Below are positions 1 to 64,000 of a stretch of DNA of 64,000 nucleotides, one piece after another; positions within the stretch are counted from its first letter, which is position 1; every line of letters starts with the position of its first letter. Made by a program: the position numbers and the translations under genes. The stretch comes from Streptomyces sp. WP-1 (GTDB lineage: Bacteria; Actinomycetota; Actinomycetes; Streptomycetales; Streptomycetaceae). The stretch covers positions 6,014,001 to 6,078,000 of the forward strand of contig NZ_CP123923.1 of NCBI RefSeq assembly GCF_030450125.1, written 5' to 3'. Below the pieces are notes generated by a model that saw nothing but the letters and a program-made list of their open reading frames with translations, was not told where the DNA came from and ran no database searches.

Positions 1-31
1 GGTACTCGTACGGCCGCTGAGTCCCGGAACG

Positions 32-66
32 GGAGACGGCGGGGACCATCGGCCCCCGCCGTCTCC
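32..66. terminator. Hairpin terminator downstream of pgl
   Basis: Perfect 13-bp stem (32-44 with 54-66) and a 9-nt loop, starting 23 bases past the pgl stop. It can serve pgl on the minus strand. It can also serve a plus-strand gene entering from the left edge: the frame from base 3 ends with a stop at 18-20 after Tyr-Ser-Tyr-Gly-Arg, which could be the tail of such a gene but is too short to identify. Confidence 0.7.
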
Positions 67-88
67 TTCGCCTACCCGCCGACCGACG

Positions 89-871
89 TCACGGGGACGC
101 CGGCGGATACAGCGTGCGCGGCAGCTGGGAGGCCGCCGCCGAGTCCAGCAGCCACAGGGTGCGGCTCCGGCCGCGGGCGCCCGCCGCCGGGGCCTGGATC
201 TCACCCGCGCCGGACAGGGCGATGGCCGCCGCCTCCGCCTTGTCCTCGCCCGCCGCGAGCAGCCAGACCTCACGGGCCGAGCGGATCGCGGGCAGGGTGA
301 GCGAGATCCGGGTCGGCGGCGGCTTGGGCGCGCCGTGCACACCCACCACCGTGCGCTCGGTCTCCCGCACGGCCGGCAGCTCCGGGAAGAGCGAGGCCAC
401 ATGGGTGTCCGGGCCGACGCCCAGCATCAGCACGTCGAAGGTGGGCACCGAGCCATGGTTCTCAGGGCCGGCCGCCTTCGCCAGCTCCGCCGCGTACGCC
501 TCGGCCGCCGCCTCGACGTCCGTGCCGTACGGCCCGTCGGAGGCGGGCATGGCGTGCACGCGCTCCGGGTCCAGCGGGACGGAGTCCAGCAGGGCCGCGC
601 GGGCCTGGGTGACATTGCGCTCCGGGTCGCCCTCGGGCAGATAGCGTTCGTCGCCCCACCACAGGTCGAGACGGGTCCAGTCCACGGCGTCCCGGGCGGG
701 TGCCTCGGCCAGCGCGGCCAGCAGACCGTTGCCGTTGCGGCCGCCGGTGAGGACCACGGACGCGGTGCCCCGGGAGGCCTGCGCGTCCACGATCTTCGTG
801 ATCAGGCGCGCCGCGGCGGCCTGGGCCATCAGTTCCTTGTCGCGGTGGACGACCAGCTGGGGGGTGCTCAC
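89..871 (-). CDS. pgl: 6-phosphogluconolactonase
   Basis: Hydrolyses 6-phosphogluconolactone to 6-phosphogluconate, the second oxidative pentose-phosphate step, in the cytosol. The 260-residue product has the usual size of the family (DevB/SOL, NagB-like fold). Visible family signatures are VVLTGGRNG near the N-terminus, WWGDERYLPEGDPERN, and FDVLMLGVGPDTHVASLFP. The start is the GTG at 869-871, which overlaps the opcA stop (GTGA) and implies translational coupling; the reading frame stays open upstream only inside opcA. It is the last gene of tkt-tal-zwf-opcA-pgl and is followed by a hairpin terminator. Confidence 0.95.
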   Translation of the reverse strand: MSTPQLVVHRDKELMAQAAAARLITKIVDAQASRGTASVVLTGGRNGNGLLAALAEAPARDAVDWTRLDLWWGDERYLPEGDPERNVTQARAALLDSVPLDPERVHAMPASDGPYGTDVEAAAEAYAAELAKAAGPENHGSVPTFDVLMLGVGPDTHVASLFPELPAVRETERTVVGVHGAPKPPPTRISLTLPAIRSAREVWLLAAGEDKAEAAAIALSGAGEIQAPAAGARGRSRTLWLLDSAAASQLPRTLYPPASP

Positions 872-2013
872 TTCGCCGTCGCCTTCCTGGAGGGAGCCTT
901 CTTCGCGGCCCGGGACGACGTCGCCTTCTTCGCGGGCGCCTTGGCCGCCTCCTCGACGGGCTCCGGCTCGGCGGCCGGCTTCGCCCCGCCCTCGGAAGCC
1001 GAACCCTCGGAAGCCGAATCCGACTCCGAAGGAGCGTCCGAAGCCGAACCCGAAGCGGAATCCGCGTCCGAAGTCTCCTGCTCCGGAACCGTCTCCAGCC
1101 GGTCCACTCCGTACCGCAGCGCCGACGCGTAGGTGTCGTCCGGGTCCAGCCGACGCAGCTCCTCCGCGATCAGCTCGGCGGTGTCGCGCCGGTTGAGCGC
1201 CACCGCGCGGGCCGGCTGCCCCTTGATGGACAGCGTGGCCAGCGAGCCGTCCGCGCGGTCCAGGGTGATCGGTCCGCACGTCGTCTCCATGCGGACCCCG
1301 GTCAGACCGGGCCCGGCGGACGGGGAACGCCGTACCGGCACGTCCAGCCGGTCCGCGAGCCACATCGCCAGCAGCTCGCAGCTCGGGTTGAACGCCTCGC
1401 CCTGCACCTCGACCGCCTCCACCCGGCAGTCGACCTGGTCCAGGGCGGCCGCCAGCATCGAGCGCCAGGGCGTGATCCGGGTCCAGGACAGATCGGTGTC
1501 GCCGGGGGTGTAGGCGTCGGCGCGGGCCGCGAGTTCCCGCACCGGCTCCTCGGCGGTGTAGGTGTCGGTGACCCGGCGCTGGGCCAGCGCGCCCAGCGGG
1601 TCCTTCGCCGGGTCCAGCGGGGCGTTCACCGGCCACCACACGACCACCGGGGCGTCCGGCAGCAGCAGCGGCAGCACGACCGAGTCGGCGTGCTGGGACA
1701 CCTCGCCGTACAGCCGCAGGATGACCGTCTCGCCGGTGCCCGCCTCCGCGCCCACCCGCACCTCGGCGTCGAGGCGCGAGCTGGTGCGGTCGCGCGAGGT
1801 GCGGGAGATCCGCTTGATGACCACCAGCGTGCGCGAGGGGTGCTCGCGCGAGGCGTCGTTGGCGGCCTTCAGGGCGTCGTAGGCGTTCTCCTCGTCGGTG
1901 ACGATGACGAGGGTCAAAACCATGCCGACGGCGGGCGTGCCGATGGCGCGGCGGCCCCGCACGAGCCCCTTGTTGATCTCGCCGGCGGTGGTGTCGGTCA
2001 GGTCGATCTTCAT
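868..2013 (-). CDS. opcA: Glucose-6-phosphate dehydrogenase assembly protein OpcA
   Basis: OpcA is an actinobacterial and cyanobacterial protein needed for full activity and redox control of glucose-6-phosphate dehydrogenase. Residues 1-310 are the conserved core (for example LPLLLPDAPVVVWWP and ITPWRSMLAAALDQ). Residues 311-381 form an unusual tail: a Ser/Asp/Glu-rich stretch (311-343), a Pro/Glu segment, then a Lys/Ala-rich basic end with AKKA motifs like histone H1. It starts 4 bases inside zwf and overlaps pgl by 4 bases, so zwf, opcA and pgl are translationally coupled. The tail looks low-complexity and probably disordered (inference). Confidence 0.94.
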   Translation of the reverse strand: MKIDLTDTTAGEINKGLVRGRRAIGTPAVGMVLTLVIVTDEENAYDALKAANDASREHPSRTLVVIKRISRTSRDRTSSRLDAEVRVGAEAGTGETVILRLYGEVSQHADSVVLPLLLPDAPVVVWWPVNAPLDPAKDPLGALAQRRVTDTYTAEEPVRELAARADAYTPGDTDLSWTRITPWRSMLAAALDQVDCRVEAVEVQGEAFNPSCELLAMWLADRLDVPVRRSPSAGPGLTGVRMETTCGPITLDRADGSLATLSIKGQPARAVALNRRDTAELIAEELRRLDPDDTYASALRYGVDRLETVPEQETSDADSASGSASDAPSESDSASEGSASEGGAKPAAEPEPVEEAAKAPAKKATSSRAAKKAPSRKATAK

Positions 2014-3551
2014 GGCCTGCGCCAGCTCCGTCCGTCTCGTGCGAGCATCTCGTCCGCCTCGGCGGGGCCCCAGGTGCCCGACTGGTACTGCGCGGGCCTG
2101 CCGTGCCTGTCCCAGTACTGCTCGATCGGGTCGAGGATCTTCCAGGACAGCTCGACCTCCTCCGTGCGCGGGAAGAGGTTGGCGTCGCCGAGCAGCACGT
2201 CCAGGATGAGCCGCTCGTACGCCTCCGGGCTGGACTCCGTGAACGACTCGCCGTAGGCGAAGTCCATGGACACGTCCCGGATCTCCATCGAGGTGCCCGG
2301 CACCTTGGAGCCGAAGCGGACCGTGATGCCCTCGTCCGGCTGGACGCGGATCACGATCGCGTTCTGGCCCAGCTCCTCCGTCGCCGTGTGGTCGAAGGGG
2401 GAGTGCGGGGCCCGCTGGAAGACGACGGCGATCTCCGTCACCCGGCGGCCGAGCCGCTTGCCGGTGCGCAGATAGAAGGGGACGCCCGCCCAGCGGCGAT
2501 TGTCGATGCCGACCTTGATCGCCGCGTACGTGTCGGTCTTCGACTTCGGGTCGATGCCGTCCTCTTCGAGGTAGCCGATGACCTTCTCGCCGCCCTGCCA
2601 GCCCGCCGCGTACTGTCCGCGCACGGTGCCCTTGCCCAGGTCCTTCGGCAGCCGTACGGCACCGAGCACCTTGGTCTTCTCCGCGGCCAGCGCCTGCGCG
2701 TCGAAGGAGGCGGGCTCCTCCATCGCGGTCAGCGCGAGCAGCTGGAGCAGATGGTTCTGGATGACGTCACGGGCGGCGCCGATACCGTCGTAGTAGCCGG
2801 CCCGGCCGCCGATGCCGATGTCCTCGGCCATGGTGATCTGGACATGGTCCACGAAGGACCGGTTCCAGATCGGCTCGAACATCGTGTTGGCGAAGCGCAG
2901 CGCCAGGATGTTCTGGACGGTCTCCTTGCCGAGGTAGTGGTCGATCCGGAAGACCTGGTCCGGGGCGAACACCTCGTGCACGATGGCGTTCAGTTCCTCG
3001 GCCGACTTCAGATCGTGTCCGAACGGCTTCTCGATGACCGCGCGCCGCCAGGAACCGCCGGACTGGTCGGCGAGTCCGTGCTTCTTCAGCTGCTGGATGA
3101 CCACCGGGAAGGAGCGCGGCGGCACCGACAGGTAGAAGGCGAAGTTGCCGCCCGTGCCCTGTGCCTTGTCCAGCTCCTCGATGGTGGAGCGCAGCCGCTC
3201 GAACGCCTCGTCGTCGTCGAAGGTGCCCTGCACGAAGCGCATCCCCTGGATGAGCTGCTGCCAGACCTCCTCGCGGAACGGCGTACGGGCGTGCGCCTTG
3301 ACGGCGTCGTGGACCTCCTGCGCGAAGTCCTCGTCGGCCCACTCGCGGCGGGCGAAGCCCACCAGCGAGAAGCCCGGCGGCAGCAGACCCCGGTTGGCGA
3401 GGTCGTACACCGCGGGCATCAGCTTCTTGCGCGACAGGTCGCCCGTGACCCCGAAGATGACCAGACCCGACGGCCCCGCGATACGCGGGAGCCGTCGGTC
3501 GGCCGGGTCACGGAGCGGGTTCGTCGCTCCGGATCCCGAAACGGGTGACAA
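2010..3551 (-). CDS. zwf: Glucose-6-phosphate 1-dehydrogenase
   Basis: Oxidises glucose 6-phosphate to 6-phosphogluconolactone with reduction of NADP. The 513-residue length is normal. The nucleotide-binding motif GVTGDLSRKKL is near residue 35, the EKPFGHDL motif and the active-site signature RIDHYLGKE follow, and YYDGIGAARDVIQNHLLQL is conserved. The start appears to be TTG at 3549-3551, one base after the tal stop, so translation probably depends on ribosomes leaving tal; its ribosome-binding site would lie in the end of tal. An internal ATG is not better supported because conserved residues begin soon after the TTG. Confidence 0.96.
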   Translation of the reverse strand: MSPVSGSGATNPLRDPADRRLPRIAGPSGLVIFGVTGDLSRKKLMPAVYDLANRGLLPPGFSLVGFARREWADEDFAQEVHDAVKAHARTPFREEVWQQLIQGMRFVQGTFDDDEAFERLRSTIEELDKAQGTGGNFAFYLSVPPRSFPVVIQQLKKHGLADQSGGSWRRAVIEKPFGHDLKSAEELNAIVHEVFAPDQVFRIDHYLGKETVQNILALRFANTMFEPIWNRSFVDHVQITMAEDIGIGGRAGYYDGIGAARDVIQNHLLQLLALTAMEEPASFDAQALAAEKTKVLGAVRLPKDLGKGTVRGQYAAGWQGGEKVIGYLEEDGIDPKSKTDTYAAIKVGIDNRRWAGVPFYLRTGKRLGRRVTEIAVVFQRAPHSPFDHTATEELGQNAIVIRVQPDEGITVRFGSKVPGTSMEIRDVSMDFAYGESFTESSPEAYERLILDVLLGDANLFPRTEEVELSWKILDPIEQYWDRHGRPAQYQSGTWGPAEADEMLARDGRSWRRP

Positions 3552-3552
3552 G

Positions 3553-4671
3553 TCAGCCCTCCGAAGGGGCGAGGCGCTCGAGCTCCGCCTGGGTGGACTT
3601 CAGCAGGTCGTTCCAGGACGTCTCGAACTTGTCGACGCCCTCGTCCTCCAGCACCTGTACGACCTCGTCGTACGAGATGCCGATCTTCTCCAGCGCGTCC
3701 AGGTCGGCGCGGGCCCCGGCGTAGGTGCCGGTGACCGCGTCGCCGCGGATCTCGCCGTGGTCGTCGGTGGCCTCCAGGGTGGCCTCCGGCATGGTGTTGA
3801 CCGTGTTCGGCGCGACCAGTTCCTCGACGTACATGGTGTCCTTGTACGCCGGGTCCTTCACACCGGTGGAGGCCCACAGCGGACGCTGCTTGTTGGCGCC
3901 CGCGTTCTCCAGCACGTTCCAGCGGTCGGAGGAGAAGACCTCCTCGTACGCCTGGTAGGCGAGGCGCGCGTTGGCCACGCCGGCCTTGCCGCGCAGCGCC
4001 TTGGCCTCGTCGGTGCCCATCTCGTCGATACGGCGGTCGATCTCGGTGTCCACGCGGGACACGAAGAAGGACGCCACCGAGTGGATCTTCGACAGGTCCA
4101 GGCCGCGCTCCTTGGCCTTCTCCAGGCCGGAGAGGTAGGCGTCCATGACCAGGCGGTAGCGCTCGAGGGAGAAGATCAGCGTGACGTTGACGCTGATGCC
4201 CAGGCCGATGACCTCGGTGATCGCCGGCAGACCGCCCTGGGTGGCCGGGATCTTGATCAGGGTGTTGGGGCGGTCCACCAGCCAGGCCAGCTGCTTGGCC
4301 TCGGCGACGGTCGCCTTGGTGTTGTGCGCGAGACGGGGGTCGACCTCGATGGAGACCCGGCCGTCCTGGCCGTCCGTGGCGTCGAAGACCGGGCGCAGGA
4401 TGTCGGCGGCGTCGCGGACGTCCGCCGTGGTGATCATGCGGATGGCCTCTTCGACGGTGACCTTGCGGGCGGCGAGGTCCGAGACCTGGAGGTCGTAGCC
4501 GTCGCCCTGCGAGATCGCCTTCTGGAAGATCGTCGGGTTCGTGGTGACGCCCACGACGTGCTGCTGGTCGATCAGCTCGGCGAGGTTGCCGGACGTGATC
4601 CGCTTGCGCGACAGGTCGTCCAGCCAGATCGCGACGCCTTCGTCGGAGAGGCGCTTGAGTGCGTCTGTCAT
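3553..4671 (-). CDS. tal: Transaldolase
   Basis: Transfers the dihydroxyacetone unit from sedoheptulose 7-phosphate to glyceraldehyde 3-phosphate in the non-oxidative pentose-phosphate branch. The 372-residue protein belongs to the longer actinobacterial transaldolase class. The Schiff-base lysine is in [11 protein letters not shown], and the N-terminal IWLDDLSR and [12 protein letters not shown] signatures are clear. It sits 33 bases after tkt and 1 base before zwf in the same operon. Confidence 0.96.
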
Positions 4672-4704
4672 GGAATTACATCTCCTACGTGTCGTATATG
4701 AGCG

Positions 4705-6792
4705 TCAGCGCTGGGCGGCGGCGATGGATTCCCGGGCCTTCGCGGCCACGTTCTCCGCGGTGAAGCCGAACTCCTCGAAGAGCACCTTGCCGTCCGCGGA
4801 GGCACCGAAGTGCTCCAGGGAGACGATGCGGCCGGCGTCCCCGACGTACTTGTGCCACGTCAGCCCGATGCCCGCCTCCACGGAGACACGGGCCTTGACG
4901 GACGGCGGCAGCACGGAGTCCCGGTACCCCTGGTCCTGCTGCTCGAACCACTCGACCGAGGGCATGGACACGACGCGCGTCGCGACGCCGTCGGCCTGGA
5001 GCAGCTCACGCGCCTCAACCGCCACATGCACCTCGGAACCGGTGGCGATCAGGATGACCTCCGGCTCACCGCCCTCGGCCTCGAACAGGACGTAACCGCC
5101 CTTCGCCGCGTCCTCGTTGGGCTCGTACGCCGGCACGCCCTGACGGGTCAGCGCGAAGCCGTGCGGCTGGCCCTTGCCGAACTCCTTGGTGTAGCGCTTG
5201 AGGACCTCGCGCCAGGCGATCGCGGTCTCGTTGGCGTCGGCCGGGCGGACGATGTTCAGGCCCGGGATGGCGCGCAGCGAGGCCAGGTGCTCGACCGGCT
5301 GGTGGGTGGGGCCGTCCTCGCCGAGGCCGATGGAGTCGTGCGTCCACACGAACGTCACCGGCAGGTGCATCAGGGCCGACAGGCGCACGGCGTTGCGCAT
5401 GTAGTCGGAGAAGACGAGGAAGGTGCCGCCGTAGACACGGGTGTTGCCGTGCAGGGTGATGCCGTTCAGCTCGGCGCCCATGGAGTGCTCGCGGATGCCG
5501 AAGTGGATCGTCCGGCCGTACGGGTCGGCCTCCGGCAGCGGGTTGCCCTCGGGCAGGAAGGAGCTGGCCTTGTCGATCGTGGTGTTGTTCGAGCCGGCGA
5601 GGTCGGCGGAGCCGCCCCACAGCTCGGGGATCACCGGGCCGAGCGCCTGGAGCACCTTGCCGGAGGCGGCACGGGTGGCGACCGACTTGCCGGGCTCGAA
5701 GACCGGGATCTTCTCCTCCCAGCCGGTGGGCAGCTCGCCCGCCGCGATGCGGTCGAACTCGGCGGCGCGCTCGGGGTTGTCGTCCCGCCACACCTGGAGG
5801 GCCTTCTCCCACTCGGCCTTCGCGCGGGCGCCGCGCTCCAGGGCCTTGCGGGTGTGCGTGATCACAGCGTCCTCGACGGCGAAGGACTGCTCCGGGTCGA
5901 AGCCGAGGACGCGCTTGGTGGCCGCGACCTCGTCCGCGCCGAGCGCCGAGCCGTGCGCGGCCTCGGTGTTCTGGGCGTTCGGGGCCGGCCAGGCGATGAT
6001 CGAGCGCATCGCGATGAAGGAGGGCCGGTCGGTGACCTGCTTGGCCGCCTGGATCGCGGCGTAGATCGCCGCCGGGTCCAGGTCGCCGTCCGCCTTCGGC
6101 TCCACGCGCTGGACGTGCCAGCCGTACGCCTCGTAGCGCTTGGCGGTGTCCTCGGAGACGGCCGTCTCGGTGTCGCCCTCGATCGAGATGTGGTTGTCGT
6201 CCCACAGCAGGATCAGGTTACCGAGCTTCTGGTGGCCGGCCAGCGAGGACGCCTCGGCGGAGATGCCCTCCTGGAGGCAGCCGTCACCGGCGATGCAGTA
6301 GATGAAGTGGTCGAACGGCGACTCGCCCTGGGCGGCCTCCGGGTCGAACAGACCGCGCTCGTAGCGGGCGGCCATCGCCATGCCCACCGCGTTGGCCACA
6401 CCCTGGCCCAGCGGGCCCGTGGTGGTCTCGACGCCCTTGGTGTGTCCGTACTCCGGGTGGCCCGGGGTCCTGGAACCCCAGGTGCGGAAGGACTCCAGGT
6501 CCGCCAGCTCCAGGCCGAAGCCGGCCAGGTAGAGCTGGGTGTAGAGGGTCAGGGAGGAGTGGCCGGCGGACAGCACGAAGCGGTCGCGCCCCACCCACTC
6601 CGGGTCGGCCGGGTCGTGCCGCATCACCTTCTGGAAGAGGGTGTAGGCGGCGGGGGCCAGGCTCATCGCCGTACCGGGATGGCCGTTGCCGACCTTCTGT
6701 ACGGCGTCGGCGGCCAGGACTCGGGCGGTGTCCACGGCCCGCTGGTCCAGGTCGGTCCACTCAAGGTCTGTGGTGGTCGGCTTGGTGCTCAC
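4705..6792 (-). CDS. tkt: Transketolase
   Basis: Thiamine-diphosphate enzyme moving two-carbon units between sugar phosphates. The 695-residue length is typical. The diphosphate-binding motif GDGCLQEG...N is near residue 170; HDSIGLGEDGPTHQP, the conserved pyrimidine-domain loop, is near residue 480; the C-terminal domain ends with LFEEFGFTAENVAAKARE. It is the first gene of the pentose-phosphate operon, so the 422-base region upstream shared with ctaB must carry its promoter. Confidence 0.97.
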   Translation of the reverse strand: MSTKPTTTDLEWTDLDQRAVDTARVLAADAVQKVGNGHPGTAMSLAPAAYTLFQKVMRHDPADPEWVGRDRFVLSAGHSSLTLYTQLYLAGFGLELADLESFRTWGSRTPGHPEYGHTKGVETTTGPLGQGVANAVGMAMAARYERGLFDPEAAQGESPFDHFIYCIAGDGCLQEGISAEASSLAGHQKLGNLILLWDDNHISIEGDTETAVSEDTAKRYEAYGWHVQRVEPKADGDLDPAAIYAAIQAAKQVTDRPSFIAMRSIIAWPAPNAQNTEAAHGSALGADEVAATKRVLGFDPEQSFAVEDAVITHTRKALERGARAKAEWEKALQVWRDDNPERAAEFDRIAAGELPTGWEEKIPVFEPGKSVATRAASGKVLQALGPVIPELWGGSADLAGSNNTTIDKASSFLPEGNPLPEADPYGRTIHFGIREHSMGAELNGITLHGNTRVYGGTFLVFSDYMRNAVRLSALMHLPVTFVWTHDSIGLGEDGPTHQPVEHLASLRAIPGLNIVRPADANETAIAWREVLKRYTKEFGKGQPHGFALTRQGVPAYEPNEDAAKGGYVLFEAEGGEPEVILIATGSEVHVAVEARELLQADGVATRVVSMPSVEWFEQQDQGYRDSVLPPSVKARVSVEAGIGLTWHKYVGDAGRIVSLEHFGASADGKVLFEEFGFTAENVAAKARESIAAAQR

Positions 6793-6988
6793 CCTGGGTC
6801 AGGGCTCCTCTCCACATGTCGGTCGCCGGTCTTCGGGGCATGCGCCCACCCGGCCGCCGGCGTGCTTCTGCCCGCCGGCCGTTGTCGAGCCTACCCTCGT
6901 AAGGACGTGCGTTTTCGCGGGTGTTTCCAGACTGCCGGGCATCGACGGGATCCGCCTCCCGACTGGTCGGGACGGCATTTGGCACATG

Positions 6989-7017
6989 AATAAAGAGACG
7001 CTCATCTGACCGCTCAA
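6989..7017 (-). promoter_or_regulatory. Possible tkt promoter
   Basis: On the minus strand TTGAGC (7012-7017) is followed after 17 bases by TTTATT (6989-6994), in an AT-richer patch within the otherwise GC-rich tkt-ctaB gap. This resembles a vegetative sigma-factor promoter and would give a 5' leader of roughly 190 bases. No transcript data are available; the call rests on spacing and base composition. Confidence 0.35.
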
Positions 7018-7041
7018 AAGAGTGGTGGGTGCCCTCTTTTG
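7015..7041. promoter_or_regulatory. Inverted repeat CAAAAGAG-N11-CTCTTTTG in the tkt-ctaB gap
   Basis: Perfect 8-bp arms at 7015-7022 and 7034-7041 enclose 11 bases. It overlaps the proposed -35 of the tkt promoter, so it could be an operator; as a hairpin it would be AT-rich and weak. The rest of the 422-base gap (6793-7214) shows no other gene or clear element. Confidence 0.4.
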
Positions 7042-7214
7042 CGATCTCCGACAAACGGTGTTCCGAGACGTCCCGGGAGCGCCCCGCGGGGGCCCGTCCG
7101 TGTGACCGCCAACACGACCCCACCCCCGCGAAGGCCGGGGTATGGGCAACGTCTAAAGTGGCGTGGTACGCGCGAGCCCTTCATGAAGACCTCATCCGGG
7201 GGAGGCTCGCTGGG

Positions 7215-8186
7215 ATGTCTCTGTCAGGGGTGTGCGTGACGGCCGTCGAATCCCGTCCAGCTGCCGTGCTCGGTGGTACGAACCCGAGCCCGGCCCACCG
7301 GCCGTTCGGGGCCCGTGCCAAGGCATTCGTGGCGCTGACCAAGCCGCGGATCATCGAGCTGCTGCTCATCACCACCGTGCCGGTGATGTTCCTGGCGCAG
7401 CAGGGTGTGCCCGATCTGAAGCTGGTGCTGCTGACCTGCCTCGGCGGTTACCTCTCCGCGGGCGGCGCCAACGCGCTGAACATGTACATCGACCGCGACA
7501 TCGACGCCGTCATGGACCGCACCGCGCAGCGGCCGCTGGTGACCGGGATGGTCAGCCCGCGCGAGTGCCTGGCCTTCGGCATCGCCCTCGGGGTCGTCTC
7601 CACGCTGCTGTTCGGGCTGACCGTCAACTGGCTCAGTGCCTGGCTGTCGCTCGGCGCGCTGCTCTTCTATGTCGTCGTCTACACGATGATCCTCAAGCGC
7701 CGCACCGCGCAGAACATCGTGTGGGGCGGCATCGCGGGCTGTCTGCCGGTGCTGATCGGCTGGTCCGCGGTCACGGACTCGATGTCCTGGGCACCGATCA
7801 TCCTGTTCCTGGTGATGTTCTTCTGGACGCCGCCGCACTACTGGCCGCTGTCCATGAAGGTCAAGGAGGACTACGCGCGCGCCGGTGTGCCGATGCTCCC
7901 GGTGATCGCCTCCAACAAGGTCGTGGCCCGGCAGATCGTCATCTACAGCTGGGTGATGGTCGTCGTCTCGCTGCTGCTCACCCCGCTGGGGTACACGGGC
8001 TGGTTCTACACGGTGGTGGCCCTCGCGGCCGGCGGCTTCTGGCTGTGGGAGGCGCACGGGCTCCAGAACCGGGCGAAGGCCGAGGTGACCGGCGCGAAGC
8101 TCAAGGAGATGCGGCTGTTCCACTGGTCGATCACCTATGTGTCGATCCTCTTCGTCGCCGTCGCGGTGGACCCGTTCCTGCGCTGA
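7215..8186 (+). CDS. ctaB: Protoheme IX farnesyltransferase (heme o synthase)
   Basis: Integral membrane prenyltransferase that adds a farnesyl group to heme b to make heme o for cytochrome oxidase. It is a UbiA-superfamily protein of 323 residues. The aspartate motif [20 protein letters not shown] and the second conserved loop [15 protein letters not shown] are present, with about eight to nine hydrophobic segments. ATG 7215 is chosen because GGGGGAGG lies 9 bases upstream; GTG 7230 (start of VCVTAVES) is an alternative giving 318 residues. It is divergent from tkt and ends in a strong hairpin terminator. Confidence 0.95.
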
Positions 8187-8212
8187 CGCACCTTCTGCTT
8201 CCCGAGGCGTTC

Positions 8213-8256
8213 CGACGGGAGGGGTGCGTGGTCAAGGCCACGCACCCCTCCCGTCG
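8213..8256 (+). terminator. Terminator of ctaB
   Basis: Perfect 19-bp GC-rich stem (8213-8231 with 8238-8256) and a 6-nt loop, 27 bases after the ctaB stop and ahead of the next gene. Confidence 0.88.
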
Positions 8257-8288
8257 CCGTTTGATCTACTCGTCGGTAGCATCCAGGC

Positions 8289-8609
8289 ATGGCAGACACG
8301 CAGCAGGTTGACGCGAAGGCCGAGCGCACGGTGGCCCGGCTCGCCCGGAGGATCAGCGCCTTCTCCAAGGCCCACGGCGGTGCGGAGGGGCAGGTGGCGT
8401 ACATCGGGGAGCGCGGGGCGCGGATCGTGCTCGTCGGCGAGGACGGCGGCTGGGGCGATGTGGTGGCCCCCTCCTACGCGATCGCCGAGCAGGCGGTGGA
8501 GAAGGCCGGGATCACCCGGCACGAGGCGTTTGACGGTGAGTTCGCGGCGAAGGTGACGACCGGGCCGTACGAGTGGAAGCGGATGGCCGGGATCCAGGTC
8601 GGGGGCTAG
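8289..8609 (+). CDS. Conserved hypothetical protein, 106 residues
   Basis: Small soluble protein with a basic, Ala/Arg-rich N-terminal helix (VDAKAERTVARLARRISAFS) followed by an alternating beta-rich part (ARIVLVGEDGGWGDVV) and the end YEWKRMAGIQVGG. I recognise no domain or catalytic motif. It is transcribed alone between two hairpins, between the heme o and heme A synthase genes. Codon use matches its neighbours, so it is very likely a real gene. No function can be proposed from sequence. Confidence 0.75.
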   Translation: MADTQQVDAKAERTVARLARRISAFSKAHGGAEGQVAYIGERGARIVLVGEDGGWGDVVAPSYAIAEQAVEKAGITRHEAFDGEFAAKVTTGPYEWKRMAGIQVGG

Positions 8610-8670
8610 CTTCGAGCGGATGCGGATGCGGTCGTGCTGCCGCGTGCGGGTGCCTCGTGGCTGATCGAGC

Positions 8671-8700
8671 GGTTCCCCGCGCCCCTGTGGGGCGCCCACA
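8671..8700. repeat. Streptomyces-type intergenic hairpin element
   Basis: The stretch GGTTCCCCGCGCCCCTGT then GGGGCGC forms a 7-bp hairpin (8679-8685 with 8689-8695). The string TTCCCCGCGCCCCT followed by GGGGCG is, from memory, a very common intergenic repeat in Streptomyces, usually downstream of genes. Here it lies 70 bases past the hypothetical gene. Confidence 0.55.
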
Positions 8701-8805
8701 GCGGCCGGTATCGCGGTGTTTCCCGCGCCGCCGGGTCTGAAGGCCGTACGAGAGGTCGCGCCCCGGTGGGCGGCGGCATGTGGCTCACCCGGCGGGGCGC
8801 GCTGA

Positions 8806-8839
8806 GGGCCCGGCGATCGACGGGCTGATCGCCGGGCCC
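8806..8839. terminator. Bidirectional terminator between convergent genes
   Basis: Perfect 13-bp stem (8806-8818 with 8827-8839) and an 8-nt loop. It lies 28 bases past the ctaA stop on the minus strand and after the plus-strand hypothetical gene. Confidence 0.8.
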
Positions 8840-8867
8840 GGGTGAGCGAGACGCTCGTAGGGGCGCG

Positions 8868-9872
8868 TCAGGCGTTCGTGGGAACCGTGGCCGCGGGCTC
8901 GGGTACTTCCAGCTCCGTCTCCGGGCGCTCGCGCAGCGCCAGCAGGACCCGCAGGACGCCGATCCACACCAGGCAGGAGCCGAGCATGTGGAGGCCGACC
9001 AGCAGCTCGGGCAGGTGCGTGAAGTACTGGATGTAGCCCACCGCCCCCTGGCTCAGCAGGATCAGGAACAGTTCCCGGGTGCGGGCCAGCGGGCCGCGCG
9101 GGGCGTCGACGGCCTTGAGGATGAACCACAGGGCGAACGTCAGCGTCACCACGATCCACGCGAGCACCGCGTGCAGCTTGGCCACGGTCTCCCAGTCGAT
9201 CGGGATCCGCTTCACATCGCTGGAGTCGCCCGCGTGCGGGCCCGCGCCGGTGACCACGGTGCCGGCCGCGATGAGCAGCACGGCCGCGACCACCAGGAAC
9301 CACACCAGCTGCACCACGGCCTTGCCGACCAGCGGCCGGGGCGCCGTGTCGCCCTCGCGGGTGCGCTGCCACATCACCGCGGCGACCGTGATCAGCGCGG
9401 TCGCCAGCAGGAAGTGCGCGGCGACGGTGTACGGGTTGAGGCCGACCAGCACCACGATGCCGCCGAGCACCGCGTTGCCCATCACCAGCCAGAACTGCGC
9501 CCAGCCGAGGCGGGTCAGAGCGCGCCGGTACGGCTTCTCGGCGCGGGCGGCGATGATCGCCCAGCCGACCGCCGCGCACAGCACGTAGGTCAGCATGCGA
9601 TTGCCGAACTCGATGGCGCTGTGATAGCTCAGCGCCTGTGTCGGCGTCAGGGACCCGTCGGTGCACTCGGGCCAGGTCGGGCAGCCGAGGCCCGAGCTGG
9701 TCAGCCGTACGGCACCGCCGGTGACGACGATCACCACCGACATCACGAGCGCGATGAGGGCCGCCCGCTGCACGGTCCCCGGCTTCGGGGTCCAGCGGTC
9801 GGCGATGAAGGCGAGCGGATTACGCAGGGCCGCTACGGCGTCGGCGCGGTTCAGCTTTGGCACGCCCACCAT
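8868..9872 (-). CDS. ctaA: Heme A synthase (COX15/CtaA family)
   Basis: Membrane heme hydroxylase that oxidises the C8 methyl of heme o to formyl, giving heme a for the aa3 oxidase. The 334-residue product has eight hydrophobic segments. It carries the family's paired extracytoplasmic cysteines (LGCPTWPEC), conserved histidines in YHSAIEFGNRML, the AAHFLLA and LHAVLAW helices, and THLPELLVGLHMLGS. ATG 9870-9872 is used because the upstream open frame is Arg/Gly-rich and unlike the family; GTG 9869 is a close alternative. No strong ribosome-binding site is visible, so translation may be leaderless. It converges with the small gene at 8289. Confidence 0.93.
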   Translation of the reverse strand: MVGVPKLNRADAVAALRNPLAFIADRWTPKPGTVQRAALIALVMSVVIVVTGGAVRLTSSGLGCPTWPECTDGSLTPTQALSYHSAIEFGNRMLTYVLCAAVGWAIIAARAEKPYRRALTRLGWAQFWLVMGNAVLGGIVVLVGLNPYTVAAHFLLATALITVAAVMWQRTREGDTAPRPLVGKAVVQLVWFLVVAAVLLIAAGTVVTGAGPHAGDSSDVKRIPIDWETVAKLHAVLAWIVVTLTFALWFILKAVDAPRGPLARTRELFLILLSQGAVGYIQYFTHLPELLVGLHMLGSCLVWIGVLRVLLALRERPETELEVPEPAATVPTNA

Positions 9873-9964
9873 CGTAGGCCGCTGCTTGTGCACGCTTTCA
9901 CGAGGGTCCCGTACGGGCGCCGTGTCGCCGCTCACTTCCGGGCCGCCGGCCCTGGAAGCCCCGC

Positions 9965-10738
9965 TCACTCCCAGCGGAAGAGCTTGCCCGCCGCCGCGAG
10001 CCCCACGACCGCCCACACGGCGAGGATCCCCAGGTCGCCCCAGGGCATCCCGGCGCCGTGCTGGAGCACGTCCCGCAGGCCGTCGGAGAGGGCGGAGATG
10101 GGCAGCAGGCCGAGGATGTGCTGTCCGGCCGAGCCGAACTTGTCCAGCGGCACGATGACCCCGCCGCCGACGAGCAGCAGCAGGAACACCAGGTTGGCCG
10201 CGGCCAGCGTCGCCTCCGCCTTCAGGGTGCCGGCCATCAGCAGGCCGAGCCCGGAGAAGGCGGCGGTGCCGAGGACCAGGAGGAGCAGCACGGCGGCGGG
10301 GTTGCCGTGCGGGGACCAGCCGAGCGCCAGGGCGATCGCCGCCAGCAGGATCACCTGGAGCACCTCGGTGACCAGCACGGACGCCGTCTTGGCGGCCATC
10401 AGGGCCCAGCGCGGCAGCGGCGAGGCGGCGAGCCGCTTGAGGACGCCGTAGCGGCGCTCGAAGCCGGTGGCGATGGCCTGTCCGGTGAACGCGGTCGACA
10501 TCACGGCGAGGGCGAGGATGCCCGGCGCGAGGAAGTCGACGGCCTTGCCCTTGCCGGTGTCCACGATGTCCACGGAGCTGAACAGCACCAGCAGCAGGGT
10601 CGGGATGACGACCGTCAGCAGCAGCTGCTCGCCGTTGCGCAGCAGCATCCTGGTCTCCAGGGCCGCCTGCGCCGCGATCATGCGGGGCAGGGGCGCGGCC
10701 CCCGGCTTGGGCGCGTACGTACCCGGCGCGGTGGTCAT
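9965..10738 (-). CDS. ABC-2 type transporter permease
   Basis: A 257-residue membrane protein with about six hydrophobic segments; the first (LLLTVVIPTLLLVLF) follows a short cytoplasmic start and MSTAFTGQAIATGFERRYGVLKRL is the typical ABC-2 loop. It is the partner of the ATPase encoded just upstream (10827-11750) and the pair forms a drug- or lipid-export type transporter; the substrate is unknown. Its ATG at 10738 overlaps the stop of a 31-codon open frame in the junction, not the ATPase stop. Confidence 0.92.
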   Translation of the reverse strand: MTTAPGTYAPKPGAAPLPRMIAAQAALETRMLLRNGEQLLLTVVIPTLLLVLFSSVDIVDTGKGKAVDFLAPGILALAVMSTAFTGQAIATGFERRYGVLKRLAASPLPRWALMAAKTASVLVTEVLQVILLAAIALALGWSPHGNPAAVLLLLVLGTAAFSGLGLLMAGTLKAEATLAAANLVFLLLLVGGGVIVPLDKFGSAGQHILGLLPISALSDGLRDVLQHGAGMPWGDLGILAVWAVVGLAAAGKLFRWE

Positions 10739-10767
10739 GAGCGCAGCTCCTTGCCGGTCAGCTCCAG
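10735..10767 (-). repeat. Duplicated stop/start junction, copy A
   Basis: A 33-bp sequence containing LELTGKELRS, a TGA and the overlapping ATG. It matches 10827-10859 at 32 of 33 positions with an offset of 92 bp; the mismatch is at 10741 versus 10833. Copy A holds the permease start. Confidence 0.95.
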
Positions 10768-10830
10768 GCTGTGTCCTCCTGGGGGGCGACCCCCGGGCCC
10801 CCGGCCGATCTCCGTGCGGGTCGAGATCAT
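10735..10830 (-). CDS. 31-codon linking open frame between ABC genes
   Basis: Starts with ATG at 10830, overlapping the ATPase stop (ATGA), and ends with TGA overlapping the permease ATG. It begins MISTRTEIGRGPGG and ends LELTGKELRS, the same last residues as the ATPase. It was probably created by duplication of the ATPase-permease junction. It may be translated only as a relay that keeps the two genes coupled; a functional peptide is unlikely. Confidence 0.35.
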   Translation of the reverse strand: MISTRTEIGRGPGGRPPGGHSLELTGKELRS

Positions 10831-10859
10831 GAACGCAGCTCCTTGCCGGTCAGCTCCAG
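10827..10859 (-). repeat. Duplicated stop/start junction, copy B
   Basis: The original end of the ATPase gene (LELTGKELRS and stop). Near-identical to 10735-10767. Confidence 0.95.
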
Positions 10860-11750
10860 AAAGACGTCTTCCAGGGTGTGCCGTTCGACCGAGATGCGGT
10901 CCGGCATCACGCCGTGCTGGGCGCACCAGGAGGTCACGGTGGCCAGCAGCTGCGGGTCGACCTGGCCGACGACGCGGTAGGCGCCCGGGGTCAGCTCGGC
11001 GGCGGTGCAGCCGTCCGGGAGGGCCTTGAGCAGCGAGGCGACGTCGAGTCCGGGGCGGCCGGAGAAGCGCAGGGTGTTCTCGGCGCCGCCCTTGCACAGC
11101 TCTTCCGGGGAGCCCTGGGCGATGACCTTGCCGCCGTCGATGATCGCGACGTCGTCGGCGAGTTCCTCGGCCTCGTCCATGTGGTGCGTGGTGAGGATCA
11201 CCGAGACGCCGTCGGCGCGCAGGTCCCGCACCAGGTCCCAGGTGGCCCGGCGGGCCTGCGGGTCGAGGCCCGCGGTCGGCTCGTCCAGGAAGACCAGTTC
11301 CGGGCGGCCGACGACGGCCATGGCGAGCGCGAGGCGCTGCTGCTGGCCGCCGGAGAGCCGACGGTAGGAGGTACGGCCGCAGCTGCCGAGGCCGAGTCGT
11401 TCGATCAGGGCGGCCACGTCCAGCGGGTGGGCGTGCAGCTTGGCGACATGGCGCAGCATCTCGTCCGCGCGGGCGCCGGAGTACACGCCGCCGGACTGGA
11501 GCATCACACCGATCCGGGGCCGCAGCTCGGCCGACTGCCGCACGGGGTCGAGGCCCAGGACGCGCACCGTGCCGGAATCCGGCTTCCGGTACCCCTCGCA
11601 GGTCTCGACCGTCGTCGTCTTGCCGGCGCCGTTGGGTCCGAGAACGGCGGTCACACCGGCCCTGGCCTCCAGGTCGAGGCCGTTCACCGCGGTCTTCGTG
11701 CCGTACCGCTTCACCAGGGCCTGGACCTGGACCACGGGCTCACTTCGCAT
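10827..11750 (-). CDS. ABC transporter ATP-binding protein (exporter type)
   Basis: Cytoplasmic ATPase of 307 residues that powers the neighbouring ABC-2 permease. Walker A GPNGAGKTTT is at about residue 40, the Q-loop MLQSGG follows, the signature is [12 protein letters not shown], Walker B is ELVFLDEPTAGLDP and the switch histidine is in LTTHHMDEAEELAD. The C-terminal extension (about residues 230-307) is typical of drug-export ATPases. The frame is open far upstream into the decayed acetyltransferase, but homology begins at MRSEPVVQVQALVKRYG, so ATG 11748-11750 is the start. Confidence 0.94.
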   Translation of the reverse strand: MRSEPVVQVQALVKRYGTKTAVNGLDLEARAGVTAVLGPNGAGKTTTVETCEGYRKPDSGTVRVLGLDPVRQSAELRPRIGVMLQSGGVYSGARADEMLRHVAKLHAHPLDVAALIERLGLGSCGRTSYRRLSGGQQQRLALAMAVVGRPELVFLDEPTAGLDPQARRATWDLVRDLRADGVSVILTTHHMDEAEELADDVAIIDGGKVIAQGSPEELCKGGAENTLRFSGRPGLDVASLLKALPDGCTAAELTPGAYRVVGQVDPQLLATVTSWCAQHGVMPDRISVERHTLEDVFLELTGKELRS

Positions 11751-11781
11751 GGGACCTGAGTCTAGGGAGAGCGCTCGCCGA

Positions 11782-12343
11782 TCAGTCGCGGGGGTGCGGG
11801 AACCCGTAGGTGACGGGCCTGCGCGCGCGGAGCCACCGCTCGGCGTGGGTCCACGGCGTCCGCCGACGGGAACAGCCGGGCGTCGGCCGCGCCCACCCCG
11901 CCCCGGGCGACGGGCCTCCCCTCCCGCGCGCGGGGCGCCGAGGGCCGCGAAGGAGGTCTGCGGGTGCGCGCTGCGCAGGGCGCCCGGCCGGGTGCGCACC
12001 GTCTCCGGAATCACCCCGACGCCGAGGCGGGGGTGATCAGGGGGTCGTACGGTGGCGATGGTGGCCCGGATCCGGTCCCGCCACTCCTCGGGCACCGGCG
12101 GGTTCACCCATTCGGCCGGGTCCGAGAGGTCGGAGGACTGGGCCGGGACGACCAGGGTGCCGCGGGGACCGAGCGCGTCGAGGAGCGCTTTGACGACCGC
12201 AACGGCCCCGCCGTTCACCCACCCGAGCGAACTTAGGGACGAATGTACGAAGAGCGTCTCGCCGCGCTCGAAGCCGAGCCGCCGCAGTCCGGCGGCGATG
12301 TCGTCCCGGTGGCAAGAGGCCCGGTCGGAGGGGGTGTGACCAT
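11782..12343 (-). pseudogene. Decayed aminoglycoside 3-N-acetyltransferase, AAC(3) family
   Basis: Reading the minus strand with frame changes recovers AAC(3) segments in order: ETLFVHSSLSSLGWVNGGAV, ALLDALGPRGTLVVP, SDLSDPAEWVNPPVPEEW, then PYDPLITP in another frame, GVGVIPETVRTRPGALRS and HPQTSFAALG. A jump follows to VGAADARLFPSADAVD in a second frame and AERWLRARRPVTYGFPHPRD before TGA at 11782-11784. At least four frame changes and a large internal deletion (about 190 codons left of about 260-280) remove any function. The only nearby ATG, 12341-12343, is also out of frame with the first segment. Family members acetylate aminoglycosides. Confidence 0.85.
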
Positions 12344-12440
12344 GGCCGGAGAGCCTTCCGGACGGGCGGACGGGGCGCCGACGGATTGCCTGCCGAGCGG
12401 TCTCCGGATGATCGATCAGAGATCATTTTCGCAGGTCAGA

Positions 12441-12454
12441 TTAGGTATACCTAA
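12441..12454. promoter_or_regulatory. Iron-box-like palindrome (DmdR/IdeR type)
   Basis: TTAGGTATACCTAA is a perfect 14-bp palindrome. It equals the inner 14 positions of the 19-bp DtxR-family iron box (TTAGG-N4-CCTAA), and the five bases before it (TCAGA) match the outer repeat at three of five. It lies 72 bases upstream of the SufR operator and could place the SUF operon under iron control in addition to SufR. Confidence 0.55.
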
Positions 12455-12489
12455 GTGACGCAGGGCACCGTCGATGATCCCGACGGCGC

Positions 12490-12519
12490 TTGTCAGGCCC
12501 GGATGAATTACGCAACAAT
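12490..12519 (+). promoter_or_regulatory. Possible suf operon promoter
   Basis: TTGTCA (12490-12495) and AACAAT (12514-12519) are spaced by 18 bases and would start transcription at or near the sufR GTG, giving a leaderless message. The SufR operator overlaps the -10 element, as expected for repression. Inferred from spacing only. Confidence 0.45.
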
Positions 12520-12526
12520 GGCGTTG
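12513..12526. promoter_or_regulatory. SufR operator CAAC-N6-GTTG
   Basis: The sequence CAAC AATGGC GTTG matches the 14-bp SufR site reported, as I recall, for the sufR promoter of Streptomyces avermitilis. Its last base is the G of the sufR GTG start codon, so bound SufR would block both the -10 region and the start of a leaderless transcript: autoregulation of the whole operon. Confidence 0.85.
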
Positions 12527-13260
12527 TGAAAAACGTCGGCGAGGCTCGGGAGGCCCCCACGGGGGCCCCGCAGGAGGAGCTCGCGACCGGTGAGCGCTCC
12601 ACGCGCAACCGCGTCGTGCGATCCATCCTGGACCACGGGCCCTCGACCGTCGCCGAACTCGCGGGCCGGCTGGGACTGACCCAGGCGGCCGTCCGGCGCC
12701 ATCTGGACGCGCTGGCCGCGGACGACGTGGTGGAGGCCCGGGAGCAGCGGGTGTACGGCACACGCACGCGCGGCCGCCCCGCCAAGGTCTTCGCGCTCAC
12801 CGACTGCGGCCGCGACGCCTTCGACCAGTCGTACGACAAGCTGGCCGCGGACGCGCTGCGCTGGATCGCCGAGCACGAGGGCGGGTCCGGCGCGGTCGCC
12901 GCCTTCGCCCGCGCCCGGATCGCCTCCCAGGCGAGGGCGTACCGCCGGGCGATCGAGGGCGTGAGCCCCGACAAGCGCGCGGAAGCGCTGGCCAAGGCCT
13001 TGAGCGCGGACGGGTACGCTGCTACGGCGCGCAGCGCACCGGTCGGCGAGCAGCTCTGCCAGCACCACTGCCCGGTCGCCCATGTCGCGGAGCAGTACCC
13101 GCAGCTGTGCGAGGCGGAGACGGAGATCTTCGCCGAGCTGCTGGGTACCCACGTCCAGCGACTGGCGACCATCGCGCACGGCGACGGCGTCTGCACGACG
13201 TTCATTCCCAAGATTTCCACTGACGCACCTGCAAGCACGGCCGGGAGGAACCCCGCATGA
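12526..13260 (+). CDS. sufR: Iron-sulfur cluster-sensing repressor SufR
   Basis: ArsR/DeoR-like winged-helix repressor of the SUF operon, 244 residues. The helix-turn-helix is at about residues 40-75 ([20 protein letters not shown]). With the GTG start at 12526 the cluster-binding cysteines fall at 178, 182 and 195 (LCQHHC ... QLC), the positions I recall for the [4Fe-4S] ligands in the S. avermitilis protein, which supports this start over the upstream TTG. When the cluster is present it represses; cluster loss derepresses (family knowledge). Its stop overlaps the sufB ATG (ATGA). Confidence 0.95.
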
Positions 13261-14678
13261 CTCTCCCCACGGAGACTGCCCACCCTGAGCTGGAGGGCCT
13301 GGGCAACTACGAATACGGCTGGGCCGACTCCGACGTGGCCGGTGCCTCCGCCCGGCGCGGTCTGAACGACGACGTCGTCCGCGACATCTCCGACAAGAAG
13401 TCGGAGCCGGAGTGGATGACCAAGCTGCGCCTCAAGGGCCTCAGGCTCTTCGAGAAGAAGCCCATGCCGAACTGGGGCTCCGACCTGTCGGGCATCGACT
13501 TCGACAACATCAAGTATTTCGTGCGCTCCACGGAGAAGCAGGCGGAGTCCTGGGAGGACCTGCCCGAGGACATCAAGAACACGTACGACAAGCTGGGCAT
13601 CCCCGAGGCCGAGAAGCAGCGCCTGGTCGCCGGCGTGGCCGCCCAGTACGAGTCGGAGGTCGTCTACCACCAGATCCGCGAGGACCTGGAGGAGCAGGGC
13701 GTCATCTTCCTGGACACCGACACCGCCCTCAAGGAGCACCCGGAGCTCTTCAAGGAGTACTTCGGCACGGTCATCCCGGCCGGCGACAACAAGTTCGCCG
13801 CGCTGAACACGGCCGTGTGGTCCGGCGGCTCCTTCATCTACGTGCCGAAGGGCGTGCACGTGGAGATCCCGCTCCAGGCCTACTTCCGTATCAACACGGA
13901 GAACATGGGCCAGTTCGAGCGGACCCTGATCATCGTCGACGAGGGTGCCTACGTGCACTACGTCGAGGGCTGCACCGCGCCGATCTACAAGTCGGACTCG
14001 CTGCACAGCGCCGTGGTCGAGATCATCGTCAAGAAGAACGCCCGCTGCCGCTACACGACCATCCAGAACTGGTCGAACAACGTCTACAACCTGGTCACCA
14101 AGCGCGCCGTGGCGTACGAGGGCGCGACCATGGAGTGGATCGACGGCAACATCGGCTCCAAGGTGACGATGAAGTACCCGGCCGTCTACCTGATGGGCGA
14201 GCACGCCAAGGGCGAGACCCTGTCCATCGCCTTCGCGGGCGAGGGCCAGCACCAGGACGCCGGCTCCAAGATGGTCCACATGGCGCCGAACACCTCGTCC
14301 AACATCGTGTCGAAGTCCGTGGCGCGCGGCGGCGGCCGCACCTCGTACCGCGGCCTGGTCGAGATCGGCGAGGGCGCCCACGGCTCCAAGTCGAACGTGC
14401 TGTGCGACGCGCTGCTCGTCGACACCATCTCCCGCTCCGACACGTACCCGTACGTCGACGTCCGCGAGGACGACGTGTCCATGGGTCACGAGGCGACCGT
14501 CTCCAAGGTCTCCGAGGACCAGCTCTTCTACCTGATGAGCCGTGGTCTGACCGAGTTCGAGGCGATGGCGATGATCGTGCGCGGCTTCGTCGAGCCGATC
14601 GCCAAGGAGCTGCCCATGGAGTACGCGCTCGAACTCAACCGGCTGATCGAGCTGCAGATGGAAGGCGCGGTCGGCTGA
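13257..14678 (+). CDS. sufB: Fe-S cluster assembly scaffold SufB
   Basis: Core subunit of the SufBCD scaffold on which clusters are built; 473 residues, the normal size. Conserved stretches include [29 protein letters not shown] (the functional cysteine region), [10 protein letters not shown], and the C-terminal [20 protein letters not shown] with [13 protein letters not shown]. Translationally coupled to sufR. Confidence 0.97.
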
Positions 14679-14735
14679 CCGCCCACCGCCCCACCATCAC
14701 GCCACTGACCTGAGAAAGCGAGCAATACGACAGCC

Positions 14736-15920
14736 ATGGCTGAGGCCCAGAACATCCCGGTGGGCTCCACCACCGCCGGCCAGATCGCGGTGGCCGCGGA
14801 GTCGACCGTCGCCACGCGCATGAGCGTGCCCCCGTCCTTCGACGTCGCGGACTTCCCCGTCCCGCACGGCCGCGAGGAGGAGTGGCGGTTCACCCCGCTG
14901 GAGCGCCTGCGCGGGCTGCACGACGGCACCGCCGTCGCCACCGGTGACGGCGTGAAGGTCGACGTGCAGGCCCCCGAGGGCGTCGTCGTGGAGACCGTGG
15001 GCCGCGACGACGCGCGCCTCGGCCGCGCGGGCACCCCCGTGGACCGGATCGCCGCCCAGGCGTACTCCGCCTTCGAGCAGGCCTCGGTCGTGACCGTCCC
15101 CAAGGAGACCGTGCTCACCGAGCCGGTCCGCATCGCCGTGCACGGCCAGGGCGGCACCGCCTTCGCCCACCAGGTGATCGAGCTGGGCGCCTTCGCCGAG
15201 GCCGTGGTCGTCATCGACCACACCGGCGACGCGGTGCTCGCTGCCAACGTCGAGTACGTGCTGGGCGACGGCGCCAAGCTGACCGTCGTCTCCGTCCAGG
15301 ACTGGGACGACAAGGCCGTCCACACCGCCCAGCACAACACGCTGATCGGCCGGGACGCGTCCTTCAAGTCGGTCGTCGTCACCTTCGGCGGCGACGTCGT
15401 ACGGCTGCACCCGCGTGTCGCCTACGCGGGCCCCGGCGGCGAGGCCGAGCTGTACGGCCTGTACTTCACCGACGCGGGCCAGCACCAGGAGCACCGCCTC
15501 CTGGTCACCCACAACACCCCGCACTGCAAGTCGAACGTCGTCTACAAGGGCGCGCTCCAGGGCGACGACGCGCACGCGGTCTGGATCGGCGACGTGCTCA
15601 TCGAGGCCAAGGCCGAGGGCACCGACACCTACGAGATGAACCGCAACCTGGTCCTCACCGACGGCGCCCGCGTCGACTCGGTGCCGAACCTGGAGATCGA
15701 GACCGGCGAGATCGTGGGCGCCGGCCACGCCTCCGCCACCGGCCGCTTCGACGACGAGCAGCTCTTCTACCTGATGGCCCGCGGCATCCCCGAGCAGGAC
15801 GCCCGCCGCCTGGTGGTCCGCGGCTTCTTCGCCGAACTCGTCCAGCAGATCGGCGTCGCCGACATCGAGGAGCGTCTGCTCGCCAGGATCGGGCAGGAGC
15901 TGGAGGCCTCGGTCGCATGA
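14736..15920 (+). CDS. sufD: Fe-S cluster assembly protein SufD
   Basis: Partner of SufB in the SufBCD complex, 394 residues. Conserved features are the N-terminal PHGREEEWRFTPLERL, the beta-helix core (LGDGAKLTVVSVQDWDDKAVH), HCKSNVVYKGALQGDDAHAVWIG and the shared SufB/SufD C-terminal motif DDEQLFYLMARGIPEQDARRL. It ends 4 bases inside the Rieske-type gene. Confidence 0.96.
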   Translation: MAEAQNIPVGSTTAGQIAVAAESTVATRMSVPPSFDVADFPVPHGREEEWRFTPLERLRGLHDGTAVATGDGVKVDVQAPEGVVVETVGRDDARLGRAGTPVDRIAAQAYSAFEQASVVTVPKETVLTEPVRIAVHGQGGTAFAHQVIELGAFAEAVVVIDHTGDAVLAANVEYVLGDGAKLTVVSVQDWDDKAVHTAQHNTLIGRDASFKSVVVTFGGDVVRLHPRVAYAGPGGEAELYGLYFTDAGQHQEHRLLVTHNTPHCKSNVVYKGALQGDDAHAVWIGDVLIEAKAEGTDTYEMNRNLVLTDGARVDSVPNLEIETGEIVGAGHASATGRFDDEQLFYLMARGIPEQDARRLVVRGFFAELVQQIGVADIEERLLARIGQELEASVA

Positions 15921-16234
15921 GTTTCGTACGCGCCTGTGGGCTGAGCGAGCTGGAGGAGGACACCCCCAGGCGGGTGGAACTCGACGGCACGCCGGTCTCG
16001 GTCGTCCGCACCGAGGGTGAGGTGTTCGCGATCTACGACATCTGCTCCCACGCGAACGTCTCGCTCTCCGAGGGCGAGGTGGAGGACTGCCAGATCGAGT
16101 GCTGGCTGCACGGCTCCGCGTTCGACCTGCGTACCGGCAAGCCGTCCGGCCTCCCCGCGACGCGCCCCGTACCCGTATACCCCGTAAAGATCGAAGGGGA
16201 CGACGTGCTCGTCTCCCTCACCCAGGAGTCCTGA
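15917..16234 (+). CDS. Rieske-type [2Fe-2S] ferredoxin of the SUF operon
   Basis: A 105-residue soluble Rieske protein. The ligand pattern Cys-x-His (CSH) then Cys-x2-His (CWLH) is complete in CSHANVSLSEGEVEDC and ECWLHGSAFDL, as in dioxygenase-type ferredoxins. It overlaps sufD by 4 bases and precedes sufC by 7. Its position suggests that it supplies electrons to, or is an early client of, cluster assembly; this role is inferred from context only. Confidence 0.9.
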   Translation: MSFVRACGLSELEEDTPRRVELDGTPVSVVRTEGEVFAIYDICSHANVSLSEGEVEDCQIECWLHGSAFDLRTGKPSGLPATRPVPVYPVKIEGDDVLVSLTQES

Positions 16235-16241
16235 GGCATCC

Positions 16242-17006
16242 ATGGCAACGCTTGAAATCCGAGACCTGCACGTCACCGTCGAGGCCGACAACGCCACGAA
16301 GGAGATCCTCAAGGGCGTCGACCTGACCGTGAAGCAGGGCGAGACGCACGCCATCATGGGCCCCAACGGCTCCGGCAAGTCGACCCTCGCCTACTCGCTC
16401 GCGGGTCACCCGAAGTACACGATCACCGAGGGCACCGTGCTGCTCGACGGCGAGGACGTCCTGGAGATGTCCGTCGACGAGCGCGCCCGCGCCGGCCTGT
16501 TCCTGGCCATGCAGTACCCGGTCGAGGTCCCCGGCGTCTCGGTCTCCAACTTCCTGCGCACCTCCGCCACCGCCGTGCGCGGCGAGGCCCCGAAGCTGCG
16601 CACCTGGGTGAAGGAGGTCAAGGAGGCCATGGAGCGTCTCCACATGGACCCCGCCTTCGCCGAGCGCAACGTCAACGAGGGCTTCTCCGGCGGCGAGAAG
16701 AAGCGCCACGAGATCCTCCAGCTCGAACTGCTCAAGCCGAAGATGGCGATCCTGGACGAGACCGACTCGGGCCTGGACGTCGACGCGCTGCGCATCGTCT
16801 CCGAGGGCGTCAACCGCGTCCGCGAGACGGGCGAGGTCGGCACCCTGCTGATCACGCACTACACGCGCATCCTGCGCTACATCAAGCCCGACCACGTCCA
16901 CGTCTTCTCTGCGGGCCGCATCGTCGAGTCCGGCGGCCCGGAGCTCGCGGACAAGCTGGAGAACGAGGGCTACGAGGCATACGTGAAGGGTGGCGCATCC
17001 GCGTGA
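16242..17006 (+). CDS. sufC: Fe-S cluster assembly ATPase SufC
   Basis: ABC-type ATPase of the soluble SufBCD complex, 254 residues. Walker A is GPNGSGKSTLAYSLAG, the signature region is FSGGEKKRHEILQ, Walker B is PKMAILDETDSGLDVDA and the switch histidine is in LLITHYTRIL. The LDETDSGLD variant (in place of the usual DEPTSGLD) is typical of SufC. Overlaps sufS by 4 bases. Confidence 0.97.
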   Translation: MATLEIRDLHVTVEADNATKEILKGVDLTVKQGETHAIMGPNGSGKSTLAYSLAGHPKYTITEGTVLLDGEDVLEMSVDERARAGLFLAMQYPVEVPGVSVSNFLRTSATAVRGEAPKLRTWVKEVKEAMERLHMDPAFAERNVNEGFSGGEKKRHEILQLELLKPKMAILDETDSGLDVDALRIVSEGVNRVRETGEVGTLLITHYTRILRYIKPDHVHVFSAGRIVESGGPELADKLENEGYEAYVKGGASA

Positions 17007-18259
17007 CACAGCTGTCGGGCCTCCTCGACACCGAGGCGATCCGCAAGGACTTCCCCGTCCTGGACCGTGTCGTCCACGACGGCAGGAAGCTCGTGTACCT
17101 GGACAACGCGGCGACCAGCCAGAAGCCGCGCCAGGTGCTGGACGCCCTCAACGAGTACTACGAGCGTTACAACGCCAACGTCCACCGCGGCGTGCACGTC
17201 CTCGCCGAGGAGGCCACGGCACTCTACGAGGGCGCGCGCGACAAGGTGGCGGAGTTCGTCAACGCCCCGAGCCGCGACGAGGTGATCTTCACCAAGAACG
17301 CCTCCGAGTCCCTCAACCTCGTGGCCAACATGCTCGGTTGGGCCGACGAGCCCTACCGGGTCGACCACGAGACCGAGATCGTCATCACGGAGATGGAGCA
17401 CCACTCCAACATCGTGCCGTGGCAGCTGCTGGCGCAGCGCACCGGCGCGAAGCTGAAGTGGTTCGGCCTGACCGACGACGGCCGCCTGGACCTGTCGAAC
17501 ATCGACGAGATCATCACCGAGAAGACGAAGATCGTCTCCTTCGTGCTGGTCTCGAACATCCTCGGCACCGTCAACCCGGTCGAGGCGATAGTGCGCCGCG
17601 CCCAGGAGGTCGGCGCGCTGGTGTGCGTCGACGCCTCCCAGGCCGCGCCGCACATGCCGGTGGACGTCCAGGCCCTCGGCGCCGACTTCGTGGCCTTCAC
17701 CGGCCACAAGATGTGCGGTCCGACCGGCATCGGCGTGCTGTGGGGCCGCCAGGAGCTGCTGGAGGACCTGCCGCCGTTCCTGGGCGGTGGCGAGATGATC
17801 GAGACCGTCTCGATGCACTCCTCGACGTACGCCCCCGCGCCGCACAAGTTCGAGGCGGGCACGCCCCCGATCGCGCAGGCGGTCGGCCTGGGCGCGGCGA
17901 TCGACTACCTCCAGGCGATCGGCATGGAGAAGATCCTCGCGCACGAGCACGCGCTCACCCAGTACGCGGTGGAGCGGCTGGCCCAGGTCCCCGATCTGCG
18001 GATCATCGGCCCGACCACGGCCGAGGACCGGGGCGCCGCGATCTCCTTCACCCTGGGCGACATCCACCCGCACGACGTGGGCCAGGTCCTGGACGAGCAG
18101 GGCATCGCGGTCCGCGTCGGCCACCACTGTGCCCGTCCGGTCTGCCTGCGCTACGGAATTCCCGCGACCACGCGAGCGTCGTTCTATCTGTACTCCACGC
18201 CGGCCGAGATCGACGCTCTGGTCGACGGTCTGGAGCACGTACGGAACTTCTTCGGCTGA
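17003..18259 (+). CDS. sufS: Cysteine desulfurase SufS
   Basis: Pyridoxal-phosphate enzyme that takes sulfur from cysteine as a protein-bound persulfide; 418 residues. The cofactor lysine is in FTGHKMCGPTGIGVLWG, the histidine in ITEMEHHSNIVPWQ, and the catalytic cysteine in VRVGHHCARPVC near residue 375. It is a group II (SufS-type) desulfurase, expected to hand sulfur to SufU. GTG start at 17003 overlaps sufC. Confidence 0.97.
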   Translation: MTQLSGLLDTEAIRKDFPVLDRVVHDGRKLVYLDNAATSQKPRQVLDALNEYYERYNANVHRGVHVLAEEATALYEGARDKVAEFVNAPSRDEVIFTKNASESLNLVANMLGWADEPYRVDHETEIVITEMEHHSNIVPWQLLAQRTGAKLKWFGLTDDGRLDLSNIDEIITEKTKIVSFVLVSNILGTVNPVEAIVRRAQEVGALVCVDASQAAPHMPVDVQALGADFVAFTGHKMCGPTGIGVLWGRQELLEDLPPFLGGGEMIETVSMHSSTYAPAPHKFEAGTPPIAQAVGLGAAIDYLQAIGMEKILAHEHALTQYAVERLAQVPDLRIIGPTTAEDRGAAISFTLGDIHPHDVGQVLDEQGIAVRVGHHCARPVCLRYGIPATTRASFYLYSTPAEIDALVDGLEHVRNFFG

Positions 18260-18276
18260 GAGGCGTGTCGAAAACC

Positions 18277-18744
18277 GTGAAGCTGGACTCCATGTACCAG
18301 GAAGTCATCCTGGACCACTACAAGAACCCGCACGGGCGTGGTCTCCGGGATGGCGACGCCGAGGTGCACCATGTGAACCCGACGTGCGGCGACGAGATCA
18401 CCCTCCGTGTGAAGTACGACGGCACGAAGATCGCGGACGTCTCGTACGAGGGCCAGGGCTGCTCGATCAGCCAGGCATCGGCCTCCGTGCTGAACGACCT
18501 CCTGGTCGGCAAGGACCTGCCCGAGGCGCAGAAGATCCAGGAGACGTTCCTGGAGCTGATGCAGTCCAAGGGCAAGATCGAGCCGGACGACGCGATGGAG
18601 GAGGTGCTGGAGGACGCGGTCGCGTTCGCCGGTGTCTCCAAGTACCCCGCGCGGGTCAAGTGCGCCCTCCTGAGCTGGATGGCGTGGAAGGACGCGACGG
18701 CCCAGGCGCTGGGTGGCGCCGAAGCCGAAAGGAAGACCGCATGA
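18277..18744 (+). CDS. sufU: Sulfur-transfer protein SufU
   Basis: Zinc-containing IscU-like protein that accepts persulfide sulfur from SufS in Gram-positive bacteria; 155 residues from GTG 18277. The three conserved cysteines are in NPTCGDEI, QGCSISQAS and RVKCALLSW. The start is uncertain: GTG 18265 and ATG 18292 are in frame, but family members begin near KLDSMYQEVILDHY. Stop overlaps the sufT ATG. Confidence 0.94.
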   Translation: MKLDSMYQEVILDHYKNPHGRGLRDGDAEVHHVNPTCGDEITLRVKYDGTKIADVSYEGQGCSISQASASVLNDLLVGKDLPEAQKIQETFLELMQSKGKIEPDDAMEEVLEDAVAFAGVSKYPARVKCALLSWMAWKDATAQALGGAEAERKTA

Positions 18745-19073
18745 GCGACACCGTCGAGATGAAGCCGGCCTCGGAGGAGGAACTCCGTGAGGCCCTGATG
18801 GACGTGGTCGACCCCGAGCTGGGCATCGACGTCGTCAACCTCGGCCTGATCTACGGCATCCACGTGGACGACTCCAACGTGGCCACCGTGGACATGACCC
18901 TGACCTCCGCGGCCTGCCCGCTGACGGACGTCATCGAGGACCAGGCCAAGTCCGCCACGGACGGCATCGTCAACGAGCTCCGGATCAACTGGGTCTGGAT
19001 GCCGCCGTGGGGCCCGGACAAGATCACGGACGAGGGCCGTGAGCAGCTGCGCGCGCTGGGTTTCAACGTCTGA
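18741..19073 (+). CDS. sufT: Metal-sulfur cluster assembly factor SufT (DUF59)
   Basis: A 110-residue MIP18/PaaD-like protein involved in iron-sulfur cluster maturation or delivery. The DUF59 signature is VVDPELGIDVVNLGLIYGI, the conserved cysteine is in SAACPLTD, and it ends with VWMPPWGPDKITDEGREQL. Last gene of the SUF operon; its ATG overlaps the sufU stop and a terminator follows. Confidence 0.94.
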   Translation: MSDTVEMKPASEEELREALMDVVDPELGIDVVNLGLIYGIHVDDSNVATVDMTLTSAACPLTDVIEDQAKSATDGIVNELRINWVWMPPWGPDKITDEGREQLRALGFNV

Positions 19074-19098
19074 CAGCGTCTGGCACAGAGCTTGTGCG

Positions 19099-19128
19099 AG
19101 GGGCCATGGCAGGAATGCCGTGGCCCCT
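19099..19128 (+). terminator. Terminator of the SUF operon
   Basis: A 13-bp stem (19099-19111 with 19116-19128, one G-T type pair) closed by a GGAA tetraloop, followed by TTT; 26 bases after the sufT stop. Confidence 0.85.
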
Positions 19129-19188
19129 TTCGCATGCCCGGCGCCCGCCCCGGCGCCCCCTGTTCGCCTACGCGTCGCACCGTCGTCA

Positions 19189-19202
19189 TGTACGGCCGTA
19201 CA
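19189..19202. promoter_or_regulatory. Palindromic operator 1 (TGTACGGCCGTACA)
   Basis: Perfect 14-bp palindrome 23 bases upstream of the SMR gene start. It shares TGTACG/CGTACA half-sites with the second palindrome, suggesting one regulator binds both, probably the TetR protein encoded downstream. Confidence 0.6.
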
Positions 19203-19207
19203 CATCC

Positions 19208-19225
19208 TGTGTACGCTCGTACACA
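19208..19225. promoter_or_regulatory. Palindromic operator 2 (TGTGTACGCTCGTACACA)
   Basis: Perfect 18-bp palindrome ending on the A of the SMR gene ATG. The TACGCT inside it could be a -10 element. Location on the start codon suggests a leaderless transcript shut off by the bound repressor. Confidence 0.65.
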
Positions 19226-19548
19226 TGGGATATCTGACGCTCGCCGGCGCCATAGCCGCCGAGGTGACCGCCACGACGGCGATGAAGTACAGCCATGGGT
19301 TCACCCGGCTCGGACCCTCGCTGGTGACGGCGCTGGGGTATCTGGTGTCTTTCCTGCTGCTGGCGCAGACGCTCAAGACGGTGCAGATCGGTACGGCGTA
19401 CGCGATCTGGTCCGGGGTGGGGACCGCGGCCATCGCGGTGCTCGGGCTGCTGCTGTTCGGGGAGGGGCTCGACGCGGTCAAGGTGGCGGGGATCCTGCTG
19501 ATCATCGGGGGCGTGGTGGTGCTGAACCTCGGCGGGACGAGCCACTGA
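19225..19548 (+). CDS. Small multidrug resistance (SMR) family efflux protein
   Basis: A 107-residue protein with four membrane segments, the hallmark of the SMR/EmrE family of proton-coupled exporters of cationic compounds. The membrane-embedded glutamate is in the first helix (AGAIAAEVTATTAMKYS), and AYAIWSGVGTAAIAVLG is the conserved third-helix region. No ribosome-binding site; the operator abuts the ATG. Its stop overlaps the ATG of the TetR gene by one base (TGATG). Confidence 0.94.
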   Translation: MGYLTLAGAIAAEVTATTAMKYSHGFTRLGPSLVTALGYLVSFLLLAQTLKTVQIGTAYAIWSGVGTAAIAVLGLLLFGEGLDAVKVAGILLIIGGVVVLNLGGTSH

Positions 19549-20117
19549 TGGCCCGGCGCTACGACCCCGGCCGGCGCCAGCGGATCATCGACGCGGCGAT
19601 CCGGGTGGCCGGGCGGGACGGGCTCGCCGGGCTGAGCCATCGCACGGTCGCGGCCGAGGCGGATGTGCCGCTCGGCTCCACCACGTACCACTTCGCCACC
19701 CTGGACGATCTGCTGGTGGCCGCCCTGAGCCAGGCGAACGAGGGGTTCGCGGCGGCGCTCGACGCCGGCGGGGCGCTGGCCTGCGGCGATCTCGCGGCCG
19801 GGCTCGCCCGGGTCCTCGGCGACTGGCTGAACGGCGACCGTCCGGGCGCGGAGCTGGAGTACGAGCTGTACCTCGCCGCCCTGCGCCGCCCGGCCCTGCG
19901 GCCCGTCGCCGCCCGGTGGACCGAGGAGACCGGCGCGCGGCTGTCCGCCCGGGTCGACGCGGTGACGGCGCGGGCGCTGCTCGCGCTGATGGACGGGATC
20001 TGCCTCCAGGTGCTGCTGACGGGCGGGTCGTACGACGAGGCGTACGCGCGGGAGGCGCTCGGGCGGGTGATCGGCCGAACGGGAGGGTGTCCGGCCGGGG
20101 GCCGGCGGATCGGGTGA
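19548..20117 (+). CDS. TetR family transcriptional regulator
   Basis: A 189-residue repressor with an N-terminal helix-turn-helix at about residues 12-50 (IIDAAIRVAGRDGLAGLSHRTVA ending before TTYHFATLDDLL). The C-terminal ligand domain is Ala/Leu-rich helices. It is coupled to the SMR efflux gene and most likely autoregulates the pair through the palindromes at 19189-19225. Confidence 0.92.
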   Translation: MARRYDPGRRQRIIDAAIRVAGRDGLAGLSHRTVAAEADVPLGSTTYHFATLDDLLVAALSQANEGFAAALDAGGALACGDLAAGLARVLGDWLNGDRPGAELEYELYLAALRRPALRPVAARWTEETGARLSARVDAVTARALLALMDGICLQVLLTGGSYDEAYAREALGRVIGRTGGCPAGGRRIG

Positions 20118-20188
20118 AGGCGGATCCCGCGACCGGCACATGAGACACGGTTCGCCCCCGCACCCCGTGCCACGTTAGGTTTTGTCCC

Positions 20189-21175
20189 ATGACCGACACT
20201 GCTTCCCGTACCACCGGCGCCGTCGCCGCCGGCCTCGCCACGATCGCCTCCGACGGCACCGTTCTCGACACCTGGTTCCCCGCGCCCGAGCTGGTCGCCG
20301 AGCCGGGCCCGGCCGGCACCGAGCGGCTGTCCGCCGAGCGCGCGGCGGAGCTGCTGGGCGGCGGCGCGACCGCGGCGATCGGCCCGGACGCCCGCAGGGG
20401 CGTCGAGGTGGTCGCGGTCCGCACGGTCATCGCCTCGCTGGACGAGAAGCCGCTGGACGCGCACGACACCTATCTGCGCCTGCACCTGCTCTCGCACCGC
20501 CTGGTCAAGCCGCACGGCCAGAACCTGGACGGCATCTTCGGCCACCTCGCCAACGTCGCCTGGACCTCGCTCGGCCCGGTCGCCGTGGACGACATCGAGA
20601 AGGTGCGGCTGAACGCCCGCGCCGAGGGCCTGCACCTCCAGGTCACCTCGATCGACAAGTTCCCCCGCATGACGGACTACGTGGCTCCCAAGGGCGTCCG
20701 CATCGCCGACGCCGACCGGGTCCGGCTGGGCGCGCACCTGGCCGAGGGCACCACCGTGATGCACGAGGGCTTCGTCAACTTCAACGCCGGCACGCTCGGC
20801 ACCTCGATGGTCGAGGGCCGGATCTCGGCCGGTGTCGTCGTCGGCGACGGCTCGGACATCGGCGGCGGCGCCTCCACCATGGGCACCCTGTCCGGCGGCG
20901 GCAATGTGATCATCGCCATCGGCGAGCGCTGCCTGGTCGGCGCCGAGGCGGGCGTCGGCATCGCCCTCGGCGACGAGTGCGTGGTGGAGGCCGGTCTGTA
21001 CGTCACCGCCGGGACCCGCGTCACCATGCCCGACGGCCAGATCGTCAAGGCCCGCGACCTCAACGGCGCCTCCCACATCCTCTTCCGCCGCAACTCGGTC
21101 ACCGGCACGGTCGAGGCCCGCCCGAACAACGCGGTCTGGGGCGGCCTGAACGACATCCTGCACAGCCACAACTGA
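20189..21175 (+). CDS. dapD: 2,3,4,5-tetrahydropyridine-2,6-dicarboxylate N-succinyltransferase
   Basis: Succinyl-CoA-dependent step of lysine and diaminopimelate synthesis, 328 residues as in the actinobacterial type. The left-handed beta-helix hexapeptide part runs from about residue 180 ([20 protein letters not shown], then [17 protein letters not shown]). The end [18 protein letters not shown] is conserved. There is no obvious ribosome-binding site before the ATG. A dapA-type gene lies close by on the other strand. Confidence 0.95.
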
Positions 21176-21192
21176 CCGGCCCCGCAAGCCCG

Positions 21193-21225
21193 GAGCGCCC
21201 CTCGCCCGCGTGGTGAGGGGCGCTC
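21193..21225. terminator. Bidirectional terminator after dapD
   Basis: Perfect 11-bp stem (21193-21203 with 21215-21225) and an 11-nt loop, between the convergent dapD and HAD-like genes. Confidence 0.75.
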
Positions 21226-21227
21226 GG

Positions 21228-21731
21228 TCAGGTCAGGCCGGCCGCGAACTCCGCCAGGGTGGTGAAGTCGCCCTCGCGCAGGCCGATGCGGGGGTCCACA
21301 TGGTGGAGGAGGGCGGGGCCCGGGTGGTGGTCGGTCACGAACACCGCGTCCTCGGTGCTCTGTTCGTCGTCGACCCAGGCGAACGGCCGGCCCCCGGCGT
21401 ACGCCACGATCGCCTCCGTCTTCCAGTGCACCCCGTCGGACCGGTGCGCGAACAGGCCCGCGCCGAAGTCGACGTACGGCAGTTCGGGCAGTCCGAGGAC
21501 AGGGGCGATCCAGTGGTTGGCCTCGGCCATCCAGGTCGTCGCCCAGCACAGCTCGTAGCCGAGGGCCAGCAGCGCGGGGCCGTGGGCCGGATTCAGCCAG
21601 ACCCGCAGGGGGCGGCGGGAGGAGGCCAGCGGCACCCGGATCGTCGTATAACCCTCCGGCCGGCGCTCCGGTCGGGCGCCGTACGGGTTGAGCGGACCGT
21701 CGACGTCCAGGAAGAGCAGGGGGCGGCTCAC
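21228..21731 (-). CDS. HAD-like hydrolase domain protein
   Basis: A 167-residue protein opening with LLFLDVDGPLNPYG, a DxDG phosphatase/hydrolase motif I of the haloacid dehalogenase superfamily. WATTWMAEANHWIAP and the acidic stretch FAWVDDEQSTED near residue 120 resemble HAD motifs II and IV in a compact group often annotated as secreted or hypothetical proteins in Streptomyces. No signal peptide is seen. Substrate unknown. Confidence 0.85.
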   Translation of the reverse strand: MSRPLLFLDVDGPLNPYGARPERRPEGYTTIRVPLASSRRPLRVWLNPAHGPALLALGYELCWATTWMAEANHWIAPVLGLPELPYVDFGAGLFAHRSDGVHWKTEAIVAYAGGRPFAWVDDEQSTEDAVFVTDHHPGPALLHHVDPRIGLREGDFTTLAEFAAGLT

Positions 21732-21765
21732 GGGGACACCGTACGGCAGACGGGGGGAGCGCGGA

Positions 21766-22665
21766 TCAGGATTCGGTCAGTTCTTCGAAGCGGGCGTGCA
21801 GTTCGGCTGTCACCTGCGGAGAGGCGGGCAGCAGTGGGGCGCGGACCGGGCCCGCGGGCAGGCCGAGCCGGGACAGGAGGGCCTTGGCGGTGACCGTCCC
21901 GGGCAGGTCCGCGGCCGTCATGGCCTCGATCAACGGGGTCGCCCGCAGCTGGAGTCGCCGCGCCCGCGCGGTGTCGGCCGCGTCGAAGGCGTCGAGGACG
22001 GCGCGGGTGTGGCGCGGGGCGGCGTTGGCGACGGTGCTGATGCAGCCCGCCGCGCCGACGGCGTACAGGGCGAGGTTGTGCTCGTCGCAGCCCGCGTAAT
22101 AGGCCAACTCCGTGCGGGCGAGTACCTTCTGGGCGCCCAGGAGGTCGTAGGAGCAGTCCTTGACGCCGGCGATCCGTGGGTGGCCGGCGAGACGGAGGAT
22201 CGTCTCCGGTTCGATGCGGGTGCCGGTGCGGCCCGGGATGTCGTAGAGCAGGACCGGCAGTCCGCTCGCGTCGGCGACGGCGCGGAAGTGCGCGGCGACG
22301 GCCTCCTGGGGCGGCCTGCTGTAGTAGGGCGCCACGACCAGCGCGGCGTCGGCGCCCGCCTTCTCGGCGGCGAGGGCCAGTTCGGTGGTGTGCCGGGTGT
22401 CGGCGGTGCCGATGCCCGCGATCAGGGGGACCCGCGCGCCGACCGCCTCCCGTACGGCCGTGATCAGCTCCGCCTTCTCGCCGTCGGTGGTGGTCGGCGA
22501 CTCGCCCGTGGTGCCGTTGAGGACCAGCCCGTCGCAGCCCTCCGCGACCAGGTGGGCGGCCAGTTCCTGGGCGCCGGACCGGTCCAGCGCCCCCTCCTCG
22601 GTGAACGGGGTGATCATCGCGCACAGGACGCGGCCGAAGGGGGAGGGGCTGTGTGTGATCGTCAT
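21766..22665 (-). CDS. dapA: 4-hydroxy-tetrahydrodipicolinate synthase family protein
   Basis: Class I aldolase (299 residues) condensing pyruvate with aspartate semialdehyde in lysine synthesis. The family motifs NGTTGESPTT, YDIPGRTGTRI (with the catalytic tyrosine region) and the Schiff-base lysine in IAGVKDCSYD are present. Streptomyces carry several DapA homologues; the nearby dapD supports the lysine role, but a related N-acetylneuraminate lyase-type activity cannot be ruled out. Confidence 0.9.
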   Translation of the reverse strand: MTITHSPSPFGRVLCAMITPFTEEGALDRSGAQELAAHLVAEGCDGLVLNGTTGESPTTTDGEKAELITAVREAVGARVPLIAGIGTADTRHTTELALAAEKAGADAALVVAPYYSRPPQEAVAAHFRAVADASGLPVLLYDIPGRTGTRIEPETILRLAGHPRIAGVKDCSYDLLGAQKVLARTELAYYAGCDEHNLALYAVGAAGCISTVANAAPRHTRAVLDAFDAADTARARRLQLRATPLIEAMTAADLPGTVTAKALLSRLGLPAGPVRAPLLPASPQVTAELHARFEELTES

Positions 22666-22724
22666 ACCCGTTAGTGTCGGCAGCGGGTCGATGTAGCTCC
22701 ACTTAATTCTTCTTCACGGTATTC

Positions 22725-22738
22725 GTAAGTTTGCTTAC
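22725..22738. promoter_or_regulatory. Palindrome GTAAGTTTGCTTAC upstream of dapA
   Basis: Arms GTAAG (22725-22729) and CTTAC (22734-22738) around TTTG, inside the most AT-rich stretch of the gap between dapA and the plus-strand operon. It is a candidate operator for either gene set. Confidence 0.35.
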
Positions 22739-22833
22739 TTGTTCGGGTGTGGCGCAAGGTCGTGTGTCCAAGTCGGCCGTTCATGGGTCACCATGGGCGG
22801 AGGGTCATCACCGACGTGAGCCATGGAGGCACC

Positions 22834-22980
22834 ATGAAGCTCGGCAAGGCACTGGCCACCGGCGTCGCCGAGGAGCGGCCGGGAATCCACGACGAGGAAG
22901 AGACGGTCCGGCAGCCCGCCGAGGCCGCCCGTACCGCACCGGCCGAGCCGGCCCGTGAAGAGGTTCCGGCAGGCCGATGA
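22834..22980 (+). CDS. Small charged protein, 48 residues
   Basis: Starts MKLGKALATGVAEERPG and continues with a Glu/Ala/Pro-rich tail. GGAGG lies 4 bases upstream of the ATG, and the stop overlaps the next ATG (ATGA), so it is probably translated and coupled. I recognise no family. It heads the first pair of the 22834-24790 gene group. Confidence 0.6.
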   Translation: MKLGKALATGVAEERPGIHDEEETVRQPAEAARTAPAEPAREEVPAGR

Positions 22981-23675
22981 GGCTCCGGCTCCCGGCAGAA
23001 CGCCCCACGGAGCCGCCGACCGGCTACAAGATCGCCCACCCGGTGCTGTCCCCGGACGGCACCCGGGCGGGGTTCACCGGGGTGTCGCTCGGCGGCGCGC
23101 TTCCGTACGGGGTGCTCGACCAGGCGTCCTGCGTCTACGGCCGCAGGCACCGCCCACCCGCGCGCCTGTGCGACTGCGGATTCCACTGCGTCCACGACCG
23201 CGCCGCCGCCGACGCCCTGCGCTGCACCGCCGAGCACCGCACCGCGCTCCTCCTGGAGGTCTCCGTGCTCGGCGCCTACATCCGCTTCGAGCGCGGCTTC
23301 CGCTACGCCCGCCAGCGGGTGCGCACCGCCACCGCGGGCCCCTGCGCCTGCGGCGCCACCGCGGCCCTGCTGGCCGACGCCGGCTGGGGCCGGCCCGGCC
23401 GGCGCGCCCTCGCCCCCTGCTGCGCGGTCTGCGCGCGCGGCCGTACGGCCGTCACCCTCGCGGAGTTCGCCCGGCTCGCCGGGGAGGGCCTGCGGGTACG
23501 GGCGGACGGCGGCGCCTCGGCCGGGACCGTCACCGAACCGGCGACGGGCACCGACTGGGGCGTGCCCGAACTGGTCGCCGAGGCGGCCCTGTTGCAGGCA
23601 CGGCTCGACTGGTTCCAGTCCCAGCTCGGGCGTCTCGGCGACCGCGGGACCGGGGGAGCGGACAAGGGCGGCTGA
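22977..23675 (+). CDS. Cysteine-rich hypothetical protein
   Basis: A 232-residue protein with two cysteine clusters: CDCGFHC with a later Cys (about residues 65-82), and CACG followed by CCAVC (about residues 122-152). The pairing looks like two treble-clef or zinc-ribbon sites, so metal binding is a fair inference. Between them is LLLEVSVLGAYIRFERGFRYARQRV. The C-terminal helix (LVAEAALLQARLDWFQSQLGRL) may form a coiled coil. No enzyme motif. Coupled to the 48-residue gene and followed after 54 bases by a membrane gene pair. Confidence 0.8.
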   Translation: MRLRLPAERPTEPPTGYKIAHPVLSPDGTRAGFTGVSLGGALPYGVLDQASCVYGRRHRPPARLCDCGFHCVHDRAAADALRCTAEHRTALLLEVSVLGAYIRFERGFRYARQRVRTATAGPCACGATAALLADAGWGRPGRRALAPCCAVCARGRTAVTLAEFARLAGEGLRVRADGGASAGTVTEPATGTDWGVPELVAEAALLQARLDWFQSQLGRLGDRGTGGADKGG

Positions 23676-23729
23676 CGTCGCCCGGCCCGGGTACCCGGAT
23701 GTTCCCGTACAGGAAGGAGGCGGGACACC

Positions 23730-24161
23730 GTGACCATGACCTCGCACACACGACCGCACACACGCCCCGCACTCGACGGGCACCCCTCCACGGGGGAACT
23801 CGTCAATCGCGCCACCGAACAGCTCTCCCTGCTGCTGCGGCAGGAGGTCGCCCTCGCCAAGGCGGAGCTGGCCCAGAAGGGCAAACGGGCCGGGACCGGC
23901 GGCGGGCTGCTGGGCGCCGCGGGCGCCCTCGGCTACGTCGGACTGATCGTGCTGGCCGGCGCGGCCACCGCCGCCCTCGACCTGGTGCTGCCCCTGTGGG
24001 CGGCGGCGCTGATCGTCGCGGCCGTGCTGTTCGCCGTGGCCGCCGTCCTGGCCGTCACCGGACGCGCCCAGCTGCGCCGCGCCGGATCGCCCGTGCCGGA
24101 GGAGACCCTCGGCAGCGTCCGGGCCGATGTCGACGTGATCAAGGAAAGGGCACATCGATGA
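23730..24161 (+). CDS. Phage holin family (DUF1469-type) membrane protein
   Basis: A 143-residue protein with a basic N-terminal part, an amphipathic helix (ELVNRATEQLSLLLRQEVAL) and two adjacent membrane segments (about residues 55-80 and 88-112). This is the layout of the actinobacterial holin-X/DUF1469 family, found in non-phage envelope operons. The GTG at 23730 has AGGAAGGAGG 9 bases upstream. The stop overlaps the next gene. Role in the envelope is unknown. Confidence 0.85.
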   Translation: MTMTSHTRPHTRPALDGHPSTGELVNRATEQLSLLLRQEVALAKAELAQKGKRAGTGGGLLGAAGALGYVGLIVLAGAATAALDLVLPLWAAALIVAAVLFAVAAVLAVTGRAQLRRAGSPVPEETLGSVRADVDVIKERAHR

Positions 24162-24790
24162 CCCAGAGGAACCCGCACGGCTCGGGCGCCAAGGGCCCCG
24201 ACGAGCTGCGCGCGCAGATCGCGCAGACCAGGAACCAACTCGGCGACACCGTGGCCCAGTTGGTGGACCGCGTCGATGTGAAGGGGCGTGCGCGGGCGCG
24301 GGCCGCCGATCTGAAGGACAAGGCCGGCGCCATGAAGGTGCAGCTGCGCTCCAGCGCCGCCCAGGCCGGGCACGGCGCCCAGGGCCGGGCCACGCACGCG
24401 GCGCACGCGATGAAGGGGCGGGCCGCACAGGCGGGCCACGCGGTGCAGGGGACGGCCGCGCGCACCGGGCACACGCTCCAGAGCCGGGTCGCCCAGCACG
24501 GCGGCGCCCATGACGGCCGGCCCCTGCGCGACCGCGCCCTGGAGGCCGGACGCCAGGCCCAGAGCAGGGCGATGGACGCCGGGCACCGCGTGCAGGACCG
24601 GGCCGCCGTGGCCCAGCGACAGCTCGCGCCGCCCGCCCGCAAGGCCGCCGAGGGCCTGCGCGGGGTGCCGCGCCCGGTGCTGATCGCGGGCGCGGCCGGG
24701 GCGGTCGCCCTGATCGCGGCGGGGGTGCTGCGCGGCGGCGGGAGCCGTGGCGCGACCCGTGGCATGAGCCGCCGCCCCTGCTCCTGCTGA
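24158..24790 (+). CDS. DUF3618 protein with 11-residue repeats
   Basis: A 210-residue protein. Residues 15-45 are the DUF3618 signature (DELRAQIAQTRNQLGDTVAQL). From residue 65 to 158 there are about eight repeats of 11 residues, pattern G-R-A-A-x-A-G-H-x-x-Q, with one short interruption at 120-125. A membrane segment (LIAGAAGAVALIAAGVL) is near residues 175-195. Eleven-residue periodicity is typical of amphipathic helices that lie on lipid, as in LEA proteins and synuclein. It is coupled to the holin-like gene, and such pairs often occur in envelope-stress loci (inference). Confidence 0.85.
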   Translation: MTQRNPHGSGAKGPDELRAQIAQTRNQLGDTVAQLVDRVDVKGRARARAADLKDKAGAMKVQLRSSAAQAGHGAQGRATHAAHAMKGRAAQAGHAVQGTAARTGHTLQSRVAQHGGAHDGRPLRDRALEAGRQAQSRAMDAGHRVQDRAAVAQRQLAPPARKAAEGLRGVPRPVLIAGAAGAVALIAAGVLRGGGSRGATRGMSRRPCSC

Positions 24791-24870
24791 GCGCCCCTCA
24801 CCTGTCCCGCCCGCCGACCGGGCACCGAGTCCGTCCGGACGGAGAAGTCTCGCGGGCGGGACCGCCGGGC

Positions 24871-24903
24871 AGGACCGGCTGAACGCGGTGTTCAGCCGGT
24901 CCT
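24871..24903. terminator. Bidirectional terminator
   Basis: Perfect 14-bp stem (24871-24884 with 24890-24903), loop 5 bases, between the convergent DUF3618 and nuclease genes. Confidence 0.88.
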
Positions 24904-24914
24904 GGACCCGGGGG

Positions 24915-26738
24915 TCAGGGGCGGAAGCGCAGCACCTGCGGGTCGTGGTCGCTGATCTGGTCGTTGAACTCCGAGTTGATGTGCACGCTGTCGTACTGGA
25001 ACGAGTCGCGGCGCACCGCCGGGCTGATCAGGATCTGGTCCAGGACCTGCGAGTTGCCCTCGTAGTCGTACGTGTAACGCTCGCTCCTGGGCAGCGACTT
25101 GATCGCCGACCACAGCTCGCCGTCGCCTTCGAGGATCTTCGCGGTGCCGGAGAACTCGAAGTCGTTCATGTCGCCGAGGGCGAGCACGTCCGCGTTCTTC
25201 TGGATCTTCAGGATGTCCTTGACGAACGCGTTGATTTCCTGCGCCTGGGCGTGGCGCTGGGTCTCCGAGCTGCGCGTGACCGGCTGGTACTGCGCGGTCA
25301 GGCTCTGGTCGCCGCCCTTGGAGATCAGGTGGTTGGCGATCACGAAGACCGTCCTGCCCTGGAAGACGAACTGGCCGGCGAGCGGCTTGCGGCTGTCCTG
25401 CCAGGCGGTGCCGGCCGGGTCGATCCGGCCCGGGGACGCGGTGAGCTGGGCCTGGCCGTGCTCCTTGACGACGCCCACCGCGGTGGTGGAGTCGCCGCCC
25501 GCGCGGTCCACGAAGGACACCCGCTCGGGGTTGAACAGGAACACCTGGCGGATGTTGCCGCCCGGCTGGCCGCCGTCCTGGTCGTTGACCGGGTTGATGG
25601 AACGCCAGTCGTACTTCGGGCCGCCCGCCGCGACGATCGCGTCGATCAGCTTGTTCACCGTGACGCTCGCGTCGACCGTGCCGTCGTCCGTGACACCGTT
25701 GTTGTCCTGGATCTCCTCCAGGGACACGATGTCGGGGGACTGGAGGTTGTGCACGATCGCCGCGGCGTGCTGGTCGAACGTGTTGTCCGACGGGTCGAGG
25801 TTCTCGACGTTGTACGTCGCGACCGCGAGCTGCCGACCGGTCTGCTTCTTGGTGGTCTCGCGCTGGAGGCCACCGCTCTTGAGCGTCCCGAGCTGTCCGG
25901 CGACCAGGGTGTAGCCGCCGAACTGGTTGAAGTCCAGCGGGCCGGTGGTGGTGCCGGTCAGCGTGTCGCCGACGTTCGCCTTCGGGAAGTCGGCGGTGGC
26001 GCCCAGCGACTGGATCTGGAGGCGGCCGGTGTTCTGCGAGTCGTAGGACCCGTAGACCGTGCCGCCGCGGCGGTCGTGGTGCTCGCGCGGCTTCACCGTG
26101 ACCCACAGCTCGCTGTACGGGTCGGTGGCGGTGACCACGTGGGCGTTCTTGACCTGGACGTTCATGCCCTCCAGGGACTCGTAGTAGTCCAGGGCGTACT
26201 TCTTGGGCTGGAGCGGCAGGTTGTTGATCGAGCCGCCGTTCGCGGTGTCGCCCTGCGGCGTGTAGCGGCTCGGCACCGACCTCGCGTCGATGACGACCGG
26301 CGCCGGGACGGCGTTGCCGGTGGAGACCGTGGTGATCGTGGGCTTGGTGATCTCCGTGACGGACTGCTCACCGGAGGCGGTGCCGCCCGGGACGTACTCG
26401 GAGACCGTGCCGGTCACCGTCACCGAGTCGCCGACCGCGACCTTCGGCGCCGAGCTGGTGAAGACGAATATGCCCTCGCTGGTGGCGGGGTTGTCGTCGG
26501 GCGTCGCGTCCTGGAGCCAGAAGCCCTTGGACGAGCCGTAGGTGCGCGTGGCGGTGACGATGCCCGGCACGTCCGTCACCTTCTGCCCGGCGTACGGCGA
26601 CAGGCGGGTGGTGCCCTGGATGTCGTGGATGCGCACCGCGTCGGCGTGCGCGGGGGAGGTGAGGACGACGGCCGACGCGGCGGAGCAGACGGCGGCGACG
26701 GTGAGCGCGGCGAGACGCGCGGTGGACCTGCTCGGCAA
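24915..26738 (-). CDS. Secreted endonuclease/exonuclease/phosphatase family nuclease
   Basis: A 607-residue extracellular protein. The signal peptide is at residues 1-33 with a likely cleavage after AHA. Residues 40-280 are OB-fold-like domains of the ExeM/NucH type, and residues 290-607 are the phosphatase-like nuclease domain (VATYNVENLDPSD, SLEEIQDNNG, VIANHLISKGGDQ, LGDMNDFEFS, SDHDPQVLRF). The starting codon is TTG, supported by GGAGGG 6 bases upstream. It probably degrades environmental DNA for nutrients, perhaps phosphate. Confidence 0.92.
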   Translation of the reverse strand: MPSRSTARLAALTVAAVCSAASAVVLTSPAHADAVRIHDIQGTTRLSPYAGQKVTDVPGIVTATRTYGSSKGFWLQDATPDDNPATSEGIFVFTSSAPKVAVGDSVTVTGTVSEYVPGGTASGEQSVTEITKPTITTVSTGNAVPAPVVIDARSVPSRYTPQGDTANGGSINNLPLQPKKYALDYYESLEGMNVQVKNAHVVTATDPYSELWVTVKPREHHDRRGGTVYGSYDSQNTGRLQIQSLGATADFPKANVGDTLTGTTTGPLDFNQFGGYTLVAGQLGTLKSGGLQRETTKKQTGRQLAVATYNVENLDPSDNTFDQHAAAIVHNLQSPDIVSLEEIQDNNGVTDDGTVDASVTVNKLIDAIVAAGGPKYDWRSINPVNDQDGGQPGGNIRQVFLFNPERVSFVDRAGGDSTTAVGVVKEHGQAQLTASPGRIDPAGTAWQDSRKPLAGQFVFQGRTVFVIANHLISKGGDQSLTAQYQPVTRSSETQRHAQAQEINAFVKDILKIQKNADVLALGDMNDFEFSGTAKILEGDGELWSAIKSLPRSERYTYDYEGNSQVLDQILISPAVRRDSFQYDSVHINSEFNDQISDHDPQVLRFRP

Positions 26739-27002
26739 GGGATCCCTCCGGGGATGTTACGGGGTGCCGGGACGAGGTGGATCGGTTGCGTGTGGGGGCC
26801 GTTGCCCTCCGTGACGCGCGTAGCGCCGAGTGAACGGTCGTTCCCCGACTTCTACGCGCGTCAATCTCCAGCCTGCGCCCGGGACTTGTCAAGGTTTCGG
26901 CCATGTACGAGGGACGGCGAGGAGATGAACCGGGCGGCATGGGCCCAAATCCGTCTAGGCTGAGGGGCTGAGCACGTTTCACGGTCCGAGGAGATCCAGC
27001 CG

Positions 27003-28427
27003 ATGTCAGACAGCTCCCCCCTGCCGCCCGTACGGCTGCACTCCGAAGCGGAGCTGGCACGCGCCGCGCTGTCCACGCCGCTGCTCGCGCGGGCGGCCCG
27101 GCTCGCCCGCTGGGCCGGCCCCGACACCCAGGTGGACGCGGGCGGCAGCCTGGTCGAGGAGCAGCTCCCCGCCGCTGCCGAGCAGCTCGGGCTGACCGGC
27201 GACGACGCGGCCGCCTACGCCGCCGAGGCCTGGCGGGTCGCGCTGGACTCCGGCCTGGTCGAGATCGCCGACGAGGAGAGCGGCACGGTCCGCGCGGGCG
27301 AGGCGCTGGCCCTGCTCACCGGGTCCCCGCACGAGGTGCTCACGGTGTGGCTCGCCGCGCTGGAGACCGTGCTGGCGGACGCGAGCGTGCCCGATCTGGA
27401 CGATCTGGTGGACGCGCTGGACGAGGGCGGCGAGATCGATTTCGCGTCACTCGACTGGGACCCCGAGTCCGAGGCCGAGTTCCTCGACGGTGTGCTCGGC
27501 AACCTCTACCTCCTGACGGTGAGTGAGGACGGCGCCGGGGACGGGCCGGTCCCGCTGCCCGCCCTCGCCGCGTCGATGATCGTGCCGGACGACATGGGCG
27601 AGCCCACCGATGACATCCTTGAACAGGTGTCCGACGCGATGATGCGCCTGGACGACCAGTTCCGGACGCTGGAGCCGGTCGGCCTGGTCGAGTACCGGCC
27701 GGTGGACGAGGCGTTGATGGCCGACGCCGACGAGGAACTCGCCGCGCCGGTGGAGGAGGCCGACGTCTCCCGCTACGGCATGGTGCGTCTGACCCCGCTC
27801 GGCGCCTACGGTCTGCGGGCGCGGCTGATGGAGGCCGGCTTCGAGGCCCCGGTGGTCGGTGAACTCGCCGACAAGGGCGCGGACGTGCTGCTCGACGGCA
27901 CCGCCGCGTTCGGCCCCGCGGCCGCCCTCGCCGAGACGGAGCTGTGGCTGAACCGGCACGAACCGCTGTCCGGCGCACGGGAGTTGCTGGCCGCGGCCCG
28001 GGGCGCCGACGCCGGGGGGCCGCTGCGCCGGCTGCGCTGCCAGCAGGCGCTGTCCCTGGTCGGCGGGGAGGCGGAGCCCGCGCTGCGGGAGGTGCTGGAC
28101 GACCCCGAACTCGGCGGTCTCGCCCGGGTGTGGCTCAGCGAGCGGGGCGCCGCCGAGGTGCCCGCGCCCTCCCAGGACCTGGTGTTCTGGCTGACCATCG
28201 ACACCGTCGCCGCCCAGCTGGCCGCCGAGGGCAATTCCGAGGAGCTCCAGGCCCTGGTGGAGGGGCTCGCCGAGCAGCACAGCGGGTTCTTCGCGGCCGC
28301 GTGGCGGGTGGAGCACCCGGCGACGGCCGATGTGCTGGAGGCGATGGGACGGCTGCACCCGGACAAGAAGGTGGCCAAGGAGGCCCGCAAGGCGGCGTTC
28401 AAGGCGCGCTCGCAGCAAGGGGGTTGA
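27003..28427 (+). CDS. Conserved hypothetical protein, 474 residues
   Basis: Acidic, Ala/Leu-rich helical protein with no signal peptide or membrane segment. The N-terminal part has LVEEQLPAAAEQLGLTGDDAAAY, which looks like a winged-helix segment; the C-terminal third has HEAT-like helices and ends in a basic tail (KKVAKEARKAAFKARSQ). No catalytic motif recognised. It has a good ribosome-binding site (GAGGAG) and is transcribed alone. Probably a Streptomyces-specific family. Confidence 0.8.
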   Translation: MSDSSPLPPVRLHSEAELARAALSTPLLARAARLARWAGPDTQVDAGGSLVEEQLPAAAEQLGLTGDDAAAYAAEAWRVALDSGLVEIADEESGTVRAGEALALLTGSPHEVLTVWLAALETVLADASVPDLDDLVDALDEGGEIDFASLDWDPESEAEFLDGVLGNLYLLTVSEDGAGDGPVPLPALAASMIVPDDMGEPTDDILEQVSDAMMRLDDQFRTLEPVGLVEYRPVDEALMADADEELAAPVEEADVSRYGMVRLTPLGAYGLRARLMEAGFEAPVVGELADKGADVLLDGTAAFGPAAALAETELWLNRHEPLSGARELLAAARGADAGGPLRRLRCQQALSLVGGEAEPALREVLDDPELGGLARVWLSERGAAEVPAPSQDLVFWLTIDTVAAQLAAEGNSEELQALVEGLAEQHSGFFAAAWRVEHPATADVLEAMGRLHPDKKVAKEARKAAFKARSQQGG

Positions 28428-28434
28428 GCGGGCG

Positions 28435-28585
28435 GGTGGGCTGACCGGTCCGGGGTGGGGTGAGTGGGCCGGTGGGCTGACGGGGCTGGCGCGGGGTGAG
28501 CGGCCGAGGTCGGGTCGAGTGGGCCGAGGTGTGGCGAGCGGCTGAGGTGGGCCGGTGGGCTGACCGGGCCGAGGTGTGGCGAGCG
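28435..28585 (+). repeat. Degenerate direct repeats after the 474-residue gene
   Basis: GGTGGGCTGAC occurs at 28435, 28471 and 28554, and a 20-bp exact repeat (GGGCCGAGGTGTGGCGAGCG) at 28521-28540 and 28566-28585. The whole stretch 28428-28620 is G-rich with few cytosine runs on this strand. No coding function seen. Confidence 0.75.
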
Positions 28586-28703
28586 TGCTGGGGCGGGGTG
28601 AGCGTGGCGAGTGTCGGCGTGGCTCCGGTCCGCCGTGACGCTTGGTCCGCTCTTGGTGTGGCGCATACGGTTTCTTGAACAAGGGTGCCTGCGGTAGCCC
28701 CGC

Positions 28704-28725
28704 GTTCAACTCCCGTTCAGGCGCC
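28704..28725 (+). promoter_or_regulatory. Possible PHO box upstream of the phosphatase gene
   Basis: GTTCA occurs at 28704 and 28715, exactly 11 bases apart, the spacing of PhoP direct repeat units in Streptomyces. The first five positions of each unit fit the consensus but the rest fit less well. It lies 91 bases upstream of the PhoX-type gene, so control by phosphate starvation is plausible. Confidence 0.5.
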
Positions 28726-28794
28726 GCCGGGAGCGTGTGCGCCGAACGCGGTCCGCCGACCTCCACGGCTCACCCATCCGTCACAGGAGACACC

Positions 28795-30267
28795 ATGTCG
28801 CTCACCCGCAGGGACTTCGCCAGAACCTCAGCGATCACCGGTGCCGGGATCGCCCTGGCGGGCAGCGCCGGCGTGCTCGCCACCGCGCCGAACGCCCTCG
28901 CGTCCACGGAGACCGACACCGCGCACGGGGACGCCGCCTCCGCCCACGGCCGGGGGCACGGTCACGGCCACGGCCTGCCCGGCGTCGGCTACGGCCCCCT
29001 GGAGGCCGACCCCGAGGGCATCCTCGCGCTGCCCGCCGGGTTCAGCTACCAGATCATCACCTACAGCGGCAGGACCCGCCTGGAGTCGGGGGAGTTCACG
29101 CCGTCCAACCACGACGGCACCGCCGCCTTCGCGGGTCCCCGGGGCACCACCCTGCTGGTCAACAACCACGAGCTGGCGGGCCCGCGCGCCAAGTGGCCCC
29201 ACCCGGTGCCGCTCACCGAGGGCCTGGTGTACGACCCCGCGGCGGCCGGTGGCTGCACGGTGGTCGAGGTGCGCCGCGACCGGGTCGCCGAATGGGTGGG
29301 CATCGCCGGCACCGCCACCAACTGCGCGGGCGGCAGCACCCCCTGGGGCACCTGGCTGACCTGCGAGGAGACCGAGGACAAGGCCGGCCAGAACGGCATG
29401 ACCAAGGACCACGGCTACGTCTTCGAGGTGGACCCCGCCGACCACCGGGCCAACCGCGCCCCCAAGCCGGTCAAGGCGCTGGGCCGGTACGCCCACGAGG
29501 CCGTCGTGGTCGACCCCGGGCGCGGCCACCTCTTCCTCACCGAGGACGCCGCGGGCCCCAACGGCCTGCTCTACCGCTGGACCCCGCCGACCGGTTTCCG
29601 CCACGGCCGGGGCAGGCTGCGCACCCTCGCCGACGACGCGGGCGTCCTCCAGGCGTTCAAGTGCTTCGACTCCGGCGGCCGGTTCGTGGACGACCTCTCC
29701 CGCGCCACCAGGACCGGCACGGTCTACGGCGTCGACTGGGTGGACGTCCCCGACCGCGACGCCCGGCAGGTCTCCACGCGCAAGCAGTTCGGCGAGGGCC
29801 AGGTCACCCGCGCCCGCAAGCTGGAGGGCATGTGGTGGGGTGACGGCGGCGTCTACGTCGTCTCCTCCTTCGCCCGCGCGGAGAGCCCGGTCCAGCACGA
29901 CGGCCAGGTCTGGTTCTACGACCCCCGGCGCCGCACCCTCACCCTCAAGGTGCTGCTCGGCGTGAACCCGGACCCGGGCAGGGACGGCGCGTTCGACGGC
30001 CCGGACAACATCACCGTCTCGCCGTACGGCGGTCTGGTCATCGCCGAGGACGGCGAGGGCGTCCAGCACCTGTTCGGGGCCACCGACAGCGGGCGCACCT
30101 ACCCGATCGCGCGCAACGAGCTGAACATCGGCACCGAAGAGGAGCCGGAATACAGCGAGTTCACCGGCGTCACCTTCTCGCCCGACGGGCGGACCCTGTA
30201 CGCCAACATCCAGATCCCGGGCATCATGCTCGCCATCACCGGGCCCTGGAAGCGGCAGCGGAAGTAA
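28795..30267 (+). CDS. PhoX-type alkaline phosphatase (DUF839)
   Basis: Calcium/iron-dependent phosphatase family protein, 490 residues, exported by the Tat pathway: LTRRDFARTSAITGAGIALAG is a twin-arginine signal. A His/Gly-rich linker (HGRGHGHGHG) follows at about residues 51-61. Core motifs include LLVNNHEL, STPWGTWLTCEET, GRYAHEAVVVD and GPDNITVSPYGGLVIAEDG. ATG 28795 has AGGAG 6 bases upstream. A possible PHO box fits a role in scavenging phosphate outside the cell. Confidence 0.9.
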   Translation: MSLTRRDFARTSAITGAGIALAGSAGVLATAPNALASTETDTAHGDAASAHGRGHGHGHGLPGVGYGPLEADPEGILALPAGFSYQIITYSGRTRLESGEFTPSNHDGTAAFAGPRGTTLLVNNHELAGPRAKWPHPVPLTEGLVYDPAAAGGCTVVEVRRDRVAEWVGIAGTATNCAGGSTPWGTWLTCEETEDKAGQNGMTKDHGYVFEVDPADHRANRAPKPVKALGRYAHEAVVVDPGRGHLFLTEDAAGPNGLLYRWTPPTGFRHGRGRLRTLADDAGVLQAFKCFDSGGRFVDDLSRATRTGTVYGVDWVDVPDRDARQVSTRKQFGEGQVTRARKLEGMWWGDGGVYVVSSFARAESPVQHDGQVWFYDPRRRTLTLKVLLGVNPDPGRDGAFDGPDNITVSPYGGLVIAEDGEGVQHLFGATDSGRTYPIARNELNIGTEEEPEYSEFTGVTFSPDGRTLYANIQIPGIMLAITGPWKRQRK

Positions 30268-30271
30268 GGGG

Positions 30272-30314
30272 CGCGGGGTCCCGCCAGACCGTCGTGGCGT
30301 GGCGGGACCCCGCG
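30272..30314. terminator. Bidirectional terminator
   Basis: Perfect 15-bp stem (30272-30286 with 30300-30314) and a 13-nt loop between the convergent phosphatase and TerD genes. Confidence 0.85.
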
Positions 30315-30315
30315 G

Positions 30316-31512
30316 TCAGAGAGCCTTCGCCGCCGGGCCCACCATGTTGCGGACCGTCCTCGCCTTCACGAAGTCGCCGATCGCGGTCATCTCCCACTCA
30401 CCGGAGAACTGGCGGATCAGCTTGGCCATCAGCACACCGGTCTGCGGTTCGGCCTGGGTGAGGTCGAAGCGGACCAGTTCCTCCTCCGACGCGGCGTCCA
30501 CGAGGCGGCAGTACGCCTTGGCGACATCGGTGAACTTCTGGCCGGAGAAGGAGTTGACCGTGAAGACGAGACCGGTGACCTCCTGGGGGATGCGGCCGAG
30601 GTCGACCACGATCACCTCGTCGTCGCCCGCGCCCTCGCCGGTGAGATTGTCACCGGAGTGCTTGACCGCGCCCTTGAGGATCGTCAGCTTGCCGAAGTAG
30701 CAGCTGTCGATGTGGTCGCGCTGCGGGCCGTAGGCGATGACGGAGGCGTCGAGGTCGATGTCGCCGCCCCGGAACGCGGGCTCCCAGCCGAGGCCCATCC
30801 GCACCTGGGAGAGCAGCGGCCGGCCGCCCTTGACCAGCGACACCGTCTGGTTCTTCTGGAGGCTGACCCGGCCCTTGTCCAGGTTGATCTTCCCCGCGCC
30901 CGGGGCCGGGGCCGGGGGAGCGGCCGGCGGGGCGGCGGGCATCGGCGGGGCCGCCGAGGGCGCCACCGGCGGTGCCGCCGGCTGCGGGGGCGCCGCGGGG
31001 GCCGCCGCCGGTTCCTCGACCGTCACACCGAAGTCCGTCGCGATGCCCGCGAGCCCGTTCGCGTACCCCTGGCCGACCGCGCGGGCCTTCCACTGGCCGG
31101 CGCGGCGGTAGACCTCCACCACCACGAGCGCGGTCTCGGCGCCCAGCTGCGGCGGTGTGAACGTGGCCAGCACCGCGCCGCCGTCCGCGTCGCGGATGGT
31201 GGCCGTCGGCTCGATGCCCTGGAAGGTCTGCCCGGCCGCGTCCGGGCTGGCCGTGACCACGATCTTCTCGATGTCCGGCGGCACGGCCGCGGTGTCGACC
31301 GTGATCGCGTCGGGCGCGGCACCGCCGCCGGACCGGTAGGCCACACCCGGTCCGGACGGCTGGTTGTAGAAGATGAAGTCGTCGTCCGAGCGCACCTTGC
31401 CGTCGCCCGTGAGCAGCAGGCCCGAGACGTCCAGCCGCACGGGAGCGGCCACGTCCACCGTGATGCGCGCGGCGGAGAGCGGAACGTTCGAGCCAGGGGT
31501 CATAGCTGTCAT
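30316..31512 (-). CDS. Double TerD-domain protein
   Basis: Two TerD-like domains in one 398-residue chain: residues 1-167 (SDDDFIFYNQPSGPGVAY, VVVEVYRRAGQWKARAVGQGY) and about 207-398 (LGWEPAFRGGDIDLDASVIA, DDEVIVVDLGRIPQEVTGLVF). They are joined by a Pro/Ala linker at 168-206. The DxDDxxF and DIDLDAS motifs are calcium-binding positions of TerD. The family is linked to tellurite and stress responses and possible membrane-surface signalling; the precise function is unknown. Single gene, no ter cluster nearby. Confidence 0.92.
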   Translation of the reverse strand: MTAMTPGSNVPLSAARITVDVAAPVRLDVSGLLLTGDGKVRSDDDFIFYNQPSGPGVAYRSGGGAAPDAITVDTAAVPPDIEKIVVTASPDAAGQTFQGIEPTATIRDADGGAVLATFTPPQLGAETALVVVEVYRRAGQWKARAVGQGYANGLAGIATDFGVTVEEPAAAPAAPPQPAAPPVAPSAAPPMPAAPPAAPPAPAPGAGKINLDKGRVSLQKNQTVSLVKGGRPLLSQVRMGLGWEPAFRGGDIDLDASVIAYGPQRDHIDSCYFGKLTILKGAVKHSGDNLTGEGAGDDEVIVVDLGRIPQEVTGLVFTVNSFSGQKFTDVAKAYCRLVDAASEEELVRFDLTQAEPQTGVLMAKLIRQFSGEWEMTAIGDFVKARTVRNMVGPAAKAL

Positions 31513-31586
31513 GTGGGGGGTAACGAACGAAACCGCTTTACCGTTCCCTTACCACCGGCATCGGCTGTCATCCCCGCCCCGGCCGT

Positions 31587-32576
31587 TCACGGCACGACGA
31601 CGATCTTCCGCCCCACCCCCGCCGCGAACTGCTCCAGCGCCTGCGGGTACCGCTCCAGCGGGAGCCGGTCGCTGATGAAGACCCCCGGGTCGAGGACACC
31701 GTTCGCGAACAGCTCCGCCGCCCGCTCGTAGCTGTGCAGCACCGCCATCGAACCGGTGATGGTGATCTCCTGGTTGTAGATGCGGTACGGGTCGATCTGC
31801 ACCCGGGTGGCGTAGTCGGCGACGCCGAACTGGAGGAACGTGCCCGCCTTCGCCACCCGGCCCAGACCGTCCTGGATGGCCGCCGCGTTGCCCGTCGCGT
31901 CCACCACCACGTCCCAGCCGCCCGGCCGGTCGAGTTCGTCCGCGCCGGCCGCCGCGCCCGAGACGCCGAGCAGCCGGGCCGTCTCCAGCCGGGCCGGGTT
32001 CAGGTCCACCATGTCCACGCTCGCCGCGCCGGTGCGCTTGGCCAGCTCCAGCATCATCAGGCCCATGGTCCCGGAGCCGTAGATCAGCACATGGGAGCCG
32101 AGCCGGGAGCGCAGCACGTCGTAGCCGCGCACCGCGCAGGACAGCGGTTCGATCAGGGCCGCGTCCTCGGTGCGCACATGCTCGGGCAGCTTGACGCAGT
32201 TGGCGACGGGGGCGACGGCGTACTGGGCCGCCCCGCCCGCCGTGGTGACGCCGATCGCGGCCCAGCGTTCGCACAGGTTGTTGTGGCCGTCGCGGCAGTA
32301 GCGGCACTCGTAGCAGTACAGGGACGGGTCCACGGCCACCCGGTCGCCGGTGGTGACCTCGGTGACCTGGGCGCCGGTGGCCACCACCGTGCCCGCGAAC
32401 TCATGGCCCGGCACGATCGGCAGCTTGGGCGCGAACTCGCCCTGGAGGATGTGCAGATCGGTGCCGCACAGCCCGCACGCGGCGACCTCGACGACGACCT
32501 CGCGGGGTCCCGGGGCCGGGTCGGGGACCTCGGTGACGACGGCGCGGCCCACGGACTCGATGACGGCGGCCTTCAT
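31587..32576 (-). CDS. Zinc-dependent alcohol/polyol dehydrogenase
   Basis: Medium-chain dehydrogenase of 329 residues. The catalytic zinc ligands are Cys in ACGLCGTD and His-Glu in PGHEFAG; the structural zinc site is the four cysteines of CYECRYCRDGHNNLC. The nucleotide fold is VLIYGSGTMGLMMLELAKR. Sorbitol/xylitol dehydrogenase-like. It is the last gene of the transporter operon (ATG overlaps the upstream permease stop), so it probably oxidises the imported polyol. Confidence 0.92.
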   Translation of the reverse strand: MKAAVIESVGRAVVTEVPDPAPGPREVVVEVAACGLCGTDLHILQGEFAPKLPIVPGHEFAGTVVATGAQVTEVTTGDRVAVDPSLYCYECRYCRDGHNNLCERWAAIGVTTAGGAAQYAVAPVANCVKLPEHVRTEDAALIEPLSCAVRGYDVLRSRLGSHVLIYGSGTMGLMMLELAKRTGAASVDMVDLNPARLETARLLGVSGAAAGADELDRPGGWDVVVDATGNAAAIQDGLGRVAKAGTFLQFGVADYATRVQIDPYRIYNQEITITGSMAVLHSYERAAELFANGVLDPGVFISDRLPLERYPQALEQFAAGVGRKIVVVP

Positions 32577-33397
32577 TTCACGGCTCCCAACGACAGGCCC
32601 TGGACCAGCTTGTCCTGGGCGGCGAACCCCGCGGCGAGCACCGGCAGGGAGATGACGAGCGAGGCGGCGCACACCTTGGCCAGGAACAGGCCCTGGCTGG
32701 TGATGAAGCCGGTCAGGAAGACGGGCGCGGTCTCGGCGGCGACGCCGGTGAGTACCCGGGCGAACAGCAGCTCGTTCCAGCTGAAGATGAAGCAGATCAG
32801 GGCCGTCGCCGCGATGCCGGGCAGCGCGATGGGGGCGACGACCCGGGCGAGGATCGTCGGCAGCCGGGCCCCGTCCACCCGGGCCGCCTCGATCACCGCG
32901 ACCGGCACCTCGGCGAGGAAGGACTGCATCATCCACACCGCGATCGGCAGGTTCATCGCGGTGTAGAGGACGACGAGCAGCCAGATGTTGTCGAGGGTCC
33001 CGGTGTGCTTGGCGAACAGGTAGATCGGCAGCAGTCCCGCGACGGCCGGGAGCATCTTCGTGGACAGGAAGAAGAACAGCACGTCCGTCCATTTGCGCAC
33101 CGGCCGGATCGACAGCGCGTAGGCGGCGGGGAGGGCGAGCAGCAGCACGAAGAGGGTGGAGACCACCGACGCCACCGCGGAGTTGATCAGCGCGGGCCAG
33201 GGGCTGGCCCCGCCGCCGACGCCGAAGAACTCGCGGTAGCCGTCCAGGGTGAGGGCGGCGCCGAAGGACGGCGGGTTGGTCGCCGCGTCCTGCTCGGAGT
33301 GGAAGGACGTCAGCGCCATCCAGGCGATGGGCAGGAAGAAGACGATGCCGGCCAGCCAGGCCACGAGGCCGAGGCCGTGTCGTCGCAGCGCGGTCAT
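32573..33397 (-). CDS. Carbohydrate ABC transporter permease (MalG type)
   Basis: Second inner-membrane subunit of a sugar importer, 274 residues with six membrane segments. The conserved EAA loop is EAARVDGARLPTILARVVAPIALPG. Overlaps both neighbours by 4 bases, in the order binding protein, permease, permease, dehydrogenase. No ATPase gene is nearby, so a shared MsiK-type ATPase is expected (inference). Confidence 0.94.
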   Translation of the reverse strand: MTALRRHGLGLVAWLAGIVFFLPIAWMALTSFHSEQDAATNPPSFGAALTLDGYREFFGVGGGASPWPALINSAVASVVSTLFVLLLALPAAYALSIRPVRKWTDVLFFFLSTKMLPAVAGLLPIYLFAKHTGTLDNIWLLVVLYTAMNLPIAVWMMQSFLAEVPVAVIEAARVDGARLPTILARVVAPIALPGIAATALICFIFSWNELLFARVLTGVAAETAPVFLTGFITSQGLFLAKVCAASLVISLPVLAAGFAAQDKLVQGLSLGAVK

Positions 33398-34332
33398 GAG
33401 CGGGCCGCCTCCTCGCGGAACAGGGACGAGACCACGCGCAGCGCGAAGGTCGCGATCACGAGTGAGCCGATGACGACCAGGACGCCCGCCGCCGAGGCGA
33501 GGCCGTTCTCATGGGCCTGGTAGAAGCTCTGGTAGACGGTGTACGGCAGGTTCGCCGTGCCGAGGCCGCCGGAGGTGATGGTGAACACCGCGTCGAAGTT
33601 CTGCACGATGTAGATCGAGCCGAGCAGGGCGCCCAGTTCGAGGTAGCGGCGCAGATGGGGCAGGGTGAGATGGCGGAAGATCTGCCAGTCGCCCGCGCCG
33701 TCGACCCGGGCCGCCTCGATCTGCTCCCGGTCCCGGCTCTGCAGCCCGGCCAGCAGGATCAGCATCATGAACGGCGTCCACTGCCACACCAGGGACGCCT
33801 CCACCGCGAGCAGCGGGGTGCCCGAGATCCAGTCCGGCTGGGGGCCGCCGACGTAGTGCAGCAGCCCGTTGAGCAGGCCGTACTCGGGGTTGTAGAGCAC
33901 ATGCTTCCACAGCAGCGCGGCGGCGACCGGGACCACCAGGAAGGGGGCGATCAGCAGGGTGCGTACGACGCCCCGGCCGCGGAAGCGCCGGTCCAGGAGC
34001 AGGGCGAGGAGCAGCCCGAGCACCAGGCTGGCCAGCACCACCGCCACGGTGAGCAGGACCGTGGTCCACACCGAGTGGCGCAGGTCCGTGTCGGTGAGCA
34101 CCTGGCGGTAGTTGGCGAGGCCGGTGAAGCGGCGGGCCTTCGGGTAGAGGGCGTTCCAGTCGAAGAACGAGATCACCAGCGTGGCCACGAAGGGCAGTTG
34201 GGTGACCGCGATCATGAAGACGAGGGCGGGGAGCAGCGGGGCCCGGGTGGCCCAGGCGCGCAGCCGGGCGGGGGGCCGTTTCAGCGGCCGGGCGGGGGCG
34301 GCCGCGTACGGGGCCGTGGTGGTGGCGGTCAT
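33394..34332 (-). CDS. Carbohydrate ABC transporter permease (MalF type)
   Basis: First membrane subunit, 312 residues with six to seven hydrophobic segments; EAA loop EAARVDGAGDWQIFRHLTLPHL. ATG 34332 overlaps the stop of the binding-protein gene. The frame is open further upstream but only as a shadow of the binding-protein gene. Confidence 0.94.
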   Translation of the reverse strand: MTATTTAPYAAAPARPLKRPPARLRAWATRAPLLPALVFMIAVTQLPFVATLVISFFDWNALYPKARRFTGLANYRQVLTDTDLRHSVWTTVLLTVAVVLASLVLGLLLALLLDRRFRGRGVVRTLLIAPFLVVPVAAALLWKHVLYNPEYGLLNGLLHYVGGPQPDWISGTPLLAVEASLVWQWTPFMMLILLAGLQSRDREQIEAARVDGAGDWQIFRHLTLPHLRRYLELGALLGSIYIVQNFDAVFTITSGGLGTANLPYTVYQSFYQAHENGLASAAGVLVVIGSLVIATFALRVVSSLFREEAARS

Positions 34333-35699
34333 CGTCCCTCGTACTCCTTGGAGATCTTCTCGGCGAGCTGCTGGGACTTCTTCAGGGCCGTGTCGACGGA
34401 CTGGCGTCCGGCGATGGCCGCGCTGATCTCCTGGGAGACCCTGGTGCCGAGGTCGGTGAACTCGGGGATGTCGACGAACTGGATGCCGGGCGCGGGACGG
34501 GGCTGCACGCCGGGGTCGCTCGGGCGGCTGCTCTCGATGGCCTGCCGGGTCATCTCCTGGAAGGCCGCGGCGGAGCGCCGGTAGTCGGCGTTCTCGTACG
34601 TCGAAGCTCGTTTGCCCGCCGGGACGTCGGGCCAGCCGCTGGTCTCGCCGACCAGCTGCTCGTACTCCTTGCTCGACGCCCAGGAGACGAACTTCCATGC
34701 CTTGTCGGGGTTGTGGGAGGCGTGCTGGATGCCCCAGGCCCAGGTGTAGAGCCAGCCGGAGGACTCGGTCCGCTCGACCGGGGCGGGGGCGTACCCCAGC
34801 TCGCCCTTGACCGGGGAGCCCTTCGCCTCCAGGGAGCCGGCCGCGGACGTGGCGTCGTACCACATGGCGACCTTGCCCTGCGTCATGTCGTTCAGGCACT
34901 CGGCGAACCCGGACTGCGCGGCGCCGGACTCGCCGTGCGCGCGGACCAGGCCGACATAGAACTTCGTCGCCTTCCGGAAGGCGGGCGAGTCCAGCCGGGC
35001 CTTCCAGTCCTTGTCGAACCAGGTGCCGCCGAAGGTGTTCACGACCGTGGTCAGCGGTGCCGCCATCTCGCCCCAGCCGGGCAGCCCGCGCAGGCAGATG
35101 CCCCGCATGCCGGGCTTCGCGCCGTCGGCCTTCGCGGCGAGGTCGGCCACCTGCTGCCAGGTGGGGTGGGCGGGCATCGTCAGGCCCTTCGCCGCGAACA
35201 CGTCCTTGCGGTACATAAGGAAGGACGACTCGCCGTAGAAGGGCTGCCCGTAGAGCTTGCCGTCGTCGCCGGTCAGGGACGTGCGCATCGGCGCCAGTAC
35301 GTCCTTCTCGTCGTACGACGGGTCCTTCGCGACGTAGCCGTCCATCGGGCGCAGCCAGCCGTTGCGGGCGTAGATCGGGATCTCGTAGTTGGAGAGGGTG
35401 GCGACGTCGTACTGGCCCGCCTGGTTGGCGAAGTCCTGGCTGATCTTGTCGCGGACGTCGTTCTCCGGCAGCACGGTGAAGTTCACCTTGATGCCGGTCT
35501 CCTTGGTGAAATGCGCGGCGGTGAGCTTCTGGAGCTCCACCATCTGGGGGTTGTTGACCATCAGTACGTTGATCGAGTCGCCGCCGGATCCGGCTCCGCC
35601 CGCCCCGACCCAGCAGCCGGAGAGCAGGGGGGTGAGCAGCGTCCCTGCGGCGGCCAGGACGAGCGTGGCTCGTGGCCTCCGTCGGCTCGGGGTGCGCAT
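34329..35699 (-). CDS. Sugar/polyol ABC transporter substrate-binding lipoprotein
   Basis: Extracellular binding protein of 456 residues, lipid-anchored at Cys29 (lipobox LSGC). It belongs to the family 1 solute-binding proteins; conserved parts include VKVNFTVLPENDVRDKISQD-like N-lobe and GWLYTWAWGIQHASHNPDKAWKF hinge region. With the zinc dehydrogenase it suggests a mannitol/sorbitol-like substrate (inference). Confidence 0.94.
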   Translation of the reverse strand: MRTPSRRRPRATLVLAAAGTLLTPLLSGCWVGAGGAGSGGDSINVLMVNNPQMVELQKLTAAHFTKETGIKVNFTVLPENDVRDKISQDFANQAGQYDVATLSNYEIPIYARNGWLRPMDGYVAKDPSYDEKDVLAPMRTSLTGDDGKLYGQPFYGESSFLMYRKDVFAAKGLTMPAHPTWQQVADLAAKADGAKPGMRGICLRGLPGWGEMAAPLTTVVNTFGGTWFDKDWKARLDSPAFRKATKFYVGLVRAHGESGAAQSGFAECLNDMTQGKVAMWYDATSAAGSLEAKGSPVKGELGYAPAPVERTESSGWLYTWAWGIQHASHNPDKAWKFVSWASSKEYEQLVGETSGWPDVPAGKRASTYENADYRRSAAAFQEMTRQAIESSRPSDPGVQPRPAPGIQFVDIPEFTDLGTRVSQEISAAIAGRQSVDTALKKSQQLAEKISKEYEGR

Positions 35700-35777
35700 G
35701 GATCACTCCTGGATGTATGGGGATATAAGGGGTGTTCGATGGGTGGGGAAGGCCCGCAGGGGAGGGGACCGGGTTTC

Positions 35778-36545
35778 TCAGACCCGGATGACCTGGGGGC
35801 CCAGCAGGGCGTAGCGGTGGGCCTCGGCCGCGGGGAGCTGGGCGCTGGTCACGATCGCCTCCAGCGCGGCGACGTCCGCGAACCGGCAGAAGCTCGCCGC
35901 GCCGAACTTGGTGTGCACGCCCGCGAACACGGCGCGCCGCGCCGCCCGCATCGCCTGCGCCTTGACCTCGCCGACCGCCGGATCGGGCGTGGTCAGGCCG
36001 TGTTCGCGGGAGATGCCGTTGGCGCCGACGTAGGCGAGGTCGAGGACGAAGCCGGACAGCATCGTCGTCGTCCAGTGGTCGACGGTGGCCAGTGTGCCGG
36101 ACCGCACCCGGCCGCCGAGGAGCAGCACCTGGATGTGGTCCGCCCCGGCGAGGGCGCCCGCGACCGGCAGGGACGCGGTGACCACGGTCAGCGGCCGGTC
36201 CCTGGGCAGGGCCTCGGCGATGAGCTGCGGGGTGAAGCCCTCGTCGACGAAGACGGTCTCGGCGTCGCCCAGCAACTCGGCCGCGGCGGCGGCGATCCGG
36301 CGCTTCTCGGGCACCTGGCTGGTGGCCCGGAACGCCAGCGTGGTCTCGAAACCGGCGCTCTCCACCGGGTAGGCCCCGCCATGGGTGCGGCGGATCAGCC
36401 CGTGGTCCTCCAGAGCGCGCAGATCACGCCGGACGGTCTCCTTGGCCACGCCCAGTCCGGCGGCGAGCGCGGTGACATCGACCGCGCCGGTGGCGCGCGC
36501 GGCCCGCACGATCTCGCGCCGGCGTTCCTCCGCCGTTCCGGTCAT
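35778..36545 (-). CDS. DeoR/GlpR family transcriptional regulator
   Basis: A 255-residue repressor. Helix-turn-helix at about residues 20-50 (VTALAAGLGVAKETVRRDLR, then LIRRTHGG), and the DeoR sensor domain with LGDAETVFVDEGFTPQLIAEAL and TVVTASLPVAGAL. Such proteins sense phosphorylated sugars. It is 78 bases upstream of the binding-protein gene and reads the same way, so it probably controls this operon. Confidence 0.92.
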   Translation of the reverse strand: MTGTAEERRREIVRAARATGAVDVTALAAGLGVAKETVRRDLRALEDHGLIRRTHGGAYPVESAGFETTLAFRATSQVPEKRRIAAAAAELLGDAETVFVDEGFTPQLIAEALPRDRPLTVVTASLPVAGALAGADHIQVLLLGGRVRSGTLATVDHWTTTMLSGFVLDLAYVGANGISREHGLTTPDPAVGEVKAQAMRAARRAVFAGVHTKFGAASFCRFADVAALEAIVTSAQLPAAEAHRYALLGPQVIRV

Positions 36546-36919
36546 CCCGTCACCCTCCTCCCGCGGAGCTGCCCGTTCGGGCCCACGGGGGAAGTTCTAC
36601 CGTCGGTCCGCCGCCCTGACCAGGCTTGTTGCCCGCCCGATGCTGCCCGCTTGAGCCCGTTTGCCGGGCATGCCGTCCGTCGCGGACCTGCGCGGCGGTG
36701 CCGGGCGGGGTGGAAACGGGCGGCCCGCGTGCCCGGATGGGGCGCCGGACGGGCCCGTTCGGCGCCCGCGTGTCCGATTCTCTGCGTCCGGTACGGCGCG
36801 ATGTGGCCGGGCGCCGCGCGTGAGGCGCCCGGTGTTGACCGCCTCGCGGGGCCCCCTTAGCTTGAGGCCGTTCATGGATATGGACGATGGTCAGAGGAAT
36901 GCACGTCGAGGAGTCCCGC
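36546..36919. other. Gap between divergent regulator and hypothetical gene
   Basis: 374 bases that must hold promoters for both directions. I see no clear -10/-35 pair, palindrome, RNA gene or coding frame with a recognisable product. Confidence 0.5.
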
Positions 36920-38083
36920 GTGAAGGCCGCCGCGTTCGTCTACCCCTGGGACGTCAACGGGGACCCCGACGCCCCCGCCCGCATCGCCGGGCTCGGCGTG
37001 GAACAGGTGACCCTCGCCGCCGCCTACCACTCCACCCGCGCCCTGACCCCGCGCCACCCCCGCCACCGCGTCGTCACCGCCGAACACGCGGCCGTCCTCT
37101 ACCCGCCGGGCGACCACTGGAGCGGCCGCGTCCCGAGCCCGTACCCCGCCGGCCGCTGGGCCCCCGGCGACGCCTACGGCGAGGCCGCGCGGGCGCTCGA
37201 CGGCGCCGGGCTCGCGGTGCACACCTGGGTGGTCCTCGCGCACAACTCCCGCCTGGGCGCGGAACATCCGGGCACCTCCGTCGTCAACGCCTACGGCGAC
37301 CGCTACCCCTGGGCGCCCTGCGTCGCCCAGGAGGCCACCCGCGCCTACCTCGTCGACCTCGCCGCCGAGGCCGCCGTACGCCCCGGCGCGCGGGGCACCG
37401 AACTGGAGTCCCTCGGCTGGTACGGACTGCCGCATCTGCACGCCCACGACAAGATCTCCGGCGTGCCCCTGGGCGAGGCCGGGGAGTACCTGATGTCGCT
37501 GTGCTTCTGCCCCTCCTGCCGCAGGGGCTACGGGGAACAGGGTCTGGGCGCCGAGGAGTTGGCCTTCGCCGTGCGGGCCGCACTGGAGCCGCTGTGGCGG
37601 GGCGAGGCGGTCGACCGGGGCCTGCCGACGGTGGCGGAACTGCTCGGCGAGGAGCGGGCCGCCGCCGTCCGGACCTGGCGGGACGGGACCGCCCGCACCC
37701 TCCAGGAGACGGCCGTGTCCGCCGTGCGCGCCGCCGCGCCCGCCGGGTTCCAGGTCCTGCTGCACGCGGACCCCGTCCCCGAGCACTGCGGAGCGAACGC
37801 GGGCGTCGACCCCGCCCACATCCTCTCCGTGGCCGACGGCGTCGTGGTCCCCTGGACCGCGGGCACGGCCCCGCTGGCGCCCTTCGCCGCGCACGCGGGC
37901 GAACGGACCGTGCTGGCGGCCAACTTCACCGTCGTCTCCGGAATGGGCGGCAGCCCCCGCACCCTCGCGGCGGACGCGGCCCGCGCCCGGACGGCCGGCG
38001 CGACGGAACTGCGGCTGTACCACGCCGGACTGGCGTCGGACGGGGACCTCGCGGCGGTGCGCGAGGCACTGGCGGCACGCTGA
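36920..38083 (+). CDS. Hypothetical protein, possible TIM-barrel glycoside-hydrolase-like
   Basis: 387 residues, start VKAAAFVYPWDVNGDP. GTG 36920 is preferred because GAGGAG lies 6 bases upstream; ATG 36887 and 36899 are in frame. The chain alternates beta/alpha segments: GVEQVTLAAAYHSTR, GLAVHTWVVLAHNSRLG, ESLGWYGLPHLHAHDK, CFCPSCRRGYG, VADGVVVPWTAG. The start and the aromatic/acidic residues near strand ends resemble uncharacterised TIM-barrel hydrolase proteins. It diverges from the polyol operon regulator. Substrate and reaction unknown. Confidence 0.75.
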   Translation: MKAAAFVYPWDVNGDPDAPARIAGLGVEQVTLAAAYHSTRALTPRHPRHRVVTAEHAAVLYPPGDHWSGRVPSPYPAGRWAPGDAYGEAARALDGAGLAVHTWVVLAHNSRLGAEHPGTSVVNAYGDRYPWAPCVAQEATRAYLVDLAAEAAVRPGARGTELESLGWYGLPHLHAHDKISGVPLGEAGEYLMSLCFCPSCRRGYGEQGLGAEELAFAVRAALEPLWRGEAVDRGLPTVAELLGEERAAAVRTWRDGTARTLQETAVSAVRAAAPAGFQVLLHADPVPEHCGANAGVDPAHILSVADGVVVPWTAGTAPLAPFAAHAGERTVLAANFTVVSGMGGSPRTLAADAARARTAGATELRLYHAGLASDGDLAAVREALAAR

Positions 38084-38420
38084 AGCGACCGGACCACGTT
38101 CGCGGACGCCTCGCGCTCAGGGTTCCGGGCTCCGCGCCCCGCGTTCCGCGCCGAAGTCCCGTCGGTCACCGAGGCGTTGGCGCGGTCGCCGCCGACCGGC
38201 ATCGGTCCCCGGCCCGGCCGCCGCCTGACGGCACTCCAGGGGAACATCGCCTGATGCCCGAATTCCCGCACCGGAACACGCGATTCCGGCGGGCCGCTCG
38301 GACATGGCCGGAAAAAGACGTCCGTATCGATCGGATAACAGGCCTCGCGGTACCCCTTGTTATGCGCGTAGACAATCCGTGACCTGGTCACTCACTCTAG
38401 CCACCAGATCCGGAGAATCC
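38084..38420 (+). other. Gap upstream of acid phosphatase gene
   Basis: 337 bases. The last 100 bases are AT-richer (GATAACAGG and CCTTGTTAT half-sites near 38335-38362 form an imperfect inverted repeat) and probably hold the phosphatase promoter. Nothing else recognised; no PHO-box spacing found. Confidence 0.4.
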
Positions 38421-39218
38421 ATGCGGAAGTCCCTCAGAGCGGCCGCTGCCGGCGCCGCCTGTATCGTCGCCGGTGCCGCCCTGTACGGCGCGGGCGCGGC
38501 CACCGCCGGTCAGTCGACGGCCAACTCCACCCACGAGCCCTACAACATCGGGCTCCTGACGAAGGACATCGACACCTACTACGGCACCACCGCCGACAGC
38601 GACGGCGTCTACCAGGCGTCGCCGACCAGCCCGTACGCCAAGGACCTGGCGCGGATCGACCGGGACGCCAAGAAGTACATCGACCGGGCCGCCCGTACCT
38701 CGCGCGCGCACCACCAGAAGCCCGCCGTCATGTTCGACATCGACGACACGGTGCTGCTGAGCCTCGACTACGAGAAGCGCAACAACTACGGCTACAGCTC
38801 GGCCACCTGGAACGACTACGTCAACCAGGCCAACCGTCCCGCCGTCTTCGGCAGCCCGGAGCTGATCCGGTACGCCCGGTCCAAGGGCGTCACGGTCTTC
38901 TACAACTCCGGTCTCACCGAGGCGCAGCGCGGTGCCGCCGTCACCAACCTGAAGAAGGTCGGTGCCGACGTCAACCTGGACGCCGCCCACATGTTCCTCA
39001 AGGACGCGGCCAACCCGCCGGCCTACCTGAAGGACTGCGCCACCCCGGGCACCTGGACGTGCACGACCGTCCAGTACAAGGCCGGTACCCGCAAGCACAT
39101 CGAGAACGACCTCGGCTACCGGATCATCGCCGACTTCGGCGACCAGTACTCGGACCTGGACGGCGGCTACTCCGGCCGTACGTACAAGCTGCCGAACCCG
39201 ACGTACTTCGTCGGCTGA
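38421..39218 (+). CDS. Secreted HAD-family (class B type) acid phosphatase
   Basis: 265 residues with an N-terminal signal peptide (about 1-30, AAGAACIVAGAALYGAGAA). The HAD motif I is VMFDIDDTVLLS, motif II VTVFYNSG, the lysine in RKHIENDLGYRII, and motif IV FGDQYSDLDGG. This is the acid phosphatase (pfam03767-like) group that removes phosphate from small organic substrates outside the membrane. Transcribed alone. Confidence 0.92.
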   Translation: MRKSLRAAAAGAACIVAGAALYGAGAATAGQSTANSTHEPYNIGLLTKDIDTYYGTTADSDGVYQASPTSPYAKDLARIDRDAKKYIDRAARTSRAHHQKPAVMFDIDDTVLLSLDYEKRNNYGYSSATWNDYVNQANRPAVFGSPELIRYARSKGVTVFYNSGLTEAQRGAAVTNLKKVGADVNLDAAHMFLKDAANPPAYLKDCATPGTWTCTTVQYKAGTRKHIENDLGYRIIADFGDQYSDLDGGYSGRTYKLPNPTYFVG

Positions 39219-39344
39219 GGCATCCCGGACCTCCGTCGGAGGCCCGGCAGGGCCCGCTGACGTCCGCGCCCCCGCCACCGGCCGCCGCATGGACGGCGCC
39301 GTGGCGGGGGCGCGGTGGTTCTCGCCGGTCCCCTGGCGCTCACG

Positions 39345-40811
39345 TCACTTCTTCAGCGCCGCCGCCATCATGGCCCGCGCCACCGGCGCCGCCAGCCCGT
39401 TGCCGCTGACCTCCGAGCGGGCCGCGTCCGACTGCTCGACCATCACCGCGACGGCCACCTCCTTGCCGGTGCTGTCGGACTTGCCGAACGAGGTGAACCA
39501 GGCGTACGGCGTCTTGCTGTTGTTCTCGCCGTGCTGCGCGGTACCGGTCTTGCCGCCGACGGTCACGCCGTCGATCAGCGCGTTGGTGCCGGTGCCGTCC
39601 TTGACCACGGTCTCCATGGCGGACTGGAGCTGGGCCGCGGTCCCGGCGCTGATGATCCGCTTGCTGCTGGTGTCGCCGTCGTAGTCGTGCACCACGTCAC
39701 CGCCGCTGTCCACGGTCCGGGACACCATGTGCGGCGAGGGCAGCTCACCGCCGTTGGCGATCGCCGCGGACACCATCGCCATCTGGAGCGGGGTCGCGGT
39801 GACGTCGTACTGGCCGATGCCGGTCAGCGCGGTCGAGGACTTGTCCATGTCCTTCGGGTAGACGCTGGGGTAGGCGCGCACCGGCACGTCCTGGCGGTCG
39901 TCGTTGAAGCCGTACTTCTCCGCCATGGCCCGCACCTTGTCCTGGCCGAGGTCGACGGCCATCTTGGCGAAGACGTTGTTGCAGGAGTACTGGAGCGCCA
40001 CCCGGATCGGGGCGTCGCGGCAGGGCGCCGAGGGGTTCTCGTTGGCCAGGTCCCGCACCGTGCCCGGCAGCCGGTACGGATCGGGGCTGTCGGTGTGCTG
40101 GTCCACGTTCTTGTACAGCCCGCTCTCCAGCGCGGCCGAGGCCACGACCAGCTTGAACGTCGAGCCGGGCGGCAGCGGCTGGCGCAGCGCCCGGTTGCTC
40201 ATCGGCTTGTCCGGGTCCGCGTTGAGCCGCTTCCAGGCGGGGCCGGCCGTGTTGGCGTCGGTGAGTTCCGAGGGGTCGTACGACGGTGTCGACACGGCGG
40301 CCAGGATGCGGCCGGTCTTCGGGTCGATGGCGACGGCCCCGCCCTTCTTGTCGCCGAGCGCGTCGTAGGCGGCCTTCTGCACCGCCGGGTCGATGGTGGT
40401 GACCACGTCGCCGGGGTCGGCCCGCTCACCGGTGAGGGTGTCCATGATCGACTTCAGGCCGGGGTCCGTGCCGTTGAGCAGATCGGTGTAGATGCCCTCC
40501 AGCTGCGTGGGCGCGTACGCCTGCGAGGCGTAGCCGGTCACCGCCGCGTACAGCTTGCCGTTCTTGTACGTGCGCTTGTAGGCGAGGTCGCCTCCCTTGG
40601 TCCGGGCCGAGCCGGTGATGGCGTTTCCGGCCACGATGATGTTCCCGAGCGGCTGCGAGTAGGTCGCGATCGCGTTGCGCCGGTTGTTCGTGTCGTCCGC
40701 GAGGGCCTGTCCGTCGTAGAACTGCACCCAGGTCGCCCTGACCAGCAGGGCGATCACGAGCAGCAGCGAGAAGACGGACGCTCGCCTGATCGTCTTGTTC
40801 ATCCCGTTCAT
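39345..40811 (-). CDS. Penicillin-binding protein (class B transpeptidase)
   Basis: A peptidoglycan transpeptidase of 488 residues anchored by one N-terminal membrane segment (about 12-32). Catalytic motifs: STFK (Ser nucleophile, in PPGSTFKLVV), SCN (QYSCNNVFAKM) and KTG (VGGKTGTAQHG). The region before is the usual PBP dimerisation domain. Resembles the mycobacterial PbpA/Streptomyces FtsI-like group. Two ATGs, 40811 and 40802, can both start it; the start region is duplicated 69 bases upstream. Confidence 0.95.
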   Translation of the reverse strand: MNGMNKTIRRASVFSLLLVIALLVRATWVQFYDGQALADDTNNRRNAIATYSQPLGNIIVAGNAITGSARTKGGDLAYKRTYKNGKLYAAVTGYASQAYAPTQLEGIYTDLLNGTDPGLKSIMDTLTGERADPGDVVTTIDPAVQKAAYDALGDKKGGAVAIDPKTGRILAAVSTPSYDPSELTDANTAGPAWKRLNADPDKPMSNRALRQPLPPGSTFKLVVASAALESGLYKNVDQHTDSPDPYRLPGTVRDLANENPSAPCRDAPIRVALQYSCNNVFAKMAVDLGQDKVRAMAEKYGFNDDRQDVPVRAYPSVYPKDMDKSSTALTGIGQYDVTATPLQMAMVSAAIANGGELPSPHMVSRTVDSGGDVVHDYDGDTSSKRIISAGTAAQLQSAMETVVKDGTGTNALIDGVTVGGKTGTAQHGENNSKTPYAWFTSFGKSDSTGKEVAVAVMVEQSDAARSEVSGNGLAAPVARAMMAAALKK

Positions 40812-40818
40812 CCCGTAC
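40802..40818 (-). repeat. Duplicated start region, copy 1
   Basis: 17-bp sequence (GTACGGGATGAACGGGA on the minus strand) holding the penicillin-binding protein ATG at 40811; identical to 40871-40887. Confidence 0.9.
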
Positions 40819-40870
40819 GGAAGACGTCCGGGAAGGGCACGAACGTTCCCTCGCGCCGGGAATTCTCATG

Positions 40871-40887
40871 TCCCGTTCATCCCGTAC
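40871..40887 (-). repeat. Duplicated start region, copy 2
   Basis: Exact copy of 40802-40818, 69 bp upstream of it, between the GNAT stop and the penicillin-binding protein gene. Its ATG would read only Met-Asn-Gly-Thr before a stop. Confidence 0.9.
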
Positions 40888-40901
40888 TCATGCGCCCCGG
40901 G

Positions 40902-41387
40902 TCATGCCTCCGGGATGTCCGCGGCCAGGACGAGCACGACCTCCTCGATCTCCTCGCCCCGGCCGTTGGCGAAGCCCCGGGCCCGGACGGACTCGCGGAA
41001 GCCGCACTTGGCCAGGACCCGCAGCGAGGCGGTGTTGTCGGCCGCCGCCCGCGCGTACAGCGGCCGCTCGGGGACCTCGGCGAGCAGGGCGCGCAGCGCG
41101 GCCGTCGCCACGCCCCGGCCCCAGTAGGCGCGGTCGATCCAGTACGTCACCTCGCGCTCGCCGGGCTCCCCGTAGACCGCCGCGCTGCCGGCCACCCGCC
41201 CGTCGGCCAGCACCGTGCGCAGCACGTCGCAGGAGGCGCGGATCCGTTTGAGCCGGGCCTCGAAGGCGTCCCGGTCGGTCGGGTCCTGGGGGCCGAACGC
41301 GGCCATCCGCAGGGCCACCGGGTCGGTCATCTGCCGGAAGAACAACGGCAGATCCTCGTCGAGGACGGTCCGCAGCGCGATCTCCAT
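40902..41387 (-). CDS. GNAT family N-acetyltransferase (RimJ-like)
   Basis: A 161-residue acetyltransferase in the group of ribosomal-protein Ser/Ala acetylases. The acetyl-CoA-binding loop is YWGRGVATAALRALL and the following helix reads NTASLRVLAKCGFRE. It reads in the same direction as the penicillin-binding protein gene 90 bases downstream. Target unknown. Confidence 0.88.
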   Translation of the reverse strand: MEIALRTVLDEDLPLFFRQMTDPVALRMAAFGPQDPTDRDAFEARLKRIRASCDVLRTVLADGRVAGSAAVYGEPGEREVTYWIDRAYWGRGVATAALRALLAEVPERPLYARAAADNTASLRVLAKCGFRESVRARGFANGRGEEIEEVVLVLAADIPEA

Positions 41388-41462
41388 GGGGCCCGAGACT
41401 ACGACGGTGCGACCGCCGTGCCGGAGCGCGGCGCGCGGCTCGCCCCCGGCCCCGGTCCGCGC

Positions 41463-42233
41463 TCAGAGCCTGCGCGTCGCCAGGGTCAGCCGGTCGCGGG
41501 CCTCGGACAGCGCGTCCTTGATCGTCCGCTCACGGTCGGGGGTCAGCCGGGCCACCGGCACCGAGCAGCTGACCGCGTCCCGGGCCGGGCTGCGGACGGC
41601 AGCGCCACGCCGAAGCAGCGCAGCCCCACCGTGTGTCTCCTCGCGGTCGACCGCGAAGCCCCGCTCCCGCACCCGGCGCAGCTCCTCGATCAGCCGCTCC
41701 CGGTCGGTGAGGGTGTGCTCGGTGAGCGCGGGCAGCTCCGGCGGCAGCAGCGCCCGTACCTCGTCGGCGGTGTACGTGGCGAGGATCGCCTTGCCGAGCG
41801 AGGTGGAGTGGGCCGGGAGGCGGCGCCCGACCCGGGTGAAGGGGCGAGGAGAGTGCGGGGACGGGCGGGTGGCGAGGTAGACCACGCCGGTGCCGTCGAG
41901 CCGGGCCAGGTGGACGGTCTCGGTGGTGTCGTCGGCGAGCCGGCCCAGGGCCGGGCGGGCGGCGGCCACCACCTCGTCGCCGTCGATGTACGAGGTGCCC
42001 ACCAGCAGCGCCCGCACCCCGATGCCGTACCGCGTGCCCGTCGCGTCCGTCTCCACCCAGCCCAGCTCCACGAGGGTGCGCGGCAGCATGTACAGACTGG
42101 ACTTGGGGTAGCCGACGGTCTCCTGCACGGCCGCGAGGGAGTGCATGCCGGGGCGGCCGGCGAAGTACTCCAGCAACTCGACCGTCCGTACCGCGGACTT
42201 GACCTGCGCGCCGCCCGCGTCCCCTGCCGTCAT
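41463..42233 (-). CDS. IclR family regulator with two compensating frameshifts
   Basis: A 256-residue regulator with an N-terminal winged helix (about 10-65: HSLAAVQETVGYPKSSLYML) and the IclR ligand domain (about 80-256). Residues 200-213 (HGGAALLRRGAAV region) are not family-like. Reading the same DNA one frame over gives TVGLRCFGVALP, the expected sequence, so a one-base gain near 41632-41636 and a one-base loss near 41593-41597 cancel each other. The frame stays open and ends normally. The affected segment is part of the ligand pocket, so function may be changed or lost unless this is sequencing error. Confidence 0.85.
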   Translation of the reverse strand: MTAGDAGGAQVKSAVRTVELLEYFAGRPGMHSLAAVQETVGYPKSSLYMLPRTLVELGWVETDATGTRYGIGVRALLVGTSYIDGDEVVAAARPALGRLADDTTETVHLARLDGTGVVYLATRPSPHSPRPFTRVGRRLPAHSTSLGKAILATYTADEVRALLPPELPALTEHTLTDRERLIEELRRVRERGFAVDREETHGGAALLRRGAAVRSPARDAVSCSVPVARLTPDRERTIKDALSEARDRLTLATRRL

Positions 42234-42315
42234 CGCCCTCGGCCCCTTCGCTTCGACGGCGTCCAGTGCAGAGAACACCGGGAACCGGCGGCCCGGACAC
42301 GGCGTCCTCCGTCCC

Positions 42316-42828
42316 ATGATCAGTGAACCCGCGAGCACCCTGGAGATCCGCACCGCGCTGTCCGCCGAGGCCGGGGCCGTCGCCGCACTGCATCTGCGCG
42401 CGCGCTCGACGTACTACCCGGACGGTGTCCCGCAGGCGCAGCTCGACTGGACCGAGGCGTGGCGGGGGTCCATCGAGCGGCCCGACGGGCGGGTGCTGTG
42501 CGCCGTCCGGGAGGGCCGGCTCGCCGGGGTCGCCTCCTTCCGGACGCCGGACGGAGCCGGCCCGGACACCGTCAAGCTGTTCCAGTTCCATGTCGACCCG
42601 GACCGCTGGCGGGGCGGCATCGGTACGGCCCTGCACGCGGCCTGCGCGGCGGAGTGGCGGGCGGCGGGACGGCGCACGGCCGTGCTCGACGTGCATGTGG
42701 ACAACCTGCGGGCCCAGGCCTTCTACGCCCGGCAGGGCTGGGTGCCGGACCCGGAGAACCCGCCCGCGCCGGGGGACCACCATCTGTTCCTGCGGTACGC
42801 GGTGCCGCCGGAAGCGCCGGGGGAATGA
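42316..42828 (+). CDS. GNAT family N-acetyltransferase
   Basis: 170-residue acetyltransferase. The acetyl-CoA motif is RWRGGIGTALHAACAAEW followed by NLRAQAFYARQGW, the usual C-terminal GNAT helix. Divergent from the IclR gene; followed by the DsbA-like gene in the same direction. Substrate unknown. Confidence 0.9.
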   Translation: MISEPASTLEIRTALSAEAGAVAALHLRARSTYYPDGVPQAQLDWTEAWRGSIERPDGRVLCAVREGRLAGVASFRTPDGAGPDTVKLFQFHVDPDRWRGGIGTALHAACAAEWRAAGRRTAVLDVHVDNLRAQAFYARQGWVPDPENPPAPGDHHLFLRYAVPPEAPGE

Positions 42829-42839
42829 CCGGGGTCATT
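42824..42839. promoter_or_regulatory. Palindrome AATGACCGGGGTCATT
   Basis: 7-bp arms with a 2-nt centre, overlapping the GNAT stop and 65 bases before the DsbA-like gene. The short loop favours a protein-binding site over a terminator. Confidence 0.35.
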
Positions 42840-42903
42840 TGAATGTTCACGTACTCGGCGGGGATCGTCTCCGCCCCCGTACGACCTGGAAAGAGCCGAA
42901 GAC

Positions 42904-43623
42904 ATGCGCGTCGAGATCTGGAGCGACATCGCCTGCCCCTGGTGCTATGTGGGCAAGGCCCGCTTCGAGAAGGCGCTCGCCGCCTTCCCGCACCGCGAGG
43001 ACGTCGAGGTGGTGCACCGCTCCTTCGAGCTGGACCCCGGCCGCGCCAAGGGCGATGTCGAGTCCGTGCTCACCATGCTGACCAGGAAGTACGGCATGAG
43101 CGAGGCGCAGGCCGAGGCCGGGGAGGACAACCTGGGCGCCCAGGCCGCCGCCGAGGGCCTGGACTACCGCACCCGGGGCCGCGACCACGGCAACACCTTC
43201 GACATGCACCGCCTGCTGCACCTGGCCAAGGAGCGCGGCCGGCAGGACGAGCTGATCCAGGCCCTGTACCGGGCCAACTTCGCCGAGGAGCGGTCCGTCT
43301 TCACCGGGGGCGACGAGCGGCTGGTCGAGCTGGCCACCGGCGCCGGGCTCGACGCGGCCGAGGTGCGCGCGGTGCTCGCCGACCCCGAGGCGTACGCCGA
43401 GGCGGTGCGCGCGGACGAGCGCGAGGCCGCCGAGCTGGGCGCGAACGGCGTCCCCTTCTTCGTGCTCGACCGCAAGTACGGCGTCTCCGGCGCCCAGCCC
43501 GCCGAGGTCTTCACCCAGGCGCTCGGCCAGGCCTGGGGCGAGCGCGCCCCGCTGACGCTGGTCGACCAGGGCGGTGCCGACGCCTGCGGCCCGGACGGCT
43601 GCGCGGTGCCGCCGCGCGACTGA
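42904..43623 (+). CDS. DsbA-family oxidoreductase (FrnE-like)
   Basis: 239-residue thioredoxin-fold protein. The redox-active pair is CPWC (SDIACPWCYVGK), the cis-proline is in GVPFFVLDRKYGVSGAQ, with a helical insert between. No signal peptide, so it is cytoplasmic, as expected for FrnE/2-hydroxychromene isomerase-like members. The C-terminal Cys pair (DACGPDGC) is an extra, as in FrnE. Likely a protein disulfide or small-molecule oxidoreductase. Confidence 0.92.
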   Translation: MRVEIWSDIACPWCYVGKARFEKALAAFPHREDVEVVHRSFELDPGRAKGDVESVLTMLTRKYGMSEAQAEAGEDNLGAQAAAEGLDYRTRGRDHGNTFDMHRLLHLAKERGRQDELIQALYRANFAEERSVFTGGDERLVELATGAGLDAAEVRAVLADPEAYAEAVRADEREAAELGANGVPFFVLDRKYGVSGAQPAEVFTQALGQAWGERAPLTLVDQGGADACGPDGCAVPPRD

Positions 43624-43697
43624 CCGCGCGGGGCGCGAACCCCCGGCTCGGCGCGGTCGTCCGAGAAACGCTTGGCGGATCCCCGGAGAGACGCGCG

Positions 43698-44786
43698 ATG
43701 GACGGGGACCTCACCGACCCGCACAGTGGGCTCATGGAGAACTTCGAGAGCCTCGTCCGCGCCGAGTTCCGCCCGGAGAACACCTATCTGAACACCGCGA
43801 CCAGCGGCCTGCTCCCGGCCCGCACTCTCACCGCGCTCCAGGAGGCGATGGCGATCCGGGCCGCGGGCCGGCCGCTGGACCCGCTGTTCGAGGACGTCGA
43901 GCGGGCCCGCGCCGCCTTCGCCCGGCTGGCCGGGGTCCCGGTGAGCCGGGTGGCGGCCGGTCCCTCGGTCGCCGCGCAGACCGGTCTGATCGCGGCCTCC
44001 CTGCCCGCGGGCGCCGAAGTCCTCACGGTCGAGGACGACTTCACCTCCGTGGTGAACCCCTTCCATGTGCGCGGCGACCTCAAGGTGCGCGCCGTACCGC
44101 TGGAGCGGCTCGCCGAGTCCGTGCGCCCCGGCACCGCGCTGGTCGCGGTCAGCGCCGCGCAGTCCGCCGACGGCCGTCTCGCCGACCTGCCCGCCCTGCG
44201 CGCGGCGGCCCGCGCCCACGGCGCGCGCACCTACGTCGACTTCTCCCAGGCCGCCGGCTGGCTGCCGATCGACGCGGACGGCTACGACTACACCGTCGCC
44301 ACCACCTTCAAGTGGCTGCTCGGCCCGCACGGCGCCGCCTTCCTCGTCGTCCCCGAGGACCTCGGCGGGCTGACCCCGCTGCTCGCGGGCTGGGTCGCGG
44401 CCGAGGATCCCTGGGGCGGCTGCTATGGCCCGGTCGCCGAACTCGCCCGCTGTGCCCGCCGGTTCGACGTCAGCCCCGGCCTGTTCACCTACAGCGGGGT
44501 GTACGCCTCGCTCACGCTGATCGAGGAGCTGGGCGTGGCCGCCGTGCACGCGCACGACCTGGCGCTCGCCGGCCGCTTCACCGAGGGGATCGCCCGGCTG
44601 GGGCACGAACCGCTGCCCGCGCCCGGCTCGGCGATCGTCTCCGTGCCCGGACTCGGCGCGCGGCAGGCCGGGTTGAGCCGGGCCGGCATCCAGGTCGCCG
44701 ACCGGGCGGGCAGTCTGCGCGCGTCCTTCCACCTCTACAACACGGCGGCGGACGTGGACCGGCTGCTCGACGCGCTGGCCGGCTGA
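43698..44786 (+). CDS. Aminotransferase class V-fold protein
   Basis: 362-residue PLP enzyme of the NifS/isopenicillin-epimerase type. The cofactor lysine is in TTFKWLLGPHGAAF; YVDFSQAAGWLPIDADGYD carries the aspartate that binds the pyridine nitrogen. ATG 43698 has GGAGAG 7 bases upstream. Substrate unknown; a cysteine desulfurase-like or amino acid-modifying role is possible. Confidence 0.88.
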   Translation: MDGDLTDPHSGLMENFESLVRAEFRPENTYLNTATSGLLPARTLTALQEAMAIRAAGRPLDPLFEDVERARAAFARLAGVPVSRVAAGPSVAAQTGLIAASLPAGAEVLTVEDDFTSVVNPFHVRGDLKVRAVPLERLAESVRPGTALVAVSAAQSADGRLADLPALRAAARAHGARTYVDFSQAAGWLPIDADGYDYTVATTFKWLLGPHGAAFLVVPEDLGGLTPLLAGWVAAEDPWGGCYGPVAELARCARRFDVSPGLFTYSGVYASLTLIEELGVAAVHAHDLALAGRFTEGIARLGHEPLPAPGSAIVSVPGLGARQAGLSRAGIQVADRAGSLRASFHLYNTAADVDRLLDALAG

Positions 44787-44801
44787 CCCCGCCGGGACAT
44801 G

Positions 44802-44847
44802 ACCGGGCCGGGGCCTCCCGTCCCACACGTAAAGGCCCCGGCCCGGT
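44802..44847. terminator. Bidirectional terminator
   Basis: Perfect 15-bp stem (44802-44816 with 44833-44847), 16-nt loop, between the convergent aminotransferase and ectD genes. Confidence 0.85.
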
Positions 44848-44859
44848 GTCAGAAGGCGC

Positions 44860-45753
44860 CTACCTCACCGGGGTGAAGTCGCGCGCGCCGATGAACTCCG
44901 GTCGGCGCACCGGCGCGGCGAACGGCTCCACCGCCGTGTTCTCCACGCTGTTGAACACGATGAAGACGTTGCTGCGCGGGAACGGGGTGATGTTGTCCCC
45001 GGAGCCGTGCATGCAGTTGCAGTCGAACCAGGTGGCCGAGCCCGGCTTGCCGGTGAACAGCTTGATGCCGTACTCGCCCGCCAGCTCCGTCAGCGCCCCG
45101 TCGGAGGGGGTGCCCGCGTCCTGCATCTGGAGCGACTTCTTGTAGTTGTCCTTGGGCGTCTCGCCCGCGCAGCCGAGGAACGTCCGGTGCGAGCCCGGCA
45201 TGATCATCAGGCCGCCGTTGGTGTCGTGGTTCTCGGTCAGCGCGATCGAGACGGACACCGTGCGCATGTTCGGCAGGCCGTCCTCGGCGTGCCAGGTCTC
45301 GAAGTCCGAGTGCCAGTAGAAGCCGCTCGCGCCGAAGCCCGGCTTGACGTTGATCCGCGACTGGTGGACGTACACGTCCGAGCCGAGGATCTGGCGGGCC
45401 CGGCCGACCACGCGCTCGTCCCGCACCAGCCGGGCGAACACCTCGCTGATCCGGTGCACCTCGAAGACCGAGCGGATCTCCTGCGACGACGGCTCCACGA
45501 TGGAGCGCTCGTCGAAGCGGATCGCCGGGTCGCTGACCAGCCGGTCCAGCTCCTGCCGGTAGACCTCGACCTCGCCGGGTCCGATCAGCTGGTCGACGGC
45601 GAGGAAGCCGTCACGCTCGTACGACTGGAGCTCGGCCGCCGCGATCGGCCCGGGGGTGTCCGGAGTGCCCCACAGGACCGGGTCCTGGCGTGGGACGGTC
45701 ACCTCGGTGGCGCCGCGGGTCGGGTACAGGTCCTTCACGGTGGCGGTGGTCAT
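44860..45753 (-). CDS. ectD: Ectoine hydroxylase
   Basis: Iron(II)/2-oxoglutarate dioxygenase converting ectoine to 5-hydroxyectoine, 297 residues. The iron ligands are His-x-Asp in GFYWHSDFETW and the distal His in CNCMHGSGDN; FIVFNSVENTAV is conserved near the C-terminus. Last gene of ectABCD, 6 bases after ectC. Confidence 0.97.
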   Translation of the reverse strand: MTTATVKDLYPTRGATEVTVPRQDPVLWGTPDTPGPIAAAELQSYERDGFLAVDQLIGPGEVEVYRQELDRLVSDPAIRFDERSIVEPSSQEIRSVFEVHRISEVFARLVRDERVVGRARQILGSDVYVHQSRINVKPGFGASGFYWHSDFETWHAEDGLPNMRTVSVSIALTENHDTNGGLMIMPGSHRTFLGCAGETPKDNYKKSLQMQDAGTPSDGALTELAGEYGIKLFTGKPGSATWFDCNCMHGSGDNITPFPRSNVFIVFNSVENTAVEPFAAPVRRPEFIGARDFTPVR

Positions 45754-45759
45754 GGTCGC

Positions 45760-46170
45760 TCACACCTCCTCGGGCTCGGGCTCCGTGAGCAGCGGGTAGA
45801 CGCCGTTCTCGTCGTGGTCCTCCCGTCCGGTCACGGGCGGGTTGAACACGCAGATGCAGTGGAAGTCCTCCTTGACACGCAGCGTGTGCCGCTCGTGCCC
45901 GTTCAGGAGGTACATGGTGCCGGGCGTGATGGTGTACGTCTTCCCGGTCTCGCGGTCGGTCAGTTCGGCCTCGCCTTGGGTGCAGACGACGGCCTCGATG
46001 TGGTTGGCGTACCACATCTGGGTCTCGGTCCCCGCGTACAGGATGGTCTCGTGCAGCGAGAAGCCGACCCGCTCCTTGGCCAGGACGATGCGCTTGCTCT
46101 CCCAGGTACCCGACTTCGACTTGACGTGCCGGTCGGTGCCTTCGATGTCCTTGAACGATCGGACGATCAC
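45760..46170 (-). CDS. ectC: Ectoine synthase
   Basis: Cupin-fold enzyme that closes N-gamma-acetyl-diaminobutyrate to ectoine, 136 residues. Conserved [17 protein letters not shown] and [17 protein letters not shown] are seen. It is 54 bases after ectB and 6 before ectD. Confidence 0.97.
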
Positions 46171-46224
46171 GGTGGTGCTTCCTCCTGGTCGGACGTTGCG
46201 GTCGGACGGTGTGGTTCAGGTGGT

Positions 46225-47496
46225 TCAGGCGGTTTCCCGGACGGCGCGGGCGAGGATGCTCAGGCCCTCGTCCAGCTCGTCGGGGGTGATGGTCAGGGCC
46301 GGCAGCAGCTTGACGACCTCGCTCTCCGGGCCCGAGGTCTCGATGAGCAGGCCCAGTTCGAAGGCCCGCCGCGCGATCCGCCCGGCACGGTCCTTGGCGT
46401 GGAACTCCAGGCCCCACACCAGACCGCGGCCGCGGTACTCCTTGACGTCGGCGAGGTTCTCCTCGGTGATGGAGATCAGCGCCTGCTCGACCTGCTCGCC
46501 GCGGGTGCGGGTCTGCTTCTCCATGGCCGAGCCGTCGGTCCAGTACGCCTCCAGCGCGGCGGCGGCGGTGACGAACGCGGGGTTGTTGCCGCGGAAGGTG
46601 CCGTTGTGCTCGCCCGGCTCCCAGACGTCCAGCTCGGGCCGGAACAGGCACAGCGACATCGGCAGGCCGTAGCCGCTGATGGACTTCGACACCGTGACGA
46701 TGTCGGGGGTGATCCCGGCCTCCTCGAAGGAGAAGAAGGCGCCGGTACGGCCGCAGCCCATCTGGATGTCGTCGACGATCAGCAGCATGTCCTGCCGCTC
46801 GCACAGCTCCTTGAGGGCGCGCAGCCACTCGGGGCGGGCCACATTGATGCCGCCCTCGCCCTGCACGGTCTCCACGATCACCGCGGCGGGCTTGTTCAGA
46901 CCGGAGCCCTGGTCCTCCAGGAGCCGCTCGAACCACAGGAAGTCCGGGACGGTGCCGTCGAAGTAGTTGTCGAACGGCATCGGGGTGCCGTGCACCAGCG
47001 GGACGCCGGCGCCGGCCCGCTTGAAGGCGTTGCCGGTCACCGCGAGCGAGCCCAGGGACATGCCGTGGAAGGCGTTGGTGAAGGACACGATGGCCTCGCG
47101 GCCCTTCACCTTGCGGGCCAGCTTCAGCGCCGACTCCACGGCGTTGGTGCCGGTCGGGCCCGGGAACATGACCTTGTACGGCAGGTCGCGCGGGCGCAGC
47201 ACCAGGTTCTGGAAGGTCTCCAGGAAGCGGCGCTTGGCCGTGGTCGACATGTCCAGGCCGTGGGTGACCCCGTCCCGGGACAGATAGTCGATCAGCGCCC
47301 GTTTGAGCACCGGGTTGTTGTGGCCGTAGTTGAGTGATCCGGCACCGGCGAAGAAGTCGAGGTACGCATGGCCGTCCTCGTCGTACATCCGGCTGCCCTG
47401 CGCGCGGTCGAACACGGTGGGCCAGCCGCGGCAGTAGCTGCGCACCTCGGACTCGAGGGTCTCGAAGACACTGAGGTCGGGCTGGGTGATGGTCAC
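46225..47496 (-). CDS. ectB: Diaminobutyrate-2-oxoglutarate transaminase
   Basis: Class III PLP aminotransferase making 2,4-diaminobutyrate from aspartate semialdehyde and glutamate; 423 residues. The PLP lysine is in VTVSKSISGYGLPM, with FPGPTGTNAVESALKLAR and LLIVDDIQMGCGRTG. Confidence 0.97.
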   Translation of the reverse strand: MTITQPDLSVFETLESEVRSYCRGWPTVFDRAQGSRMYDEDGHAYLDFFAGAGSLNYGHNNPVLKRALIDYLSRDGVTHGLDMSTTAKRRFLETFQNLVLRPRDLPYKVMFPGPTGTNAVESALKLARKVKGREAIVSFTNAFHGMSLGSLAVTGNAFKRAGAGVPLVHGTPMPFDNYFDGTVPDFLWFERLLEDQGSGLNKPAAVIVETVQGEGGINVARPEWLRALKELCERQDMLLIVDDIQMGCGRTGAFFSFEEAGITPDIVTVSKSISGYGLPMSLCLFRPELDVWEPGEHNGTFRGNNPAFVTAAAALEAYWTDGSAMEKQTRTRGEQVEQALISITEENLADVKEYRGRGLVWGLEFHAKDRAGRIARRAFELGLLIETSGPESEVVKLLPALTITPDELDEGLSILARAVRETA

Positions 47497-47509
47497 GGTG
47501 ATTCGCTCC

Positions 47510-48028
47510 TCAGAGGGCGTGGGAATCGGTCGACGGGCCGATGCGGTAGAGGACTTCGGAGTCGTGCGGGCCGTCCGGGAACAGCTCGGCGGGGAACAGC
47601 ACCTCGCGGGTGAGGTGCGCGCCGTGCCGCTCGGCGAACGAGGTGAACAGCCGCTCGGAGGCGGTGTTGCCGGGCGCGATGGTGGTCTCCAGGCGGGTGA
47701 CGCCGCGCTCGGCGGCGAGCCGCGCGGTCAGCCCGTCCAGCAGCGCGGCGGCGATGCCGCGGCCGCGCTGGGCGGAGTCCACGGCGACCTGCCAGACGAG
47801 CAGGGTGTCCGGACGGTCGGGCCGCACGTACCCGGTGATGAATCCGACGGGTGTGCCGTCCGCATCACGCGCCACCGCCGAGGTGCCGGCGAAGTCCCGG
47901 CACCACAGCAGATAGCTGTAGGACGAGTTGAGATCGAGCGTTTTCGAGTCCTTGGCGAGGCGCCAGAGCGCGGCGCCGTCGGCCGTTTCCGGTCGGTCTA
48001 TGAGCAGGTCTGCGGATGCGGCGGTCAT
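47510..48028 (-). CDS. ectA: Diaminobutyrate acetyltransferase
   Basis: GNAT-fold enzyme that acetylates diaminobutyrate at the gamma nitrogen; 172 residues. Conserved DLNSSYSYLLWCRDF and acetyl-CoA loop SAQRGRGIAAALLDGL. First gene of ectABCD; ectB follows after 13 bases. The operon makes the compatible solutes ectoine and hydroxyectoine against salt and heat. Confidence 0.97.
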   Translation of the reverse strand: MTAASADLLIDRPETADGAALWRLAKDSKTLDLNSSYSYLLWCRDFAGTSAVARDADGTPVGFITGYVRPDRPDTLLVWQVAVDSAQRGRGIAAALLDGLTARLAAERGVTRLETTIAPGNTASERLFTSFAERHGAHLTREVLFPAELFPDGPHDSEVLYRIGPSTDSHAL

Positions 48029-48333
48029 GCGGCACGAATTTAGCGAGGCAAATTTAAAAATGCATCACCGCAGATGCGGCACCGCTCGACAGGCGGAGTG
48101 AAATGACCGCTTTGACCTATGGCAAAGTGGGGCAAAACCTAAATTTTGTGGGGTGTGTCACACCCCTGAAACCGTCGGAAATCTCCCGGAAAACTGGCCC
48201 GTTTAGCCGTGCAAAAAGCGGGCAGAAGAGTATGGGAAGCTGCCGTCCGGGAAATTAGCGGGAATTGTGAAGCCGAATTGAATTCGAGATTTAGCGTCGT
48301 CGATTCATTCACCGGGAATACCCGCGCGCATGG
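48029..48333 (-). promoter_or_regulatory. Control region upstream of ectABCD
   Basis: Base composition falls to far below the surrounding GC. ATTTAAAAATG (48050s) lies close before ectA and may be the promoter. Further features are a GGCAAA direct repeat at 48121 and 48131 (10-bp spacing) and the 17-bp palindrome at 48150-48166. No start of another gene is visible. A single strong regulator or osmotic sigma factor site is expected; I cannot assign one. Confidence 0.5.
48150..48166. promoter_or_regulatory. Palindrome GGGGTGTGTCACACCCC upstream of ectABCD
   Basis: Perfect 8-bp arms around a single T, 122 bases upstream of ectA. The short centre and position favour a repressor or activator site for the ectoine operon. 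Confidence 0.5.
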
Positions 48334-48365
48334 CGACGGCCCGCGCCTCGGGGCGCGGGCCGTCG
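48334..48365 (-). terminator. Terminator of the minus-strand aminotransferase gene
   Basis: Perfect 14-bp stem (48334-48347 with 48352-48365) with a TCGG loop, 23 bases beyond the aminotransferase stop. Confidence 0.88.
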
Positions 48366-48388
48366 TGCTGCCCGGGAATTCCTCGCGG

Positions 48389-49489
48389 TTACCGCCAGGC
48401 CCGCTCCACGGCCTGCCGGGCGGCCGCCGGGTCCACCGTCGCGCCCCGCGCGGCGAGGGCCGTGCCCAGGGCGGCCAGGGATGCCTGGACGGCGGACCCG
48501 GTGGCGTCGGGGCCGTAGTGGTTGACCCGGATCATCTCCTTGGCCAGGGCGCCGCCGCCCGCGGCCAGCGGGAGGGCGGGGTCGGCGGCCAGCGCGGCGG
48601 CGACCAGATCGGAGGCCGCGAGCGAGGAGGGGACGCGCAGGGTCGTGGCGACCGGGGCGGCGTCCCCGGCGTCGTGGACGTACGGCTCCAGGCCGCCGCC
48701 GAGGGCCAGCGCGCCCGCCCGGGTGGCCGCGGCCGCGCGCCGGTGGCGGGCCATCACCGTCTCCGGGCCGTCCGCCTCGATCCGCTCCAGGCAGGCGTCC
48801 AGCGCCAGCATCTCCAGCTGGGCCGGGGCGTGCGGCAGGGCCGTGCGGCCGGCGTCCAGCCAGCGCTCCTTCCAGTCCAGCAGGGAGAGGTAGGAGTGGC
48901 GCGGCGCGTTCGGGTTCGCCGCCATCCGGGCCCAGGCCCGCTCGCTCACCGAGATCGCCGAGACGCCCGCCGGGCCGCCCATCGCCTTCTGCGCGCCGAT
49001 CACGCACAGGTCCACGCCCCACGCGTCCGGCAGCACCGGCTCGGCGCCCACCGAGGCGACCGCGTCCAGATAGAAGAGGGCGCCCTGCTCCCGTACCGCC
49101 TCGCCGATCTCCGCGACCGGGTTGGTGTTGCCGGTCGCCGCCTCCGCGTGCACCAGCGAGACGAAGTCGATCTCCGGGTGCTCGGCGAACGCGGCACGGA
49201 TCTGCTCCGCCCGCACCGCCGTGTGGAAGGGGACCGCGATGTCGTACACGGTCGCGCCGGCGTCCCGCAGCCAGTCACCGAAGGTCCGCCCGTAGGGGCC
49301 GGTGATCACGTTCAGCGCCACCGTGCCGGGACCGGCGGCGGCGCGGATCGCGCCCTCCAGCGGCAGCAGCGCCTCGCCCTGGGTGATCAGTACGTCCTGC
49401 CGGGTGTCCAGCAGCCGGGCCACCCGGTCCTCGATCGCGGCGAAGCGCCGCGCGGTCAGCGGGGGCAGGTCGAGGAGGGGGTGCGTCAC
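48389..49489 (-). CDS. Class V aminotransferase (alanine-glyoxylate type)
   Basis: 366-residue PLP enzyme related to serine-pyruvate/alanine-glyoxylate aminotransferases. PLP lysine in VIGAQKAMGGPAGVSAIS; ITQGEALLPLEGAI and NVITGPYGRTFGDWLR are typical. GTG 49489 is chosen because GAGAGAG sits upstream and homology starts at THPLLDLPPLTARRF. It diverges from the amino-acid ABC transporter across a promoter, so the two may serve the same amino acid (inference). Confidence 0.88.
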   Translation of the reverse strand: MTHPLLDLPPLTARRFAAIEDRVARLLDTRQDVLITQGEALLPLEGAIRAAAGPGTVALNVITGPYGRTFGDWLRDAGATVYDIAVPFHTAVRAEQIRAAFAEHPEIDFVSLVHAEAATGNTNPVAEIGEAVREQGALFYLDAVASVGAEPVLPDAWGVDLCVIGAQKAMGGPAGVSAISVSERAWARMAANPNAPRHSYLSLLDWKERWLDAGRTALPHAPAQLEMLALDACLERIEADGPETVMARHRRAAAATRAGALALGGGLEPYVHDAGDAAPVATTLRVPSSLAASDLVAAALAADPALPLAAGGGALAKEMIRVNHYGPDATGSAVQASLAALGTALAARGATVDPAAARQAVERAWR

Positions 49490-49584
49490 GGCGGTGCTCT
49501 CTCTTCGTCGGGAGGTTCGCAGGGGCCACAGCGGTCTGCTCCCCCCGATCTTAGGTCCAGGCCCTCCAAGGCCATGGGTTTGGT

Positions 49585-49612
49585 TTGAGATACCCAAACA
49601 TTTCCTTATAAT
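49585..49612 (+). promoter_or_regulatory. Near-consensus promoter of the amino-acid ABC operon
   Basis: TTGAGA (49585-49590), 16-base spacer and TATAAT (49607-49612), 36 bases before the ATG. A perfect TATAAT is unusual in this genome. An inverted repeat GTTTGG-N10-CCAAAC (49578-49599) overlaps the -35, a likely operator. Confidence 0.75.
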
Positions 49613-49648
49613 CGGAACCTATTGTTCCCTCCTCAGGAGACTCCCCCC

Positions 49649-50491
49649 ATGAAAACGCCCTTCGGACGCCGGACCCGCCTGCTGGCCGCCACCACCGCGA
49701 CCGCGGGCCTCGTGCTCGTCGTGGCGGGCTGCTCCTCCAGTGACTCGGGGGGCGGCAAGAGCGTGGCCGGCGGTGTCCACCTCGCCAAGGCCGGGCAGCT
49801 CACCACCTGCACCCACCTGCCCTACCCGCCGTTCCAGTCGGTGGTCGACGGCAAGGTGCAGGGCTTCGACGTCTCCCTGATCGACCTGGTCGCCAAGGAC
49901 CTCGGCGTCAAGCAGCAGATCGTGGACACGCCGTTCGAGAACTTCAAGACCGGCGCCTTCCTGAACTCCGGCCAGTGCGACCTGGCCGCCGCCGGTATGA
50001 CGATCACCCCCGAGCGGGCGAAGAACGTCGACTTCTCCGACCCGTACTTCGAGGCCACCCAGGCGGTGCTGGTCGCCAAGAACAGCGGGATCACCTCGCT
50101 CGACGGCGCCAAGGGCAAGAAGCTCGGCGCCCAGGCGCAGACCACCGGTGAGGACTTCGCCAAGAAGAAGGGCCTCGACCCGGTCTCCTTCGCCTCCTCC
50201 GACGCCGTCCTCAACGGCCTGCGCACCGGCCAGGTCCAGGCCGTCGTCATCGACTACCCGGTGGTCCAGGGCTGGCTGAAGGACAAGGCCAACGCGGACA
50301 AGTTCAAGGTGGTCGACAACCTGAAGACCGGCGAGCAGTACGGCTTCACGGTCAAGAAAGGCAACAAGCCGCTGCTGAAGGCCATCGACAAGGCCCTCAA
50401 GGACGCCAAGGCCGACGGCACCTACAAGAAGATCTACGAGAAGTGGATCGGCCCGTACGACCCCTCCGTCGCCTCCCCGGCCGGTTCCTGA
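49649..50491 (+). CDS. Amino-acid ABC transporter substrate-binding lipoprotein
   Basis: 280-residue polar amino-acid binding protein, lipid-anchored at Cys28 (lipobox VAGC). Family 3 features: YPPFQSVVDGKVQGFDVSLIDLVAKDLG, the AAAGMTITPERAKNVDFSDPYF core and KLGAQAQTTGEDFAKK. Followed by permease and ATPase in order. Confidence 0.95.
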   Translation: MKTPFGRRTRLLAATTATAGLVLVVAGCSSSDSGGGKSVAGGVHLAKAGQLTTCTHLPYPPFQSVVDGKVQGFDVSLIDLVAKDLGVKQQIVDTPFENFKTGAFLNSGQCDLAAAGMTITPERAKNVDFSDPYFEATQAVLVAKNSGITSLDGAKGKKLGAQAQTTGEDFAKKKGLDPVSFASSDAVLNGLRTGQVQAVVIDYPVVQGWLKDKANADKFKVVDNLKTGEQYGFTVKKGNKPLLKAIDKALKDAKADGTYKKIYEKWIGPYDPSVASPAGS

Positions 50492-50495
50492 CCCC

Positions 50496-51329
50496 ATGGC
50501 CGACACGGACACCGGCATCCAGCCGAAGCGCACGGGGCTGACGCGCACGCAGAAGCGCAGGCTCTCGCGCGGCGCCCAGTACGCCGTCCTCGCCGCCGCG
50601 GTGCTCGCCTTCGCGCTCACCGCGGACTGGGGGCGGCTCCAGAACCAGTTCGCGCAGCCCGGCATCGCCAAGCAACTGTTCCCCGAGCTGATCACGGTCG
50701 CCCTGAAGAACACCGTGCTGTACACGCTGTCCGGGTTCGTCGTCGGCCTGGCCCTCGGCATGGTCATCGCCCTGATGCGGCTGTCCTCCGTGGGCCCCTA
50801 CCGCTGGCTCGCCGGCATCTACATCGAGATCTTCCGCGGCCTGCCCGCGCTGCTGATCTTCATCTTCGTCGGCGTCGGCGTGCCGCTGGCCTTCCCGACC
50901 GTCCAGTACCCGGGCGGCACCTACGGCAAGGTCGCCGTGGCGCTCGGCCTGGTCTCCGCCGCCTACATGGCCGAGACCATCCGCGCCGGGATCCAGGCGG
51001 TGCCCAAGGGGCAGATGGAGGCGGCCCGTTCGCTCGGCTTCTCGCCCGCGCGGGCCATGGTCTCGATCATCCTGCCGCAGGCCTTCCGCATCATCCTGCC
51101 GCCGCTGACCAACGAACTCGTCCTGCTCTTCAAGGACTCCTCGCTGGTGCTGTTCCTCGGCGTCACCCTGGAACAGCGCGAACTGTCCAAGTTCGGCAAC
51201 GACCTGGCCAGCCAGACCGCCAACTCCACGCCGATCCTGGTCGCGGGCCTGTGCTATCTGCTGATCACCATCCCGCTCAGCCTCGTCGTCCGCCGTATGG
51301 AAACCAAGGCCCTCAGGGAGATCAGGTGA
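50496..51329 (+). CDS. Amino-acid ABC transporter permease
   Basis: 277-residue HisM/GlnP-type inner-membrane subunit with about five segments. Conserved [16 protein letters not shown] and [24 protein letters not shown] (EAA loop). Starts 4 bases after the binding-protein stop and overlaps the ATPase GTG. Confidence 0.95.
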
Positions 51330-52120
51330 CCACCCCCGAGATCCGCGTCCAGGGTCTGCACAAGTCCTTCGGCGACAACCAGGTGCTGCGCGGCATCGAC
51401 CTGGAGATCGCCCAGGGCGAGGTCGTCTGCGTCATCGGCCCGTCCGGCTCCGGCAAGTCCACGCTGCTGCGCTGTGTGAACCTGCTGGAGGAGCCCACCG
51501 AGGGGCGGGTCTTCGTCGGCGGTACCGAGGTCACCGACCCGGACGTCGACATCGACGCCGTCCGCCGCCGGATCGGCATGGTCTTCCAGCAGTTCAACCT
51601 CTTCCCGCACCTCAGCGTCACCGAGAACCTCACGCTGCCGCAGCGCCGGGTACTGAAGCGGGACAGGGCGGCGGCCGAGCGCGTCGCCGCCGAGAATCTG
51701 GCCCGGGTGGGCCTCGCGGAGAAGGCCGGCGCTTACCCCTCCGCCCTCTCCGGCGGCCAGCAGCAGCGGGTGGCCATCGCCCGCGCGCTCGCCATGGGCC
51801 CCGAGGTGATGCTCTTCGACGAGCCGACCTCGGCGCTCGACCCCGAGCTGGTCGGCGACGTCCTCGCGGTGATGCGGGGCCTCGCGCGGGAGGGCATGAC
51901 GATGATGGTCGTCACCCACGAGATGAGCTTCGCGCGCGAGGTCGCCGACCGGGTCGTCTTCATGGACGGCGGCGTGATCGTGGAGGAGGGCCGCCCCGAA
52001 CAGGTCATCGGCGCTCCCCGGCACGAGCGCACCCGCCACTTCCTCTCCCGCCTCCTCGACCCGGCGATGGCCGAGGTGGAGGAGGGGGTCGCGGACCAGG
52101 GAGGAACCGGGCTCGGCTAG
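51326..52120 (+). CDS. Amino-acid ABC transporter ATP-binding protein
   Basis: 264-residue ATPase of the polar amino-acid importer. Walker [16 protein letters not shown]-loop [11 protein letters not shown], signature [15 protein letters not shown], Walker [15 protein letters not shown], switch [17 protein letters not shown] 51326 overlaps the permease stop. Confidence 0.96.
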
Positions 52121-52137
52121 CCCTCTAAGGTGCCGGT

Positions 52138-53229
52138 ATGAGCGATCAGCCGGTGCTGCATGTCAAGGGCAGGGTCCTCGTCGGACCGCAGGACGTACGC
52201 GACGAACTGTGGGTGGTCGGCGGCCGGGTGTCGTACGACCGCCCCACCGGGGCCCGGGACGTCCGGACCGTGACGGGGTGGGCGCTGCCCGGCCTGGTCG
52301 ACGCCCACTGCCATGTGGGTCTCGACGCGCACGGACCGGTCGACGCGGAGACCGCCGAGAAGCAGGCACTGACCGACCGGGAGGCGGGCACCCTGCTGAT
52401 GCGGGACGCGGGCTCGCCCTCCGACACCCGCTGGATCGACGACCGGGCCGATCTGCCGAAGATCATCCGGGCCGGGCGGCACATCGCGCGCACCCGCCGC
52501 TACATCCGCAACTACGCCTGGGAGATCGAGCCGGACGACCTCGTCGCCTATGTCGCCCAGGAGGCCCGGCGCGGCGACGGCTGGGTCAAGCTGGTCGGCG
52601 ACTGGATCGACCGTGACCTCGGCGATCTCTCCCCCTGCTGGCCCCGGGAGGCGGTCGGGGCCGCGATCGCCGAGGCCCACCGGCTGGGCGCCCGGGTCAC
52701 CGCGCACTGCTTCGCCGAGAACTCCCTGCGCGACCTGGTCGAGTCGGGCATCGACTGCATCGAACACGCCACCGGCCTCACCGAGGACCTGATCCCGCTG
52801 TTCGCCGAGCGGGGCGTCGCCATCGTCCCCACCCTCGTCAACATCGCCACCTTCCCGCGGCTCGCGGCGGGCGGCGAGAGCAAGTTCCCGGACTGGTCGG
52901 CCCATATGCGCCGGCTGCACGAGCGCCGCTACGACACGGTGCGCTCCGCGTACGACGCCGGGATCCCGGTGTTCGTCGGCACCGACGCCGGCGGCTCCTT
53001 GCCGCACGGGCTGGTCGCGGCGGAGGTCGCCGAGCTGGTCACCGCGGGCATCCCGCCGATCGAGGCGCTCGGGGCGACCAGCTGGTCCGCGCGCGCGTGG
53101 CTCGGGCGGCCCGGCCTGGAGGAGGGGGCGCCCGCGGACCTCGTGGTGTACGACGAGGACCCCCGGGCCGGTGTGGGGGTGCTGGCGGCACCGCGCCGGG
53201 TGGTGCTGAACGGGGCGGTGGTGGAGTAG
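52138..53229 (+). CDS. Amidohydrolase family protein
   Basis: 363-residue metal-dependent hydrolase. The HxH motif is in LVDAHCHVGLDAHG, the later ligand in RVTAHCFAEN and EHATG, and the aspartate in VFVGTDAGGSLPHGL. Imidazolonepropionase/prolidase-like group. Sits 17 bases after the ABC ATPase gene, so it may act on a compound linked to the imported amino acid or peptide. Confidence 0.9.
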   Translation: MSDQPVLHVKGRVLVGPQDVRDELWVVGGRVSYDRPTGARDVRTVTGWALPGLVDAHCHVGLDAHGPVDAETAEKQALTDREAGTLLMRDAGSPSDTRWIDDRADLPKIIRAGRHIARTRRYIRNYAWEIEPDDLVAYVAQEARRGDGWVKLVGDWIDRDLGDLSPCWPREAVGAAIAEAHRLGARVTAHCFAENSLRDLVESGIDCIEHATGLTEDLIPLFAERGVAIVPTLVNIATFPRLAAGGESKFPDWSAHMRRLHERRYDTVRSAYDAGIPVFVGTDAGGSLPHGLVAAEVAELVTAGIPPIEALGATSWSARAWLGRPGLEEGAPADLVVYDEDPRAGVGVLAAPRRVVLNGAVVE

Positions 53230-53388
53230 GGCCCGCGGACAGGTGAGGGAACGCGTGTGCACGGTGATTCGAAAAGGCGTGCGGAATTTCCACGTTGGAG
53301 TGAAGTGACCCAGGTTTGCTGACCGTTCACCCACACTGGCGACAAGGTTGACGGGTCCCAAGCATTTCAAGTGGGGGGTCCCACCGCC

Positions 53389-54327
53389 TTGAACAGCACC
53401 AACTTCCGTATGCCCGTGCGCCGTCTGGCCGCTGCGGCGACCGTCACCGCACTGGCCACCGCGCCCGCCGTCCTCGGCGCGGGCGCGGCGCACGCGTCCG
53501 AGAATCCCGGCCGCGCCACCGCCGTCGTCCTGCACACCGGGCTCGACGTGTCCCTGCTCGACAAGTCCGTCGACGTCCCGCTCGCCGTCTCCCTCAACGA
53601 GGTCACGGCACCCCGGAGCGCCGACCGGACCGCCCTGTCCGCCCGGCTCGACGGGGTGTCCGGCGGCAACCCGTTCACCGTGCTCAGCGCGGACGTGGCC
53701 CAGTCCCGGGCCACCGTCACCGGCCGGCGCGCCGAGGGCTCCGTCCGCCTCGTGCACGCCAGGCTGCACGTCCCCGGCCTGCCCCTGCTGTCCCTGATCG
53801 AGGTGGACACCGTCACCGCGCGGGCCACCTGCGAGGTGGGCAAGCCCCCGGCCGCCGACACGAAGATCGTCGGCACGGTCACCGTCCTCGGCCGCCGGGT
53901 CACGCTCACCGCCGGGGGGCCGGTCGAGGTCAAGGTGCCCGGCGTCGGCGAGGTCCGCCTCGATCTCGCGCAGCGCAGTACCACCTCGCGCACGGCGACC
54001 GCGACCGCGCTCCAACTGAAGGTCTCCGTCAACCCGTTGAAGCTGAACGTGGCGGACGTCGAGGGCACGGTCACGCTGGCCAAGGCCACCTGCGAGTCCC
54101 CGATGGCGCCGCCCTCGAAGCCCCCGACGCAGAGTCACGACCCGGGCTCCGGCACCAAGTCCGACGCCGCGCCGGTCTCCGACGTGAAACCGCAGGGCGG
54201 CGCCTCGGACACCAACCTCGCGGAGACGGGAGGCAACCCGGCGACGCCGTACATCGCGGGCGGCGCGGTGGCGCTGCTGGCGGCGGGCGGCGGCGCGGTA
54301 CTGATGGCGCGCCGCCGCAGGAGCTGA
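53389..54327 (+). CDS. LAETG sortase-anchored surface protein
   Basis: About 312 residues with a signal peptide (AAAATVTALATAPAVLGAGAAHA), a beta-rich body with two cysteines (TARATCEVGK and LAKATCESP), a Pro/Ser/Gly spacer, LAETG, a hydrophobic segment (YIAGGAVALLAAGGGAVLMA) and an Arg-rich end. This is the class E sortase signal used in Streptomyces. TTG 53389 with GGGGGG about 11 bases upstream is preferred; GTG 53371 and ATG 53410 are alternatives. Function unknown. Confidence 0.85.
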   Translation: MNSTNFRMPVRRLAAAATVTALATAPAVLGAGAAHASENPGRATAVVLHTGLDVSLLDKSVDVPLAVSLNEVTAPRSADRTALSARLDGVSGGNPFTVLSADVAQSRATVTGRRAEGSVRLVHARLHVPGLPLLSLIEVDTVTARATCEVGKPPAADTKIVGTVTVLGRRVTLTAGGPVEVKVPGVGEVRLDLAQRSTTSRTATATALQLKVSVNPLKLNVADVEGTVTLAKATCESPMAPPSKPPTQSHDPGSGTKSDAAPVSDVKPQGGASDTNLAETGGNPATPYIAGGAVALLAAGGGAVLMARRRRS

Positions 54328-54348
54328 CGGCAGGGGGAGCGACGGGGC

Positions 54349-54383
54349 GGGACCGGGGAGGCCGGGGGGACCTCACCGGTCCC
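54349..54383 (+). terminator. Possible terminator after the LAETG gene
   Basis: 8-bp outer arms (54349-54356 with 54376-54383) with an inner GAGG/CCTC pairing; 21 bases past the stop. Confidence 0.5.
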
Positions 54384-54439
54384 GAGCCGTGCCGGGGCCT
54401 GCGTGGACCGAGGGGATGGCTCCCATCAGCCCGGGGTGG

Positions 54440-54650
54440 TCGTCGGGGCTGAGGGGGATCTGGCGGCCGGGGGCCTGTCGACCGGGGGCCGTCGGCAGGA
54501 TCGAGGACGGCGGCTCCCAACAGCCGCAAGCAGTCGTCGGGGCCCCGAGGGGGGCGGCTTCCGCCGGCCGGGGGGCGGTCGCCGGGCTGAGGGGGGTCTG
54601 TCGGCCGGGGGCGTCGGCAGGATCGAGGGGGTGGTTCCCGTTGGCCGAGG
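54440..54650. repeat. Degenerate tandem repeat between convergent genes
   Basis: Two long imperfect copies. GGGCTGAGGGGG (54446 and 54584) is offset by 138 and GTCGGCAGGATCGAGG (54491 and 54613) by 122; the difference is a 16-bp extra GGGGGC-type unit in the first copy. The 349-base gap (54328-54676) holds no recognisable gene. Confidence 0.75.
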
Positions 54651-54676
54651 GTGGTCGACAGGGGCGGGGGTTTCCG

Positions 54677-55735
54677 TCAGCCGAGGGCGGCTGCCAGCGC
54701 CGTCAGGAAGGCGTCCGTCGTGGGCCGGTCGCGGACGGCGAGGCGTATCCAGCCGGCGCCGAGGCCGGGGAACGTGTCCCCGCGGCGCACGGCGTAGCCG
54801 AGGTCCCGCAGCCGGCGTCGTACGGCCGCCGCCTCCGGGACGCCCACCAGCACGAAGGACCCCTCGGCCGGTCCCGCGACCCGCACCCCGCGGGAGGCGA
54901 ACGCGGACAGGCCCGCGACCAGGTGCGCCCGGTCGCTCGCGATGCGATGGGCCGCGTGGCCCGCCTCCGCCAGGGCGCGGGCCGACACGCACGCCTCGGC
55001 GGCGGCCAGCGCCGGTGTGGACACCGGCCACAGCGGCTGGGCCCGCTCCAGCTCGGCGACGATCCCGGGCTCGGCCAGCGCGTAGCCGATGCGCAGACCC
55101 GCGAGCCCCCAGGTCTTGGTGAGGCTGCGCAGCACCACGAGTCCGGGGACGTCCGTCCGCCCGGCCAGCGCCTCCCGCTCGCCCGGCACCGCGTCCATGA
55201 ACGCCTCGTCGACCACCAGCACCCGCCCGGGCCGGGCGAGCCCGGCGATCACCGAGGCCGGATGCAGGACCGACGTCGGGTTGGTCGGATTGCCGATCAC
55301 CACCAGATCCGCCCGCTCCGGCACCAGCGCGGCATCCAGCCGGAAGCCGTCCTCGGGCCGCAGCAGCACCCGCTCCACCGTGTGCCCGGCGTCCCGCAGC
55401 GCCGCCTCCGGCTCGGTGAACTGCGGGTGCACGACGACCGGTCGGCGGACCTCGAGGGCGCGGGCGAGCAGCACGAACGCCTCCGCCGCGCCCGCCGTCA
55501 GCAGCACCCGCGACACCGGCAGCCCGTGCCGCGCCGCCACCGCCGCCCGCGCGGCCCGCCCGTCCGGGTAGGCCGCGAGGGAGGTCAGGGAGGCGGCGAT
55601 CCGTTCCCGCAGCCAGGGCGGGGGCGTGTCCGACCGTACGTTGACGGCGAGATCGACCAGCGCCGCGCCGTCGTCCCGTACCTCGGCGTCCCCGTGGTGG
55701 CGCAGGTCCGGCCCGGGGGAGTCCTCAGTGGGCAT
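54677..55735 (-). CDS. cobC: Cobalamin-cluster aminotransferase, CobC-like
   Basis: 352-residue class I/II PLP protein like histidinol-phosphate aminotransferase and L-threonine-O-3-phosphate decarboxylase, which makes the aminopropanol linker of B12. NPTNPTSVLHPA and the PLP lysine in LRSLTKTWGLAGLRIGYAL are present. It overlaps the CbiX gene by 11 bases. Either amination or decarboxylation is possible from sequence. Confidence 0.85.
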   Translation of the reverse strand: MPTEDSPGPDLRHHGDAEVRDDGAALVDLAVNVRSDTPPPWLRERIAASLTSLAAYPDGRAARAAVAARHGLPVSRVLLTAGAAEAFVLLARALEVRRPVVVHPQFTEPEAALRDAGHTVERVLLRPEDGFRLDAALVPERADLVVIGNPTNPTSVLHPASVIAGLARPGRVLVVDEAFMDAVPGEREALAGRTDVPGLVVLRSLTKTWGLAGLRIGYALAEPGIVAELERAQPLWPVSTPALAAAEACVSARALAEAGHAAHRIASDRAHLVAGLSAFASRGVRVAGPAEGSFVLVGVPEAAAVRRRLRDLGYAVRRGDTFPGLGAGWIRLAVRDRPTTDAFLTALAAALG

Positions 55736-56642
55736 GGCTGTGCGTGTGCCCGCCGTGGTGGTGATGGCCGTGCCCGTGGTCGTGGCCGTCGTCGTCCGGG
55801 TGGAAGTGCGGCTGCTGCGGCAGGCCCACCTTGTCCTCGAAGCCCGGCAGCGCGATCCGGTACACGCACGAGTCGCAGTTCATGCGCAGGTCGCCCTTGA
55901 CGGCCTCCTCGTACCGTTCGAGCACCAGGTCGAGCAACTCCGGCTCGGGACCGATGACATCGGCCGAGGACACCGGGGTCTCCGGGTGCGCGGCCGCCCA
56001 CTCCTCGGTCTGCCGCCGCACCCGGTCCGGGAGGATCCCGGTGAACAGGAAGTAGGGGAGCACGACGATCTTCCGCGCCCCCAGCGCCACACAGCGGTCC
56101 AGACCGCTCGGCACGTCCGGCGCGGCGAGGGACACGAACGCCGTCTCCACGCCGGCGTACCCCCGGCCCTCCCACAGCAGCCGGGCCGCCTTGAACACCT
56201 CCGCGTTGGCGTCCGGGTCGGTGGAGCCGCGGCCGACCAGCAGTACGGTCACCTCCGCGCGGTCCTGGTCCCCGATCGCCTCGTCCAGGCGCCGCTCCAG
56301 CACGTTCAGCAGCGCCGGGTGCGGGCCCAGCGGGCGGCCGTAGGTGTACGAGATGCCCGGGTGCCGTTCCTTCTCACGGGCCAGCGCGGCCGGGATGTCG
56401 CCCTTGGCGTGCCCGGCGGACACCAGCATCAGCGGCACGGCCGCGAACCGGCGTACGCCCCGCTCCACCAGCTCGGCCACCGCGTCGCCGAGCGGCGGCG
56501 GGGACAGCTCGATGAAGCCGCCCGCGACGGGCAGGTCGGGACGGCGGCGCCCCAGCTCCCGTACGAAGGCACGGAACGCCTCGGCTCCGGCGTCGTCACG
56601 GGTGCCATGGCCGGCGATCAGCAGGGCGGGCGGGGTGGTCAC
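55725..56642 (-). CDS. cbiX: Sirohydrochlorin cobalt/ferrochelatase, CbiX family
   Basis: 305-residue class II chelatase that inserts cobalt early in B12 synthesis. The first half has the metal-binding GHGTRDDAGAEAF; PLMLVSAGHAKGDIPAAL is the second conserved histidine block. The C-terminus has a Cys pair (MNCDSCVYR) and a strongly His-rich tail (DDDGHDHGHGHHHHGG), likely metal storage or delivery. GTG 56642 overlaps the cobH stop. Confidence 0.92.
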   Translation of the reverse strand: MTTPPALLIAGHGTRDDAGAEAFRAFVRELGRRRPDLPVAGGFIELSPPPLGDAVAELVERGVRRFAAVPLMLVSAGHAKGDIPAALAREKERHPGISYTYGRPLGPHPALLNVLERRLDEAIGDQDRAEVTVLLVGRGSTDPDANAEVFKAARLLWEGRGYAGVETAFVSLAAPDVPSGLDRCVALGARKIVVLPYFLFTGILPDRVRRQTEEWAAAHPETPVSSADVIGPEPELLDLVLERYEEAVKGDLRMNCDSCVYRIALPGFEDKVGLPQQPHFHPDDDGHDHGHGHHHHGGHTHSHAH

Positions 56643-57226
56643 AGGGTCTCCTCGGGGGAAATCGGTTGGTACAGCAGGGCGTTGAGGGCGGCGGCCGCGA
56701 CCGCCGAGCCGCCCTTCTCGGACACGTTGCTCACGGCGGGCAGCCCGCTCTCGCGCAGCGCGGCCTTGGACTCGGCCGCGCCGACGAAGCCGACGGGCAG
56801 GCCGATGACGAGCGCCGGGTCGGCGTCCAGGGTCAGCAGCTCCTCCAGGGCGGTCGGCGCACAGCCGATCACCCACAGGGCGCCGGGCCCGACCTCCTCG
56901 TAGGCGAGCCGGATCGCATGCGCCGAACGGGTCAGTCCGGGGCCGGACCTGGCGTCCTTGAGCCGGCACACGGTCGCGCGCCGGGTGATGCCGGCGGCGA
57001 CCATCTCCACGTCCACCACGACCGGCGCCCCGGCGTGCAGCGCGGCATGCGCCGGCCCCAGGTCCGCCTCCGCCAGCACGAGATCGCTCGCGTACTCCAG
57101 GTCGGCGGCGGAGTGGATGACCCGCTCCACCACCGCCCGGGTCAGCGGCGGGAGGTGCGAGGTGTCCAGGCGGGCGCGCAGCCGCCGGAAGGACTCCTGC
57201 TCGATGGGGTGCACGATCCGGTTCAC
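56639..57226 (-). CDS. cobH: Precorrin-8X methylmutase
   Basis: 195-residue CobH/CbiC enzyme, moving a methyl group from C11 to C12 to give hydrogenobyrinate. Conserved IEQESFRRLRA, VVERVIHSAADLEYA, GAPVVVDVEMVAAGI, and PVGFVGAAESKAAL. GTG 57226 overlaps the upstream fusion gene stop. Confidence 0.94.
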   Translation of the reverse strand: MNRIVHPIEQESFRRLRARLDTSHLPPLTRAVVERVIHSAADLEYASDLVLAEADLGPAHAALHAGAPVVVDVEMVAAGITRRATVCRLKDARSGPGLTRSAHAIRLAYEEVGPGALWVIGCAPTALEELLTLDADPALVIGLPVGFVGAAESKAALRESGLPAVSNVSEKGGSAVAAAALNALLYQPISPEETL

Positions 57227-58926
57227 CGGGCCTCCTCCGTCTCCTGCGGGCGTCCGCTCTGCCAGCGGTAGCCGCGCGGGGTCACCATGCGCCCGGCGAC
57301 GGTCCGGGTCGCGGTGTTGCCCACGGTGACGACCGTCATCATGTCGACGCTCGCCGGGTCGAGCGCCGCGAGCGTGGTGACCCGGCTCGACCCGTCCGGC
57401 CGCGAGGCGTTGCGCACGACACCCACGGGCGTCGTCGGCGCGCGGTGCTCGGCGAGGATGCCGAGCGCCTTGGGCAGCTGCCAGTCGCGGCCCCGGGACC
57501 GGGGGTTGTAGAAAGTGACCACGAGGTCCGCCTCGGCCGCCGCCCGCACCCGCCGCTCGATGACCTCCCACGGCGTGTGCAGGTCGGAGAGGCTGATGGA
57601 GACATGGTCGTGGCCCAGCGGGGCGCCGAGGATCGCGGCGGCGGCCAGCGCGGCCGTCACCCCGGGCACCCCGATCACCTCGATGTCGTCGGACGCCTCG
57701 GCGAGCGCGGGCGAGGCCATGGCGTACACGCCCGCGTCCCCGCTGCCGATCAGCGCCACCGCGTGCCCGCGCCGGGCCTCCGCCACGGCGGTGCGGGCCC
57801 GCTCCTCCTCGGCGCCGAGCCCGGACTCCAGCACCCGGGTGCCGGGCCGCAGCAGATCGCGGATCTGGTCCACGTACTGGTCGAGCCCGACCAGCACCGA
57901 GGCCCGGCGCAGCTCTGCCGCCGCGCGCGGGGTGAGCAGATCCCGGGCGCCGGGCCCGAGCCCGACCACCGCGAGCCGCCCACGCCCGGGCCTGCGCACC
58001 ACGGCGCAGGTCGCCATCGCCGGGACGGCGTCCGACTTCCGCTTGGGGACGAGGAGTTCGCCGCCGCCGAGCAGCGCGGCCGCCTCGGCGACCGACGGGG
58101 TGCCGACGGCCGCGAGCGGGGCGGCGGAGGGGTTGGGCACCTCGACGGCGGCCAGCTCCTCGGCGGAGTACGTCACCACGGGCACGCCCAGCCGCTCGGC
58201 GGCGCCCAGGATGCCCGGCTCCTGCGACTTGGCGTCCACGGTGGCGAGTTCGGCGACGGACCTCGGGGACAGCCCCGCCTCCCGCAGCGCGCCCTCGATC
58301 AGCCCGAGCACCTCCGCCACCGGGGCGCCCCTGGAGGCGCCGACCCCGACGACGAGGGACGGCGGCCGCAACAGCACCTCGCGCTCGCCGGGTTCGACGT
58401 CCCGGTCGGTGAGCCGGATCGTGTACGACCCCTGCGGCGACACCGGCAGCGGCGGCAGCGGCCACGCCGACTCGGCGGCGAGCGCGACCGGTTCGCCGTC
58501 CAGCAGGGCCCGGGACACGGCGGCGACCGCGCCCTCGCAGGGCAGGCCGAGCGTGTCCAGACCGGCCAGTCCCACGGCGTCCGTGGCGGTCGTCACCACC
58601 GGCTCGGCACCGAGCAAATCGCCCACTTCCCGCGCGAGTTCATTGGCGCCGCCGCCATGGCCGCCGAGCAGCGACACCGCGAACCGGCCGCCCTCGTCCA
58701 CACAGACCACGCCGGGGTCGGCCGCCTTGCCGGCGAGCAGCGGCGCGAGCAGCCGTACCGTCGCGCCCGTCGCCAGGAAGCACACCAGCTGCTCGCACTC
58801 GGCGAACGCGGACCGTACCGCCTCCCCGACCGGGCCCTCGTACACCCGGGTGCGGTCCGGCCAGGCCGCGGCCAGCCGGTCGCGTGCCGCCGCCCCCGCC
58901 GCGGTGGCGGAAATCAGGCCGATCAC
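57223..58926 (-). CDS. cobJ: CbiG-CobJ fusion: cobalt-precorrin-5A hydrolase and precorrin-3B C17-methyltransferase
   Basis: 567 residues in two parts. Residues 1-310 are CbiG-like (FLATGATVRLLAPLL, VCVDEGGRFAVSLLGGHGGGANELA, VVGVGASRGAPVAEV), which removes the two-carbon unit from the ring. Residues 315-567 are a SAM-dependent tetrapyrrole methylase (LAVVGLGPGARDLLTPRA, SGDAGVYAMA, VTFYNPRSRGRDWQL). Such fusions occur in other actinobacteria. Overlaps cobL and cobH by 4 bases. Confidence 0.93.
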   Translation of the reverse strand: MIGLISATAAGAAARDRLAAAWPDRTRVYEGPVGEAVRSAFAECEQLVCFLATGATVRLLAPLLAGKAADPGVVCVDEGGRFAVSLLGGHGGGANELAREVGDLLGAEPVVTTATDAVGLAGLDTLGLPCEGAVAAVSRALLDGEPVALAAESAWPLPPLPVSPQGSYTIRLTDRDVEPGEREVLLRPPSLVVGVGASRGAPVAEVLGLIEGALREAGLSPRSVAELATVDAKSQEPGILGAAERLGVPVVTYSAEELAAVEVPNPSAAPLAAVGTPSVAEAAALLGGGELLVPKRKSDAVPAMATCAVVRRPGRGRLAVVGLGPGARDLLTPRAAAELRRASVLVGLDQYVDQIRDLLRPGTRVLESGLGAEEERARTAVAEARRGHAVALIGSGDAGVYAMASPALAEASDDIEVIGVPGVTAALAAAAILGAPLGHDHVSISLSDLHTPWEVIERRVRAAAEADLVVTFYNPRSRGRDWQLPKALGILAEHRAPTTPVGVVRNASRPDGSSRVTTLAALDPASVDMMTVVTVGNTATRTVAGRMVTPRGYRWQSGRPQETEEAR

Positions 58927-60161
58927 TGGTCAACTCCTTCGATGGGAACGGGGGTTCTGACGCCCCAGAGCAGAAACACCGGGTTGGTGGCCGCGAGCCG
59001 GGTCACCTCACCCGGCAGCGGGGCGAGCCGCGAGGAGTGCAGCAGCACGCCCTCGCAGTCGAACCCGGCGCCGGTCAGCGCCTCGCGGGCCGCGGGCACC
59101 CGGTCCAGGGCGGCCATCGCCACCACCACGGTCCGGCGCGCACGCAGCGCGCACGCCCGGATCACGGCGGGCAGCTCGCGCCCCCCGCCGCCGATGAAGA
59201 CGGCGTCCGGATCGTCCGCCAGCGCGGCCAGCGCGTCGGGCGCGGTGCCGTGCACGGCCTCCACCTCGACGCCGTGGGCGCGGGCGTTCTCCCGGATCCG
59301 GTCCACCCCGTCCGCGGCCTTCTCGACCGCGACGACGGCCGCGCCGAGCCGCGCGCACTCCACCGCGACCGACCCGGACCCCGCGCCGACGTCCCACACC
59401 AGGTCCCCGAGCCGCGGCCCGAGCCGGGCCAGCGCGAGCGCGCGCACCTCGAACTTGGTGATCATCGAGTCGCGGTGGGCGAACGCGGCTTCCTCCAGGG
59501 CCCAGCGGGCCGGAGCGGCGGGCACCCCGGCGACGGTGCGCGGGGGGCCCGGTGCCGGGGGCTCCGCCAGGCACAGCACCACGCTCACCGCCGTACCCCA
59601 GTCCCGCGCCGCCGCCTGCGCGGGCGTGACCCGCTCCACCCGTTCCCGCTGCGGGTCGCCCAGCGCGGTGGCCACCACGAGGGTCCGGTCGTGGCCGGTG
59701 AGCGCGGCGCCCAGTTCGGCCGGGCCCGCGCCCGGGCCGGTGAGGACGGCGACCTTCGGACGCGCGCGGCAGACGTTCACGGCGGTGCGCAGATCCCTGC
59801 CGTGCGCGCTGACCACGAGCGCGTCGTCCCAGGGCAGCCCGAGCCGGGCGAACGCGGCGGCCACCGAGGAGACCCCCGGCCGCACCGACAGCCGCTCCGG
59901 GCCGAAGCGCTCGGCGAGCGCCCGGACGATCCCGAAGAAACCGGGGTCCCCGGAGGCCAGCACCAGCACCGGCAGCTCCTTGCCGACGTACCCGGCGATG
60001 GCGTCCAGCGCGGGCGCCAGCGGCCCGAGCACGATCCGCTCGGCCCCGGCGGGCAGCCGCACCGCGTCCAGATGCCGCCGCCCGCCGACGACGAGCGCGG
60101 CGCCCGACGCGACGTCCTCGGGAAGCGGTGCCCCCGTCCCCGTGCCGACGACCGTGATCAT
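58923..60161 (-). CDS. cobL: Precorrin-6Y C5,15-methyltransferase (decarboxylating)
   Basis: 412-residue CobL with both domains: an N-terminal tetrapyrrole methylase (VVGTGTGAPLPEDV, LASGDPGFFGIVRAL, RPGVSSVAAAFARLGLPWDD) and a C-terminal Rossmann methyltransferase (LVWDVGAGSGSVAVECARL, AVFIGGGGRELP). Bifunctional form equivalent to CbiE plus CbiT. ATG 60161 overlaps cobM. Confidence 0.95.
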   Translation of the reverse strand: MITVVGTGTGAPLPEDVASGAALVVGGRRHLDAVRLPAGAERIVLGPLAPALDAIAGYVGKELPVLVLASGDPGFFGIVRALAERFGPERLSVRPGVSSVAAAFARLGLPWDDALVVSAHGRDLRTAVNVCRARPKVAVLTGPGAGPAELGAALTGHDRTLVVATALGDPQRERVERVTPAQAAARDWGTAVSVVLCLAEPPAPGPPRTVAGVPAAPARWALEEAAFAHRDSMITKFEVRALALARLGPRLGDLVWDVGAGSGSVAVECARLGAAVVAVEKAADGVDRIRENARAHGVEVEAVHGTAPDALAALADDPDAVFIGGGGRELPAVIRACALRARRTVVVAMAALDRVPAAREALTGAGFDCEGVLLHSSRLAPLPGEVTRLAATNPVFLLWGVRTPVPIEGVDQ

Positions 60162-61048
60162 CCGCCCGCCCCTCGCTCGCGCAGCGCCCGCCGCGCACCG
60201 GGCTCGGCCTTGCGGTAGCCGTGGAAGTGCCCGGGGTGGTAGAGGTGCGAGCGGGTGCCCCGCGCGGCCAGCGCGGGCCCGACCAGGAACAGCGTGTGCT
60301 TCCAGAGCCTGTGCTCCTTGACCGTCTCCTCCAGGGTGCCGATCGTGCACCGCACGATCAGCTCCTCCGGCCAGGTCGCCTGGTAGGCGACGATCACCGG
60401 AGTGGACGTCGGATAGCCGCCCTCCAGCAGCTCCCGCACCAGCTGACCGCTGCGCGCCGCCGACAGGAAGAGCGCCATCGTGGTGCCGTGCCGGGCGAAC
60501 TCGCGCACCTCCTCGCCGGGCGGCATCGGCGTCTTGCCGCCGCCGAGCCGGGTGAGCACGACGGACTGCGCGACCTCGGGGATCGTCAGCTCCCGCTGCG
60601 CGAGGGCGGCCACCGCGGAGAACGACGACACCCCGGGCACCACCTCGGTGGCGATGCCCAGCTCCGCGCACCGGTCCAGCTGCTCCTGGGTACCGCCCCA
60701 CAGCGCCGGGTCGCCGGAGTGGATCCGCGCCACCTTCAGGCCCTCGGCGCGCGCCCGCGTGTAGACCGCGACGACCTGCTCCAGGGACATGGCCGCCGAG
60801 TCCAGCACCTCCGCGTCCGCGCGCGCGTGCTCCAGCACCTCCGCCTGCACCAGGCTCGCCGCCCAGATCACCACGTCCGCCTCGGCGATCGCCCGCGCGG
60901 CCCGGAACGTCAGCAGATCGGCGGCGCCGGGGCCCGCCCCGACGAAGGTCACTTTTCCGCCACCGTCACCCAGGGGGGTGGCGGCGACGTCCTCGCCAGG
61001 GGTCTCGGTGGTGGCGCCGGCAGGGGCGTCCGGGACGGCGTCGGCCAT
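60158..61048 (-). CDS. cobM: Precorrin-4 C11-methyltransferase
   Basis: 296 residues; methylates precorrin-4 at C11. Conserved VTFVGAGPGAADLLTFRAARAI-type start, IHSGDPALWGGTQEQLDRC, VPGVSSFSAVAALAQREL and LSAARSGQLVREL. ATG 61048 has GAGAGGA upstream; an in-frame ATG 61078 would add ten residues. First gene of the downstream B12 run; the short gap before it is too small for a full cobalamin riboswitch. Confidence 0.95.
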   Translation of the reverse strand: MADAVPDAPAGATTETPGEDVAATPLGDGGGKVTFVGAGPGAADLLTFRAARAIAEADVVIWAASLVQAEVLEHARADAEVLDSAAMSLEQVVAVYTRARAEGLKVARIHSGDPALWGGTQEQLDRCAELGIATEVVPGVSSFSAVAALAQRELTIPEVAQSVVLTRLGGGKTPMPPGEEVREFARHGTTMALFLSAARSGQLVRELLEGGYPTSTPVIVAYQATWPEELIVRCTIGTLEETVKEHRLWKHTLFLVGPALAARGTRSHLYHPGHFHGYRKAEPGARRALRERGAGG

Positions 61049-61167
61049 CGGGAAAATCCTCTCGTACGGAAAGCACACGGCAGTAGCGGGGTGAAATGTC
61101 AGGATGCGAGGCGGTATGTGAGGTGCCCGATGTGCGCGAAGGCGCCTTCATCGGATAGCAAGTGCCT

Positions 61168-61899
61168 ATGGCGGTCTTCGTCGCGCTCGGCGCGTTCCTG
61201 ATGACGCTGGCCGGCGGCTGGACGGCTCAGCGAGTGACCGACCGTCGGCATCTCGTCCTGGGACTCGCCGGCGGTCTGATGCTGGGCGTGGTCGGCCTCG
61301 ACCTGCTGCCGGAGGCGCTGCGCGCCGCCGACCGCGAGATCTTCGGCGTCCCCGCGGCCCTGCTGCTGTTCGTGGCCGGATTTCTGCTCGCCCATCTCGT
61401 GGAACGCACCCTCGCCGCGCGCCAGGCCGCCCACGGCGGCGCCGAGCACGATCACCACCGGGCGCCCGAGGTGGGCCTCACCGCGGCCGGCGCCATGGTG
61501 GGCCACAGCGCCATGGACGGCGTCGCCATCGGCGCCGCCTTCCAGGTCGGCAGCGGCATGGGCACGGCCGTCGCGCTCGCCGTGATCGCCCACGACTTCG
61601 CGGACGGCTTCAACACCTTCACCATCACCAGCCTGTACGGCAACGCCCGCCGGCGCGCCATCGGGATGCTGGTCGCGGACGCCTGCGCCCCCCTGGTGGG
61701 CGCGCTGTCGACCGTCTTCTTCCACATCCCCGAACCGGTGCTCGGCGGCTATCTCGGCCTCTTCGGCGGCGTCCTGCTCTACCTCGCCGCCGCCGAGATC
61801 CTGCCCGAGGCCCATCACGAGCACCCCGCCCGCTCCACCCTGCTGTGCACGGTGGCCGGGGCCGCGTTCATCTGGCTGGTGGTCGGCATCTCCGGCTGA
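61168..61899 (+). CDS. ZIP family metal transporter
   Basis: 243-residue integral membrane protein with about eight segments. A His-rich loop (AEHDHHRAP) lies between the third and fourth; conserved metal-site stretches HSAMDGVAIGAAF and VIAHDFADGFNTFTI are the hallmark of ZIP metal importers. It reads against the cobalamin genes, inside their cluster, so zinc or cobalt uptake linked to B12 is a fair inference. ATG 61168 preferred; GTG 61162 possible. Confidence 0.92.
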   Translation: MAVFVALGAFLMTLAGGWTAQRVTDRRHLVLGLAGGLMLGVVGLDLLPEALRAADREIFGVPAALLLFVAGFLLAHLVERTLAARQAAHGGAEHDHHRAPEVGLTAAGAMVGHSAMDGVAIGAAFQVGSGMGTAVALAVIAHDFADGFNTFTITSLYGNARRRAIGMLVADACAPLVGALSTVFFHIPEPVLGGYLGLFGGVLLYLAAAEILPEAHHEHPARSTLLCTVAGAAFIWLVVGISG

Positions 61900-61922
61900 C
61901 CGTGCCGGCCGCCGGGCACCGG

Positions 61923-62654
61923 TCACAGTTTCCCGCCCCGCCCGCCGTCCCGCCGCGGCGGCGCGATCAGCGTCGACAGGTACGGCAGCGGCGAGCCGTC
62001 CAGCTCCGCCGCGCGCCGCACCGACTCCTCCGGCAGCCCCAGCGCCGAGCCCCACACCGCGTCGTCCAGCCGCCCGGCCCGCGCCAGCGCCCCGGCGACC
62101 TCGGCGGCCTGCCGCCCGAACTTGTACGCCACGACCGTCCCCGGACCGGCCAGCGCCTCCTCCAGCACCGCCGCGCCCGCCGTCACCGGCACCAGCGTCA
62201 GCGGCTCGGTGCCCTCGGTCAGCACGGCACCGGAGCGCGCCGCGAGATCCTGCATGGCGGTGATCCCGGGCACGGTCTCCACGACCACCCCGGGCACCAG
62301 CCCGGCGATGGTCTGCGCGAGATACGTGAACGTCGAGTACACGTTCGGGTCCCCGATGGTGGCGAACGCGACCGAGCCGTGCCGCCCCAGCAGCTCCGCG
62401 ACCCGCGCGCCCGCCGCGTCCCAGGCGGCCTCCCGGCGCGCCCGGTCGGACCGCTCGTTCAGCGCGAACACCACGCGGACGATCTTCTCCCCGGACACGT
62501 AGTGCGCCACGGTCGCCTCGGCCCGCCCGCGCTCACCGCTGTCCATCACGGGGACGACGACCACCTCGGCCGCCCGCAGCGCGTTGACCCCCTTCACGGT
62601 CACCAGCTCCGGGTCCCCGGGGCCGACCCCGACACCGATCAGCCTGCTGCTCAT
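61923..62654 (-). CDS. cobI: Precorrin-2 C20-methyltransferase
   Basis: 243-residue tetrapyrrole methylase. Conserved LIGVGVGPGDPELVTVKGVNAL, ATIGDPNVYSTFTYL and VPGITAMQDLAARSG. Its ATG overlaps the cobB stop, so the pair is coupled. Converges with the ZIP gene (23-base gap). Confidence 0.95.
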   Translation of the reverse strand: MSSRLIGVGVGPGDPELVTVKGVNALRAAEVVVVPVMDSGERGRAEATVAHYVSGEKIVRVVFALNERSDRARREAAWDAAGARVAELLGRHGSVAFATIGDPNVYSTFTYLAQTIAGLVPGVVVETVPGITAMQDLAARSGAVLTEGTEPLTLVPVTAGAAVLEEALAGPGTVVAYKFGRQAAEVAGALARAGRLDDAVWGSALGLPEESVRRAAELDGSPLPYLSTLIAPPRRDGGRGGKL

Positions 62655-64000
62655 GACGTCCGGCACCTCTCCACGAACCGATGGGCGACACCGGGCTCGG
62701 ACGCCCAGTGCGTGTGCAGATAACTCGCGTGCACGCCCCGCTGTACAAAACCCTCGACCCGCCGCTCCCGGCCCCAAAACCCCCAGGCGGGCACGGCACC
62801 GGCCCCCGGCTCCACCACGGTGCGGTGGAACTCGTGCCCCCGCATCCGCGTCCCGGCACCGGCCAGCACACTGTCCCCGACGGCCACGGCATCCCGGTAC
62901 CCGAGCGTGAGCCGCTCCGCCATCCGCGCGGTGGCGTCCAGCACGCCGCACATGGGACTGCCGTCCAACTCCCGGCACAGGTAGAGGAGTCCGGCACACT
63001 CGGCGGCGATCGGCGCGCCACGCTCCGCGAGTTCGGACACGGCGGCCCGGAGCGGCTTGTTGGCCGACAGCTCGGCGGTGTACACCTCGGGGAACCCGCC
63101 GCCGATGACCAGCCCGGCGGTGCCGTCGGGCAGTTCCTCGTCACGAAGCGGATCGAAGGTGACGACGTCGGCGCCGGCGGCGGTGAGGAGTTCGGTGTGC
63201 TCGGCGTAGGAGAAGGTGAAGGCGGGGCCACCGGCGACGGCGATTTTGGGCCTTGGCCTTCCAGTTCGCTGAGACGGGTGGTCGTGGGTGGGCGAGAAGT
63301 CGGGGGTCCAGGGGGCGGAGCCCCCTGGGACGGCGCCCGCGGAACGCGCCAGCCTCTCCAGCGCGGGCAGATCACACCCACCGGCCACCAACGCCGCCAT
63401 CTCCGCAACGGCGTCCACCGCGACCCCGCGCCGCTCGGCCACCGGAACCAACCCCAGATGCCGGGAAGGCGTCTCCACCAGCGGAGCCCGCCGCAACACC
63501 CCCAGCACCGGCACCCCGACGGACTCCAGCGCCTCCCGCAACAGAGCCTCGTGCCGCGCCGACCCCACCTTGTTCAGGATCACGCCCCCGACCCGCACCC
63601 GCGGATCCCACGACACGAACCCGTGCACCAGCGCCGCCACCGACCGCGACTGCGCCGACGCGTCCACCACCAGCACCACCGGCGCCCCCAGCAGCTTCGC
63701 CACCTGCGCGGTGGACGCCAGCTCACCCTCCCCGGCCGCACCGTCGTACAGCCCCATCACACCCTCGACCACGGCGAGGTCGCACCCCCGCGCCCCGTGC
63801 AGGAAGAGCGGAGCGATCAGCTCCGGCCCGCACAGGTACGCGTCCAGGTTCCGCCCCGTCCGCCCGGTCGCGAGCGCGTGATACCCGGGATCGATGTAGT
63901 CCGGCCCGACCTTGTGCGGGGACACGGCGAGCCCCCGCGCGGCGAACGCGGCCATCAGCCCCGTGGCCACGGTGGTCTTGCCGCTGCCCGAGGAGGGCGC
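62651..64000 (-). CDS. cobB: Cobyrinate/hydrogenobyrinate a,c-diamide synthase (5' end missing)
   Basis: ATP- and glutamine-dependent amidation of the corrin ring side chains a and c. At the window edge the frame continues upstream into the P-loop SSGSGKTT before VATGLMAAFAARG. DLAVVEGVMGLYDG, then the glutamine amidotransferase domain with AECAGLLYLCREL (catalytic Cys region) and VHASYLHTHWAS (His). A Pro-rich linker (residues near SAPWTPDFSPTHDHPS) joins the domains. The start codon lies beyond base 64000. Confidence 0.94.
   Translation of the reverse strand, partial: APSSGSGKTTVATGLMAAFAARGLAVSPHKVGPDYIDPGYHALATGRTGRNLDAYLCGPELIAPLFLHGARGCDLAVVEGVMGLYDGAAGEGELASTAQVAKLLGAPVVLVVDASAQSRSVAALVHGFVSWDPRVRVGGVILNKVGSARHEALLREALESVGVPVLGVLRRAPLVETPSRHLGLVPVAERRGVAVDAVAEMAALVAGGCDLPALERLARSAGAVPGGSAPWTPDFSPTHDHPSQRTGRPRPKIAVAGGPAFTFSYAEHTELLTAAGADVVTFDPLRDEELPDGTAGLVIGGGFPEVYTAELSANKPLRAAVSELAERGAPIAAECAGLLYLCRELDGSPMCGVLDATARMAERLTLGYRDAVAVGDSVLAGAGTRMRGHEFHRTVVEPGAGAVPAWGFWGRERRVEGFVQRGVHASYLHTHWASEPGVAHRFVERCRTS

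Follow-up and report, generated by a model that had tools for sequence, protein, structure and literature searches.

Streptomyces griseus carries a silent chromosomal AAC(3) gene. AAC(3) resistance enzymes belong to Pfam family PF02522, whose catalytic motif, TxPhiHPhiAE, is given in passages of a family-wide study (PMC8956665); those passages also name YokD, BA2930 and FrbF as inactive against aminoglycosides, while the abstract of the study reports that many environmental enzymes of the family confer resistance. A title in the reference list of that study identifies FrbF as a phosphonate biosynthesis enzyme. For SufR of S. avermitilis, a published account (PMC11995493) describes an operator of the form CAAC-N6-GTTG, the last G being the transcription start. 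In a literature search, with subscription journals mostly outside its reach, none of the listed titles and opening lines of abstracts described the locus presented here.

Within the window, a stretch of 64,000 nucleotides of the Streptomyces sp. WP-1 genome, we find the remains of an AAC(3)-like (PF02522) gene on the minus strand, extending from a surviving start codon to a surviving stop codon (11782..12343, by direct reading and alignment). The N-terminal half (11931..12251, minus) covers profile positions 1-106 of 232 in the profile search (137.6 bits), and its peptide (P0001) reaches 138.8 bits with an E-value of 2.6e-40, against a gathering cut-off of 25, a match far beyond chance. Searched with PF02522 at E <= 0.001, the whole genome contains the fossil as its sole match. 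On the 3' side of an internal deletion, a C-terminal remnant (11829..11916, minus) is recognised by nhmmer when searched with a profile built from 64 intact orthologs (39.9 bits, positions 755-841 of the 885 in the profile), while direct reading and alignment place the last piece (11782..11850, minus) in a third frame, where the AERWL...PHPRD tail ends at a natural TGA stop codon (11784-11782).

The first-pass annotation had described ordered pieces of an AAC(3) enzyme on this strand, and all the peptides that it named are indeed present in that order, with the natural end and stop of the gene retained as it had proposed. It had also separated the pieces by frame changes, which holds insofar as several frames are used; the first three peptides, VHSSLSSLGWVNGGAV, SDLSDPAEWVNPPVPEEW and GVGVIPETVRTRPGALRS, however, share one reading frame, that of P0001. 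The N-terminal half is open in this single frame except for a short excursion: the PYDPLITP stretch, between SDLSDPAEWVNPPVPEEW and GVGVIPETVRTRPGALRS, is read in a different frame, which bears out the compensating pair of shifts suggested around it. VGAADARLFPSADAVD and the last peptide occupy two further frames, that of VGAADARLFPSADAVD being the frame of the fossil's start codon.

The nearest relative found, S. malaysiense MUSC 136, holds an intact 271-aa gene (L002:5036-5851, minus strand; P0002; 296.4 bits against PF02522) in the same place and orientation, flanked as the fossil is by the ABC ATPase and sufR, with 89.4% nucleotide identity to the fossil over 752 aligned columns. Unlike the fossil, this ortholog is whole and carries the catalytic motif at residues 179-185. 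Alignment to it reveals five single-base steps in the fossil and the loss of about 255 bp from its interior; with the next relative (L085) as reference, the figures are four steps and a 251-bp gap. Both comparisons agree with the four or more frame changes and the large deletion first proposed, and since the counts differ by reference, the exact split around the deletion is alignment-dependent. In the numbering of the intact gene, codons 141-225 are gone, and the catalytic motif lies inside the deleted stretch. TxPhiHPhiAE is found in all 64 intact named orthologs, and in none of the three minus-strand frames of 11782-12342. Removal of these codons makes an active enzyme impossible, and the fossil thus reads as the remnant of a PF02522 member that would no longer work.

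With a GC content of 69-76%, the region is of the DNA type prone to indel errors, and the frame changes could in principle be sequencing or assembly errors in a gene that is really intact. The distribution of the lesions argues against this. In a long alignment to S. malaysiense, the fossil accounts for five single-base gaps within about 460 bp, whereas the coding DNA of the permease, the ABC ATPase, sufR and sufB is free of them; two further ones are located between sufB and sufD. Moreover, no base-call error accounts for the loss of 255 bp together with the catalytic motif, and the genome is assembled as one contig of 7.6 Mb with 99.99% completeness. We therefore consider this explanation exceedingly improbable. 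The lesions are in the source lineage, and the whole gene stands at the same place in S. malaysiense, as expected of a pseudogene in place. Identity to S. malaysiense amounts to 0.894 for the fossil and 0.884 for the spacer separating it from sufR, compared with 0.947 for the permease, 0.971 for the ATPase, 0.980 for sufR, 0.988 for sufB and 0.977 for sufD.

We are thus nearly certain that the fossil is a recent pseudogene, a conserved PF02522 acetyltransferase gene inactivated in the source lineage after its split from S. malaysiense. Mechanistically, the ancestral state would have been an acetyltransferase gene divergent from sufR and followed by the two genes of an ABC exporter; small frame changes and the deletion of about 255 bp would then have inactivated the acetyltransferase gene, which may be dispensable in circumstances that the genus meets repeatedly. 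The exporter, on its side, would survive by means of a promoter of its own just 5' of the ATPase ATG.

The genes of this exporter, as called by ORF and domain search, are an intact ABC transporter ATPase (10827..11750, minus) and its partner, an ABC-2 type permease with an intact ORF (9965..10738, minus). Just 5' of the ATPase ATG lies a TAGACT hexamer, kept in 69 of 79 comparable loci (seven of the 79 rows do not end in ATG, probably a few ABC starts having been inferred from matches that begin inside the protein). This suggests a putative leaderless promoter belonging to the ATPase, which would explain why the exporter has outlived the acetyltransferase.

The main frame of the fossil stays open into this downstream ATPase, forming a 463-aa ORF (10827-12218) that the first-pass annotation had not remarked on, and one could read the fossil as a new N-terminal extension of the ATPase, that is, as a fusion protein. 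A fossil N-terminal remnant in S. cellostaticus GX14503 (L075, 4622-5809) is likewise open into the ABC ATPase, as a 383-aa ORF. Nevertheless, the ATPase retains its own ATG and the preceding hexamer, stops are rare at such GC so that a frame opens easily by chance, and the N-terminal half of the fossil comes without an active site. A fusion is in our estimation highly improbable, and we keep to the pseudogene. Unlike the fossil of GX14503, a protein assigned by name to S. cellostaticus (P0022, 271 aa) is complete; intact and broken forms may thus occur under one species name.

Two further observations concern the exporter. At the junction of the ATPase end and the permease start, a 33-nt direct repeat (10735-10767 and 10827-10859) is 97% identical, with its copies 92 bp apart; S. 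malaysiense lacks a stretch of 92 bp next to the ATPase end, and the repeat looks like a recent duplication, TRF reporting no tandem repeats at the junction. As a separate matter, a role in anti-phage defence was considered and rejected, PADLOC having matched neither the intact ortholog nor the permease; the ATPase matched 13 PADLOC models, which we read as general ATPase similarity.

Divergent from the fossil, sufR is intact (12526..13260, plus; from the ORF, its relatives and a published promoter). By analogy with the published promoter of S. avermitilis, we infer a leaderless GTG start at 12526, the longer mechanical ORF beginning at 12490. A CAAC-N6-GTTG sequence at 12513-12526 overlaps this putative start, lies in a highly conserved block and matches the S. 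avermitilis site as described in the account cited above (PMC11995493). The divergent region also contains a perfect palindrome, TTAGGTATACCTAA (12441..12454, no strand assigned), about 100 bp from the fossil start. In a comparison of 81 loci it is present with three mismatches or fewer in 80, loci that lost the acetyltransferase included, and TTAGGTNNNCCTAA occurs at seven places in the source genome against none for a reversed control pattern. The palindrome may serve sufR and not the acetyltransferase.

The first-pass annotation had held that the gene was lost where it stood, with an ABC exporter on one side and sufR on the other, and comparison of the locus in related Streptomyces substantiates it. 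Besides the intact copy in S. malaysiense, we analysed the best 80 of 518 confirmed SufR loci of named relatives, nearest by SufR and not a random draw, all 80 of which are Streptomyces. In 64 of the 80, an open frame measuring 279-344 aa from stop to stop and divergent from sufR matches nearly all of the fossil N-terminal half; an ABC ATPase stands on its far side in 63 of these 64 and was not found there in the remaining one (L070). Seven of the 80 hold broken or partial remains (L017, L019, L028, L055, L064, L071 and L075), detected either with tblastn or with a nucleotide profile built from the 64 intact genes, and eight show no remains at E <= 0.01 (L003, L008, L013, L016, L021, L072, L076 and L078). 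L079, which is without an ABC ATPase beside sufR, was set apart from these counts. As an observation on spacing, L025 and L061 have roughly 0.9 and 1.2 kb of extra DNA, respectively, separating the ABC ATPase from the intact acetyltransferase.

A second sample comprised 150 genomes drawn evenly from the genus, the source genome included. The fossil N-terminal half is matched in 98 of these and SufR in 148. Positions were compared for 60 match rows, those with E <= 1e-33 plus two weak broken ones, and weaker rows (<=54% identity) were left out. On this basis, a gene copy divergent from sufR is present in 53 of the 150 genomes, the two matches being 159-207 bp apart; among the compared rows, no sufR-adjacent copy was seen in the other 97. 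Of the 53 adjacent copies, 49 have an open frame and four are broken (the source genome, G136, G049 and G007), inspection of the DNA revealing split matches beside intact neighbours in the latter three. G049 and L064 are probably the same genome. In one further member of the sample (G026, also L138; G026:C15:138000-147500), about 6.8 kb separates sufR from an intact acetyltransferase-ABC pair.

The remains might alternatively be a fragment imported from elsewhere instead of a resident gene decayed in place. Five of the 150 genomes (G069, G074, G075, G121 and G031) do hold copies 60-66% identical to the fossil N-terminal half and away from sufR, which are possibly moved or transferred relatives. 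Set against import are the shared place and orientation in 64 of the 80 nearest named relatives and in 53 of the 150 genus genomes, together with the whole gene that S. malaysiense holds at the fossil position, and the probability that we leave to import is practically negligible. Among other genera of Streptomycetaceae, four of 51 genomes were matched at E <= 1e-60. Two of the four (L132 and L134) present the same order of ABC ATPase, acetyltransferase and sufR, and in the other two (L131 and L133) neither neighbour lies within the 3.8 kb examined. The shared order implies that the arrangement is older than Streptomyces or was passed on as a block.

A tree of sufR-sufB DNA (81 rows; a quick method with SH-aLRT support and no bootstrap) pairs the source genome with S. 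malaysiense as its sister (99% SH-aLRT), the two being separated by a path of 0.024. The label "intact" changes 14 times on this tree, at least 10 of the changes being forced by well-supported branches, and some of them could be regains by recombination. The eight fossils, that of the source genome included, fall on eight branches, of which at least seven are forced by well-supported branches. The scatter of labels is near random, 73 of 500 shuffles being as low for "intact". Different fossils keep different parts of the gene, which favours separate inactivations.

Where the gene is kept it is constrained, as indicated by dN/dS values of 0.12-0.35 in nine intact-intact pairs (113 codons). For the fossil, dN/dS is 0.335 against S. 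malaysiense (L002), which is within the range of the intact pairs, 0.399 against L085 and 0.223 against L045. When changes are polarised, the fossil branch carries six synonymous and six non-synonymous ones and the sister branch two and one, numbers too small to speak for relaxed selection. Such a small substitution signal fits a recent loss; decay is proved by the indels and the deletion, not by substitutions alone.

The nature of the lost gene is a separate question. The first-pass annotation took it for a resistance gene. A genuine aminoglycoside resistance gene, lost in a host for which these antibiotics had ceased to be relevant, would have several points in its favour: the intact copies are PF02522 members with the full catalytic motif, most named rows among 120 listed proteins are called aminoglycoside 3-N-acetyltransferase or AAC(3) family, and many environmental members do confer resistance according to the abstract of the family-wide study (PMC8956665). 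However, the S. malaysiense protein and 10 close homologs reach 181-191 bits against the NCBIfam AAC_3 model (NF033082), whose cut-off is 270, and lie far below the cut-offs of the four other AAC(3) models matched, so that all 11 scanned proteins miss the curated cut-offs of AAC_3, AAC_3_II, _IV, _VIa and _VIII. The homologs, 78-88% identical to the S. malaysiense protein, were picked from the 120 listed proteins, their genome positions not being individually checked, and to miss a strict NCBI cut-off is not proof of inactivity.

The solved sequences nearest to the intact ortholog are YokD (2nyg, 239 bits), a group of four chains (3e4f, 3ijw, 3n0s and 3kzl; 225-229 bits) and FrbF (3sma, 207 bits). 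The next chain, 7lap, has 127 bits, 80 or more behind. The four chains bear the table name Aminoglycoside N3-acetyltransferase and are presumably BA2930. All these proteins share the family of the intact ortholog and differ from it in organism and context, and it is this same trio that passages of the family-wide study name as lacking aminoglycoside activity (PMC8956665). The claim of a resistance gene is thereby lowered, not disproved; we regard it as unlikely, while leaving it an appreciable share of the probability. As far as sequence comparison can tell, calling this acetyltransferase an antibiotic resistance gene is probably a mistake, its name apparently being inherited from the family. 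Our best guess is that the substrate of the intact enzyme is not a clinical aminoglycoside but some other amine, probably an endogenous metabolite.

The fossil is in itself an ordinary pseudogene caught early in decay. As to the intact gene, mostly named aminoglycoside N(3)-acetyltransferase in databases, it is a chromosomal resident beside suf in many Streptomyces. We tentatively propose, at a little short of an even chance, that it encodes a conserved Streptomycetaceae acetyltransferase that is not for resistance, sharing its divergent control region with the iron-sulphur operon that SufR regulates and sitting beside an ABC exporter, kept by selection in many species and repeatedly lost. If true, the locus would offer a natural gain-and-loss experiment for finding the substrate of the acetyltransferase, and the gene would be a persistent false positive in resistome surveys: should it confer no resistance, estimates of the soil resistome that include it would come out too high. 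The point worth keeping is that of a resident of the place adjacent to sufR, which has been repeatedly lost and is probably no resistance gene.
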